Assembly (NCBI GenBank): GCA_003218975.1
Contig: QHPD01000108.1
Coordinates: forward strand, 1 to 44,124
DNA: 44,124 bases
Source of the DNA: Verrucomicrobiota bacterium
GTDB lineage: Bacteria; Verrucomicrobiota; Verrucomicrobiia; Chthoniobacterales; UBA10450
Direction: 5' to 3'
In this document: one piece after another, positions 1-44,124 of the stretch
How the letters are laid out: the number at the start of each line of letters is the position of its first letter
How positions within the stretch are numbered: position 1 is the stretch's first letter
Made by a program: the position numbers and the translations under genes
The notes under the pieces: generated by a model
What the model was told of the DNA's origin: nothing
The model's database searches: none
What the model saw: only the letters and a program-made list of their open reading frames with translations

Positions 1-559
1 CGAGCGTTTTCGCAATCTGACCGAGACCTTGTCCCGCAGCAATCAGGGAAAATACTGCCAGCTCGCGATCGCTCAGGGCGTCCACCGCCTGTGGAAGGTT
101 GCGACGGTGGGCAAACTTCTGGAGGGCCAGTAAGGTTATTAGCGGGCTTACATAGATTTCACCCCCAGCGACAGTTTCAACTGCACGCAACAGTTCCTCC
201 GCCGATCCGTTTTTCATCCAGTAACCGGCCGCACCTGCCCGTAACGCCCGTTCCGCATAAATCCGTTCGGCCTGCCGTGACACAATCAGGATACGGGTGC
301 GCGGAAATTCCGTCGCGAGATCTTCGATCCAGCGAATACCGTCACGATCTTCCAGGAAAGGCTCGATCAGCAGAACGTCCGGGCGATGTTTTCGGATTAG
401 TTCGCCCGCGTCATAGAAACCATGCGCGCCGCCGCAAACACGATATCTCTTATCGCGGCGAATGATGGTGGCCATACCCTCCTCGCTGACACAAGTGTCT
501 CCCACCACCACGACCCGCAATGGCTCCGTGCCCGTACGAGCTGTGATATTTTGTTTCAC
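1..559 (-). CDS. NarL/FixJ-type response regulator, C-terminus cut by window edge
   Basis: The reading frame starts at GTG 559 and is open to base 1; a TAG lies in frame shortly upstream, and a TTG at about 580 is another possible start. Residues 15-130 read as a receiver domain and the last visible residues (DALSDRELAVFSLIAAGQG) open a LuxR-type helix-turn-helix output domain, so this should be a DNA-binding regulator. The receiver is atypical: the strand that normally carries the phosphoacceptor Asp reads PDVLLIEPFLEDRDG, with Glu66 at that place, and the N-terminal acidic pair is GD instead of DD. The conserved Ser/Thr (ILIVS) and Lys (GYWMK) positions are kept. It may therefore act without phosphorylation. 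No partner kinase is adjacent. The family call is firm; its targets cannot be read from the sequence. Confidence 0.85.
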   Translation of the reverse strand, partial: MKQNITARTGTEPLRVVVVGDTCVSEEGMATIIRRDKRYRVCGGAHGFYDAGELIRKHRPDVLLIEPFLEDRDGIRWIEDLATEFPRTRILIVSRQAERIYAERALRAGAAGYWMKNGSAEELLRAVETVAGGEIYVSPLITLLALQKFAHRRNLPQAVDALSDRELAVFSLIAAGQGLGQIAKTL

Positions 560-914
560 GCTTGCGCGACCGTCTAACAAATCGGCCGACGGGTTGCAAG
601 CGTTTAATCGCGTTTGCTACGAAAATACTCCTACGGCATCACGCGGATGCGGGATTTACTTAATCGGGAACAGTCTATGGACGACAGCCCGGAAGGCTAT
701 GGGTTGTTAGCCGTACATCCAGCCGTAGCCGCAAGACACGCTTTTCCGCCCAACTCGACGAGCTTGCAGGCAGGGCGGTTGACGCGTGAGCTCTCGCTCA
801 CTCGCCACTTCGGGCTTCCCGTCTATGTCGCTCGGCGCCCGCCGCCTCCATTCACTGAACCGCGCAGGGCGATTGAGAGCCTGCCCTGAGCGAAGTCGAA
901 TGGGCCAATCGCCA
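560..914. other. gene-free stretch with repeat debris
   Basis: No convincing gene is seen between the response regulator, which reads away to the left, and the DUF4337 gene, which ends at 915. Open frames here are short and look like no protein I know. The right half contains repeat-like sequence including one R3 copy at 879-900. The promoter of the response regulator should lie in the first 100 bases, but I cannot point to clear -35/-10 boxes. Confidence 0.6.
879..900 (+). repeat. interspersed repeat R3, spacer copy
   Basis: The core CCTGAGCGAAGTCGAA is preceded by GCCTGC. A diverged copy in opposite orientation lies inside malQ at 7331-7355. The flanks here (GGCGATTGAG before, CCAATCGCC after) pair with each other and resemble the R4 repeat near 3.1 kb, so this may be a composite. 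Confidence 0.6.
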
Positions 915-1442
915 CTACCTTGCCATCGCGGCGAGCACGAGAAAGACGCAGCCGACGCCGCCGAAAAGCAAGCTCACGATCCAGAACCGGCGTCTCTTTG
1001 TAAGAGCGGAGATCGCGGCGATGGCAATCGCGATCTGGAACATGGTTACGCCGCGCGCGAAGACTTCGTGCTTGTGAAAGTTTGATTTCGCAGCGACTTC
1101 TTTGTGCTCGGCCTCTGATTTGATTTCGGATTCTTCTTCCTGATACTTCGCAGCTTTCTCTCGATCTTGCGCCGATGGCGTTGTCGAAAGCGCGATCTTT
1201 GCATCGAGCACGGCACCCTTAATACTTTTCGCCTGATAGTAACTCCATTGATCGGACGCTTCGATTTGGTTCATCATGGCTTCGTTCGCGTGTTGCCCTG
1301 AAAGAAGTCCCGCAATCGCGGCCAGCACGGCAAGAATGGCGGTACTCAACGCCACCCATGAAATCCAGACGGCATCGCTGTGTTCCGCGCTCTCGCGCAC
1401 ATGCTCCTGCAAATGCTCGAGAGGCACTTCCGCTTCTTCCAT
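915..1442 (-). CDS. DUF4337-family membrane protein
   Basis: The 175-residue product fits the DUF4337 family in length and layout. An acidic N-terminus (MEEAEVPLEHLQEHV) is followed by a membrane helix at about 27-47, then a polar helical stretch of about 80 residues with SDQWSYYQAKSIKG and many Glu/Lys, and two closely spaced C-terminal membrane segments at about 130-172. The soluble loop probably forms a coiled coil. No enzymatic motif is visible and the family has no established function. It is transcribed on its own, divergent from the DUF1003 gene across an 85-base spacer that must hold both promoters. Confidence 0.8.
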   Translation of the reverse strand: MEEAEVPLEHLQEHVRESAEHSDAVWISWVALSTAILAVLAAIAGLLSGQHANEAMMNQIEASDQWSYYQAKSIKGAVLDAKIALSTTPSAQDREKAAKYQEEESEIKSEAEHKEVAAKSNFHKHEVFARGVTMFQIAIAIAAISALTKRRRFWIVSLLFGGVGCVFLVLAAMAR

Positions 1443-1527
1443 CGCACAAGCTTAGAATCGACAATCGTCGATTCAAGATGGAATCGACAAGCCGCGCAGG
1501 AGCAGCTTAACTTCACAACCAACCCCG

Positions 1528-2232
1528 ATGAAAGAGACGCCGAAAGTTATCTGCCAGATTTGCAAGAAACAGAAGTCGCTGCACGACGGGATGATGTCGG
1601 AGCTGATTCGGCCGTCGCTCGTCGAGTTCATCAAGAAACGCGTGCCCGAGTGGGACGATAAAGGCTTTATCTGTCTGGATGATCTCGGCGAATTCCGGAA
1701 AGATTACGTGAAGGAGGTTTTGCAGGATGAAATCGGGGAGCTCTCCGCGCTCGACCAGGAAGTCATCGAAAGTTTGCAGCAACACGAGATTCTTTCCAGC
1801 GACATCAGCAAACAATTCGAGACAAAACTGACGTTTGGCGAACGGCTATCGGATCGAATCGCATCATTTGGCGGAAGTTGGCGATTCATCATACTCTTCG
1901 GCGCAGTGCTGTTCGGGTGGATTATCCTAAACGCCATTTTCCTACTGAACCGCGGGTTCGATCCTTATCCGTTCATTTTGCTGAATCTTATTCTCTCGTG
2001 TCTCGCAGCCATTCAGGCGCCCATCATCATGATGAGTCAAAACCGCGCTGAAGCGCGCGATCGGTTGCGAGCGGAAAATGATTACAAGGTCAATTTAAAA
2101 GCCGAGCTCGAGATCCGGCATTTGCACGAAAAAATCGATCATCTGCTGCGCCGCCAATACAACCGCCTGTTCGAAATTCAGCAAATCCAGATCGAGTTGC
2201 TCGAAGAACTCGGCCGCAAGCGCGAAGGATAA
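1528..2232 (+). CDS. DUF1003-domain membrane protein
   Basis: This is a 234-residue protein. Its N-terminus has a CxxC pair (ICQIC) and a later Cys in FICLDDL, a partial zinc-ribbon pattern that I recall from other DUF1003 proteins. Two membrane segments lie at about 115-135 and 145-170, with FILLNLILSCLAAIQAPIIMMSQNR, the most recognisable DUF1003 stretch. A charged helical tail of about 65 residues follows (RLRAENDYKVNLKAELEI). The Cys-containing head and the tail probably sit on the same side of the membrane. The family role is unknown. It appears to be a single-gene unit, divergent from the DUF4337 gene. Confidence 0.85.
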   Translation: MKETPKVICQICKKQKSLHDGMMSELIRPSLVEFIKKRVPEWDDKGFICLDDLGEFRKDYVKEVLQDEIGELSALDQEVIESLQQHEILSSDISKQFETKLTFGERLSDRIASFGGSWRFIILFGAVLFGWIILNAIFLLNRGFDPYPFILLNLILSCLAAIQAPIIMMSQNRAEARDRLRAENDYKVNLKAELEIRHLHEKIDHLLRRQYNRLFEIQQIQIELLEELGRKREG

Positions 2233-2290
2233 GAACTGTTCTTTCGCGTGTATTCAAAGACAATAGTGCAAAAGGTTTATATTAAACTAG

Positions 2291-2605
2291 ATGCCATCAC
2301 TAAGTGATATTCAGACGCTCGCGGACAAGATCGTCCGCGAATTCCACCCGGAAAGAATCATCCTTTTCGGTTCGCACGCGCGCGGCGATGCCAGGGCCGA
2401 TTCTGATGTCGATCTAATGGTAATCATCGCTTCGGACGAGCACCCATCCCGCACGGCTGCGGAGATCACCAACCGGGTCCATCCGCGAAATTATGCCCTC
2501 GATCTCATCGTCCGCAGTCCAGATACAGTGCGCAGGAGAATGCAAATGAACGATTGGTTTATGCGCGATGTGATGCGCGAAGGACGTGTCCTTTATGCGG
2601 GCTGA
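2291..2605 (+). CDS. MNT-type nucleotidyltransferase (MntA-like)
   Basis: The 104-residue protein has the minimal nucleotidyltransferase core: GSHARGDARADSDVDLMVI at about 27-45 matches the GSxARGxxxxxSDxDL signature, with the two metal-binding Asp residues in SDVDL, and a third acidic position probably in YALDLIV. In MNT/HEPN pairs this protein is the antitoxin and can AMPylate its HEPN partner. It is followed by a HEPN gene overlapping by 11 bases, the usual order for one strand orientation of these pairs. An A/T-rich stretch, TATATTAAACT, just before the start may be its -10 region. Whether this pair works as a toxin-antitoxin is inference. Confidence 0.88.
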   Translation: MPSLSDIQTLADKIVREFHPERIILFGSHARGDARADSDVDLMVIIASDEHPSRTAAEITNRVHPRNYALDLIVRSPDTVRRRMQMNDWFMRDVMREGRVLYAG

Positions 2606-2972
2606 CACTGCAGAATGGGTCAAGAAAGCCGGGGCAGACTTCATTTCCATGATGAGAGAAATGAATGCCGTCAACGAGCTCAATTACGATCTCATTTGCT
2701 TTTTAGCCCAGCAATCGGCCGAAAAGTACCTTAAAGCGCTACTCTGCGAAAATGGCGTCCCATTCCCAAAAACGCACGACCTGAATGAGCTCAGTGCCTT
2801 GCTGCCGAAACGTTTTGAGTTTCCGGAAAGTTTCGGCGCAACGATTTCGCGTCTCGACAGATATGCAGTCGAATTTCGCTATCCTGGTGCTTCGGCCACG
2901 CAGGAACTGGCGACAGAGGCGATCGAGGGCGCTCGCGCTCTTCGAGATTGGTGTCGCAAAATGCTCGAATAA
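2595..2972 (+). CDS. HEPN-domain protein, partner of the MNT gene
   Basis: Start ATG 2595 is preferred because AAGGA lies about ten bases upstream; GTG 2586 is another possibility. The product of about 125 residues is helical, with the HEPN hallmarks QQSAEKYLKALL and FPKTHDLNEL, and a late RYPGA. I do not find the RX4-6H RNase motif of toxic HEPN proteins, so this belongs to the HEPN branch typified by the THDL motif, where activity is uncertain. Its start overlaps the end of the nucleotidyltransferase, which points to translational coupling and a complex of the two products. Confidence 0.83.
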   Translation: MRADTAEWVKKAGADFISMMREMNAVNELNYDLICFLAQQSAEKYLKALLCENGVPFPKTHDLNELSALLPKRFEFPESFGATISRLDRYAVEFRYPGASATQELATEAIEGARALRDWCRKMLE

Positions 2973-3066
2973 TAGGGCGAGCCGCGCAAAATGCGCTATC
3001 GCGCCGCGAGGACGAACATGATCGTGGCGGCAGGTGAACGCTGGGTTTGCCCGCGGCGGTGCCGTT

Positions 3067-3152
3067 AGGTAGGGGCGATTGACTTCAATCGCCCAGACGG
3101 TTCGGGCCTGTCGCGCCGTAGCACAGCAAAGGCGGGTGAACCGCCCTTACCT
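3067..3152 (+). repeat. interspersed repeat R4, copy 1
   Basis: Begins AGGTAGGGGCGATTGACTTC and ends GGTGAACCGCCCTTACCT, so the two ends are roughly inverted; inner segments such as GGGCGATTGACTTCAATCGC are palindromic in themselves. A second copy in the opposite orientation lies at 3644-3694, and the two bracket the S74 remnant. Confidence 0.65.
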
Positions 3153-3164
3153 CTGGCGCACCTT

Positions 3165-3656
3165 TTACTGATTGTTCAGGACTGTTCGCGGCGCAGGCTT
3201 TTGCAGCTCTAGCTCTGCGCTCACCTTCTGGATTTGCGATCCCTGCTCTTTCACCGCTGTGGTGAGAACCTCCATTCCGGATTTTAGCTTTGCGATGGTC
3301 GCATCCTGTGCCTGAATCTTGCGATTTTGTTCCTGCACAGTGCGGTGCTCCTTCAGGAACTCGTTGAGCAACATCGCGTTTACCGCGTCGTACCGCACAG
3401 TGTAAACTTTCCCCTCGGCATCGCGGATCACTAGGGCGGGATTCACCTTTGCCACGTCTTCAGCGACGAAGCCAAACTGCGGCGCGCCATCGGGATCAAG
3501 CTCTTTCTTGTAATGGAACGTAACCGGTTTAAGCGCGAGGATCGCTCCGCTCACCTCGCCCATCAGCTTGATTTCGTCTTTGAAACGCGCCGAAGAAGTG
3601 GCCGTGCCGAGTCGGCCTTGGGCGTTTATGAAAACCGGCGTACCCAGGCGGTTCAC
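3165..3656 (-). pseudogene. peptidase-S74 (tail-fibre chaperone) C-terminal remnant
   Basis: The 163-residue frame is an isolated C-terminal intramolecular chaperone domain. SSARFKDEI at about 22-30 matches the family's SxxRxKxxI motif, whose Ser is the self-cleavage residue. FGFVAEDVAKVNPALV and YDAVNAMLLNEFLKEH are also family stretches. A predicted coiled coil and a short tail ending LNNQ complete it. Full-length members have a long N-terminal fibre or surface domain before this chaperone, and that part is missing. The only start, GTG 3656, lies inside repeat R4 copy 2, and the frame stays open back to a TAG at the edge of that repeat. It is most likely the stump of a larger secreted or surface protein cut at the repeat, although expression from the repeat cannot be excluded. 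Confidence 0.75.
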
Positions 3657-3694
3657 CGAACCGCCCTGGGCAATTGAGGTGAATCGCCCCTACC
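3644..3694 (-). repeat. interspersed repeat R4, copy 2
   Basis: Read on the minus strand it begins GGTAGGGGCGATTCACCTCA and contains GGTTCGGTGAACCGCC, itself a palindrome. It corresponds to copy 1 at 3067-3152 in inverted orientation and supplies the GTG from which the S74 remnant is read. Confidence 0.65.
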
Positions 3695-3769
3695 AAGAGA
3701 TTGCAGCTATGGATATGATTACGCGGCGGGACCGGTTGCGCTGCGATCGCGGGCGTTTAACTTTGTTGC

Positions 3770-3988
3770 ATGATCGATTGGACTGCATGCTCAGCAGTAG
3801 AGCGTTCGGCAGATACGCTGAGCGGCGTCTGGCGATTCAAAAACACGCGGGTGCCGGTGAAAGCCCTTTTTGAGAATCTGGAATCTGGGGCAACAGTCGA
3901 TCAGTTTCTCGAGTGGTTTCCTGGGGTGAATCGTGAGCAAGTAATCGCAGTACTAGCTTTCGCAGAAGAAAGTTTGGCAGTTACTTAA
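3770..3988 (+). CDS. DUF433-family antitoxin (VapB45-like)
   Basis: The 72-residue protein matches DUF433: GVWRFKNTRVPVKALFENLESGATVDQFLEWFPGVNREQVIAVLAFA contains the family's RVPV..L.E.L..G.....FL..FP.V...QV..VL pattern and should form a small winged-helix-like DNA-binding fold. In known pairs it neutralises, and probably autoregulates together with, a DUF5615 PIN-like toxin. That partner follows after four bases but is frameshifted here, so this antitoxin may now be an orphan. It starts at ATG 3770; no strong ribosome-binding site is visible. Confidence 0.85.
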   Translation: MIDWTACSAVERSADTLSGVWRFKNTRVPVKALFENLESGATVDQFLEWFPGVNREQVIAVLAFAEESLAVT

Positions 3989-3992
3989 CCTC

Positions 3993-4344
3993 GTGCGCGT
4001 TCTCTTTGATCAAGGAACGCCAGTTCCACTGCGCAATTATCTCGGCGCGCACAAGGTCGCAACTGCGGCAGAAATGGGTTGGTCCACCCTTTTCGAACGG
4101 TGAATTGCTTGATGCTGCTGAGAAGGAGTTCGACTTGCTCATTACAACGGATCAGGCGTTGCGGACTCAACAAAATCTGCCGGGCCGTAAGCTCGCTGTG
4201 CTCATTTTACCTTTCGCGAGCTGGCCAAGACTCAAGCCGAACGCCGAGAAAATTGTCTCGCGCGTCGCAGCGTTGCGCGCTGGCGAGTATGCGGAGCTTC
4301 ATTTGCATAGCCTCGACACTCGTGCCGACGAATCTGACATTTAG
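3993..4344 (+). pseudogene. DUF5615 PIN-like toxin, frameshifted
   Basis: Translation from GTG 3993 gives VRVLFDQGTPVPLRNYLGA and AAEMGWSTLFER and then meets TGA. The family continues in another frame as NGELLDAAEKEFDLLITTDQ, QQNLPGRKLAVLIL and a C-terminal helix to the stop at 4344. Removing one T from the four-T run at 4090-4093 restores a continuous product reading GWSTLSNGELL. The acidic PIN-like residues are present in the two parts (FDQG, DLLITTDQ). In the DUF433/DUF5615 family this is the presumed nuclease toxin. The break is either a real inactivating mutation, which would fit a decaying toxin, or a homopolymer error. Confidence 0.8.
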
Positions 4345-4483
4345 AGGCGGCGGAGGCCCACTTCGATTTTCTGAAGACGTTGTAGTCGCCTCAGCGCGGC
4401 GCGATTCTGGCTAGGCTATATTAGTTTGCGTCAAGAGGAGTGCTGCGGTCTCTTTTCGTGCAATCCGCTTTCCGCAATCGCTA

Positions 4484-6538
4484 ATGTCCCGTCAATACAC
4501 GCTACAACGCGCGCCAGGATCGACATCAATTCACGTCGATTACGCCGCGGAGCTGAATGAGCAGCAACTCGCCGCCGTGACCGCGCCACCGGGCCCACTT
4601 CTGGTGATCGCCGGCGCGGGATCGGGTAAAACGCGCACGCTCACCTATCGCGTCGCATATTTGCTCGAGAACGGGATCGATTCGCGGAACATCCTGTTAC
4701 TAACATTCACAAACAAGGCCGCGCGCGAGATGCTCAACCGCGTCGCGAATTTGCTTCCGATGGACGCGAGCGGAATTTGGGGCGGAACGTTCCATTCGGT
4801 GGGCAATCGCATCCTGCGCCGGCACGGCAGCGCTCTGGGCTATTCGAGCGGGTTCACCATCATGGACCGGGAAGATCAAAAGGATTTGATCGACGTGGTG
4901 ATAGCCAGCGCGGGAATTGATCCGAAGGAAATCCGGTTCCCAAAAGGCGACGTGCTCGCCGAAATTTTCAGTTTTGTCGTCAACACAGAGAAGCCATTAG
5001 CAGAGTTGCTTGCGGAAAAGTTTCCCTATTTCCTGCCACTGCTCGAAAAAATCAAAGACGTCCATGATCGCTATGAAAAAAAGAAAAAAGCGACCAACTC
5101 CATGGATTTCGATGACCTGCTGGAAAAGACGTTGACGATGTTTCAGCGCCACGAGCGCATTGCTGAATTTTACCGGCGGCAATTTCAATTCATTCTCGTG
5201 GATGAATATCAGGACACGAACAAGATCCAGGCTGATTTGGTCGATCTTCTCGCTCGGGATCACCGGAATGTGATGGTCGTCGGCGATGATGCGCAATCGA
5301 TCTACTCGTGGCGCGGCGCGAACTTTCAAAACATTCTCGAATTTCCGAAACGCTATCCGGACGCACGGGTGTTTAAGATCGAGATGAATTACCGCAGCCT
5401 TCCGGAAATTCTGGAGGTCGCGAACGCGGCAATCGCGGCAAACGTTCAACAGTTCCACAAACACTTGAGCGCAACGCGCCAATCCAACGCTGTGAAGCCC
5501 GCCCTAGTCGCACTCAACGATGCGGGCGAGCAAGCGCAATTTATCGCTCAGCGTATTCTCGAGTTGCGCGATGAAGGCGTGGATCTTAGGGACATCGCCG
5601 TGCTCTATCGCGCGCACTATCACGCGATCGAACTGCAGTTGGAATTATCCCGCCGTGGGATTCCCTATCAAATCACCAGCGGAATTCGCTTCTTCGAGCA
5701 GGCCCACATCAAGGATGTCACTGCTTTCATTCGCTTCGTCGCCAATCCACGTGACGAAGTTGCATTCAAGCGGATGGTGAAACTGTTGCCCGGCATCGGC
5801 AATCGCACCGCAGATACTCTTTGGCGCGAGTGGGAAAATGCGCTGACCGCTGTAGTTGGCATCGGTGATCCCGGACGCCAAAATACGCGAGCATCAACCG
5901 GGGTCAGCCACCCCGGCTACAACTTTGGCGAACGCCTGACGGCTATGAGCGTTCCGGTGAAAGCGAAGAAAGCATGGCAGCAACTCGCGCATACGCTCGA
6001 CGAGATCGCGCCTGCTGGGGAACCAAATGCGCCATCAGAAATGATCATGTCGATCGTGGAAGCAATTTACGATGATTATGCGAAAGTGAATTTCGCAAAC
6101 TACGAATTGCGTCGCGAAGATTTGAATCAACTCGCGGTGTTCGCGCGCCAGTTCAAAGATGTTCACGAATTTCTCTCGCAACTGGCGCTGATCAGCAATG
6201 TCGATGCCGAAGCAGCGCCAAATCAAACGAGCGACAAAGAAGCGGTGAACCTTTCTACGGTGCACCAGGCGAAGGGTCTCGAGTTTCGCACTGTGTTCGT
6301 GATTTGGCTGACCGACGGAATGTTCCCGAGCAGCCGTTCCCTCGACACATGCGGGGCGCTCGAGGAAGAGCGGCGGCTTTTCTACGTCGCGACCACGCGC
6401 GCTCGCGACGAACTTTATCTGACCTACCCGCAGCTGCGCTTAAGCGGAGGCTACGGCGATGTGTTCCAACGGCCGTCGCGTTTTCTCCAAGAGATTCCCA
6501 GCGAACTCGTCGAGGACTGGCAGGTGCGAAGAAGCTAA
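4484..6538 (+). CDS. uvrD: UvrD/PcrA-type superfamily 1 DNA helicase
   Basis: This 684-residue ATP-driven 3'-5' DNA helicase belongs to the UvrD/Rep/PcrA group involved in repair and replication restart. It shows the Q motif (LNEQQLAAV, ~25-33), Walker A (GAGSGKT, 44-50), DEYQDTN (~238), VVGDDAQSIYSWRGA (~265), STVHQAKGLEF (~590) and ERRLFYVATTRARDELYL (~630). Length is near the family norm. Residues 456-480 do not look like family sequence: they are encoded by the R1 palindromic repeat at 5851-5921, placed in frame just after LLPGIGNRTADTLW in a region between conserved motifs. The gene seems monocistronic, with a 139-base upstream spacer. The symbol is by family resemblance only; PcrA or Rep would be equally fair names. 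Confidence 0.93.
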   Translation: MSRQYTLQRAPGSTSIHVDYAAELNEQQLAAVTAPPGPLLVIAGAGSGKTRTLTYRVAYLLENGIDSRNILLLTFTNKAAREMLNRVANLLPMDASGIWGGTFHSVGNRILRRHGSALGYSSGFTIMDREDQKDLIDVVIASAGIDPKEIRFPKGDVLAEIFSFVVNTEKPLAELLAEKFPYFLPLLEKIKDVHDRYEKKKKATNSMDFDDLLEKTLTMFQRHERIAEFYRRQFQFILVDEYQDTNKIQADLVDLLARDHRNVMVVGDDAQSIYSWRGANFQNILEFPKRYPDARVFKIEMNYRSLPEILEVANAAIAANVQQFHKHLSATRQSNAVKPALVALNDAGEQAQFIAQRILELRDEGVDLRDIAVLYRAHYHAIELQLELSRRGIPYQITSGIRFFEQAHIKDVTAFIRFVANPRDEVAFKRMVKLLPGIGNRTADTLWREWENALTAVVGIGDPGRQNTRASTGVSHPGYNFGERLTAMSVPVKAKKAWQQLAHTLDEIAPAGEPNAPSEMIMSIVEAIYDDYAKVNFANYELRREDLNQLAVFARQFKDVHEFLSQLALISNVDAEAAPNQTSDKEAVNLSTVHQAKGLEFRTVFVIWLTDGMFPSSRSLDTCGALEEERRLFYVATTRARDELYLTYPQLRLSGGYGDVFQRPSRFLQEIPSELVEDWQVRRS
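5851..5921 (+). repeat. palindromic repeat R1, copy A, in frame inside the helicase gene
   Basis: The imperfect inverted repeat starts TGTAGTTGGCATCGGTGATC and ends GTCAGCCACCCCGGCTACA; 17 of the outer 24 positions match between arms. It adds about 24 codons read VVGIGDPGRQ...TGVSHPGYN without a stop. Related copies lie at 32621-32672 (histidine kinase) and 38619-38694 (spacer). Confidence 0.8.
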
Positions 6539-6546
6539 TCCGGAGG

Positions 6547-6574
6547 CCACAGATAGACACAGATCCACACAGAT
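6547..6574 (+). repeat. repeat R2, left end of the GxxExxY unit
   Basis: Built from the tandem-like word CACAGAT (three CACAGAT-type blocks preceded by C). It lies six bases before the GxxExxY start codon and is matched in inverted orientation by 6975-7003. Confidence 0.8.
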
Positions 6575-6579
6575 AAATA

Positions 6580-6974
6580 ATGCTCGAAGTCGCATCTGAG
6601 AACGAAAAGCAGTTTCCGTACAAGGACATCACCGAGGCAATCATCGGGAGCGCCTTCGAAGTGTATCGACACCTGGGCTACGGATTTCTTGAGCGCGTCT
6701 ACCAAAGAGCTCTTCAAGTGGAACTGCTCCGTCGCAGCGTGAGGGCCGACTTGGAAAAGCGACTTACGGTACGATACAAGGACACTGTTGTAGGTGATTA
6801 CGATGCTGTCTGATTGTAAACGACTGCGTAATCATTGAAATCAAGGTGTCTCCTCAATACGACAAACGTGACGAAGCCCAAGTGCTTAACGAGCTGAAAG
6901 CGACCGGGATTAAGGTGGGAATGTTGATAAACTTCGGTCGCGCCAAAGTTGAGTATAAACGTCTGGTCTTCTGA
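6580..6974 (+). pseudogene. GxxExxY-family protein, frameshifted
   Basis: The first frame (ATG 6580) gives FPYKDITEAIIGSAFEVYRH and GYGFLERVYQRAL, which contain the family motif GxxxEVYxxLGxGFLExVY. It stops at TGA soon after VVGDYDAV. The rest of the family sequence follows in another frame: LIVNDCVIIEIKV, DEAQVLNELKATGIKVGMLI and YKRLVF, ending at TGA 6974. Inserting one base in GCTGTCTG near 6806 (restoring a GCT GAT CTG-type reading, D-A-D-L-I-V) joins them into one protein of about 130 residues. The fold is PD-(D/E)XK nuclease-like and the cellular role is unknown. The gene fills almost all the space between two inverted R2 repeats, which suggests it travels with them. Confidence 0.83.
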
Positions 6975-7003
6975 ATCTGTGTTTCATCCGTGTTCACCTG
7001 TGG
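6975..7003 (-). repeat. repeat R2, right end of the GxxExxY unit (inverted)
   Basis: Starts immediately after the GxxExxY stop codon with ATCTGTGTTTCATCCGTGTT and ends CACCTGTGG. Read on the minus strand it matches the left copy at 6547-6574 closely. The malQ start codon lies only eight bases beyond it, so the repeat occupies the malQ leader. Confidence 0.8.
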
Positions 7004-7010
7004 CTGAAGA

Positions 7011-8786
7011 ATGAATTTGTCTCCGGACAATCGGATCGCAGGCGTGCTTGTGCCGCTGTTTGCGCTACGCGGCGAGAACGATCTTGGGGTCGGCGATGTT
7101 TCTGCGCTGCGAGAGTTCATCGATTGGATCGCAGGGATTGGGTTCAAGCTGGTTCAGCTGCTGCCGATCAACGAGACCGGATCCGACAACAGTCCTTACA
7201 ACGCCATCAGCGCCATGGCGATTGAGCCGACCACGCTCTATTTGGGCCCAGACTCGCCTGAAGATTTAACGCGCCAAGACGTTGATTTTGCTCTTGGCGA
7301 GGTGGTCCCACCCGCCGCCAAGCGGGCCGATGCTTCGACTCCGCTCAGGACAAGCCTTTCCAAGCTGCGCCGCGGCGGAGTAAAGTATCGCCTCGTTAAA
7401 AAACTAAAGCGACGCCTGCTGGAAAAGGCATTCGCCAATTTTTCCGCTCGTGCCAACCAAGATCGACGGACTGCCTTTCGAAAATTTTGCGAAGAAGAAG
7501 CGGCGTGGTTGCACGATTACGTATTTTTCCGAGCACTGATGGAGCAGAACGGCGAGAGCCCGGCGTGGAACGGTTGGCCGGCACAACATCAATCAATCCA
7601 ACGAGCGAAGGCGTGGCTGCACGATCTGCCGCCAGACCGTCAGAAGACCATCATCGAGCGCCAATCTTTTTTTTCCTATGTACAGTGGACAGCGCATCAA
7701 CAATGGCGGGAGATGAAGTCATACGCCGAAGCACACGGCGTGGCGCTGATGGGTGATATTCCATTTGGCGTCAGTTATTATAGCGCAGACGTTTTTGCGC
7801 GGCCGGATGAATTCATGCTCGAGTGGTCGGGTGGCGCGCCGCCCGAACCGCATTTCAAGGACGACGCGTTCACGCAGAAATGGGGCCAGAACTGGGGCAT
7901 CCCCCTGTATCGCTGGGATCGAATGGGCGCGAACAACTTCGAGTCGTGGCGCCAACGCATCCGTGCGATCCGACGCATTTTTCATCTCTTTCGTATCGAT
8001 CATGTTCTGGGATTTTATCGCATCTACGCCTTCCCGTGGCGGCCGCGGAGGAATAAGCAGTTTCTCCCGCTCGATCAAGGCGAAATGCTGAAGCGAACCA
8101 GCGGCCGCGCTCCGCATTTTGTTCCCCGTGACGACCAAACGCCTGAAAACTGCGAAGCGAACAAAGGCGACGGCGAGAAATATCTGCGTGTTGTGTTGGA
8201 AGAAGCCGGCGCCACCCGGGTAATCGGTGAAGACCTTGGGATGGTGCCGGATTATGTGCGGCCAAGCCTGCGCTCACTCGGCATCGCCGGCTTTAAAATC
8301 CCGCAGTGGGAAACTTCAGATGGGGAAATCACGCCTGGAGATAAATACGAACGGCTCTCGGTCGCGACTTATGCCACTCACGATCACAAGCCACTTCGCG
8401 CTTTATGGGAAGAAGCTTTCGAGCGTGCAACGGCCACATCAGACCAGTCCAGATTCGAACTGGAAAAAATTGCCCGCTTCGCCGGTCTAGCCCCAAAGAT
8501 CGATCCGGCGCAGGAGGGATTGGCCGTGGCGAGCAAGTCCGATTTCGAAAAAGATTTCTATCCAGCGATAATGGAAGCGCTTTTCAGAAGTAATGCTTGG
8601 ATTGCCATCGTGATGATCACCGATCTACTGGCACGCAAATATCGCTTCAATGTTCCCGGCACAAAAACGCAATGGAATTGGACACGGAGGATGCAACGGA
8701 GCATTGCACAGCTGCGCGCGAGCCCGAACGTGCGAAGGCGAATGCGTTTGATTCATCAGCTGCTGGAGAAAACGGGACGGGTGTAA
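7011..8786 (+). CDS. malQ: 4-alpha-glucanotransferase (amylomaltase, GH77)
   Basis: The enzyme transfers alpha-1,4-glucan segments between maltodextrins in cytoplasmic glycogen/maltodextrin metabolism. GH77 signatures are present: GVLVPLFALRGENDLGVGDV near the N-terminus, LLPINETGSDNSPYNAISAMAIEP for acceptor binding, FRIDHVLGFYR with the nucleophile Asp, VIGEDLGMVPDYVR with the acid/base Glu, and YATHDHKP with the third Asp. All catalytic residues are intact. At 591 residues it is somewhat longer than small bacterial amylomaltases. Part of the excess is a stretch around residue 100 (PPAAKRADASTPLRTSL), which is encoded by an R3 repeat and lies between LGEV and the family-like VKYRLVKKLKRRLLEKAF. 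The start codon follows directly on repeat R2. Confidence 0.95.
   Translation: MNLSPDNRIAGVLVPLFALRGENDLGVGDVSALREFIDWIAGIGFKLVQLLPINETGSDNSPYNAISAMAIEPTTLYLGPDSPEDLTRQDVDFALGEVVPPAAKRADASTPLRTSLSKLRRGGVKYRLVKKLKRRLLEKAFANFSARANQDRRTAFRKFCEEEAAWLHDYVFFRALMEQNGESPAWNGWPAQHQSIQRAKAWLHDLPPDRQKTIIERQSFFSYVQWTAHQQWREMKSYAEAHGVALMGDIPFGVSYYSADVFARPDEFMLEWSGGAPPEPHFKDDAFTQKWGQNWGIPLYRWDRMGANNFESWRQRIRAIRRIFHLFRIDHVLGFYRIYAFPWRPRRNKQFLPLDQGEMLKRTSGRAPHFVPRDDQTPENCEANKGDGEKYLRVVLEEAGATRVIGEDLGMVPDYVRPSLRSLGIAGFKIPQWETSDGEITPGDKYERLSVATYATHDHKPLRALWEEAFERATATSDQSRFELEKIARFAGLAPKIDPAQEGLAVASKSDFEKDFYPAIMEALFRSNAWIAIVMITDLLARKYRFNVPGTKTQWNWTRRMQRSIAQLRASPNVRRRMRLIHQLLEKTGRV
7331..7355 (-). repeat. interspersed repeat R3, in frame inside malQ
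   Basis: On the minus strand it reads GCTTGTCCTGAGCGGAGTCG followed by AAGCA, matching the spacer copy at 879-900 (GCCTGCCCTGAGCGAAGTCG). Within malQ it encodes ASTPLRTS without a stop and lies in a segment that looks unlike GH77 sequence. Confidence 0.7.
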
Positions 8787-8801
8787 GCTTTGAATCGCAA
8801 T

Positions 8802-8881
8802 GCTCGATGCTGGGTTCTCAATGCTGGATTTTCCTCGCCGCGCTGTTCTGCCTATCGAGGATCAAGCATCCAGTATCGAGC
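8802..8881. repeat. inverted repeat between malQ and mdh
   Basis: The left arm GCTCGATGCTGG and the right arm CCAGTATCGAGC pair with one mismatch across an 80-base unit; inner words (AATGCTGGAT, ATCAAGCATCC) also pair in part. It could act as a terminator-like or processing hairpin after malQ, or be another interspersed repeat. No U-tract follows. Confidence 0.55.
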
Positions 8882-8915
8882 AGAAGCATGACTAAGAGTG
8901 AAAGCAGCATCAAAA

Positions 8916-8944
8916 ATCTGTGTGTTATCCGTGTTCATCCGTGG
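8916..8944 (-). repeat. repeat R2, solo copy before mdh
   Basis: ATCTGTGTGTTATCCGTGTT followed by CATCCGTGG matches the right-end repeat of the GxxExxY unit in the same orientation, but no GxxExxY gene is attached. It lies eleven bases upstream of the mdh start and must be part of its leader. Confidence 0.75.
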
Positions 8945-8955
8945 CTAATTGAACC

Positions 8956-9939
8956 ATGAAGTCGCCACTTAAAGTCGCGGTCACCGGCGCCGCCGGGCAG
9001 ATTGGTTACGCGCTGATTTTTCGTATCGCCTCAGGCGAGATGTTTGGACCGAGTCAACCGCTTATTCTTCATCTGATTGAGATCCCGAGTGTGCTCGGCG
9101 CGCTCGACGGTGTGGTGATGGAATTGCACGATTGCGCGTTTCCCTTGCTCCAATCGATTGTGCCAACAGCCGATCTGGATGAAGGATTCCGCGACATCAA
9201 TTGGGCGTTGCTCGTCGGCAGCGTCCCGCGCAAAGCCGGAATGGAGCGAAAAGATTTGCTCGGGATCAACGGCAAAATTTTCATCGGCCAAGGTCAGGCA
9301 ATCGAAAAAAACGCCGCGGCCGATGTGCGCGTGCTGGTAATCGGAAATCCCTGCAACACGAACTGTCTGATCGCGATGAACAACGCAAAAGAGATCCCGC
9401 GCGATCGCTGGTTTGCAATGACCCGGCTGGACGAGAACCGGGCACGGGCGCAACTTGCGCACAAAGCTGGCGTGGAAATCGCGCGCGTGACCAACATGAC
9501 GATCTGGGGAAACCATTCCTCCACGCAGTATCCAGATTTTTACAACGCGCGGATCGACAATCGACCGGCCAATGAAGTGATCGGCGACGAAAAATGGTTG
9601 AAAGAGGAATTCATCGCGACGGTGCAGCAACGTGGCGCCGCGGTAATTAAGGCACGGGGCCTTTCATCCGCCGGCTCCGCCGCGAATGCGATCGTTGATA
9701 CAGTGCGTTCGCTTGCGAACGACACGCCGGGTGACGATTGGCACAGCGTGGCAGTTTGTTCGGATGGAAGTTACGACGTGGAGGAAGGATTGATCTCATC
9801 GTTCCCGGTTCGCGTGCGCAGCAGCAAATGGGAGATCGTGCAACAACTTCCGATCAACGAATTCAGCCGCGAAAAGATCGACAAGTCGATTTCTGAACTG
9901 AAGGAAGAGAAATCACTCGTGAGCGAGTTACTCGGATAG
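8956..9939 (+). CDS. mdh: malate dehydrogenase
   Basis: This NAD-dependent enzyme interconverts malate and oxaloacetate in the TCA cycle. The 327-residue protein begins with the dinucleotide-binding loop [20 protein letters not shown]. It carries the substrate-binding [13 protein letters not shown] and the catalytic His in [12 protein letters not shown]. This is the cytosolic-type, approximately 327-residue group also found in actinobacteria and plants, distinct from the lactate-dehydrogenase-like group. Start ATG 8956 follows R2. It converges on the S9 peptidase gene, with only 47 bases between the two stops, and repeat R5 lies in that gap. Confidence 0.96.
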
Positions 9940-9963
9940 AGACGGATCACCAAGCCGTCGGTT

Positions 9964-9990
9964 GCGACGCGCCCGGCGGTCCCGCCCTAC
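9964..9990 (-). repeat. interspersed repeat R5, copy 1, at the S9 peptidase stop
   Basis: Minus strand GTAGGGCGGGACCGCCGGGC followed by GCGTCGC, with the core palindrome GGCGGGACCGCC shifted around its centre. It agrees with the copy at 22807-22833 at 25 of 27 positions. Its first bases contain the TAG that ends the S9 peptidase gene. Confidence 0.8.
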
Positions 9991-11975
9991 CTTAGTTCCG
10001 CAGTTGAGCCGGTGATCTTCTTCCATGGTTCCGCGCGACCACCGAGATGTTTGGCAAGGAACTCTTCAACGCGGCCGTAGAAATCGAGTTGATTTTCCGG
10101 ACGAGCGAAACCATGCCCTTCGTCCGGATAGACCACGTAGGTCACTTCACGTTTTGCTTTGCGCAACGCACCAACCATCGCGTCAGCATTAGCCATTGTG
10201 ACTCGAGGATCGTTCTTGCCCTGACCGATGAGAAGCGGCGCGCGGATCGCATCGACATGATAAAGCGGCGAGATTTTTCGGTTCCAGTTCTCGTCGTGAT
10301 CGGCATCTCCTGCGCGCCGTCGCCAGCGCTCCAATATGTTCGACCAGTATTTGGGAGAGGAACGAAAGCTCACGGCTTCGTCGGCTGGCCCACATTCATC
10401 AACGCCACACGCAAAGAGATCAGGCCGCATTTCCAGCGAGCGCAAGGTCGCAAAACCTCCCATCGACCCGCCCATCGCCGCGATTCGTTTTGGATCAGCG
10501 ATCCCTTGATCCACGGCCCAACGCACTGCATCGAAAAGGTCTTCCACCATCCCAAGCCCAACCGCAAGGTTGCCAGCATTGAAGAACTTGATGCCGAAAC
10601 CGGTCGAGCCGCGATAGTTCACTTGCAGGACCGCATAGCCGCGGTTGGCGAGAAACTGCACTTCGGGGTCGTAGTTGTCAGAATCCCGGTCCCAGGGGCC
10701 ACCATGGATGAGAAGAACTAGAGGAAGCTTCTTCGGCTCCACTTTTGGCGGAATCGCTAGGTAACTGACCATTTCCAGTCCGTCACGCGTTTTGATGATC
10801 ACCGGTTTCTTCGGCGCGAGAGCGAATTTGGCCAAAGCAGGATTCTCGGTGAAGAGCTGGTTCAGTTTTTTCTTGTCGCGGTCAAACTTGTAATACGTGG
10901 CTGGCGCGTCGCTGCGGCGCGACGCTACGATCCAGACATGATCGGCGTTGTCGCGACTAACGAGATCGATAAAGCCCGGCACTTCGCGGCTGATCATCTC
11001 GAAATCCACTTTCAATTTTGGATCGAGGAAAGACCAGTGCGGCGTGGTGTAATCGAACTCGACCGCTTGCGGCGCATCGGTGACGGGATGCAAAATCACG
11101 CTCGCCTCCATTCCCAGGCGGCCAACATCGACAAATGCCACGTCGCAGCGCGGATCTTCGGCGATGACTTCGAGCTCGTGACCATCCTGCAAATCGACCC
11201 GCACCAATCTGCCCTTGTCCGAATGCAGCGCAGAATCGATCAACAGGCTTTTGCCATCGGGATCAAAACCGGCAATGAGCGAGCCGTTCACGACCTGTCC
11301 GGCAAAGAGTGCCCGCTCAAAAGGCATCACCACAAGGTCACGCCACGGTTTGTCGGCCGCATCGCGCACGCGGATAATCGTCCGGCCAGTTTTCCCCTCG
11401 AAAGCTGTGGCGGCGCGAATGACAAAATTGTTATCGGCCTTCCACGTAAGCACGTCGCCGGGATTGGTAGCTTCGAGAGTGATGGCGCCCGTTTGGAGAT
11501 CCACCCGATACATGTCAAATGCGTTCCGGTCGCGCAAGTTGAGTGCAACCAGGACGGATTCTGGATGTCGCGAATCAGTCAGGACGTTTTGCGCGCGCAC
11601 ACCGCGAAACGGCGTGAGATCGCGCACGTTGCCGCTCCTTAGGTCAGCCGAGAAAAGGTGCGGAATCTCGTCGCCAGCATTGTCGTGGAGATAAAGGATG
11701 TGTTTCCCATCTGCGGCCCACGTGTACCATTCAATCGGATCGCCTGTTTCGTTAGTCAGGCAATGGGCGTTTCCGCCGTCGAGCGCGCTCGTCCAAACAT
11801 TCAGCGTATTGTTTTTGTCCGGCGCCAGCCAGCTCAGTTGGGAACCGTCCGGCGACACTTTCGGATCCGTCCGCGCCTGATTGCCGAATAAGATTTCCCG
11901 CGGGATAAGTGGCGGCAATTCCGCGCGGACCCAGCAAGCAGCGAGAAGGAGTGCGACGACAGAAAGCCTTTTCAC
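9987..11975 (-). CDS. secreted S9-family prolyl oligopeptidase / acylaminoacyl peptidase
   Basis: The 662-residue protein has a signal peptide (MKRLSVVALLLAACWVRA), a beta-propeller-like N-terminal half starting PKVSPDGSQLSWLAPD, and a C-terminal alpha/beta-hydrolase domain from about 400. The catalytic Ser is in GGSMGGFATLR, the Asp in GQGKNDPRV and the His in YPDEGHGFARPEN; LLIHGGPWDRD forms the oxyanion region. It should cleave peptides in the periplasm. The gene starts 15 bases after purC on the same strand and is probably cotranscribed with it, although no functional link is obvious. The TAG stop codon belongs to repeat R5, so the original C-terminus may have been altered. Confidence 0.92.
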   Translation of the reverse strand: MKRLSVVALLLAACWVRAELPPLIPREILFGNQARTDPKVSPDGSQLSWLAPDKNNTLNVWTSALDGGNAHCLTNETGDPIEWYTWAADGKHILYLHDNAGDEIPHLFSADLRSGNVRDLTPFRGVRAQNVLTDSRHPESVLVALNLRDRNAFDMYRVDLQTGAITLEATNPGDVLTWKADNNFVIRAATAFEGKTGRTIIRVRDAADKPWRDLVVMPFERALFAGQVVNGSLIAGFDPDGKSLLIDSALHSDKGRLVRVDLQDGHELEVIAEDPRCDVAFVDVGRLGMEASVILHPVTDAPQAVEFDYTTPHWSFLDPKLKVDFEMISREVPGFIDLVSRDNADHVWIVASRRSDAPATYYKFDRDKKKLNQLFTENPALAKFALAPKKPVIIKTRDGLEMVSYLAIPPKVEPKKLPLVLLIHGGPWDRDSDNYDPEVQFLANRGYAVLQVNYRGSTGFGIKFFNAGNLAVGLGMVEDLFDAVRWAVDQGIADPKRIAAMGGSMGGFATLRSLEMRPDLFACGVDECGPADEAVSFRSSPKYWSNILERWRRRAGDADHDENWNRKISPLYHVDAIRAPLLIGQGKNDPRVTMANADAMVGALRKAKREVTYVVYPDEGHGFARPENQLDFYGRVEEFLAKHLGGRAEPWKKITGSTAELR

Positions 11976-11989
11976 TTCAGGCAGGCTCG

Positions 11990-12880
11990 CTACCCTAACT
12001 TCTCGCCCGTCAATCGTTCGAAGGCTTCGACGTATTTGGCGGATGTCTTCGCAATGACATCTTCTGGCAATTTCGGAGCTGGCGGCGTTTTGTCCCAGTC
12101 GAGCGTTTCCAGATAATCGCGCACAAATTGTTTATCGAAGCTCGGCGGGCTCTGGCCGACGACGTATTGATCGCGCGGCCAGAAGCGTGATGAATCGGGC
12201 GTGAGCACTTCATCGATCAAAAGCAATTCTCCATCGACAACGCCGAACTCGAATTTTGTATCAGCAACGATGATCCCGCGCTGCGCGGCGTGGTCGCGCC
12301 CGGCACTGTAAATTTGTAAACTCAATTCGCGCACTCGTTCGGCCATTTCGTCGCCCAAAATTTTCCGGCACTCGTCCATGCCGATGTTGAGATCGTGACC
12401 GGATTCGCTCTTTGTCGCCGGCGTAAAGATTGGTTCTGGCAATTGCGAAGCGAGCTGCAAACCACCCAGCAATTTGATCCCGCAAACACTTTGCGATTCC
12501 CGATATTCTTTCCAACCTGAGCCGGCCAGATAACCGCGCACCACACATTCCGCTGGTAGCGGTTTCGTTTTGCGAACAATCATCGAGCGGCCTGCCAGCT
12601 GTTCCCGGAATGATTGCAACTCTTTAGGGAACTCGTCGAAGTCCGCGGTGACAAAGTGATTGTCGACTGTATCGAAGCGCCTAAACCAAAATGCCGAAAG
12701 TTGATTCAGCACCGCGCCCTTGTGCGGAATCGGATCCGGCAAAACCACATCAAATGCAGAAAGCCGATCGGTGGCAACGAAGAGGAGTGTCTCGCACAGG
12801 TCAAAAACTTCGCGCACCTTGCCGCTTCGCAGTTTTCTGATCCCCGGAAGATCGATGGAAGTTTGCGATGCTGGTTGCAT
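11990..12880 (-). CDS. purC: phosphoribosylaminoimidazole-succinocarboxamide synthase (SAICAR synthase)
   Basis: The enzyme joins CAIR and aspartate in de novo purine synthesis with ATP. The 296-residue length fits the longer bacterial/yeast-like form. Motifs include RKLRSGKVREVFDLCE and LLFVATDRLSAFDVVLPDPIPHKGAVL at the N-terminus, PLPAECVVRGYLAGSGWKEY, GIIVADTKFEFG and LIDEVLTPDSSRFWP. It starts at ATG 12880 with a strong inverted repeat 24 bases upstream in the spacer shared with rlmI. The S9 peptidase follows 15 bases downstream. No purine riboswitch is visible in the short leader. Confidence 0.96.
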   Translation of the reverse strand: MQPASQTSIDLPGIRKLRSGKVREVFDLCETLLFVATDRLSAFDVVLPDPIPHKGAVLNQLSAFWFRRFDTVDNHFVTADFDEFPKELQSFREQLAGRSMIVRKTKPLPAECVVRGYLAGSGWKEYRESQSVCGIKLLGGLQLASQLPEPIFTPATKSESGHDLNIGMDECRKILGDEMAERVRELSLQIYSAGRDHAAQRGIIVADTKFEFGVVDGELLLIDEVLTPDSSRFWPRDQYVVGQSPPSFDKQFVRDYLETLDWDKTPPAPKLPEDVIAKTSAKYVEAFERLTGEKLG

Positions 12881-12903
12881 AAGCAGAATGTGAACCGCGA
12901 TCT

Positions 12904-12962
12904 GTGATCAGTGAGCGGTGATTTCCCAGCGAACTGTTCACTATTCACCGATCACTGATCAC
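12904..12962. repeat. inverted repeat in the purC-rlmI divergent promoter region
   Basis: The arms GTGATCAGTGAGCGGTGA (12904-12921) and TCACCGATCACTGATCAC (12945-12962) pair at 17 of 18 positions across a 23-base loop. It fills most of the 90-base spacer between two divergent genes and ends eight bases before the rlmI ATG, so it could affect both promoters or rlmI translation. It may also be just another interspersed palindrome. Confidence 0.75.
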
Positions 12963-12970
12963 TTTGTAGT

Positions 12971-14146
12971 ATGCCCGGAATCGTCGTCAAACCGCGAGCG
13001 CGAATTTTGCATGGGCACGACTGGGTATTTTCCAGCGAGGTGTTCAAGGTTTTCGGGAAACCGGTCAATGGCGACGTGATCTCGCTGAAAGATGGTGGCG
13101 ATCACTTGATCGGCAGCGCGATTTACAATTCGAAATCGCAAATCGTGGCACGCCGTTTCTCTCGGCGGAAACAGGATCTCGATTTCGATTTCTACAAACG
13201 ACGCATCGCGCAGGCCTCGGAATACCGTGACCGGCGCAATATCGATCCAAAACTGCGCCGCGTTGTTTGGAGTGAGAGTGATGGCTTACCCGGTATCATC
13301 ATCGATCGTTACGGCGATTGTTTCGCGTTGCAGACGCTCACGCTGGCGATGGACATGCGGAGGGACTTAATCGCGCGGGCGATTGTCGATCTTTTCGGGG
13401 AAAAAGTTACCATCATCGAGCGAAACGACGCGCCGGTTCGCAAAGCGGAAGGATTGGAGCGGCGGACTGGCGTTTTGGCAGGGGCCGCGCCGTCAGCGCC
13501 CATCGTGATCGAGCTTCAAGACGTGAAATTCGAAGTCGATCTTTTACACGGGCAGAAGACCGGTTTTTACCTCGATCAACGGCATAACTATAAAGTCGTC
13601 GCGCAATGCGCTAAACAGCGGCGCGTGCTCGATTGTTTTGCGAATCAAGGCGCATTTGCGCTCGTCTGCGCGCGAGCCGGTGTGGCCGAAGTGACTGGTG
13701 TGGAAGAAAGCTCAGAAAATGTCGCGGCGGCGATGCGGAACGCCAACCGAAACGAATTAAACGTGCGCTGGATCCATCAGGACGTTTTTCAATTTCTGCG
13801 CGCAGCCGGGAAAGCGGAAGCGCAATACGATTTGATCATTCTCGATCCGCCATCGTTTACGAAAACGAAGAGCGGGCTACGCGACGCGTTGCGCGGCTAT
13901 CGCGAACTGCACATGCGCACGTTCAAGCTTCTGTCGAAAGATGGTTTGCTTGCGACGTTTTCCTGTTCACATCATGTAAGCGACGCGGCGTTTTTGCAAA
14001 CAATCACCGACGCGCTGGTTGATGCGCGGCGCTCGGCGAGAAAATTACGGCGGTTCGACCAGGCGCTTGATCACCCAGTACTTCCGACGTTGCCGGAAAC
14101 AGAGTATTTCAGAGGCGTCTTGCTGGAGATGATGCCGGGGCGTTAG
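12971..14146 (+). CDS. rlmI: class I SAM-dependent rRNA methyltransferase, RlmI family
   Basis: The 391-residue protein has the two-part layout of RlmI-type 23S rRNA m5C1962 methyltransferases. An N-terminal PUA-like domain (VVKPRARILHGHDWVFSSEV) is followed by a linker domain and a Rossmann methyltransferase. The SAM loop is VLDCFANQGAFALVCARAGV, motif IV is DLIILDPPSFTKTKSG, and the likely catalytic Cys lies in LLATFSCSHHV. The protein-coding frame is clean and of typical length. No Shine-Dalgarno sequence is visible, and the start lies directly after a long hairpin. It is divergent from purC. The substrate position is inferred from the family. Confidence 0.88.
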   Translation: MPGIVVKPRARILHGHDWVFSSEVFKVFGKPVNGDVISLKDGGDHLIGSAIYNSKSQIVARRFSRRKQDLDFDFYKRRIAQASEYRDRRNIDPKLRRVVWSESDGLPGIIIDRYGDCFALQTLTLAMDMRRDLIARAIVDLFGEKVTIIERNDAPVRKAEGLERRTGVLAGAAPSAPIVIELQDVKFEVDLLHGQKTGFYLDQRHNYKVVAQCAKQRRVLDCFANQGAFALVCARAGVAEVTGVEESSENVAAAMRNANRNELNVRWIHQDVFQFLRAAGKAEAQYDLIILDPPSFTKTKSGLRDALRGYRELHMRTFKLLSKDGLLATFSCSHHVSDAAFLQTITDALVDARRSARKLRRFDQALDHPVLPTLPETEYFRGVLLEMMPGR

Positions 14147-14288
14147 CTCGGCGCGCCTGGCGCTCGCGCCTTGCCACTCGGACGCGAGATAAAATTTCCT
14201 TTTCGAAATATCTGGAATTCTGAAGAGCGTAAACTAATATGCCGCCGGGCGGCGTTGGATCGAGTGGGCCGCAGTAAGTTAGCTTGTT

Positions 14289-14909
14289 ATGCCAGAAAAA
14301 ATTCGACCGATCGAACAAATGCTGGAACTAAGAGAGGACGAAGCAGTCTCTGTTGAACATCTCGAGTCGCAAGTGCAAAAAGCGCAGGAGCAACTGCTCC
14401 AGCTCAAGCGCCAGCAGGAACAGATCGAAAAACAAAAGCGCGAGCTCGAAGAACTGAGTCGCCGGCAGGAGGAATTGGACCGGGGCCGCGCGGAAATGAC
14501 TGACAAGCTAACGCGATCGCTGGTCGTGCTTGAGCGGGAAGCGTACAACACGCAAAAGCGCCTCGAGCAGATCCGTGCGACTCGAGAGAGTTTCAGTCAG
14601 CACCTGGAATTAATTGAAGCAATCGATCCAAAAAGCTGGAACCCGGACGATTTGCACAAGGAGTTGAGCCGGGCGTTGAGCACAGTGGATGAGGCGCGCA
14701 CCGAGTACAGCGAGCAGCGCAGCCGATTACAGGCAACAAGCGACAGCGCCGGCGATGCGGCATTACCTGACGTCACGTCGGATGCTTACCACGGCGAAGA
14801 AGGGCGCTCATTTTTTCACTGGGTGCGGATCGGCATCGCACTCACTTTGCCGCTGATCATTTTTGGCGCGATCGCTCTTGCCCTTTTCCTCTGGATGGCC
14901 AGCCGGTGA
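14289..14909 (+). CDS. coiled-coil protein with C-terminal membrane anchor
   Basis: I do not recognise a family. Residues ~18-110 are an almost uninterrupted charged coiled coil rich in Gln, Glu, Lys and Arg (LQLKRQQEQIEKQKRELEEL). A segment around 115-125 contains AIDPKSWNPDDLHKELSRAL, followed by a Ser/Asp-rich linker and one membrane helix at about 180-203 (IGIALTLPLIIFGAIALALFLW). It should be a tail-anchored inner-membrane protein with its long helix in the cytoplasm. The next gene overlaps its stop by three bases and is also a helical single-span protein, so the two probably act together. gatC follows after that. Confidence 0.75.
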   Translation: MPEKIRPIEQMLELREDEAVSVEHLESQVQKAQEQLLQLKRQQEQIEKQKRELEELSRRQEELDRGRAEMTDKLTRSLVVLEREAYNTQKRLEQIRATRESFSQHLELIEAIDPKSWNPDDLHKELSRALSTVDEARTEYSEQRSRLQATSDSAGDAALPDVTSDAYHGEEGRSFFHWVRIGIALTLPLIIFGAIALALFLWMASR

Positions 14910-15277
14910 TGACGATGTTTCGTCGTTCGCCTAAGCCGGCTTCACCACTTCGCCATCGGCAAGAGGAATTAACCCGTCGCGAGGCGGAGCTGCGCACGCG
15001 GGTCGAGGAGCTTGAGCGGATGATTGCTGGCACGTCGCGGGCCACGCAAGGCGGATCTGAAGCAGTGCGTGGAGAACCGCGCGGAGAAACTGACCTGATT
15101 GATAAACGATTGCAGTTCTCGATCGCACCAGACGAGCCTTACATCGATCAAAGCAGAAAGAGGCGGCGGCCGCGTCCGCTGCGCAAACAAAGACGTGAGG
15201 GCAGGTGGGTTTTCCTGCTTCTTCTGGTCGCGTTTGCCTTTGCGGTGATCTGGTTAGTGACTCATCTGCCTTTTTAA
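14909..15277 (+). CDS. small helical single-span membrane protein
   Basis: The ATG at 14909 overlaps the TGA of the preceding coiled-coil gene, which implies coupled translation; GTG 14906 and ATG 14915 are alternatives. The roughly 122-residue product has a short helical stretch (RQEELTRREAELRTRVEELERMI), a very basic middle (SRKRRRPRPLRKQRREGR), and one membrane helix near the C-terminus (WVFLLLLVAFAFAVIWLV). This repeats the layout of its upstream neighbour in shorter form. No known family is recognised. It lies ten bases before gatC and may share its transcript. Confidence 0.7.
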   Translation: MTMFRRSPKPASPLRHRQEELTRREAELRTRVEELERMIAGTSRATQGGSEAVRGEPRGETDLIDKRLQFSIAPDEPYIDQSRKRRRPRPLRKQRREGRWVFLLLLVAFAFAVIWLVTHLPF

Positions 15278-15287
15278 CCAGCGAACC

Positions 15288-15578
15288 ATGGCCAGAGATT
15301 CCGATCTCGACGTTGCATACGTCGCCAGACTGGCGCGGCTCAATCTGACCAAAGCGGAGACGGAGCTGTTCCAGAAACAGCTCGGCGACGTCTTAAAGTA
15401 CGTGGAAAAACTTCGCGAACTAAATGTAAGCGGCGTAGAAGCTGCCGCGCATGGCGTCCCAATTTTCAATGTCTTTCGCGAAGACGCGCCACGGGATTGG
15501 TTTACGGCGGAAGAGGCATTGAGCAATGCGCCGCGCCAGACAGACGGCCTTTTCATCGTCCCGAAGGTCGTGGAATGA
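15288..15578 (+). CDS. gatC: Asp-tRNA(Asn)/Glu-tRNA(Gln) amidotransferase subunit C
   Basis: The 96-residue subunit bridges GatA and GatB in the amidotransferase that converts misacylated Glu-tRNA(Gln) or Asp-tRNA(Asn) to the correct form. Family features are LDVAYVARLARLNLTKAETE, FQKQLGDVLKYVEKLRELNV and the extended C-terminal FREDAPRDWFTAEEALSNAP. The stop overlaps the gatA start (ATGA), as usual for this pair. Confidence 0.95.
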   Translation: MARDSDLDVAYVARLARLNLTKAETELFQKQLGDVLKYVEKLRELNVSGVEAAAHGVPIFNVFREDAPRDWFTAEEALSNAPRQTDGLFIVPKVVE

Positions 15579-17053
15579 CGGCAAAAGATCTGCCGGCGCT
15601 GGGCATCGCCGAGCTCCAATCGTTGCTGCGACAGCGGGAAGTTTCACCCCGCGAATTGCTCGAGGCCTTGCGGGATCGGATTGAGATCGTCGATCGTGAA
15701 GTTGGCGCTTATCTTTCGCTCGATTTTGAAGCTGCCGACAAAGAAGCCGAGAAAGCGAACGTCGATCTTCCGCTGGGCGGCGTGCCGATCGCGATTAAAG
15801 ACATCATTAGCGTAGCGGGCCAACCCTGCACCTGCGCGTCAAAAATTTTGCGCGGTTATCGGGCGCCATACAACGCGACGGTGATTGGAAAATTGCGCGC
15901 TGCCGGCGCAATTCCATTCGGCAAAACCAATCTGGACGAGTTCGCCATGGGCTCGTCCACTGAAAACTCCGGCATCAAGTTAACGCGAAACCCCTGGGAA
16001 TTGTCGTGCGTGCCGGGTGGTTCTAGCGGCGGCTCAGCCGCGGCGGTCGCCTCCGATACAGCATTCGGCGCGCTGGGCACTGATACCGGTGGCTCAATTC
16101 GGCAGCCAGCTGCTCTCACAGGCATCGTCGGTCTCAAGCCGACTTATGGCCGAGTTTCGCGATTCGGCCTGGTGGCCTTCGCGTCATCGCTTGATCAAAT
16201 CGGTCCTCTGACAAAAACCGTTCGCGACGCCGCGCTCATCATGAATGCGATTGCTGGTCACGACCCACAAGACAGCACGTCTCTTGATGAACCGGTCCCC
16301 GATTACGCAGTGGCGCTGGATCACGATTTGCGCGGCGTGAAGTTGGGCCTGCCGAAGGAGTATATGGTCGAAGGGATTGACCCGCAGGTGAAAACAGCGA
16401 TCGATGCAGCGGTGAAACACTTAAATTCGTTGGGCGCAGAGATCGTCGATGTCTCGTTGCCGCACACGGAATATGCGACGGCGGTGTACTACATTCTCGC
16501 GACGGCGGAGGCTTCCGCCAACCTCGCGCGCTTCGATGGCGTCCGCTACGGATACCGGACGGAAAATCCAAAAGATTTGCTGGATCATTATGGCCGCACC
16601 CGGGAAGAAGGGTTTGGACCAGAAGTAAAACGCCGCATCATCCTCGGCACTTATGTTTTGAGTTCTGGATATTACGATGCCTACTACCTGCGCGCGCAAA
16701 AAGTGCGCGAGCTGATCCGCCAGGACTTCTCAAAAGTATTCGAGAAAGCCGATGCCTTGATTTCGCCGACCTCTCCGGTACCAGCATTCAAATTTGGCGA
16801 ACGCACCGCTGATCCGCTGCAAATGTATCTAACCGATATTTTCACCTGCTCCGCGAATCTGGCCGGAATTTGTGGAATCAGCGTGCAGTGTGGGTTCGCG
16901 GAGATCGACGAGAAGCGGTTGCCGATTGGTCTGCAATTGTTAGGAAAACCGCTGGACGAAGCGCGTATCTTGCAAATCGCGCACGCGTTTGAGCAGAGCA
17001 CTGAGTGGCATAAAGCGTGTGCACCGATCGCTGCAACCCTTCGGAACGCGTGA
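15575..17053 (+). CDS. gatA: Asp-tRNA(Asn)/Glu-tRNA(Gln) amidotransferase subunit A
   Basis: This is the glutaminase subunit of GatCAB, 492 residues. ATG 15575 is chosen because it overlaps the gatC stop and gives the normal N-terminus (MTAKDLPALGIAELQSLLRQ). The amidase Ser-cisSer-Lys triad is intact: Lys75 in GVPIAIKDI, the cis-Ser in GGSSGGSAAAVASD (~150), and the nucleophile in GTDTGGSIRQPA (~174). gatB is not in the window: the next gene on this strand is a GT87 enzyme, so gatB must be elsewhere on the chromosome. Confidence 0.97.
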   Translation: MTAKDLPALGIAELQSLLRQREVSPRELLEALRDRIEIVDREVGAYLSLDFEAADKEAEKANVDLPLGGVPIAIKDIISVAGQPCTCASKILRGYRAPYNATVIGKLRAAGAIPFGKTNLDEFAMGSSTENSGIKLTRNPWELSCVPGGSSGGSAAAVASDTAFGALGTDTGGSIRQPAALTGIVGLKPTYGRVSRFGLVAFASSLDQIGPLTKTVRDAALIMNAIAGHDPQDSTSLDEPVPDYAVALDHDLRGVKLGLPKEYMVEGIDPQVKTAIDAAVKHLNSLGAEIVDVSLPHTEYATAVYYILATAEASANLARFDGVRYGYRTENPKDLLDHYGRTREEGFGPEVKRRIILGTYVLSSGYYDAYYLRAQKVRELIRQDFSKVFEKADALISPTSPVPAFKFGERTADPLQMYLTDIFTCSANLAGICGISVQCGFAEIDEKRLPIGLQLLGKPLDEARILQIAHAFEQSTEWHKACAPIAATLRNA

Positions 17054-17064
17054 AGAATGGGGAG

Positions 17065-18369
17065 ATGATGGCGAATTGGGCTGCCCTCAATCGCCGAGTA
17101 AATAGCCCGGTAGGGTTTCGCGTGTTGATGTCGATCTTTCTTGTGACGGCAATTGCGTTTTCAGCTGCCCCCCTGCTCCATTATTTCCGGGGCGGCAGCA
17201 TCCGGGATTACAAACTGTGGTACGACACTGGGAAACAGCTGCTCGCCGGAGAGGAAATTTTTGTCTTCCGCTCTGGGAAGTACGATTTCATGTATCCGCC
17301 GCCTTGTGCGCTGTTTCTGGCGAGCACGAGTTTGCTGGGACAAGCGGGACTAATTCTTTTGCTCGTCGCGATCAACTCGGTCGCATGGTTTTACAGCGCC
17401 CGGTGGGCGGCGCTTCTCGCCGCCGGCCCGCGCAATCACAAAAATGCATGGCTGTATCTGATTCCCAATCTGCTGGTGGTCGTTTACGTCTGGTCCAGCT
17501 ACCATCTCGGTCAGCCGAATCTGGTTTTGCTTGCGCTGATGCTTGGCGCTTTTGTTGCACTCCGCACAAACCGGGAGATTTCTGCTGGCGTGTCGATTGC
17601 GCTTGCCGCCGCAATCAAGGCGTTTCCAGTCATCGCGATTATTTATCTGGTTTACCGGGGTTATTGGAAAGCCGTGGCCAGTCTAATCGTCACACTAGCG
17701 TTTTTACTTTTCATTTTGCCAGCACCATTCCGCGGTTTGGATCGTGCGTGGCAGGACTTTGAGAAGTGGAGCGCCGGCATGCTGAAATACGAGGCGAAGG
17801 CTGTAGCCCAGCGGCCGATGCGCAGTTATACCTGGAAGAATCAATCGCTTATTGGCGTGGCTAATCGGCTGCTGCGACATGTGGATGCTGATGCCGCTTC
17901 CGCACCGCACAGGCCAATTTATGTAAACTTCGCCGATCTGAAATTCGCAACCATCAATGGAATCATCGTCGCCGTAGCACTTGCGTTGGGCATCTTATTC
18001 GTCGTAGTGATGCCCCGGCGCGCCATGCGAACACCTGAGAGCGACGGAATCGAATTCGCTCTGCTCGTTCTAATGATGTTGATGGTCACGCCGTTTGCGT
18101 TTGGTTATTTCTTTTGCTGGCTCATGCTGCCATTCTCGGTCGTGACACAGCGCCTGCTTGTTGGAAAAGGCGCAGCTCTTTTGTATTGGAGTTTGCCGGC
18201 GCTTACGCTTCTTGCGCTCGGTTTGCCATTTCCGCGCAGCGCGCAGCTTTACGGCAATACATTTTTGGCCGCGCTGCTGCTATTTATCGGGCTTTCGATC
18301 GAACTGTGGCGCTACAAGCAACAAGCCGGCAGCCAGATCCACCCCGCTACCTCCTCGCTTGTGACGTGA
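17065..18369 (+). CDS. GT87-family (DUF2029) membrane glycosyltransferase
   Basis: A polytopic protein of about 434 residues with around ten membrane helices. ATG 17065 or 17068 follows GGGGAG closely; an earlier GTG-type start at 17017 would overlap gatA. GT87 hallmarks are the first periplasmic loop with DYKLWYDTGKQLLAGEEIF and YPPPCALFLA, SYHLGQPNLVLLALMLGAF, and AAAIKAFPVIAIIYLVYRGYWKA. These enzymes use polyprenyl-phosphate sugars (for example mannose) to build extracytoplasmic glycans. The convergent neighbour encodes a polyprenyl-phosphate sugar synthase, which would supply such a donor. The acceptor is unknown. Confidence 0.85.
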   Translation: MMANWAALNRRVNSPVGFRVLMSIFLVTAIAFSAAPLLHYFRGGSIRDYKLWYDTGKQLLAGEEIFVFRSGKYDFMYPPPCALFLASTSLLGQAGLILLLVAINSVAWFYSARWAALLAAGPRNHKNAWLYLIPNLLVVVYVWSSYHLGQPNLVLLALMLGAFVALRTNREISAGVSIALAAAIKAFPVIAIIYLVYRGYWKAVASLIVTLAFLLFILPAPFRGLDRAWQDFEKWSAGMLKYEAKAVAQRPMRSYTWKNQSLIGVANRLLRHVDADAASAPHRPIYVNFADLKFATINGIIVAVALALGILFVVVMPRRAMRTPESDGIEFALLVLMMLMVTPFAFGYFFCWLMLPFSVVTQRLLVGKGAALLYWSLPALTLLALGLPFPRSAQLYGNTFLAALLLFIGLSIELWRYKQQAGSQIHPATSSLVT

Positions 18370-18388
18370 CTGATCTGCAGATCAGTCA
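18367..18388. repeat. perfect 22-base palindrome spanning two convergent stop codons
   Basis: TGACTGATCTG followed by its exact reverse complement. It contains the TGA of the GT87 gene (18367-18369) and the TGA of the GT2 gene (18384-18382). It can form a short stem on either transcript, but no U-tract follows, so a simple bidirectional terminator is only one reading. Confidence 0.75.
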
Positions 18389-19170
18389 ACTCGAAGACTC
18401 TCGGGATTCATCGGCATCTTGCGCGTTGCGAATCTTGCAGTTTGTAAAGAACCAGATCGTCTAGGTACAATATGGCGAAGCATCGCATGCAGCCATCGCA
18501 GAGAAAACCGTAGCGCAACGCCGAAGGACATTTTCGATTTTCCCCAGATACGATTGCGAAAGGCGATCGGAATTTCACGGACGCGCAGCGCCCCGTTGCC
18601 GTGCACAATCGTCTCAAAAACAATTTTGAATCCGCTTGTCGGTGGCGCTAGTTCCAACAATCGCGAACGCGGAATGGCAAAAAAACCGCCCATCGAGTCG
18701 TGCACTCTTGTAAGTGGATAAGCTAGCGCCGCGGCTACGCGCGACACGATCCGCCGCCACAACGGCCAACCGGGTGTCGATCCGCCTTTGACGTAGCGAC
18801 TTCCCACTACCATATCCGCCGTGCCAGCAAGCAAAGGTGCCAGTAAATCCTTGATCCGCTCGGTCGGATGACTCAGGTCTGCGTCCATCACAAGAAGAAT
18901 TTCCCCTCGCGCGACGCGCGCACCCGACATGATCGCCGCGGCCAGCCCCGGGTCGGATCCGTCTTGATCGATCAAGCGAATCGGATGACTCTCCGCGAGG
19001 GCTCGAATCCTATCGCGGGTCGCATCGGTGGAATGATCATCCACAAATAGAATTTCCTGAAAAGGGACCGCGCAAGCCGTAATCTGTGAGACGAGTGGCT
19101 CAATATTTTCCTCCTCGTTCAGGGTGGGAACGATGATCGAGACGGATTGCTCGGAGACTGCCAAATTCAT
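18382..19170 (-). CDS. GT2 polyprenol-phosphate sugar synthase (DPM1-like)
   Basis: The 262-residue GT-A-fold enzyme moves a sugar, often mannose, from a nucleotide donor to polyprenyl phosphate on the cytoplasmic face. SIIVPTLNEEENIEPLV begins the fold, FVDDHSTDAT binds the nucleotide, VMDADLSHPTE is the DxD-type metal site, and VVGSRYVKGG, PLTRVHDSMGGFFAIPR and VREIPIAFRNRIWGKSKM are typical of the DPM1 branch. There is no C-terminal membrane domain. Its product could feed the convergent GT87 enzyme and the GT-C enzyme at 23.9-25.7 kb. It is encoded next to tRNA-Thr on the same strand. Confidence 0.9.
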   Translation of the reverse strand: MNLAVSEQSVSIIVPTLNEEENIEPLVSQITACAVPFQEILFVDDHSTDATRDRIRALAESHPIRLIDQDGSDPGLAAAIMSGARVARGEILLVMDADLSHPTERIKDLLAPLLAGTADMVVGSRYVKGGSTPGWPLWRRIVSRVAAALAYPLTRVHDSMGGFFAIPRSRLLELAPPTSGFKIVFETIVHGNGALRVREIPIAFRNRIWGKSKMSFGVALRFSLRWLHAMLRHIVPRRSGSLQTARFATRKMPMNPESLRVD

Positions 19171-19180
19171 CGTGTGTTAA

Positions 19181-19256
19181 TGGAGCCGACGACGGGATTC
19201 GAACCCGTGACCTGCGGTTTACGAAACCGCTGCTCTACCAGCTGAGCTACGTCGGC
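19181..19256 (-). tRNA. tRNA-Thr (CGT)
   Basis: The minus strand folds as a standard cloverleaf: acceptor GCCGACG/CGTCGGC, D arm GCTC-GAGC with AGCTGGTA, anticodon arm GCGGT-TTCGTAA-ACCGC, T arm with GGTTCGAATCC, and encoded CCA after discriminator T. The anticodon CGT reads ACG (Thr). No duplicated 3' end or integrase is visible nearby, so there is no sign of an element integrated here. Confidence 0.97.
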
Positions 19257-19303
19257 GCGGATCGGGCAAACATTGCATCCCCGGGTGTTTGACACAAGAC
19301 CAG

Positions 19304-20227
19304 CTACAAGGGCAAGACAAATGTCTCGCCAATTTCGCGCAGCGCGATTCGCTCTGGCTCTTTTCGCAGTGCGGCTTCGAAACGTTCTATCGGTTCTCGC
19401 AACGGCTCGAAGCTGAGTCGGAATGTTTGATGATGCACCGGCATGATGAAACGCGCGCCTGCGGCACTAGCCATTTCAATCGCCTGCTCGGGCGTGCAGT
19501 GGGAATGAATCCACGGATTGTAAGCGCCAATGGACATGATCGCTAGGTCGATCGCTCCGTGGCCACGCAATTCAGCAAAACTATTCGTAAAAGCGGTGTC
19601 GCCGGCGAAAAGAATGCGCCGCCCTTTTCGTTCCAGCAAATAACCGTTATAGCCGCGATGGAAGTCGCGCCGCCCTCGTCGGGCGCCCCAGTGTTTTACC
19701 GGCACGGCGACAATGTCGATCTTGCCCGCGGAAGCATGCAGCGATGTTTGCTCGGCCCAATGCAGTTCTGTGACATGGTGCAAGCGTGTCCATCGAAGTA
19801 AGTCTCGCGTACCGGGAGCAGTGATGACTTTCGGCGACGCGTCGAAGCAATGCAGTGTGCGCGTGTCGATATGATCGAAGTGCGCGTGCGAGAGAAGGAT
19901 AATGTCGATCTTTGGCAGCTCGTGGAATTCAAGCGCCGGCGCGGTCAAACGTTTTGGTCCGATGGTGAGTCCCGGAACTCGAATCCCGATGCGCGGAAAA
20001 AGTACGGGATCGGTGAGGATCTTAGTGCCGAAGAAATTGATGAGCACGGTAGCGTGCCCGATCCATATGCTTGTGACCTGGCCATCATTCCATTTCGATG
20101 GCTCTGGTTTAGCAAACGCCGGGGCAACCGGCCGCCAGCTTTCAATCGTCCATTCACGCCAAAGATGCCCGATCCAACGGCGCACCCGCGAGCTGCGGAG
20201 CGTTGGTTGTTCAATTAAATCCACCAA
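19304..20227 (-). CDS. MBL-fold metallohydrolase (UlaG / NAPE-PLD-like)
   Basis: The 307-residue protein has the two-metal metallo-beta-lactamase site: SHAHFDHID (HxHxDH) at about 113-121, a later metal His in VPVKHWGARRGRRD, and GDTAFTNSF with the bridging Asp, plus a final His near MPVHHQTF. The N-terminal PVAPAFAKPEPSKWNDGQVTSIWIGHATVLINF and the TDPVLFPRIG stretch place it in the branch with NAPE-hydrolysing phospholipase D and UlaG-like lactonases. The substrate is not predictable. The first start is TTG 20227, directly followed in frame by GTG 20224; neither has a clear ribosome-binding site. It lies downstream of the usp gene on the same strand, with a 107-base gap. Confidence 0.9.
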   Translation of the reverse strand: MVDLIEQPTLRSSRVRRWIGHLWREWTIESWRPVAPAFAKPEPSKWNDGQVTSIWIGHATVLINFFGTKILTDPVLFPRIGIRVPGLTIGPKRLTAPALEFHELPKIDIILLSHAHFDHIDTRTLHCFDASPKVITAPGTRDLLRWTRLHHVTELHWAEQTSLHASAGKIDIVAVPVKHWGARRGRRDFHRGYNGYLLERKGRRILFAGDTAFTNSFAELRGHGAIDLAIMSIGAYNPWIHSHCTPEQAIEMASAAGARFIMPVHHQTFRLSFEPLREPIERFEAALRKEPERIALREIGETFVLPL

Positions 20228-20334
20228 AGGATTGAGAAAGCCGGAAAGGCAGCAAGGGCGTGAGTAAGGATATCAGTAAGAAGGCCATCCAAGGCGACGT
20301 TCCTGCGTCATTCATCATTCTTGCTTCGTCATTC

Positions 20335-21213
20335 CTATCGTCCGGCAAATAGTCCTTTGATGGCCTTCCAGAGAGTTCTGCCCGGTTTCGGCGGGCCGCC
20401 CCGCGCGACGAGCACGGGAGAATTCGCGCGATTTAAGATGCTGCGCGTGAGATCCCCCATGATGTAATGACGGAGCAGCCCGCGCGCTTGCGACGTGCCG
20501 GTCACGATCAAATCGTAATCGCCTTCGCGTACTTCTTCGAAGACCTGATCGATCACAATGCCGTGTCGAACACGCACTTCGGCAGAGACACCGATGCGTT
20601 CGAGTTCTTTTTTTTGCTGGAGCAGGTTTCGTCCGAGTTCCGATCTGGATTCGAGCAATCGATCGACATCTTCTTCCATGCTCACCAGGTCGGCATAAAT
20701 GGCGGGCGGTTCGGCCATGACGTGCAGCAACGTGACCGATGCTTCTACAGCGGCAGCAAGTTTGCCCGTGAGCTGCACTGCTTGCCCGATGAATTCCTTT
20801 CCGCCGGTGCACACAAGAAAACGTTTCAGGCGTTTGCAGTCACCGATCGCCACCAGGACCGCCGGCTGAATCGCCTTTATCACCTCGTAGGTCCTTCTGG
20901 AACGCCAGTAACGCCCTGTCGCTTCTCTCTTGCGCGAACCAATCACGACAAGATTGTAAGTTGTTGTTGATGTTTGCTTGAGAATTTGCCGTACCGGTTC
21001 GCCCGCGTGCACCACCACTTCCGGAAACACGTTCTCCGCGCGGAGCGACTGCGCCTGCCCTTCGAGGGCATCGCGCAACGAACGTTCGTCGGCCGGGTTT
21101 TCGGTGATCCCCAGAAGCGTTGTTTGGGCCCGCAAGGAACCGGCCAAAAGTCCCCCGAGGCGAATTGCGCTCTCCGCCGGGGCCGTTCCATCGCTGCAAA
21201 TCAAAATCTTCAT
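20335..21213 (-). CDS. tandem universal stress protein
   Basis: The 292-residue protein contains two UspA domains. The first (MKILICSDGTAPAESAIRLGG to ~140) has YNLVVIGSRKREATGRYW near its end. The second (KRFLVCTGGKEFIGQAVQLTG onward) ends with YDLIVTGTSQARGLLRHYIMGDLTRSILNRANSPVLVARG, which approximates the ATP-binding GX2GX9G(S/T) pattern, although spacing is changed. It is cytoplasmic. It starts six bases after the TauE-type transporter gene, so the two are likely in one operon, hinting at a shared stress or sulfur-compound response. Confidence 0.92.
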   Translation of the reverse strand: MKILICSDGTAPAESAIRLGGLLAGSLRAQTTLLGITENPADERSLRDALEGQAQSLRAENVFPEVVVHAGEPVRQILKQTSTTTYNLVVIGSRKREATGRYWRSRRTYEVIKAIQPAVLVAIGDCKRLKRFLVCTGGKEFIGQAVQLTGKLAAAVEASVTLLHVMAEPPAIYADLVSMEEDVDRLLESRSELGRNLLQQKKELERIGVSAEVRVRHGIVIDQVFEEVREGDYDLIVTGTSQARGLLRHYIMGDLTRSILNRANSPVLVARGGPPKPGRTLWKAIKGLFAGR

Positions 21214-21219
21214 TGCGCG

Positions 21220-22146
21220 TTACAATTTGTGTCCGGTAAACAGAGTGTAAATCACGATGGCTGCGCCAATCAGCGGTAGCGGCACGAACGCGAGCCGAAT
21301 TTTCGGACCCGTGAAATATTGAGTGGAGATGGCGCCGATCTGCGCGCCAATGGCCGCGCCTGTGTGCATGACCAGAGCGATCAGAATATCCACATTGCCT
21401 TTCACCGCGTGCGTAAAGGTTCCATAGCTGGCCGAAATAATGATTTCAAAAAGATCGGTGCCGACTGCGAGATGCGTAGGAATCCCGAGCACGTAAACCA
21501 TCGAAGGCATGCGGATGTAGCCGGCGCCTCCGCCGAGAAAGCCGCTGAATAACCCGCCCACGAACGCGACCAGAAGAATCATCCAGAGCGAAATCGCTTT
21601 TATTCCCGAAGTTGGCAACGCGATCATCGGCCAAATTTTCAATCGTTGAATGGCACGGGTCACCGGACCGAATGCGGAATGGTCTCTTTTTGACTTCGCG
21701 CCTTTTACTAATCCCCACTGCGCTCGTCCCTTTAGCGACCTGAGCGTTTTTTGACTCTCCCAAATCATGAACACCGAGATGCTAAAATAAACGACGATCG
21801 AGACGACGCTCACGACCAGGTTCACGTTGCCTGCGCGCTTGAGCATTTGAATCAACTGCGCGCCGGCCTCTGCGCCGGCAATCGTTCCCAGCGCCATGAC
21901 CAGTCCAAGTTTAAGATCGACATTGCCAAGCGCCCGATGCCGTCTCACCGCCACGGCTGATTTGCCCACGATGTGCGCCAGATCGGTGCCAACGGCGAAA
22001 TTCCAATCCACACCCACCAGGCGCAGGGCCGGGCCGGCAATGAAACTTCCGCCGACCCCAAAAAATCCGCCGAGAATCCCAATGGTAAATCCGACGATCA
22101 CCAGATAGATCGGACTGATGTGCGTCCCTGAGATTGGAAAGAACAT
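21220..22146 (-). CDS. TauE/SafE-family permease
   Basis: A polytopic protein of 308 residues with the duplicated TauE/SafE pattern: IVGFTIGILGGFFGVGGSFIAGPAL in the first half and FVGGLFSGFLGGGAGYIRMPSMVYVLGIPTHLAVGTDLFEI in the second. A basic cytoplasmic linker (LKGRAQWGLVKGAKSKRDH) joins the halves. The family exports sulfite, sulfoacetate or related organosulfur anions, often with unproven substrates. It lies three bases after the 80-residue membrane protein gene and six before the usp gene, forming a compact three-gene unit. Confidence 0.92.
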   Translation of the reverse strand: MFFPISGTHISPIYLVIVGFTIGILGGFFGVGGSFIAGPALRLVGVDWNFAVGTDLAHIVGKSAVAVRRHRALGNVDLKLGLVMALGTIAGAEAGAQLIQMLKRAGNVNLVVSVVSIVVYFSISVFMIWESQKTLRSLKGRAQWGLVKGAKSKRDHSAFGPVTRAIQRLKIWPMIALPTSGIKAISLWMILLVAFVGGLFSGFLGGGAGYIRMPSMVYVLGIPTHLAVGTDLFEIIISASYGTFTHAVKGNVDILIALVMHTGAAIGAQIGAISTQYFTGPKIRLAFVPLPLIGAAIVIYTLFTGHKL

Positions 22147-22149
22147 GGC

Positions 22150-22392
22150 TTATTCCGAGCGGCCGCGAAGAAGGCGAATTAGGAACGTGGTCAGGCTTTC
22201 AAGGAGAACTGCCTGGCCGATGATCAGTACAATCGCGAGGCTGGCATAGGTGTATCGATGATGAATTTCGAGTCCGTACAACCACGCTCCCAGCAGATGC
22301 AGCACCAGAAAAAAGTATGCAACCACCAGAAGCGCATAGATCGTAAGTTCGATCGCAAAAGCTCGCAGCGTCCTGGCGGTTTCCTTTTTCAT
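22150..22392 (-). CDS. small two-helix membrane protein
   Basis: The product has 80 residues with two membrane helices (ELTIYALLVVAYFFLVLHLLGAWLYG and LAIVLIIGQAVLLESLTTFLI), a His-Arg loop (LEIHHRYTY) and basic ends. I recognise no family. It is the first gene of the TauE-usp unit, separated from the permease by three bases, so an accessory role to the transporter is a reasonable guess. Confidence 0.72.
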   Translation of the reverse strand: MKKETARTLRAFAIELTIYALLVVAYFFLVLHLLGAWLYGLEIHHRYTYASLAIVLIIGQAVLLESLTTFLIRLLRGRSE

Positions 22393-22402
22393 CTCAAAAG
22401 AG

Positions 22403-22474
22403 TAAATCGTTACGCCATTACATCGTTAACGAGGTACGGTGGCGTTGTCGATCCAACGATTTAACGTGTTAACG
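22403..22474. repeat. inverted-repeat region in the divergent spacer before the ferredoxin
   Basis: TAAATCGTT at 22403-22411 pairs with AACGATTTA at 22455-22463, and CGTTAACG / GTTAACG words recur between and after them. It lies in the 177-base spacer between the small membrane protein gene and the ferredoxin gene, so it could be an operator or another interspersed palindrome. Confidence 0.5.
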
Positions 22475-22569
22475 GCATCTGCCGGTTGCACGAAGGTTCA
22501 TCAACGGGCAAATTGATTTGCGGAGATCGTTTTTCCTCCTAGTGTTCAACTTCCTTTTACGGAAAAACT

Positions 22570-22803
22570 ATGGCTGATGCTGCAAACAAATACCCCGAAA
22601 ACGTACCGGGCAAATTCTATGTCGATGATCAATGCATCGATTGCGATTTGTGCCGCGAAACTGCGCCGGCCAATTTCAAGCGCAATGACGATGGCGGCCA
22701 TTCGTACGTTTACAAACAGCCAGAGACTCCCGAGGAAGAAGGCCTCTGCAAAGAAGCAATGGAAGGTTGTCCGGTTGAAGCCATCGGCAACGACGGCACG
22801 TAA
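22570..22803 (+). CDS. single-cluster [4Fe-4S] ferredoxin
   Basis: A 77-residue acidic electron carrier. CIDCDLC gives three cluster ligands in a CxxCxxC array and the fourth is in EGCPVEAIG near the C-terminus; an additional Cys (GLCKEAM) lies between them. The segment VDDQCIDCDLCRETAPANF is typical of small ferredoxins in this size range. It is cytoplasmic. TTTTACGGAAAA precedes the start without a strong ribosome-binding site. Its TAA is directly followed by the thiD ATG. A partner enzyme is not evident from the sequence. Confidence 0.93.
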   Translation: MADAANKYPENVPGKFYVDDQCIDCDLCRETAPANFKRNDDGGHSYVYKQPETPEEEGLCKEAMEGCPVEAIGNDGT

Positions 22804-23682
22804 ATGGTAGGGCGCGACCGCCGGGCGCGCCGCAGACGCGCCACCTCAAAGAAAGACATCCAACAGGGAGTTCAAACACCTCCCGTCGCGCTGACGATCG
22901 CCGGCTCTGACTGCAGCGCTGGCGCCGGTATTCAGGCCGATCTCAAGACCTTTTCTGCGCTTGGCGTTTACGGATTAACCACACTTACCTGCGTAGTGGC
23001 GGAAATCCCGGGAAAAGTTTCATGTATCGAACCGGTCAGCAGCGATCTTGTGCGCGAACAGATCGCTATCCTTTCCAAAAATTTCCCGATCGGTGCTGCA
23101 AAGATGGGATTGCTCTGCACGGCTGAGATCGTTGAAGCCGTTGCACGCGCCCTTCTCGATCTTTCAGCCGATTCAGCAAAACGTTTTCCTCTCGTTGTCG
23201 ATCCGGTCATAATAGCCACCAGTGGCGATCGGCTTCTCGAACCGGCAGCGGTCGAAGCGTATGAAAACGAAATTTTTCCGCTCGCGGCTCTCATCACGCC
23301 GAACCTGAATGAGGCAGCTTTGTTACTCGGAACAAAAATCAAAGGTCGACAATCAATGAAGAAAGCTGCTACAGCCCTCGCGAACAAGTATCGCGTGCCG
23401 ATCTTGCTGAAAGGCGGACATCTCCAGGGAGTTAACGCGACTGATCTACTTTTCCATCGCGGGAAACTGACAGAGCTCTCAGCGCCGTTTGTGCGCGCCG
23501 TCGCCACGCATGGCACCGGTTGCACATATTCGGCCGCCATTACTGCGGGTCTTGCAGCAGGTTTATCGCTGGAAAACGCCATTCGGCGAGCGAAGAAATT
23601 TGTGACCGGAGCTATCGCGCAGCGTTTCCGGTGGACTTCCGCCTCGGGCAAAACTCTCGAGGCTCTCAAGCATTCGCTCTAG
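22804..23682 (+). CDS. thiD: hydroxymethylpyrimidine / phosphomethylpyrimidine kinase
   Basis: The enzyme phosphorylates HMP and HMP-P in thiamine synthesis. From about residue 26 it is a standard ThiD: VALTIAGSDCSAGAGIQADLKTFSALGVYG, VVDPVIIATSGDRLLEPAA, ITPNLNEAALLLG, ILLKGGHLQG, and the catalytic GTGCTYSAAITAGLA. The first ~12 codons (MVGRDRRARRRR) come from repeat R5 at 22807-22833, and no other ATG, GTG or TTG lies in frame before the conserved core. So either the repeat-derived extension is translated or a rarer start such as CTG is used. It is coupled to the ferredoxin by abutting codons. No TPP riboswitch is possible in this gap. Confidence 0.93.
   Translation: MVGRDRRARRRRATSKKDIQQGVQTPPVALTIAGSDCSAGAGIQADLKTFSALGVYGLTTLTCVVAEIPGKVSCIEPVSSDLVREQIAILSKNFPIGAAKMGLLCTAEIVEAVARALLDLSADSAKRFPLVVDPVIIATSGDRLLEPAAVEAYENEIFPLAALITPNLNEAALLLGTKIKGRQSMKKAATALANKYRVPILLKGGHLQGVNATDLLFHRGKLTELSAPFVRAVATHGTGCTYSAAITAGLAAGLSLENAIRRAKKFVTGAIAQRFRWTSASGKTLEALKHSL
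22807..22833 (+). repeat. interspersed repeat R5, copy 2, at the thiD start
   Basis: GTAGGGCGCGACCGCCGGGC followed by GCGCCGC, matching copy 1 (9964-9990, minus strand) at 25 of 27 positions. It begins one codon after the ferredoxin stop and encodes the arginine-rich start of ThiD. Confidence 0.8.
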
Positions 23683-23870
23683 CTACGGCACTGCTCGCCA
23701 CGCCGAAGCGTTGCGAAGGCGGGTGCGCCGTCTTAAAGGACGCTGCGCGAGCAGGCGCTTTAACCTTGTAGGTTTTACTACAGCCTATGCACCAGCGTTC
23801 GTCTTCTTCTCACAACACTTCAACTGCATCGCCTCGAGCGTAGACGCCGCTTCGGGTTGTCGAGTCGAAG
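23683..23870. other. repeat-like spacer between thiD and the GT-C gene
   Basis: No gene is seen. The sequence has several self-complementary words (CGCCGAAGCGTTGCGAAGGCG, trimmed here to its core GAAGCGTTGCGAAGG, and GGCGCTTTAACC) typical of interspersed repeats. A promoter for the next gene may lie here, but I cannot identify it. Confidence 0.45.
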
Positions 23871-25655
23871 GTGCATTTTTCGACGGTTGTTGTTACCAAA
23901 GCCTGCCCAGTTGCCAAATTGCCGGGTTGCGCCACGCTTCGTTTTTCACTATTGACTCTTTCTGATCATCGCAGCGATGGGGGGTTGTCCAAGGCCGATC
24001 GGTTGCTTGCGATGCTTTTCCTCAGTATCGCGTTGGTCCTCCGCGTCCTGCTTGCTTACCACTTTCGGATAGATTCCGATGAGCCGGAGCCTCTGCATGT
24101 GGTGTGGGCTTGGACGCAGGGACTTCTCCTTTATCGCGACATTTTCGATAATCATATGCCGGTTTTTCAAGCGCTGAGCGCGCCTTTGTTTCATCTATTA
24201 GGCGTTCGTGCGGACATCGTGCTACCGATGCGGCTGGCAATGATTCCTCTTTTCGTTGGGACAATTTGGTGTGTTTGGAAAATTTCGGTTTCCATCTTTT
24301 CACCGCGGATTGCGCTCTGGACTGCTTTGCTAGCGGCTTTTATTCCCCCGTTTTTTCTTACCTCGGTAGAGTACCGCGCTGACGACCTTTGGACCGCGCT
24401 TTGGCTGACGGTGCTAACCGTTCTGGTTGCAGGCCGAGCGACGGTCGGGCGCGCATTTACCGCCGGACTTTTACTCGGGCTGGCATTCACTGTTTCAATG
24501 AAAACAAGCCTTATGGCTCTCTCGCTTGGGCTTGCCTGGCTCGGGACGGTGCTTGCGCTGTGGTTTGCGGGATGCCGAATAGAAGCAAGACGCTTCATAT
24601 TATACGCGGTCGCGGCTTTGCTGGGCATGATAACGATGCCAGGGATCGTAGTACTCTTTTTCGTAAGCCATGGGGTTGGGCCGCAGATGTTTTATTGCGT
24701 CATTTCTCACAACATCCTGTCACGGGTTGCCGATCGTTCGTGGCTGATGAAATCTGCGACCCGCTGGCTCGCGTTACTGCCAATCGAGTTGTTCGGCGTC
24801 TGGCTGATCTGGAGATGGCGAGAGACGATCGCGCTCCGTTCACGTTTTACGTTCATTTTCATGGCCGGGGCTTTTTACTACAGTACGTTTCTTTTTCTTT
24901 GGCCGTTGAGGGAGCCCCAGACGCGCCTTCCATTTTATCCGGTGATGGCGATCATTGTTGCGCCTTGCCTTCTGTGGTTTGCAGACCCGCTGTTGAAGCG
25001 TACGCGCGTATTCTCGTTCATTTTGCCTGCTTTGATCGTCGCTGTAGAAATCGCGTTGATCGACAGAGCTGGATCGCCGTTTACGAATAACACTACTGAT
25101 AAAATCGGACTGATTGCCAATGTGCTCACGCTCACGGATGAAAGTGATTACGTTATGGACAGCAAGGGTGAGACGATATATCGGCGTCGCCCGATTTACT
25201 ACATGCTCGACAGAATCACGAAACGGCGAATGCATAGACACTTGATCCGCGACGACATTCCCGACCGTCTGATTGAAACACGGACGGCGCTCATAGCTAC
25301 TACTCCCCGACTGCCGCGGCGTGACGTTGCCTTTATTACAAACAACTACCTTCCGATTGCTTTTCGGCTGCGCGCGCTCGGGAAAACGGTGCGATCAGGC
25401 GATGAGAAATGGGAGTCAACACGCTTTGACGTGGTAGTCCCCGGCAGGTACACGCTCGTCTGTGCATCCGGAAAAACTGCTGGTCTGCTTGACGGTACCG
25501 AATTCGATGGTCCGCGAGAGCTAACCGCCGGCAGCCATACATTTCGGCAAACGGCCGGCGCCGGGCGCACCGTGCTGATCTGGGCGCGAGCGATCGAGCG
25601 GGGCTATTCACCGTTTGCCGAGATTGAGCCAGATAAAATGACCCAGCAGGACTAA
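23871..25655 (+). CDS. GT-C fold membrane glycosyltransferase (ArnT/PMT-like)
   Basis: The open frame of up to 594 residues encodes around ten membrane helices followed by a soluble C-terminal domain of about 150 residues (from DESDYVMDSKGETIYRRRP). The first periplasmic loop has HFRIDSDEPEPLHVVWAWTQG and DNHMPVFQALSAPLF, the acidic pattern of GT-C enzymes that use polyprenyl-phosphate sugars. The start is unsure: the first 45 codons from GTG 23871 do not look protein-like, and TTG 23985 or ATG 24012 (MLFLSIALVLRVLLAYHF) are more likely. The sugar and acceptor are unknown. The DPM1-like enzyme 5 kb upstream could supply its donor. Confidence 0.75.
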   Translation: MHFSTVVVTKACPVAKLPGCATLRFSLLTLSDHRSDGGLSKADRLLAMLFLSIALVLRVLLAYHFRIDSDEPEPLHVVWAWTQGLLLYRDIFDNHMPVFQALSAPLFHLLGVRADIVLPMRLAMIPLFVGTIWCVWKISVSIFSPRIALWTALLAAFIPPFFLTSVEYRADDLWTALWLTVLTVLVAGRATVGRAFTAGLLLGLAFTVSMKTSLMALSLGLAWLGTVLALWFAGCRIEARRFILYAVAALLGMITMPGIVVLFFVSHGVGPQMFYCVISHNILSRVADRSWLMKSATRWLALLPIELFGVWLIWRWRETIALRSRFTFIFMAGAFYYSTFLFLWPLREPQTRLPFYPVMAIIVAPCLLWFADPLLKRTRVFSFILPALIVAVEIALIDRAGSPFTNNTTDKIGLIANVLTLTDESDYVMDSKGETIYRRRPIYYMLDRITKRRMHRHLIRDDIPDRLIETRTALIATTPRLPRRDVAFITNNYLPIAFRLRALGKTVRSGDEKWESTRFDVVVPGRYTLVCASGKTAGLLDGTEFDGPRELTAGSHTFRQTAGAGRTVLIWARAIERGYSPFAEIEPDKMTQQD

Positions 25656-25685
25656 CGGCGAAGGAGGAGACCTACCTCATGGATC

Positions 25686-26384
25686 TTATGCATCTGGCTT
25701 TGGCTTCTTCCAGCGCTTGAGCTTCATCGCTTCGAGCGCAGCTGCAGTTTCGGCCTGCTTTTTACTGCGGCCACTGCCCCGGCTAAGGACGATCCCCTCC
25801 CAAACAGCCTGCACAACAAAGGTCTTGTCGTGTTCGGGTCCGCTCTGCGAAAGCAGCTCGTAAACGGGGCTACTGGGCGAAATGCTTTGCAGAAGTTCCT
25901 GCAACTGGCCCTTGGGATTGATGTCCACCGGCTCCGCGATGATTTGTTCCAGGTCGGTTCGCGCTTGCTCGAGAATAAATTTTTTCGCAGTTTCCAGATC
26001 ACTATCCAGATAAATCGCACCAATAAGCGCTTCGAAAGCGTCGGCTAATGTGGAAGTTCGTTCGCGGCCGCCAGTCGCTTCTTCGCCGCGGCCCATTAAC
26101 AGGTAACGACCCAAATCGAGCGCGGCTGCATGCATCTTCAATGTCTCGCGAGAAACGAGCCGGGAACGCAGTTTCGTCAGTTGTCCCTCAGCTTCGCCAC
26201 CGAAATGTCGAAACAGATATTCTGTGATAACGAGCTGGAGGACAGCATCACCAAGAAATTCCAGACGTTGATTATCAAAATGATAACGTTGCGTCTCGTG
26301 GCTGACGCTGGGATGCGTGAGCGCCTCGGCAAGCAGAAGCGAATTGCGGAATTTGTAACCGATGCGTTCCTCCAGCGGACTCAC
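25686..26384 (-). CDS. rnc: ribonuclease III
   Basis: This double-strand-specific endoribonuclease of rRNA and mRNA maturation has 232 residues. It shows the signature RLEFLGDAVLQL (~39-50) with the catalytic acidic residues, TLADAFEALIGAIYLD (~113-128), and a C-terminal dsRNA-binding domain (NPKGQLQELLQSI to SKKQAETAAALEAM). Length is normal. It is the last gene of the purD, S41-like, rnc series, 119 bases after the S41-like gene, and converges on the GT-C gene with 30 bases between stops. Confidence 0.96.
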   Translation of the reverse strand: MSPLEERIGYKFRNSLLLAEALTHPSVSHETQRYHFDNQRLEFLGDAVLQLVITEYLFRHFGGEAEGQLTKLRSRLVSRETLKMHAAALDLGRYLLMGRGEEATGGRERTSTLADAFEALIGAIYLDSDLETAKKFILEQARTDLEQIIAEPVDINPKGQLQELLQSISPSSPVYELLSQSGPEHDKTFVVQAVWEGIVLSRGSGRSKKQAETAAALEAMKLKRWKKPKPDA

Positions 26385-26503
26385 GTTTTTGTCATTCTGA
26401 GCGAAATCGAAGAATCTCTCAACTCAGTATAAACGGTATGTTGCCCCAACCGCTTTTCTCCGTCGTTGTCGAACCGTATCGCTCCCCCCAAGAAGCATCT
26501 TGC

Positions 26504-27619
26504 CTACCGCTTCTGATAAATCTCGATTGAGGTGACAACATCCAGTGCGCGCTGCAAGACCGCATCGTGCGCCGGCGGTTTCTCCAGTGCGCGCCCACGG
26601 CGCTGCTGCGCTGTCTGCGCTGCATCCACCTCGGGATTTGTGCCGGCCAATAGCGCTGCTTCATTCATGTGGGGGCCGGCCGTTTCGTAAACAAATGGTC
26701 CCATTCCCTTTCCGCTGCTCGATTGAAAGATTTGGCGTTTGTCCTCCATCGACATCTCAACAGGCAAATCCGGTTTTATTCCCTCTGGAAATAAAGAACG
26801 CCCATCAGGCGAGATCATTTCCGCCACTGCCAGACGCAAAATTTTGCCGCTGGGCAAAGGCAAATCCGCGTATTCTACCGCACCACCAGCGGTCGGCTGG
26901 CCGATGACCAGTGCTTTGTCATAAAAACGCAGCGCGGCGGCCACCGCCTCGCCTGCGCCCAGCGTATCGCCATCCGCGAGCACCATCACCAACCCTTGAA
27001 AAGCCGGCTCGTGGTCGGAGTTAAACGTGCGATCCTGACGCGCGGCCGGTTTGTGCAATGTGAAAAGCAGTTTGCCTTTCGGGCAAAATCGCTTCGCAAA
27101 GTCGGCTGCAGTCGTAAGGTCGCTCGCCACCGAACTGGCGCGAAGATCAACAATTAGCGCGTCTACCTTTTTACCGGTGAAGCTGCTGAGAGCTTTATCA
27201 AGCGCCCGGAGATTGGCGCTGTCGACCGCTCCAACGCGCAGATAACCGATGTGACCTCCCAGAATCTCGCTGTAAAATGGGCTCGGCGCTTCCGGCGGGT
27301 TACTCTCTTTGCCAGGCAAGAGCATTATCCCATGCGGCAGCCGAGTGATCAGACCCTGAACAGTCGCCCGAGTCAATTCTGCGTCGGTGATCGCATCCGG
27401 ATTGGTGAAATTGCTTTTTAACAGTGTGATGACGGCCTGCAAATCCACCTGGCCTAACGAGTTGATTAAATCTTCCGTCGTGGGTGTGGCCGATGGCGAG
27501 GGGGATGGCCACGCCCTTGTAACGACTGGAGAGGATGAAATTGGCGCCGGTGATTGCGCAAAACTGGATGTCGCCAAGATCGACATCGTCAAACTCCCCA
27601 GCCAAAATCGGAATATCAC
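26504..27619 (-). CDS. S41-family peptidase homologue lacking the catalytic Ser and Lys
   Basis: The 371-residue protein starts at GTG 27619, overlapping the purD stop; an internal ATG gives a signal peptide (MSILATSSFAQS) as well, so it is exported. The S41 core is clear: GHIGYLRVGAVDSANLRAL, VDALIVDLRASS, VLADGDTLGAGEAVAAALR, ALVIGQPTAGGAVEYADLPL and EMISPDGRSLFPEGIKPDLPVE. Aligned to E. coli Tsp, the nucleophile Ser position (SASE) is Gly (GAGE), and 25 residues later the general-base Lys (FGKG) is also Gly (AGGA). The spacing of 25 is exactly kept. No PDZ domain is seen. It is therefore probably a non-proteolytic binding or scaffold protein. The C-terminal tail is helical and Gln/Ala-rich. 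Confidence 0.88.
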   Translation of the reverse strand: MIFRFWLGSLTMSILATSSFAQSPAPISSSPVVTRAWPSPSPSATPTTEDLINSLGQVDLQAVITLLKSNFTNPDAITDAELTRATVQGLITRLPHGIMLLPGKESNPPEAPSPFYSEILGGHIGYLRVGAVDSANLRALDKALSSFTGKKVDALIVDLRASSVASDLTTAADFAKRFCPKGKLLFTLHKPAARQDRTFNSDHEPAFQGLVMVLADGDTLGAGEAVAAALRFYDKALVIGQPTAGGAVEYADLPLPSGKILRLAVAEMISPDGRSLFPEGIKPDLPVEMSMEDKRQIFQSSSGKGMGPFVYETAGPHMNEAALLAGTNPEVDAAQTAQQRRGRALEKPPAHDAVLQRALDVVTSIEIYQKR

Positions 27620-28914
27620 AGTGCGTTTCCGATGTTACCTGCAACTGCACTGAGAGCAATATCGTGCCGGTAATGACAATTCTCGAAATGAACGCGGGAG
27701 ATCGCCTCGTACGCGTGCGCCCGCGCCGTTTTCATCGTTGACCCAAGCGCCGTTACCGCAAGGACGCGACCGCCAGCGGTCACAATCTCTCCATTCGCGC
27801 GCTTCGTTCCGGCGTGGAAAATGTGGACGTCACCAAGCTTCGCTGCTGCGTCGAGCCCCGAAATGATTTTGGCCGTTTCATATTTGCCGGGGTAACCACC
27901 AGAGGCGAGCACGACTGTGACCGCCGGTCGCTGGTCCCACTCGATTGTGCCCGCCTCCAGCGAGTTGATCTTCCCATCAACTGTCGCTTCCAATAATGGC
28001 AGCAAATCGGATTTCATTCGGGGTACAATTGCCTGTGTCTCTGGGTCACCGAACCGGCAATTAAATTCGAGCACGCGCGCTCCGTCGACACAGATCATCA
28101 GGCCCGGATAAAGCAAGCCGCGGAACGTAATCTTCCTTTCCTGCAAACCGCGCAGCAGTGGTCGCATGATCGCCTTATGAAATTGATCTTGCAATGCAGC
28201 GCTCCAATTATTTGCAGGGCTAAAGGCTCCCATTCCGCCCGTGTTCGGTCCAGCATCGCCATCAAATACGCGCTTGTGGTCGCAAGCCGTTTGAAGCAAC
28301 CGATAATTCGCCCCGTCGACAAGCACGTGCAGCGAACATTCCGTTCCAAGCAGGAATTCCTCGATAACAATGCGCCGACCCGCTTCGCCGAAACGGTCCT
28401 GATTCATCATCTCATCGATTGTCGATCTTGCGGCAGTGGGATCAGCCGCAATGATCACACCCTTACCAAGAGCAAGCCCGTCGGCTTTAATGACAATCGG
28501 AAATCGCATTCGGTCACAAAACCGAAGCGCGTCATCGCTGCGCTCAAACATCCCGGCCTGCGCCGTCGGGATCCTCTGCTCGCGCATCAGTTCCTTCGCA
28601 AAAATCTTTGATGACTCGAGCCGCGCCGCAGCCTTGGTCGGCCCGAAACTGCGCAATCCCTCACCGGTAAAAAGATCGACAATTCCGGCGGCGAGCGGAT
28701 CGTCTGGACCGACCACTGTTAGATCAACACGATTTTCTTTTGCGAAACGAACCAGCGCGCCAAAGTCGTTTGCCGCAATCGTGACGTTCTCACCGATTTC
28801 GGCAGTTCCAGCGTTTCCGGGCGCACAAAAAATGCGCGACGCCTGCGGAGATTGTTTCAGTTTCCATGCAAGCGCGTGTTCGCGGCCACCGTTTCCAACG
28901 ATAAGGATTTTCAC
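27616..28914 (-). CDS. purD: phosphoribosylamine-glycine ligase
   Basis: GAR synthetase of de novo purine synthesis, an ATP-grasp ligase of 432 residues. GTG 28914 is chosen because the family starts VKILIVGNGGREHALAWKL; the frame is open for 30 more codons upstream without homology. Motifs include VVGPDDPLAAGIVDLF, PIVIKADGLALGKGVIIA, PNTGGMGAFSPA, EFNCRFGDPETQAI and VVLASGGYPG. It is the first gene of a minus-strand series with the S41-like gene (overlapping by four bases) and rnc, divergent from the symporter gene. No purine riboswitch is seen in the leader. Confidence 0.96.
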   Translation of the reverse strand: MKILIVGNGGREHALAWKLKQSPQASRIFCAPGNAGTAEIGENVTIAANDFGALVRFAKENRVDLTVVGPDDPLAAGIVDLFTGEGLRSFGPTKAAARLESSKIFAKELMREQRIPTAQAGMFERSDDALRFCDRMRFPIVIKADGLALGKGVIIAADPTAARSTIDEMMNQDRFGEAGRRIVIEEFLLGTECSLHVLVDGANYRLLQTACDHKRVFDGDAGPNTGGMGAFSPANNWSAALQDQFHKAIMRPLLRGLQERKITFRGLLYPGLMICVDGARVLEFNCRFGDPETQAIVPRMKSDLLPLLEATVDGKINSLEAGTIEWDQRPAVTVVLASGGYPGKYETAKIISGLDAAAKLGDVHIFHAGTKRANGEIVTAGGRVLAVTALGSTMKTARAHAYEAISRVHFENCHYRHDIALSAVAGNIGNAL

Positions 28915-29050
28915 GGCGTAACGCGCAGGATCATCGCAGGAAAATGCTTTAGCGCGAGCTGAAAGGCAAGCCGGCGATGCATCGGGAAAATTCGCCAAGA
29001 TCAAAACGCGCGCTGTTTAGACTTTGCGCTTTGTGCTAATCACGCTGGAG

Positions 29051-30403
29051 ATGAAACGCTCCCAGACACAGGCAGTGCATCGCGCTTGGTTTCGCCCGTC
29101 CTTGACGACACAGATCATGATCGGGCTGGTCGCTGGCGGGGCGATCGGTTGGCTACGGCCCGACTGGGGGAATGCGGTTTATTTTCTGCGCGATATTTTC
29201 ATTAACCTGATCAAATCGATCATCGCGCCGCTCGTGTTCTCGACAATTGTGGTGGGAATCGCGGGCGCCGGCGCGTTGCGGAAAGTCGGCCGCATGGGAG
29301 TTAAAGCGCTGGTTTATTTCGAGATCGTAACTACTGCAGCGCTTTTCATTGGATTAGTCGTGGTCAATTTCACCAAGCCGGGCGTGGGCGTCGCGCTCGC
29401 GCCTGCGAGTACGGATGTGGTCAAGACAATCGCTCAAAATCATCCAAAGACGCTGATCGAAACGCTCGTGCACGTGTTCCCCTCCAGCGTGATCGAATCA
29501 ATGGCGCGCGGCGATGTGCTGCAAATCGTCGTATTCGCTGTGCTTTTCGCAATGGCGGTCTCGGCGATTGGCGAAAAAGGAAAACCAATCATCCGGGCCA
29601 TGGAGAGCCTGGCTCAGGTGATGTTTAAGTTTACCAACTATGTGATGATGTTTGCGCCAATCGGGGTGGGCGCAGCGATGGCTCACACGATCGGCACTCA
29701 AGGTCTCGGGGTGCTGATGAATCTCGGCAAATTGATCGGCTCGCTTTATCTGGCTCTCGTGATTTTCATCTTGTCGATCTTTGGACTGGTGATTTGGATC
29801 GCACGCGTGCCGCTGCGGCAATTTGCGCGGGCGGTGCGTGAGCCGGCTGCGTTGGCATTCGCGACCACCAGCAGTGAATCGGCGCTGCCAAAAGCAATGG
29901 AATCGATGGAGCGTCTCGGTGTGCCGAAGCACATCGTCGGCTTTGTGATGCCAACCGGGTACTCATTCAATATGGATGGCGCGACGCTTTATCTTGCAAT
30001 GGCATCGGTGTTCGTGGCGCAAGCGGCCGAGACGACAATAGGATGGCACATGTCGTTAGGCCAACAGATCACGATGATGTTGACGTTGATGCTGACTTCC
30101 AAGGGTGTGGCTGGCGTGCCGCGCGCATCCCTTGTGATTTTGCTGGCGACATTGAATTCGTTTGTGCCCTCAGGGCTCGGACCGATCGGTGTAGCGATCA
30201 TTTTCGGCGTGGATGAATTGATGGACATGGGACGCACGTGCGTGAATGTCATCGGCAATTGTCTGGCGACGGTAGTTGTCGCGCGCTGGGAAAGAGAATT
30301 CGATGATGCCCGCGCGCGTGTGTTTGGCACGCCAGCCGAAGCTGAACTGGATCTGAAAGCCGGCGATGTTGCTTTTGCCGATGCTGTCGCACAAGGCGAC
30401 TAG
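29051..30403 (+). CDS. dicarboxylate/glutamate:cation symporter (DAACS family)
   Basis: The protein of about 450 residues has the family's eight membrane helices and two hairpins. TTQIMIGLVAGGAIGWL and LIKSIIAPLVFSTIVVGIAG lie at the N-terminus, ATTSSESALPKAMESMERLG is the first hairpin with its Ser-rich tip, and VMPTGYSFNMDGATLYLAMASVFVAQA contains the NMDGT-like substrate and Na+/H+ site (NMDGA here). ATG 29051 gives a normal N-terminus; upstream TTG 29024 and GTG 29033 are possible. It should import C4-dicarboxylates or acidic amino acids. Confidence 0.93.
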   Translation: MKRSQTQAVHRAWFRPSLTTQIMIGLVAGGAIGWLRPDWGNAVYFLRDIFINLIKSIIAPLVFSTIVVGIAGAGALRKVGRMGVKALVYFEIVTTAALFIGLVVVNFTKPGVGVALAPASTDVVKTIAQNHPKTLIETLVHVFPSSVIESMARGDVLQIVVFAVLFAMAVSAIGEKGKPIIRAMESLAQVMFKFTNYVMMFAPIGVGAAMAHTIGTQGLGVLMNLGKLIGSLYLALVIFILSIFGLVIWIARVPLRQFARAVREPAALAFATTSSESALPKAMESMERLGVPKHIVGFVMPTGYSFNMDGATLYLAMASVFVAQAAETTIGWHMSLGQQITMMLTLMLTSKGVAGVPRASLVILLATLNSFVPSGLGPIGVAIIFGVDELMDMGRTCVNVIGNCLATVVVARWEREFDDARARVFGTPAEAELDLKAGDVAFADAVAQGD

Positions 30404-30436
30404 GCCAAACGATGAACGGCGGCCTCTTTACTAAAA

Positions 30437-31810
30437 TTGTTTGCCAGTAGTGCACGCCAAACGAATCCGATCTTGCGAAGAAGATTGCTGATTTACGCGG
30501 GAGCCATTGTGATCCTTTTCTTGATCGCAGTACTGGCGGGCGTCCTCATTTTCTTTAGTCCGTTGACGACGCGTTACATCCAGAGGGACACTTTTCGTGC
30601 AGCTATGGGAGATGAAACGGCAAAAGGTCTGCATTTTTCCTCCGGTCACTACTCGCCGATTCGCCGCATGGGCGCGCTGGTGGCGGAGAGCGAAGGTTTC
30701 CAGGCGAGCAACGGAGAGCGAGCGCTGAAATCACTCTATGCCCACGGCATCACGGCCAGGTTTAATCCATGGGGCGTGTTTGTGCGTCAATGGAGATTCA
30801 GCGACGTCCACCTTGAGTCGGGCGAGGTCGCAATTCAAATTTATGAAGCGAATCCGGAAGCGATTAAACCAAAGCCGTGGTTTTCGATTTTCTTGCCGAA
30901 TCGGGTCTTTCTGAAGCATATCGAATCGGAACGTTCTGATATCACCTGGCAATTTCGCGGCGAACGAGCGGGCTTTTTCGGTACACAACTGCTCATTACG
31001 CCTCACGGTCCGGATTTCGAATATTTCGCTAGCGGCGGCAGACTGAAGATGGCGCTGGTTCCGGAGCTCGATCTTCGCCGTGCGCACATCCTCATCACAA
31101 AGACCCTGTTGACGATTTACGATGTTGATCTTGCATCAGATTCGCGCGGCGAGGCAAGCATCCACGCTCAGGGAAACGCAGGACTTGGCAAAGATAAAAG
31201 CGTCGATCTCAAAGCAAACGCCGATCGCATCCCTATTCACGCATGGTTGCCAGCGCAATGGAAACGAACCTTAAGCGGCAACGCTTTTGGCGAAGTTCAT
31301 TGGAGCGGCGAAAATCCGAAGCTGGAAAGCTCGTTTGGGGATGGCGCGCTGCGCGTACGCGAGGGACGCATCCGAAATCTTCCCCTCTTGAACAAGCTCG
31401 CAGAACTAGCCCGGAACAAATCGTTCGAGTATCTGCAGCTAAATGATTGTTCGCTCAGCTTTACCTGGCGTTATCCGAAGATCGACATCAAAGACATCGC
31501 CATCGAAGAAAGAGGCAAATTTCGGATCGAGGGAGAGATCGCGATTAATCGCCGTGCTCTTCGCGGCACGCTCAGGCTCGGTCTTACTCGTCGATATCTC
31601 GATTGGCTTCCAAACCCGGAAGAAGTCTTTAATCGTCAGCAGAGCGGCTATCTCTGGACGACCGTGCATCTGTCGGGCACAATTGACGAGCCCAAACAGG
31701 ACCTGAGCCCGCGGATCGTCGAACTTTTCAAAGAATCGCCCGGCGCTTATCTCGGTCTTCTCTTCCGCCAATTCGAAAATTGGCTGAAGAACATATTTGG
31801 CGGCGATTAG
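30437..31810 (+). CDS. AsmA-like inner-membrane-anchored protein
   Basis: The 457-residue protein has one N-terminal membrane helix (LLIYAGAIVILFLIAVLAGVLIFF), after which all of it should be periplasmic and beta-rich. The C-terminal half (GNAFGEVHWSGENPKLESSFGDGALRVREGRIRNLPLLNKLAEL and the final FRIEGEIAINRRALRGTLRLG) resembles the AsmA/TamB C-terminal repeat-beta group, linked in other bacteria to phospholipid transfer or outer-membrane assembly. It starts at TTG 30437, 33 bases after the symporter stop, so it may be cotranscribed with it. It converges on the histidine kinase gene with nine bases between. Exact function is unknown. Confidence 0.75.
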   Translation: MFASSARQTNPILRRRLLIYAGAIVILFLIAVLAGVLIFFSPLTTRYIQRDTFRAAMGDETAKGLHFSSGHYSPIRRMGALVAESEGFQASNGERALKSLYAHGITARFNPWGVFVRQWRFSDVHLESGEVAIQIYEANPEAIKPKPWFSIFLPNRVFLKHIESERSDITWQFRGERAGFFGTQLLITPHGPDFEYFASGGRLKMALVPELDLRRAHILITKTLLTIYDVDLASDSRGEASIHAQGNAGLGKDKSVDLKANADRIPIHAWLPAQWKRTLSGNAFGEVHWSGENPKLESSFGDGALRVREGRIRNLPLLNKLAELARNKSFEYLQLNDCSLSFTWRYPKIDIKDIAIEERGKFRIEGEIAINRRALRGTLRLGLTRRYLDWLPNPEEVFNRQQSGYLWTTVHLSGTIDEPKQDLSPRIVELFKESPGAYLGLLFRQFENWLKNIFGGD

Positions 31811-31840
31811 CAAAAGCTCTCACTCTTTTTGAGAGTCGCC
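31802..31840. terminator. possible bidirectional hairpin between AsmA-like and kinase genes
   Basis: GGCGA (31802-31806) pairs with TCGCC (31836-31840), and CTCTC pairs with GAGAG inside, with a run of five T in the loop. It lies over the two convergent stops. The stem is interrupted, so a role in transcription termination is only plausible. Confidence 0.35.
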
Positions 31841-33046
31841 AGCTTCCAGCATGCGCACGCGTCTGTCGATATAGGGCAACCGAATGGTGAGGGCGAGGCC
31901 TTTGCCTTCGCTGCTTTCGATGCACAGCTCGCCGCCGTGCTCGCGCACAATCCGACGCACAATCAATAATCCAAGACCGGTGCCCGAGGGTTTAGTAGTG
32001 AAATAAGGCTCGAACACCCGGCTCAAGTTTTCCGCAGACATGCCACCGCCGGTATCGACGAAATTAATGAAGACATGCGAATCGTCCATGTCGGTGCGAA
32101 TGCGCAAAATGCCGCGGCGTTTCATGGCTTCGACACTGTTCTTGATCACATTGTAAAAAGCCTGCTTCATCTGGTCGCGATCGAGTTGGATCAAAGGCAA
32201 GTCAGAGCGCAGTTCCTGTTCGACAACAATGTCCCGATCTTGAATTTCCGAGCCAAAGAAGCGCACAGCTTCCCGGACAATAGTGTTAATATTTTCGGGA
32301 CGCAGCTGTGGGCGGGTTGGCCGGATGGCGCGCAAAAATTGGGTCACGATGGAATCAAGCCGTATGACTTCGGAGCGCGCGACATCAATTGACTCCTGAA
32401 GCTCGGCGCGCGCCGCGCCGTCGAATTTACGTGCCTGCCGCTCCATCAGCTGCAAATGAATGTTGAGGGAATTGAGCGGGTTGCCGATTTCGTGCGCGAC
32501 TCCGGCCGCCAACAAAGTCAGCGCGTTCAGCCGCTCAGATTCGATTGCTTGCTGCTCGGTGCGCCGGCTCTCGGTGATATCGCGCAAAATCATGGCGTGG
32601 CCAGCCTGCTCGGTTGCACCTGTAGCTGGGGTCGTTGACTCTGGCTGTCTGGAATTAGCGATTCCGGCTACAGATTCACGATGTTCTATCGTCAAGGGCA
32701 CGATATAAAAATTTATAAAGCGATTCGCCGGATAAAAAATTTCCATGTCGCGACTGACTGGCCCGCCGCTCTGCGTCAACGATTCCCAATCGAGACCGCG
32801 CACGCGCTCGTCGAGGCGTTTGCCGATCGAATCGCTGGCATCAATTCCAAACAAATTGCAGGCCGCATCGTTGAGATAAGTGATCCGGCCTTCCGAATCG
32901 GTAACGATGATTCCTTCCTGAATGGCGTTGAAGACGGTCTCGAGAAAACCTTTCTCCTGCGCCAATCGCAGGAAATAATTCTGCACCTCTTCAGGCCCGA
33001 TCCGGCCGAGTCGCTCGATTAGTTTTTCAAGAAAACCCGCTTTCAC
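31820..33046 (-). CDS. PAS-domain sensor histidine kinase (NtrB-like)
   Basis: This 408-residue cytoplasmic kinase has no membrane segment. A PAS domain covers ~35-165 (VFNAIQEGIIVTDSEGRITYLND). The H-box is GVAHEIGNPLNSLNIHLQLM, and the ATPase domain follows with FYNVIKNSVEAM (N), FVDTGGGMS (G1), FEPYFTTK (F) and SGTGLGLLIVRR (G2), all intact. Residues ~125-142 (VAGIANSRQPESTTPAT) are encoded by the R1 palindrome at 32621-32672 and interrupt the PAS domain between FYIVPLTIEHRE and GHAMILRDITESRR, presumably in a surface loop. No response regulator is adjacent. The AI-2E-family gene is upstream on the same strand. Confidence 0.93.
   Translation of the reverse strand: MKAGFLEKLIERLGRIGPEEVQNYFLRLAQEKGFLETVFNAIQEGIIVTDSEGRITYLNDAACNLFGIDASDSIGKRLDERVRGLDWESLTQSGGPVSRDMEIFYPANRFINFYIVPLTIEHRESVAGIANSRQPESTTPATGATEQAGHAMILRDITESRRTEQQAIESERLNALTLLAAGVAHEIGNPLNSLNIHLQLMERQARKFDGAARAELQESIDVARSEVIRLDSIVTQFLRAIRPTRPQLRPENINTIVREAVRFFGSEIQDRDIVVEQELRSDLPLIQLDRDQMKQAFYNVIKNSVEAMKRRGILRIRTDMDDSHVFINFVDTGGGMSAENLSRVFEPYFTTKPSGTGLGLLIVRRIVREHGGELCIESSEGKGLALTIRLPYIDRRVRMLEAGDSQKE
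32621..32672 (-). repeat. palindromic repeat R1, copy B, in frame inside the kinase gene
   Basis: On the minus strand it starts TGTAGCCGGAATCGCTAATT and ends with GACCCCAGCTACA. Read in the kinase frame it gives VAGIANSRQ, where the helicase copy gives VVGIGDPGRQ: same strand of the repeat and same frame. At 52 bases it is shorter than the 71-76-base copies A and C, mostly in the loop. Confidence 0.75.
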
Positions 33047-33106
33047 GATGTTGGTCGCGACGTTAACTGGTGGAAAAGGGTAAATTGCTGCGGAGAGAAA
33101 AGTTCT

Positions 33107-34111
33107 TCACCGATTTAACGATTCAACTTCTTCCAGTGCGCCTGGCACTTCCACCGTCAGCATTTCCACGCGGAGATAATTCAATACCACGGGCGCGAGA
33201 ATCAGGCCGGGAATGCCCATGAGGCGTTCACCAATGATCAGCGCGATCAAGGTAAGCCAAACAGGGTTTCGAATCCGGTCTCCGATGATTTTGCTGTTCA
33301 AAAAATATTCCAGCTTGTGAATCAGAACCAGAAATACCAGCGCGGAAATCGCCAGCTTTAAAGACAAGCTCAAAGCAACGAAGACAATGACCGTGTTGCT
33401 GACCAGGTTGCCGATAATAGGGACGAGACCGCAGAGAAACGTGATCGCAATGAGCAGCGGCGCATGCGGCAGACGCACCGCGATGACAAACAGTCCCGTC
33501 AATATGGTGTTGATCAAGGAGATGGTGATCTGTGCGCCCATCACGGTCGCGAAACTGCGATAAAAATCGCGGAACCGTGTCGAGACTTCGTCGCAGCAAA
33601 CCGAATAGAGATTATTCTTCACTGCGTGCGTGCTACGGTGCGGATCCAAGCCGGTTTTAAGAAACAGACTGGCCGCTGCAACGATGGCGATAAGGGTGAA
33701 AAACAATACAGCTGTCACGGTGCGGGCGAAGTTCGCGACGTTTCGCAAATAATATGCCTCCTGGCGGAGGGTATCGATGACGACAGCTTCGAGGCTCTCA
33801 AAATCCGTGAAAGGCAGTTCGATCTGGCGCTGTTGCGCCCAGGCACTGGCCGACGGAATGGATGTATCCGCCACATCGGGCACCGCGAGAATTGCGGCCC
33901 GGGTAAAGTAGGCCGCGCCTGCAGCAATCGCTGCCACCAGGACAATAAACAGAATCAGTGCGAGCCACTTTCTGTTCGTCAGGGAAAATAGCTGGCGCAA
34001 TGCAAAGTAAGAAAAAAACATCGCCAACAGCGGCACCCCCAGATGCAAAAACCCAGCCAGAACAAGCACGGAAACGAGCACGGCGTACGAAAGTCGAGGG
34101 GGCGTGATCAT
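33107..34111 (-). CDS. AI-2E-family (PerM-like) membrane protein
   Basis: The protein of about 334 residues has around eight membrane helices and the conserved C-terminal block of the family: [82 protein letters not shown]. Members have been called AI-2 exporters, Na+/H+ antiporters and general permeases, so the substrate is open. ATG 34111 is taken; GTG 34138 would add nine residues. It lies between pnp (ends 34247) and the kinase gene (starts 33046), all on the minus strand. Confidence 0.88.
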
Positions 34112-34246
34112 GTCACTGCATCCGTCCTTTAACTTCACCCCCAGGCGAGGTTGTCAACTCGCGAAAGCTTTCGGAGTCAACTGCTGGGAAGCGCGGAAGG
34201 CTCTCGAGAGCAGGCGCGGTGCGTGGGCCCTCCCCCAAAACGCAAA

Positions 34247-36400
34247 TCAGCGCTTATCTATCGGCGCAGGAGTTGGCTGCCCGGTTTCGACTTCGGCGCG
34301 CTCCTTCAATGCGGCTTTGCGTGAGAGTTTTACACGCCCTTTATCATCAATGCCGATGCACTTGACCCAAATAATGTCCCCAGCTTTGGCGACGTCCTCC
34401 GTGCGTTTCACACGGAAATCCGCCAACTCAGAAATGTGCACCAAACCTTCCTTGCCTGGCAAAACTTCTACAAACGCTCCGAATTCTTTTGTTGAGACCA
34501 CGCGCCCCTGATAGGTCTGACCGATCTCGATCTCGCGTGTCATGCCGCCGATAATTTCTTTCGCGCGCGCCATGCTTTCGGCGCTCGTCGCGTAGATATG
34601 AACTGAGCCGTCGTCCTCGATGTTAATTTCGGCTCCGGTCTCGGCCACAATGCCTTTGATAGTTTTGCCACCCGGCCCGATCAATGCCCCAATCTTTTCT
34701 GGATTAATTTTGATCGTCTCGATGCGCGGCGCGTACTTCGACAATTCCGGTCGCGGCTTATCGAGCGCATTTTGCATGATAGCGAGAATCTTCATGCGCG
34801 CGTCCTTCGCGCGCTGGATCGCTTCTGTCATGACTTGGTGGCTAATCCCCGGAAGCTTCAGATCGAGTTGATACCCAGTCACGCCTGCATCAGTGCCGCA
34901 CAATTTGAAATCCATGTCGCCGAAATGATCTTCGGACCCAATGATATCCGTCAGCAATTCGTACCGCTTCAACTGCCCATCATCGCCACGCTCCGTAACG
35001 AGACCGACTGAAATTCCTGCGACCGGCTTTTTCACCGGCACGCCGGCGTCCATTAGGGCCAGGGTGCCGCCGCATACGCTCGCCATCGATGTCGATCCGT
35101 TCGATTCCATGATCTCGCTCGATATGCGGATCGCGTAACGAAAACTGTCCTCGCTCGGAACCACCGGTTCGAGGGAACGCTCGGCCAGCGCGCCGTGCCC
35201 AATCTCGCGCCGTCCCGGCCCGCCGGTGCGCCCCGTTTCGCCCACACTGAACGGAGGGAAATTGTAATGCAGAATGAAGCGCTTCGATTGCTCGCCACCG
35301 CCGTACGCGTCGATCATCTGGGCCTCCTCGATCGGCGCAAGCGTCGCCAGTGCCAATGCCTGCGTTTCACCACGCTGAAAGATGGCCGAACCATGCGCGC
35401 GGGGCACAACGCCCACTTCGCAATGAATCGGCCGCAAATCCTGGTAATCGCGACCATCGACCCGCTTCTGTCGATCCAGAATGCTGATCCGAAACGCTTT
35501 CTTTTGCACATAGTCGAAGGCCTGCGAGATCGAGAACGAATCGGCCTCCGGATATTTTTCCAGGACCGACATCTTCACTTCTTCGCGCAATGCCTCGACC
35601 GCTTTAGTGCGCGCGACCTTTCCTTCGGTGTAAAGTGCCGCTTCAATCCGATCGCCGGCTACGCGATAAGCGATCTCCAACAGGTCGGGGTTCACCGTGA
35701 GCAACGGCATCTCGCGTTTCGCCTTTCCTACCCTCGCGGCAAGCTCTTTTTGAATCCGGATCATCTCCCGTGCCTGACCTTGCGCAAACTCAAGCGCCTT
35801 CACAAAGTCTTCCTCCGGAACTTCTTTGGCCGCGCCTTCGATCATGATGATGTCGTTCTCTCTGGCGACGTAAACTAGATCGAGATCGCTTTGTTCGCGC
35901 TCGGCGTGCGTGGGGTTGGCGATGAACTGTCCGTTGACGCGACCGACGCGTAACGCGCCGATTGGGCCAGCGAATGGGATGTCGGAAACGCACAGTGCCG
36001 CCGAGGCACCGTTGATCGCCAGAATATCGGGATCATTTTCGCCGTCAGCGCTCAGCAAGATCGACATGATTTGTGTGTCGTAAAAATAACCTTGCGGAAA
36101 GAGCGGCCGAAGGGGCCGATCGATCATGCGCGAAGTGAGCGTTTCCTTTTCGGTGGGTCGCCCTTCGCGTTTAAAGTAGCCGCCGGGAAATTTCCCTGCC
36201 GCCGCGGCCTTTTCACGATAATCGACCGTGAGCGGAAAAAAATCCTGGCCTTCTTTGATGACTGTGGACGAAACGGCGCTGGCCAGCACCAGTGTCTCCC
36301 CGCAGGAGACTATGACCGCGCCGTCAGCGAGCCTGGCGATTTTGCCTGTTTCGATGGAGATTGGATTGGCCCCGACTTGGGCCGTGACCTTTTGTTGCAT
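34247..36400 (-). CDS. pnp: polyribonucleotide nucleotidyltransferase (PNPase)
   Basis: This phosphorolytic 3'-5' exoribonuclease is a degradosome-type enzyme of 717 residues. Two RNase PH domains are seen ([29 protein letters not shown]; later [38 protein letters not shown]), with the helical domain between, followed by a KH domain ([22 protein letters not shown]) and an S1 domain ([33 protein letters not shown]). AGGAAAG (36411-36405) lies six bases before the ATG and is the clearest ribosome-binding site in the window. It follows rpsO, the usual order, with a 230-base spacer that in other bacteria carries RNase III-processed hairpins; I see no definite one here. Confidence 0.97.
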
Positions 36401-36630
36401 TTTACTTTCCTGGATGTGCGAGCTCCAGGCCGGTCACCCTGACTGTAGGTTTTAAATCCGGATGACGACTGCGAGTAACGCGCGCCTCACGGTTCGAAAC
36501 TAAAACCTAAAATCCAAGGTGATTCACTCGGCCTGGTCTGCTGATTATTGTTATGTCTTCTTCTATTTTATCTTCGGCTTTGAACAGGTAAAAAGTTGGC
36601 TTGCCAGCTCCCTCAGAACCTCCACGTGCC

Positions 36631-36894
36631 TCATTTACGCAGGTTCAACTTCTCAATGAGCTTTTTATAGCGATCGGCTTTCGTCTTGCTCAGATAATCG
36701 AGCAAGCTCCGGCGTTGCGCGACCATCTTGAGAAGCCCGCGGCGCGACGAATGATCTTTCCGATTCGTCTTGAGGTGTTCGGTCAGATGATCGATCCGGC
36801 GGGTGAGAAGTGCAACCTGCACATCCGCACTGCCGGTATCTTTGTCATGCAGTTGGAACTCCTTAAGGTTCAACGTTTCCGTGTTCTCTGCCAT
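36631..36894 (-). CDS. rpsO: 30S ribosomal protein S15
   Basis: The 87-residue protein binds the central domain of 16S r[57 protein letters not shown] and [12 protein letters not shown] are near-consensus S15. It precedes pnp as in most bacteria. The start region shows no strong Shine-Dalgarno, consistent with possible leader-based control, but I cannot identify an S15 binding pseudoknot by eye. Confidence 0.97.
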
Positions 36895-37011
36895 TTGGAA
36901 GTGCCTACTCTAAGCGAAGAAGACATTTTCGCAACCGCCACGTCGCGGTCCCCATTCGACGGTCAAATGCAACTATGACACACACGTAGCGACGCGTACA
37001 CGTCCCGAGCT

Positions 37012-38556
37012 CTACGTTTCGACTCCAAGCGCTTCCTCATCTAAAACAGCCAGCGCACGGTTGTACGTGGCCATGGCCTGTTCATGTGAGTTGCCGACGG
37101 CCGTCAGACCCATTCTCCCAAGTTCGCCTAGAGCGCTCATCATGTGAAATACCACGCCAGTCTGGCGCGTTTGATCGAAGTGCAAGTTGCGTCGCACCAC
37201 GATGTCGAAAAGATCATCAGGAGTAAGAGTGCGATAATGAGGCGACTCGACATGATCGCTGGCCACAAAAAACTTTTGCTGCCCGCCCGGCGCAGTAAAG
37301 GTGGCTGTGTCTGGATCGTACTTGCCGTCGGTGAGAAATTGCAGAGTCAAAAAGGGATGAGTAGTCCCGCCTTTTCTTAAATTGATCTCGATGGCGTATG
37401 GATCCCATTTACCATTCGAGCGCACCACCACAAAATCCAGGGCGAAACGGCCAATCACTCCTTCTTTGGCAAGCCGCCTGCCGACCTTCGCCGCCTCCTG
37501 CGTGATGAGCGAAGCGTAGCCGGTGTCGGCAGGGAAAACGCAGCCGAGGTAGCTTTGCCCCGAGAGGCCACCAAGTAGTTGATCGTGCGTGGAGAGTAAC
37601 TCCACATGGCCCAACGGAGTGATGCGAAGTTGGACACTGGGGCTTCTGAATTTCTCGCCAATGATTCGCTCTTCCACGATTCCTTTTCGCTCTTTCAATT
37701 TGTTGATGTAGCTATCGTAGGTCGTTCCCTTCAATTCGAACTGCATGGCCCGGAGCCGGTGTTCTAGCGCTGCACGTTCATTTGGCTCACCCGGTGGTGG
37801 AAGCCCAGTTAGATCGACAACCGCGTTCCCCTCACCCGAGACACCTTCATTCAGTTTTACCAAAACCTGTTTAATAGAGGGTTTTCTTGCACGCATTTGC
37901 GCGATCGCGTCAACCACTTCATCTGCACTGCCGAGATTCTCGTAACCCAGAGGATGCGAGACATCCTCCTCTTGAAAAATCTTCCGACAGCCGCTCTTCG
38001 TTCCCAGCGGAAAGAATTTTGGATCTGCGCCGTACATGGGAATGCCGAGCCGCAATGCCAACTCCTTCTCCCGGTGCGTTGTGTTGAAGGGGACAAGGTG
38101 AGCGCGATCCGGATCGACAATCAACGAGCGCATTCGCTCGAGCAGACGTGGCCGCTCGAGCAGTTTATCGCTCAGGGGACGCACCGATCCGTCGAGAGGT
38201 GAAATCAGGAACAGCCGCTTACGAGCATGACTTGGGATGACGCCCGGTAGAAGATCAAGGTAATAATCAATGACGCTCGGCAGAATGATCTGCGACGTAA
38301 CATAGATCAGTCGCGCCCTGGGCTGACGCAGCAACAGCAACAGAAACAGAAATCGTTCCTCGTATGCTTGCATCACCGCGCCCGAGCCGATTGCGTCGAT
38401 GGACATCGACGGCACGACGACGATCGTTTGCGGATCCTGATTGAAGCGCTCGATCGATTTCCACAGTGGCACGAGTTTCTTCTGCAACTGATCGAACTGG
38501 TCCTCCGAGTTGTAACCGGGATCGATGATCCCGGATGCAGCAGTTGGTTCAAGCAT
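37012..38556 (-). CDS. PGM1-related ATP-grasp peptide ligase-like protein
   Basis: The 514-residue protein resembles the family named after PGM1, the pheganomycin peptide ligase. TIVVVPSMSIDAIGSGAVMQAYEERFLFLLLLLRQPRARLIYVTSQ, LPGVIPSHARKRLFLISP, LVPFNTTHREKELALRLGIPMYGADPKFFPLGTKSGCRKIF and the ATP-grasp metal region FALDFVVVRSNGKWDPYAIEINLRKGGTTHPFLTL are the recognisable blocks. It should ligate a carboxylate to an amine using ATP, but no RiPP precursor or other biosynthetic gene is adjacent, so substrates are unknown. The first 20 residues (ASGIIDPGYN) may derive partly from an R1 arm at 38511-38534. A complete R1 copy lies 62 bases upstream of the ATG. Confidence 0.82.
   Translation of the reverse strand: MLEPTAASGIIDPGYNSEDQFDQLQKKLVPLWKSIERFNQDPQTIVVVPSMSIDAIGSGAVMQAYEERFLFLLLLLRQPRARLIYVTSQIILPSVIDYYLDLLPGVIPSHARKRLFLISPLDGSVRPLSDKLLERPRLLERMRSLIVDPDRAHLVPFNTTHREKELALRLGIPMYGADPKFFPLGTKSGCRKIFQEEDVSHPLGYENLGSADEVVDAIAQMRARKPSIKQVLVKLNEGVSGEGNAVVDLTGLPPPGEPNERAALEHRLRAMQFELKGTTYDSYINKLKERKGIVEERIIGEKFRSPSVQLRITPLGHVELLSTHDQLLGGLSGQSYLGCVFPADTGYASLITQEAAKVGRRLAKEGVIGRFALDFVVVRSNGKWDPYAIEINLRKGGTTHPFLTLQFLTDGKYDPDTATFTAPGGQQKFFVASDHVESPHYRTLTPDDLFDIVVRRNLHFDQTRQTGVVFHMMSALGELGRMGLTAVGNSHEQAMATYNRALAVLDEEALGVET
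38511..38534 (-). repeat. possible half copy of repeat R1 at the start of the PGM1-like gene
   Basis: TGTAACCGGGATCGATGATC followed by CCGG resembles the outer arm of R1 (TGTAGCCGGGATCGGTGATC in copy C's right arm). In the gene's frame it reads GIIDPGYN, like TGVSHPGYN in the helicase copy. It may be chance or a family-conserved N-terminus. Confidence 0.4.
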
Positions 38557-38618
38557 AAACGAATATTAGTCCAAGTCTTTGTTGAAGGTGAACTAAATTA
38601 CAAGCGGTATCCCAGCGT

Positions 38619-38694
38619 TGTAGCCAGGGATTGGCGATCCCGACGGGACACAGCAATGATTGGAAACTAGCCCGGATCACCGATCCCGGCTACA
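38619..38694. repeat. palindromic repeat R1, copy C, in a spacer
   Basis: Starts TGTAGCCAGGGATTGGCGAT and ends with CACCGATCCCGGCTACA; the arms pair over about 24 positions with a loop of about 28 bases. It lies between the PGM1-like gene and the large secreted protein gene. In the frame used by the coding copies it contains a stop, unlike A and B. Confidence 0.8.
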
Positions 38695-38726
38695 ACCACG
38701 CCGCCGCCGCTCAAACGAATATCCGC

Positions 38727-38750
38727 GTAGGACACGACCGCCGGGCTCGC
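38727..38750 (+). repeat. interspersed repeat R5, copy 3
   Basis: GTAGGACACGACCGCCGGGC followed by TCGC matches copies 1 and 2 with a few changes. It stands 33 bases after R1 copy C and about 30 bases beyond the 3' end of the large secreted protein gene. Confidence 0.65.
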
Positions 38751-38782
38751 GCTCCTCCTGCTATCTCACGTAGCGCCGTGCC

Positions 38783-41689
38783 TTATTTTTTGTGCGGCTT
38801 TGGCGTCGGAGTCGGGGTAGGCGCAGCACAGGCAACATTACCCACCACGGCGTATGTCGCTGCGGGGTGACCATTGTCTCTTTGCCCTTTGACGAACGTA
38901 TGGTCAACCAACAGGGTTGAACGCTCCAGGTTCTGAGTCTCGCTCGTATCGCCTGTGAAGGTTCTTCCGTTAACTGCACTAAGCAGATCACCCGGCTGTG
39001 GATTGCCGACGGCGGACTTCGGTACAATCAGTGTGATTGTGCCATCAGCGTTAAAGCTGCTTCCAGATAAGGCTCCGATTGGAGTTTCCGTCGGAACGCC
39101 GATAACCAGACCCACGACGGCTGTGGCGACAGTCCCATACTCAAAGCTGGCGGTCCCATTCGAATCGGTTCGCATCCCAGCGTAAAATTGCTCGGCTGCC
39201 GGATTGTACGATTGTGCAGCGTACGAGTTCCACACGATCCTCCACCTACTATTGGGAGGCACAGAACTGAGACTCGTTACTTTCATCTTGAACACCAGGT
39301 TGCTTGTTCCGGGAGGCTCAGCGGCGGAAATATAGTCGATGGCTAGCGAGGCAGGGGCGGCGCCTTGCGCAGGCTGCTCTGGGTGGCCGGGCGGCGTTCG
39401 CTGTAGAATCAGCCCGCTACAAGTGTCGCCCGCGTAAGGCGCGGCAACTTCATTATTCGCACATGAAATGCCGACAGAATTTATCGCCAGCACCTTATAA
39501 TAGTAGGTCTTTGTAATGTCCGACGCACCGAAATCGTCGTAAGTCTTTTGGCTTCCGCCGACCGTCGTTAGGAGAGTCTCTGCGTTGCTCGCTGTCCCTC
39601 TCCATATCTGGTAACTCTTGATCGAGGAATTGCCCGTATCGGCCTCGGACCAGGCAAGGTGAACTACGAAACCAACTCGTCGCACTGTCACAGATGGCAT
39701 GCCAGGTACGGATTTCGCGTGGAGCGGGTTGGGTGGATCGAAGGCAGCGATAAGCCGGCGCCCACTCGATTGCCGTGCGATTACACCTCTTGCCGTGTAA
39801 GCGTTGCCCTTTGCGGTAAGCGCCGCCTGAACGCAGGTACCATCGGTACATCCGTCCACATACCCGACTTCAACGCGACCCTGTTTGTCCACGGTCATAT
39901 CGAAAAAGTCGAGCAGATTGCGGCAAATGTCTGCCCCGCCGTGCATCCAGATGCAACCGCGTTGCAACGTATCGTTAGGAGTAGCGTCGGTTGTCGTCCA
40001 AGTTTTGCCTCCGTCGAACGTATTGGCAACATAAAGATGCCAGACGCCGTTGAAACTGTTTGCGGAACCATCTCCGGGTGTCGTCGAGCCATAGAAGGCC
40101 ACGCTCGCACGACCTGCGTCGCCTGCCACAGCAGCGGAAAAGGCGATGTTCTTTAAACTGTAAACTGCGCCCACATCGAAAATGTTCTGCCACGTCTGGC
40201 CGCGGTCGGTAGACGTGGCCACCACTGCATTAGAACCACCGATAGCACTGCCGGCCACGGTACTACTAGACATTGCGAAGTAGACACGACCCGTATTGTC
40301 GATTCCGACGGCTGGATCTTGAAGGTTGGCGTTAGCGCGGGTCTGACTCGTTGCGTTCTGAACCGGGCGTATGTTCCACGTTAAACCGTTGTCTTCCGAG
40401 ACTACCACGGCTCCTGTTCCACCGCAGCTGTTGTTGGGAAGATAAACCGTTCCGTCCGGTGCGACTTTTACGTGGCCGTGCAATCCGCCGCATTGCGACG
40501 TATAGGTTGCAACCGGAGGACCGAAGGTGGCGCCCCCATCGTCGCTTCGCAAACAAAAGGCGGTCACCAGATCCTGCGAGCAGTAATAAACAGCGTGCGG
40601 GTAAGGCGTCGGCAGCGACGGGATAGGCGCATGATATGGACCGCCGCCGATCGTCTCGTGGTCAATCCCAGATCCGAGCGGTCCGGAGCTCGGCGACCAA
40701 CCAGCAAGCGTGGGTTGGCCCAATGCGTCCAACCCGTCGGTATCGGTGAATGAAATCTTGCATGAGGGAGAGGTCAAAGTGAGCTCGCCGGCAAAAGCCC
40801 GACCCGTGTCACGATCAGTGAAGCCGATCGGGTCAGAATCGACGAAAAGAGATGTCGGTGCCGCACTGTTATACCAGGTTGCTTTCTGGCCGTTTGACGG
40901 GCAGGAATCATCGAACTTGATGAACAGCGTTTGGAGGTCCGACTGAAAGTTAGTCACGCCAGTAGCTGAGTTAGGCGATTTCCAATTGACTCCGACCGAC
41001 GGTTCGCCCGCGTCATGTCCCATGTATTCGACGGTATGTGCGGTTGGCCCCTGACTGCTCGAGGCAACTTGCACCAGGGTTCCTGGAGCCTCGAAGTTTT
41101 CGAATCCGATCTTGGGGCCGTTGTCCTGCGGCGCGGAGGGAGCCAGGGCGGACGCGGCTGACGTAGATATTGCGCTGGCGCTGCCGGAATACTGAAAAGC
41201 AGCAGTGGCGCTGAAATAAACCACGTGCACAGAAAATTGACCCGTGCCGATTGCCGGGTTACTCGGATCAAGATCGACAACTTCCGGCGGTGTCCCCCCG
41301 TGGGCCGATTCTCCACCCGGCACGATCGGGCCACCGTTATCACCTTTGTGGACGTAGAGGTCATAGTCGCTGACACCAGAAGGATCGGCGCAACTGATCG
41401 TGAGACGGGCTTTCAGGCCGGTCCAATCAGCCGGTGTGCCGGACAAAGTCAGAATAAACGTGTCGCAGTTTACGCCTTCAACGCATGTGCTTTCGTCCAG
41501 TGAAGATCCGCCGGTCGCAGTACCCGCCCAATTCACGGTCGCGCCGCCGGGGTTAAGTGTCCCGGCACTAGGCGTCGCCGAGCGTAACCCGGTTGTGAAG
41601 AGCGCGAACACAACCAGGAAAACGCTGATTACAAAAAAAAGCGCGCCGAGAGTGGCGCGCGCGGTCATTGAAGAGCAGATTTTCTTCAT
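38783..41689 (-). CDS. large secreted Asp-box (BNR) and FnIII protein
   Basis: A 968-residue exported protein. An N-terminal hydrophobic segment (LGALFFVISVFLVVFALFTTG) serves as signal or anchor. Residues ~50-170 resemble an extracellular beta domain (ISCADPSGVSDYDLYVHKGDN). The central part has Asp-box blades typical of sialidase-like propellers: RSDDGGATFGP, SEDNGLTWNI, STDRGQTWQNI and TFDGGKTWTTT. A fibronectin type III domain follows (VHLAWSEADTGNSSIKSYQIWRG), then a beta domain, and the tail APTPTPTPKPHKK. No catalytic sialidase residues can be assigned with confidence, so it may be a binding or structural surface protein. A GAGG motif precedes the ATG. A similar PT-rich tail is seen at the window's right edge. 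Confidence 0.85.
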   Translation of the reverse strand: MKKICSSMTARATLGALFFVISVFLVVFALFTTGLRSATPSAGTLNPGGATVNWAGTATGGSSLDESTCVEGVNCDTFILTLSGTPADWTGLKARLTISCADPSGVSDYDLYVHKGDNGGPIVPGGESAHGGTPPEVVDLDPSNPAIGTGQFSVHVVYFSATAAFQYSGSASAISTSAASALAPSAPQDNGPKIGFENFEAPGTLVQVASSSQGPTAHTVEYMGHDAGEPSVGVNWKSPNSATGVTNFQSDLQTLFIKFDDSCPSNGQKATWYNSAAPTSLFVDSDPIGFTDRDTGRAFAGELTLTSPSCKISFTDTDGLDALGQPTLAGWSPSSGPLGSGIDHETIGGGPYHAPIPSLPTPYPHAVYYCSQDLVTAFCLRSDDGGATFGPPVATYTSQCGGLHGHVKVAPDGTVYLPNNSCGGTGAVVVSEDNGLTWNIRPVQNATSQTRANANLQDPAVGIDNTGRVYFAMSSSTVAGSAIGGSNAVVATSTDRGQTWQNIFDVGAVYSLKNIAFSAAVAGDAGRASVAFYGSTTPGDGSANSFNGVWHLYVANTFDGGKTWTTTDATPNDTLQRGCIWMHGGADICRNLLDFFDMTVDKQGRVEVGYVDGCTDGTCVQAALTAKGNAYTARGVIARQSSGRRLIAAFDPPNPLHAKSVPGMPSVTVRRVGFVVHLAWSEADTGNSSIKSYQIWRGTASNAETLLTTVGGSQKTYDDFGASDITKTYYYKVLAINSVGISCANNEVAAPYAGDTCSGLILQRTPPGHPEQPAQGAAPASLAIDYISAAEPPGTSNLVFKMKVTSLSSVPPNSRWRIVWNSYAAQSYNPAAEQFYAGMRTDSNGTASFEYGTVATAVVGLVIGVPTETPIGALSGSSFNADGTITLIVPKSAVGNPQPGDLLSAVNGRTFTGDTSETQNLERSTLLVDHTFVKGQRDNGHPAATYAVVGNVACAAPTPTPTPKPHKK

Positions 41690-41925
41690 ACGAAAGGCCT
41701 CGATAAATTGTTTGCCTTAAGAATCGGGGAAATGGCCAACTGTGGTCGCCTTAGATCGGCTGCCGGACCTAGTTTTTCTTGAACAGGCTAATTCGTAAAC
41801 CGAAACCGGTGTTCACCCCGACGCCAAGACACGATCAATCTGCGCTGAATTGTGCCAGAATTCCGGTATCGTCGCCAACTCTCTCCGACTCCGATCTCTC
41901 TCGCAATTTGCGCACACAAACGGAT

Positions 41926-42519
41926 CTATTCCGTAGTTTCCGCTCGCGGAGGGACCATCTGGACAAATTGTACTCCTCGACGCGTTAGCCGGTAGTAGCC
42001 TCTCGCACCAGAACTCTCATTATGCGCGATGAGGCCAAGGCCTTCGAGCGAGGCGAGATCATCCGAAACGAAACGAGCATCGGGAAACTCCAGCCCGCCG
42101 CCCACTTCAGCAAACATGACAGTGTTTGGCGTCTTGTGAACCATCACCCTCGCGTGGCTCTGAACAAATGCCGCAAGGATCTGTACTGCGTTCGCCGAGA
42201 GCCCCGCGTCCGGCGCTATCTTGCTCGTGATCGCGCTGAAGCCCTCGACGTGAGCCAAAATGTCGACCACGATTTGATTCACCTTATCGAGCTTCGCGAG
42301 GATCTCGGCGTGGTCGTGGCGCAAGAGATCGTCGATCTGGGCTTGGAGATGGAACGTATGCGTGATCAGTTCCTTGATCTCTTCGTGGCGATGATTTTCG
42401 AGCCACTCAATAAAATCCCGATGGTCGAGATCGCGTCTTGCTCCGCGTTCTTGGCGATAAATTGCTAGCAGCTCGATTAGTGTCGCAACGGTGGTGGAAA
42501 TTGCTAGGGGATCCATCAC
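41926..42519 (-). CDS. uncharacterised helical protein with possible C-terminal winged helix
   Basis: The 197-residue protein is not one I recognise. Residues 1-20 are hydrophobic (LAISTTVATLIELLAIY), followed by a charged helix with DHRDFIEWLENHRHEEIKELI and a coiled-coil-like part (HAEILAKLDKVNQIVVDILAHVEG). From about 115 onward a small domain (NAVQILAAFVQSHARVM to LGLIAHNESSGARGYYRLTRRGVQFVQMV) looks like a winged helix, as in MarR/DUF-type readouts of repressors or effector-associated domains. It stands alone on the minus strand; its flanks of about 240-270 bases contain no further genes. Confidence 0.65.
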   Translation of the reverse strand: MMDPLAISTTVATLIELLAIYRQERGARRDLDHRDFIEWLENHRHEEIKELITHTFHLQAQIDDLLRHDHAEILAKLDKVNQIVVDILAHVEGFSAITSKIAPDAGLSANAVQILAAFVQSHARVMVHKTPNTVMFAEVGGGLEFPDARFVSDDLASLEGLGLIAHNESSGARGYYRLTRRGVQFVQMVPPRAETTE

Positions 42520-42794
42520 AGAATATCCGTCTGTTTGTCGGCAGTGGATTCCACGATATTGGTTTCTTTGTCTATCAATCCGTAAAGTTTGTACACAATC
42601 TGATCGATCTCACATCGAACCCCCATGACCGCGAAAGAATAAGGTGTGAGCTGACTCTAGTTTATTGAACCGCACAGTTTTATCAGTGGCAGAGTATCCC
42701 TTAATTGTTTCCTGCCTGAGGCCCGCGAGATAAAGACTAACGCGGCTGGTTTAGCAGTGGTCATTACGAGACGCATACCGAACAACAGGTAAAG

Positions 42795-43127
42795 GTGCAA
42801 TACCTTAACGACACTTGGGAATACGACGGTTCCGTCTGGACGCGAGTAGCGGACACAGGCCCGGAGCCACGGATGGGGTGCGGCATCGTCTATAACGGAA
42901 AGACCATGCTCCTATTCGGAGGCAAGAATGACACAACTTTCTTTAAGAATACTTGGGAGTGGGACGGAAAGCATTGGACGCAGCGTCAGGATATCGGGCC
43001 GGCTGCTCGAGCGTTCGCGGCCCTTGCCTACGACAGCACGCGACAGCGCGCGGTGTTGTTTGGTGGCCCAGGACAAAGTCTTTTTGGCGACACTCGGGAG
43101 CAGTCTTTCCAAGCGCCGGTTGGCTAA
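42795..43127 (+). pseudogene. kelch-repeat protein fragment
   Basis: Open from GTG 42795, the 110-residue product contains two kelch-type motifs: LNDTWEYDGSVWTRVADTGPEPRMGCGIVYNGKTMLLFGG and NTWEWDGKHWTQRQDIGPAARAFAALAYDSTRQRAVLFGG. Intact relatives are exported propellers with five or more such blades and a signal peptide; here both ends are missing. After FGDT the product drifts into EQSFQAPVG and stops, with no continuation in the other frames. It is likely a relic of a larger secreted protein. Confidence 0.7.
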
Positions 43128-43207
43128 ACGCGCGTAATTTTTGAGAACGAACGCCGATGCAATCTGGCGGGTCGGCATCGTCCGCACACTATTTTTAGCG
43201 CGCGTTG

Positions 43208-43825
43208 TTACAAGCGCTTGAGCGCTTTTTCTGCCAGCGCTTTCGATTTCTGGAGTTTCCTCTCTTCATTATCCGATCCACCGAGGCTGATAGATATGAA
43301 GGCGTCCCCTTTTAACACATAAAGAATGCCCCCGAACCGATTGCTGGCCCAGAAGGCTTCTTTACCGATGCCTTCGATCTCTTTTGGTGGAACGGATTCC
43401 TTTTCTCCCTCTTCGCTGCGCGGCCGAGCACGTTCACCACTGTTCCCGGTTTCGCTCTCTTTTTTATCCTTGCCATAATGGCCAAATGTTTCTCCCCAGA
43501 AAGTCTTGGGGTCGCGTCCGTCCAAACTACTTGGATCGCGTTGTGTCACACTGAGACTCACAGATCTGGCGAACTCTGCTGCAGTGTAGAAACACTGTGA
43601 AACGAGAAAACCCGCATCCGAATGCGCGCTGCTCTTTGTTTCTTTAATGGGCGACCCTTGTATCGCTTCGATCTCTTCTTTTGTCAGTAGCCCGCAAACA
43701 TCGATTTGGGCTTGATTCGATTCCTGGCTTGCTCTTGGGACTGGCTGAGGCGTTTCACGCTTCTTACTTCCCGGAGAGGCTATGAGCAGAAAACAGAACA
43801 GCGGGACCAAAATATTCCAGCGCAT
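43208..43825 (-). CDS. uncharacterised exported protein, DUF3558-like
   Basis: A 205-residue protein with an N-terminal signal segment (ILVPLFCFLLIASPGS). Residues ~41-60 (IDVCGLLTKEEIEAIQGSPI) resemble the opening of DUF3558-like exported proteins, which begin with a Cys-Leu-Leu-Thr/Ser motif. A later Cys (SQCFYTAAEF) could form a disulfide with it. A charged, Glu/Lys/Ser-rich insert spans ~115-150, and the C-terminal part returns to a beta-like pattern (FGGILYVLKGDAFISISLGG). No lipobox Cys is visible. Function unknown. Confidence 0.7.
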   Translation of the reverse strand: MRWNILVPLFCFLLIASPGSKKRETPQPVPRASQESNQAQIDVCGLLTKEEIEAIQGSPIKETKSSAHSDAGFLVSQCFYTAAEFARSVSLSVTQRDPSSLDGRDPKTFWGETFGHYGKDKKESETGNSGERARPRSEEGEKESVPPKEIEGIGKEAFWASNRFGGILYVLKGDAFISISLGGSDNEERKLQKSKALAEKALKRL

Positions 43826-44030
43826 CGGCCATAAAATCCTCCAAACTTCACCGCTCAGCCAGCCTGAAAATCAACCTATGTGCAACACCCGTTCGACGGC
43901 TCGACAGAGTCTCGCCCCACCAGGTTGAATGGGAGATCGAGATACAACGCGCTCAAAGGAAAACACCTACGGGTGTGGCGGGTGCATTGGATGAGGTTTC
44001 GGCGTTGCGGTTGGACTCGGCGTCGCAGTG

Positions 44031-44124
44031 TTATTTTGTTTTGTTGCCCTGAAGGTAAACGGTAATGCTCTTGGTGTTGTTGTTCTCGTTGCTTTCAGCG
44101 ACGGTGTTCGCCTTGTCGGCCGTC
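44031..44124 (-). CDS. C-terminus of a CARDB-type secreted protein, cut by window edge
   Basis: The minus strand entering from the right edge reads TADKANTVAESNENNNTKSI and TVYLQGNKTK before TAA 44033-44031. The DxxNxVxExNExNN pattern is the end of a CARDB adhesion-like domain, so the full gene should encode an exported protein. In the +1 frame directly after, the sequence reads NNTATPSPTATPKPHPMHPP up to TAG 43967, a tail like that of the 968-residue protein here. One extra A in the A-rich run next to the stop would explain both. The gene was therefore probably longer, or an indel or sequencing error lies here. Confidence 0.65.
   Translation of the reverse strand, partial: TADKANTVAESNENNNTKSITVYLQGNKTK

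Follow-up and report, generated by a model that had tools for sequence, protein, structure and literature searches.

GxxExxY nuclease genes between inverted iteron ends: apparently a widespread and so far undescribed kind of tiny mobile element, with a decayed copy in a Verrucomicrobiota genome

The window (the whole analysed stretch of 44,124 nucleotides, contig QHPD01000108.1 of a Verrucomicrobiota bacterium) carries on its plus strand a UvrD-like helicase gene (4484..6538), a gene of the GxxExxY family (6580..6974), and a 4-alpha-glucanotransferase (malQ-like) gene (7011..8786). The helicase stop codon (6536-6538) lies 7 nt before a 5' inverted arm of three CACAGAT units with a 10-nt period (6546..6574, plus strand), which ends 5 nt before the ATG at 6580 of the GxxExxY gene. 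Directly after the TGA of this gene (6972-6974) follows the 3' arm (6975..7004), with the minus-strand units CACAGGT, CACGGAT, and CACAGAT, and 6 nt after it the malQ-like gene starts with the ATG at 7011. An earlier note on this DNA had described a GxxExxY gene bracketed by inverted repeats and a third copy alone before mdh; both arms are present, and so is the solo arm (8916..8945, minus strand), which is about 90% like the 3' arm (88% over 32 nt), ends 10 nt before the mdh start at 8956, and has no inverted partner within the window.

The description of the gene between the arms as PD-(D/E)XK-like holds for its family (TIGR04256/PF13366; PD-(D/E)XK fold) but not for an intact gene, the reading frame being broken near 6812-6818. 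The two halves are matched in different frames by TIGR04256 (E 3.6e-15 and 4.2e-15; 56 bits each, cut-off 35) and both also by PF13366 (60 and 48 bits, cut-off 22), and the open-reading-frame list contains no frame that spans the gene. The copy is broken, being either a pseudogene or a MAG sequencing error, and because of this frameshift the window element is regarded as a decayed copy. Profile searches with its gene gave no match to a Y1 HUH transposase and no four-helix-bundle identity, the matches being TIGR04256 and PF13366 only; Rfam gave no match at 6400-9100, and the copy is located between uvrD and malQ, not in 23S rRNA.

Other repeats were also observed in the window. A coding stretch of about 32 bases inside the malQ-like gene (about 7326-7361) is also found elsewhere in several genomes from the genus and resembles a dispersed repeat taken into the gene. 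Inverted repeats of 29 nt at 3068-3096 and 3666-3694, 90% complementary and 569 nt apart, enclose a minus-strand ORF (3165-3656) with a Peptidase_S74 match (E 6.9e-10), and GGTAGGGCGCGACCGCCGGGCGCG repeats resembling GTAG-tagged REPs occur in both orientations at 9963-9991, 22806-22834, and 38727-38750.

The GxxExxY protein models as a single-domain RecB/Cas4-like PD-(D/E)XK nuclease. Its residues D73, E83, K85, Q97, and Y101 are invariant in 57 sequences, and both the core fold of RecB/Cas4-type PD-(D/E)XK nucleases and their motif, named D-ExK-QxxxY, are present. The predicted structure (pLDDT 92.5) has as its closest PDB structures SSO0001 (E 2.7e-4), lambda exonuclease, and MGME1, with low TM-scores of 0.4-0.5 and only 4 matches at E of 0.001 or less; a PDB search by sequence returned nothing reliable, and the Cas4 matches from PADLOC were weak (E 0.0025-0.006). 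Cas4 proper has conserved cysteines and an iron-sulphur cluster, and no invariant or near-invariant cysteine is found in the family alignment (A2). For the gene at the window site the median dN/dS is 0.07, obtained from 13 of 21 pairs (dS being saturated in the rest) among seven sequences, one of them with a shifted C-terminus, which indicates that the protein was kept there by purifying selection; the window's own copy has been broken since this period.

The bracketing extends to the family as a whole. For each gene the downstream stretch was reverse-complemented and aligned with the upstream one, and with a score threshold of at least 28 the inverted arms were found around 142 of 155 distinct GxxExxY genes (67/73, 56/62, and 19/20 in the subsets), detectable arms being absent around the other 13. 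The total combines the genus and relative set, the protein-similarity set, and further copies from 12 of those genomes, with duplicates removed. In the own genome and its relatives, 67 of 73 distinct full-length genes were bracketed, compared with 3/73 random places at the same loci, 29/146 mispaired flanks, and 18/73 for direct orientation. The genomes picked by protein similarity alone supplied 80 loci, reduced to 65 after exclusion of 3 repeats of genus loci and 12 loci with short flanks, and here 59 of 65 genes were bracketed versus 17/130 random places; the mispaired-flank control was high in this broad set (72/130), because its genes share one iteron type, and this is counted as a finding and not as a failed control. 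These genomes represent many bacterial phyla and methane-related archaea, among them Verrucomicrobiota, Planctomycetota, Acidobacteriota, Bacteroidota, Chloroflexota, Pseudomonadota, Calditrichota, Methanosarcinaceae, Methanoperedens, and others. The earlier note would have abandoned its idea had such repeats been equally common beside unrelated genes, and the UPF0102 genes, which we take to have the same fold and a similar size, were bracketed in only 1 of 26 cases. The controls (random places, mispaired flanks, direct orientation, and UPF0102 genes) ruled out chance as well as a coincidence confined to CACAGAT.

The expectation that CACAGAT-type repeats flank GxxExxY genes was correct for the bracketing and too narrow for the sequence, since many unit types exist: CACAGAT, CACGAAG, ACAGRAT, CGCAGAG, and CAGGAAA differ from gene to gene. 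An arm is usually built from about three units of 8-10 nt each, the best self-match lag being 8-10 in 232 of 274 arms and exactly 9 in 138 of them. Carrier genomes in the genus contain 1-12 matches each; plasmid matches to GxxExxY were found in 8 records, and phage records gave none. The literature searched, which did not extend to subscription papers or preprints, contained no description of GxxExxY genes between such repeats, and the repeat-bracketed nuclease gene is apparently a widespread and tiny kind of mobile element that is so far undescribed.

The iteron sequence was compared with the protein in 9,277 gene pairs without flank homology, where protein identity and iteron similarity correlated with rho 0.368 (the best of 300 permutations reached 0.102), and between the genus/order set and other taxa rho was 0.226 over 4,686 pairs (best permutation 0.102). 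Iterons were shared by 2% of pairs at 25-45% amino-acid identity, 53% at 55-65%, and 88% above 80%. Whether bacterial or archaeal, nearly all genes found via one subfamily have GACAGRATNNACAGRATNNACAGRAT-type ends, and other copies in Prevotella genomes have AACGGAA, CACAGAAAT, and CGCAGAG types. The genes of L005 and L045 are 87% identical and have the same iterons between flanks without homology, and other gene pairs of 85-89% identity with the same ends likewise lie at unrelated places. In the compared sequences the iterons go with the protein subfamily across phyla and domains, even where the flanks are unrelated.

In the own genome (3.06 Mb) the solo arms were counted by pattern for CACRGAT only, and the three-unit pattern with at most 3 mismatches gave 13 matches and its reversed-pattern control 0, so the CACAGAT arms are not due to chance. 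An inverted partner within 75 nt (score 27-37) was present for 6 of the 13 (L011, L015, L013, L014, L017, and L019), and as L011 and L015 are two arms of one hairpin, this corresponds to 5 gene-less hairpins; the control for the partner score reached 29 once, and L014 (27) and L019 (29) are read from the sequence itself and from the folds. The RNA folding of gene-less hairpins is strong, with z from -4.0 to -7.1 in 4 of 5 stretches. The same genome has 8 PF13366 genes, 6 of them stop-free, and 5 of these 6 are bracketed by arms with a different unit each (CGCAGAG, ACAGAAT, CGCAGAT, CGCGGAT, and CACGAAT types), the sixth (C53, CACGAAG) scoring 26, just under the threshold.

Comparison of sites between relatives supports the minimal unit that the earlier note had proposed, a nuclease-fold gene that occupies the space between inverted ends and leaves gene-less traces, the nuclease itself being the putative mover. 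At the window site 30 loci of the genus were compared, and among the 28 with both flanks a gene-bearing element was found in 12. A gene-less derivative exists at this very site in L125, where the gene has been deleted down to its first codons and its last codon while both arms are retained (the stretch used for its folding lacked the 5' arm, which makes that fold uninformative). The remaining loci have TGACGAA-type hairpins (8), GTCATTCCGAGC-type hairpins (4), both kinds (2), or are nearly bare (1). The site is occupied through species at 66-80% flank identity, and for this reason transposition is considered slow and vertical descent common. In the 12 orthologues the 5' and 3' units switch independently between CACAGAT and CACGGAT, and no compensatory base-pair signal between the two arms is read from them (in L115 the pattern search chose the wrong 3' arm). 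A second hairpin family (GTCATTCCGAGCGAAGC...GTCGAGGAATCTC) was observed filling the uvrD-malQ gap in other species (L131, L134, L135, and L139).

At a second site of the genus, where 15 of 30 loci have both flanks, these loci contain the following: GxxExxY elements with GACACGAAT ends (3) or CCGCGAAT ends (1), four-helix-bundle elements (4; the profile was run on one and the rest were assigned by eye), gene-less units with GACAC-type ends (2), other hairpins (2), no element (2), and in L177 a RAYT gene (REP-associated tyrosine transposase, NF047646). The L177 site, filled in other species by GxxExxY or S23 elements, has the appearance of a shared landing site.

At a junction in Prevotella, 22 of 30 loci have both neighbours, and 6 of these bear the gene (one broken), 5 have a short hairpin or a single arm, and 11 are empty, three of the empty ones having an ATGA in which stop and start codon overlap. 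Thus empty sites, which the earlier note had proposed to look for, were found in 11/22 loci here and in 2/15 at the second site of the window's genus. In G049 and G238, with flanks 95-96% identical, the gene is present in one and a short remnant keeping both tips in the other; at another Prevotella site of these two genomes, one carries GxxExxY where the other has a DUF559 gene accompanied by CCCTCCCCTAACCCC-type inverted repeats. The DUF559 replacement (L349, G238:C16 about 71781-72313, versus L343 1887-2640) was seen to alter the last residues of the upstream protein. Of 8 DUF559 loci, 3 were tested and each had inverted repeats, though built differently from those of GxxExxY; DUF559 genes are not counted as a further member. 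At one and the same gene junction, relatives carry the whole unit, a gene-less form of it, or nothing.

These observations bear on the view that nothing here is mobile and that a host operon gene, for example a DNA-repair or defence nuclease, is punctuated by hairpins, its arms regulating translation or RNA processing. The sense orientation beside stop and start codons, the strong purifying selection, and the strong RNA folds of gene-less hairpins (z -4.0 to -7.1 in 4/5 stretches) are what such a gene might present, but presence, absence, and replacement at orthologous junctions, genes of 85-89% identity at unrelated places, the 1-12 matches in each carrier genome of the genus, and the wide distribution with archaea included make this view very improbable.

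Target-site duplications, for which the earlier note had likewise proposed to look, did not appear: in 101 elements the identical flanking 5-9-mers were no commoner than in shuffled pairing, a count in which old insertions could have lost them. This gives no indication of an ordinary cut-and-paste transposase and argues against a DDE-type step. Short flank matches were slightly above the shuffled maximum (k=2, 19 vs 17; k=4, 6 vs 4), and were not counted as target duplication, because the offsets concerned fall within the arms, whose tips are expected to be palindromic.

The missing duplication, the exactly placed stop/start gaps that are empty in relatives, and the long occupation of one junction under purifying selection would also be compatible with a homing-type process, in which the nuclease cuts insert-free alleles, repair from the filled allele spreads the element at one junction, and the inverted ends serve to protect, regulate, or terminate it. 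Closely related genes are found, however, at junctions unrelated to each other, the specificity of the protein correlates with the ends of the element and not with its target, and one site can harbour different element types, so that homing is regarded as improbable, if less so than a fixed host gene.

Position and orientation were counted for the 101 elements whose ends are clear. In 88/100 cases the gene upstream runs in the same direction as the element, compared with 57/80 for generic adjacent gene pairs, and the stop codon of this upstream gene is at most 12 nt from the arm in 57/100 (5/354 at random points; 1/21 for UPF0102). Among 48 independent sites, those with neighbours sharing a direction have the element in sense in 33 and in antisense in 2. 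The S23 elements behave in the same manner, with 21/22 co-directional, 20/22 with a stop at most 12 nt away, and 16 sense versus 0 antisense. Such a bias may result equally from transcript-linked insertion or from selection favouring read-through expression, and it may reflect expression selection because the baseline co-directionality is already 57/80.

The S23 (TIGR02436; four-helix-bundle, IVP) genes of relatives, which belong to a kind known from rRNA intervening sequences (IVS), are the most serious complication, inverted repeats being found around 28 of 30 loci (L404-L433). Units of about 7-8 nt, for example GTTGAGAGTTGAGAG, AGGTCAGAGGTCAGA, and TGACGAA, were observed at chromosomal S23 genes (also L175, L178, L186, and L190), and these genes are IVS-like elements outside rRNA. 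The doubt about the nuclease as mover arises mainly because S23 genes share the architecture, and the likeness may mean either that two proteins use a single strategy of end recognition or that recognition or movement depends on a helper which both share. A related explanation is that the iteron hairpins themselves are the mobile part (REP/IVS-like), spread in trans by another enzyme, for example a RAYT, a reverse transcriptase, or replication slippage, with GxxExxY and S23 proteins as passengers or iteron-binding partners only. The same architecture without a nuclease fold in 28/30 S23 loci, the occurrence of S23, RAYT, and GxxExxY elements at one site in different species, the existence of gene-less hairpins, and the lack of target duplication agree with it. 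Nevertheless, a general trans-acting enzyme would not predict that iterons track the GxxExxY subfamily across phyla and domains, and a mere passenger does not fit a protein under purifying selection with a complete active site; we therefore rate the spread of hairpins in trans as unlikely, yet the strongest competitor.

The explanation that we prefer, and hold to be rather probable, is that the window contains, in decayed form, a minimal mobile element about 450-600 bp long, consisting of one GxxExxY nuclease gene between inverted ends of about three iterons each, the nuclease recognising its own repeats. According to this model the nuclease would bind its own iterons on both ends, where the 8-10-bp period means recurrence about once per helical turn, would bring the two ends together, and would nick or cut there. 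In this way it would initiate copying or excision, and host replication and repair might then complete the process, copying or moving the element into operon stop/start gaps without target duplication; the element would be expressed through read-through out of the neighbouring gene. The gene-less hairpins and the solo arms would have arisen by internal deletion or be remnants, perhaps still recognised by the enzyme. That the GxxExxY nuclease is itself the mover is what we infer.

A broader hypothesis, which is attractive but held only tentatively and at somewhat less than even chances, unites the GxxExxY and chromosomal S23 elements as one unrecognised class of transcript-embedded mobile elements, of which the rRNA IVS would be the only known branch. 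Such elements would spread in sense into operon stop/start gaps via iteron hairpins (as DNA, single-stranded DNA, or RNA), with no classical transposase or target duplication, and in the GxxExxY branch a Cas4/RecB-like nuclease would be the mobiliser, its specificity having diversified together with its own ends across bacteria and archaea.

Several consequences follow for further research. A testable role can be proposed for the GxxExxY family, so far known only as of unknown function, and likewise an origin for the common intergenic repeats of CACAGAT, CACGAAG, ACAGGAT, and CGCAGAG types. The naturally matched pairs of nuclease and iteron are material for the study of how a small PD-(D/E)XK protein reads DNA, and for the long-open question of the origin of rRNA IVS more relatives become available outside rRNA, together with sites in the filled, short, and empty state.

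Among the known systems, RAYT/REP is similar in having one nuclease-type gene between inverted repeats and dispersed gene-less copies in intergenic gaps, but uses an HUH/Y1 enzyme (PF01797) and single palindromes, while the GxxExxY elements have a PD-(D/E)XK protein and multi-unit iterons. Classical IS and MITEs share the terminal inverted repeats and internally deleted derivatives; unlike classical IS, the GxxExxY elements have no DDE transposase and no target duplication was found, and their ends are direct iterons with a sequence varying by subfamily. With Cas4/RecB-like nucleases (SSO0001, lambda exonuclease, and MGME1) the GxxExxY protein has the fold and the D-ExK-QxxxY motif in common, although it is shorter, without invariant cysteines, and encoded alone between inverted repeats.

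A further likeness is to the IVS with an S23p ORF of Coxiella and Leptospira (PMC4990558). The 428-nt IVS of Coxiella 23S, described there as selfish, has an S23p ORF, inverted repeats, and three tandem heptamers GACAGAT before the ORF (PMC4990558). Such IVS share with GxxExxY elements the size of about 430 nt, the single small ORF, the inverted ends, the short tandem repeats, and the sense placement in a host transcript (PMC4990558). The IVS protein is, in contrast, a four-helix bundle and not a nuclease, whereas GxxExxY is PD-(D/E)XK, and the IVS lies in 23S rRNA and is removed from the RNA by RNase III, whereas the GxxExxY elements lie in mRNA operons (PMC4990558 for the IVS). By this analogy, the GxxExxY elements look like the IVS architecture equipped with a nuclease gene and placed outside rRNA.
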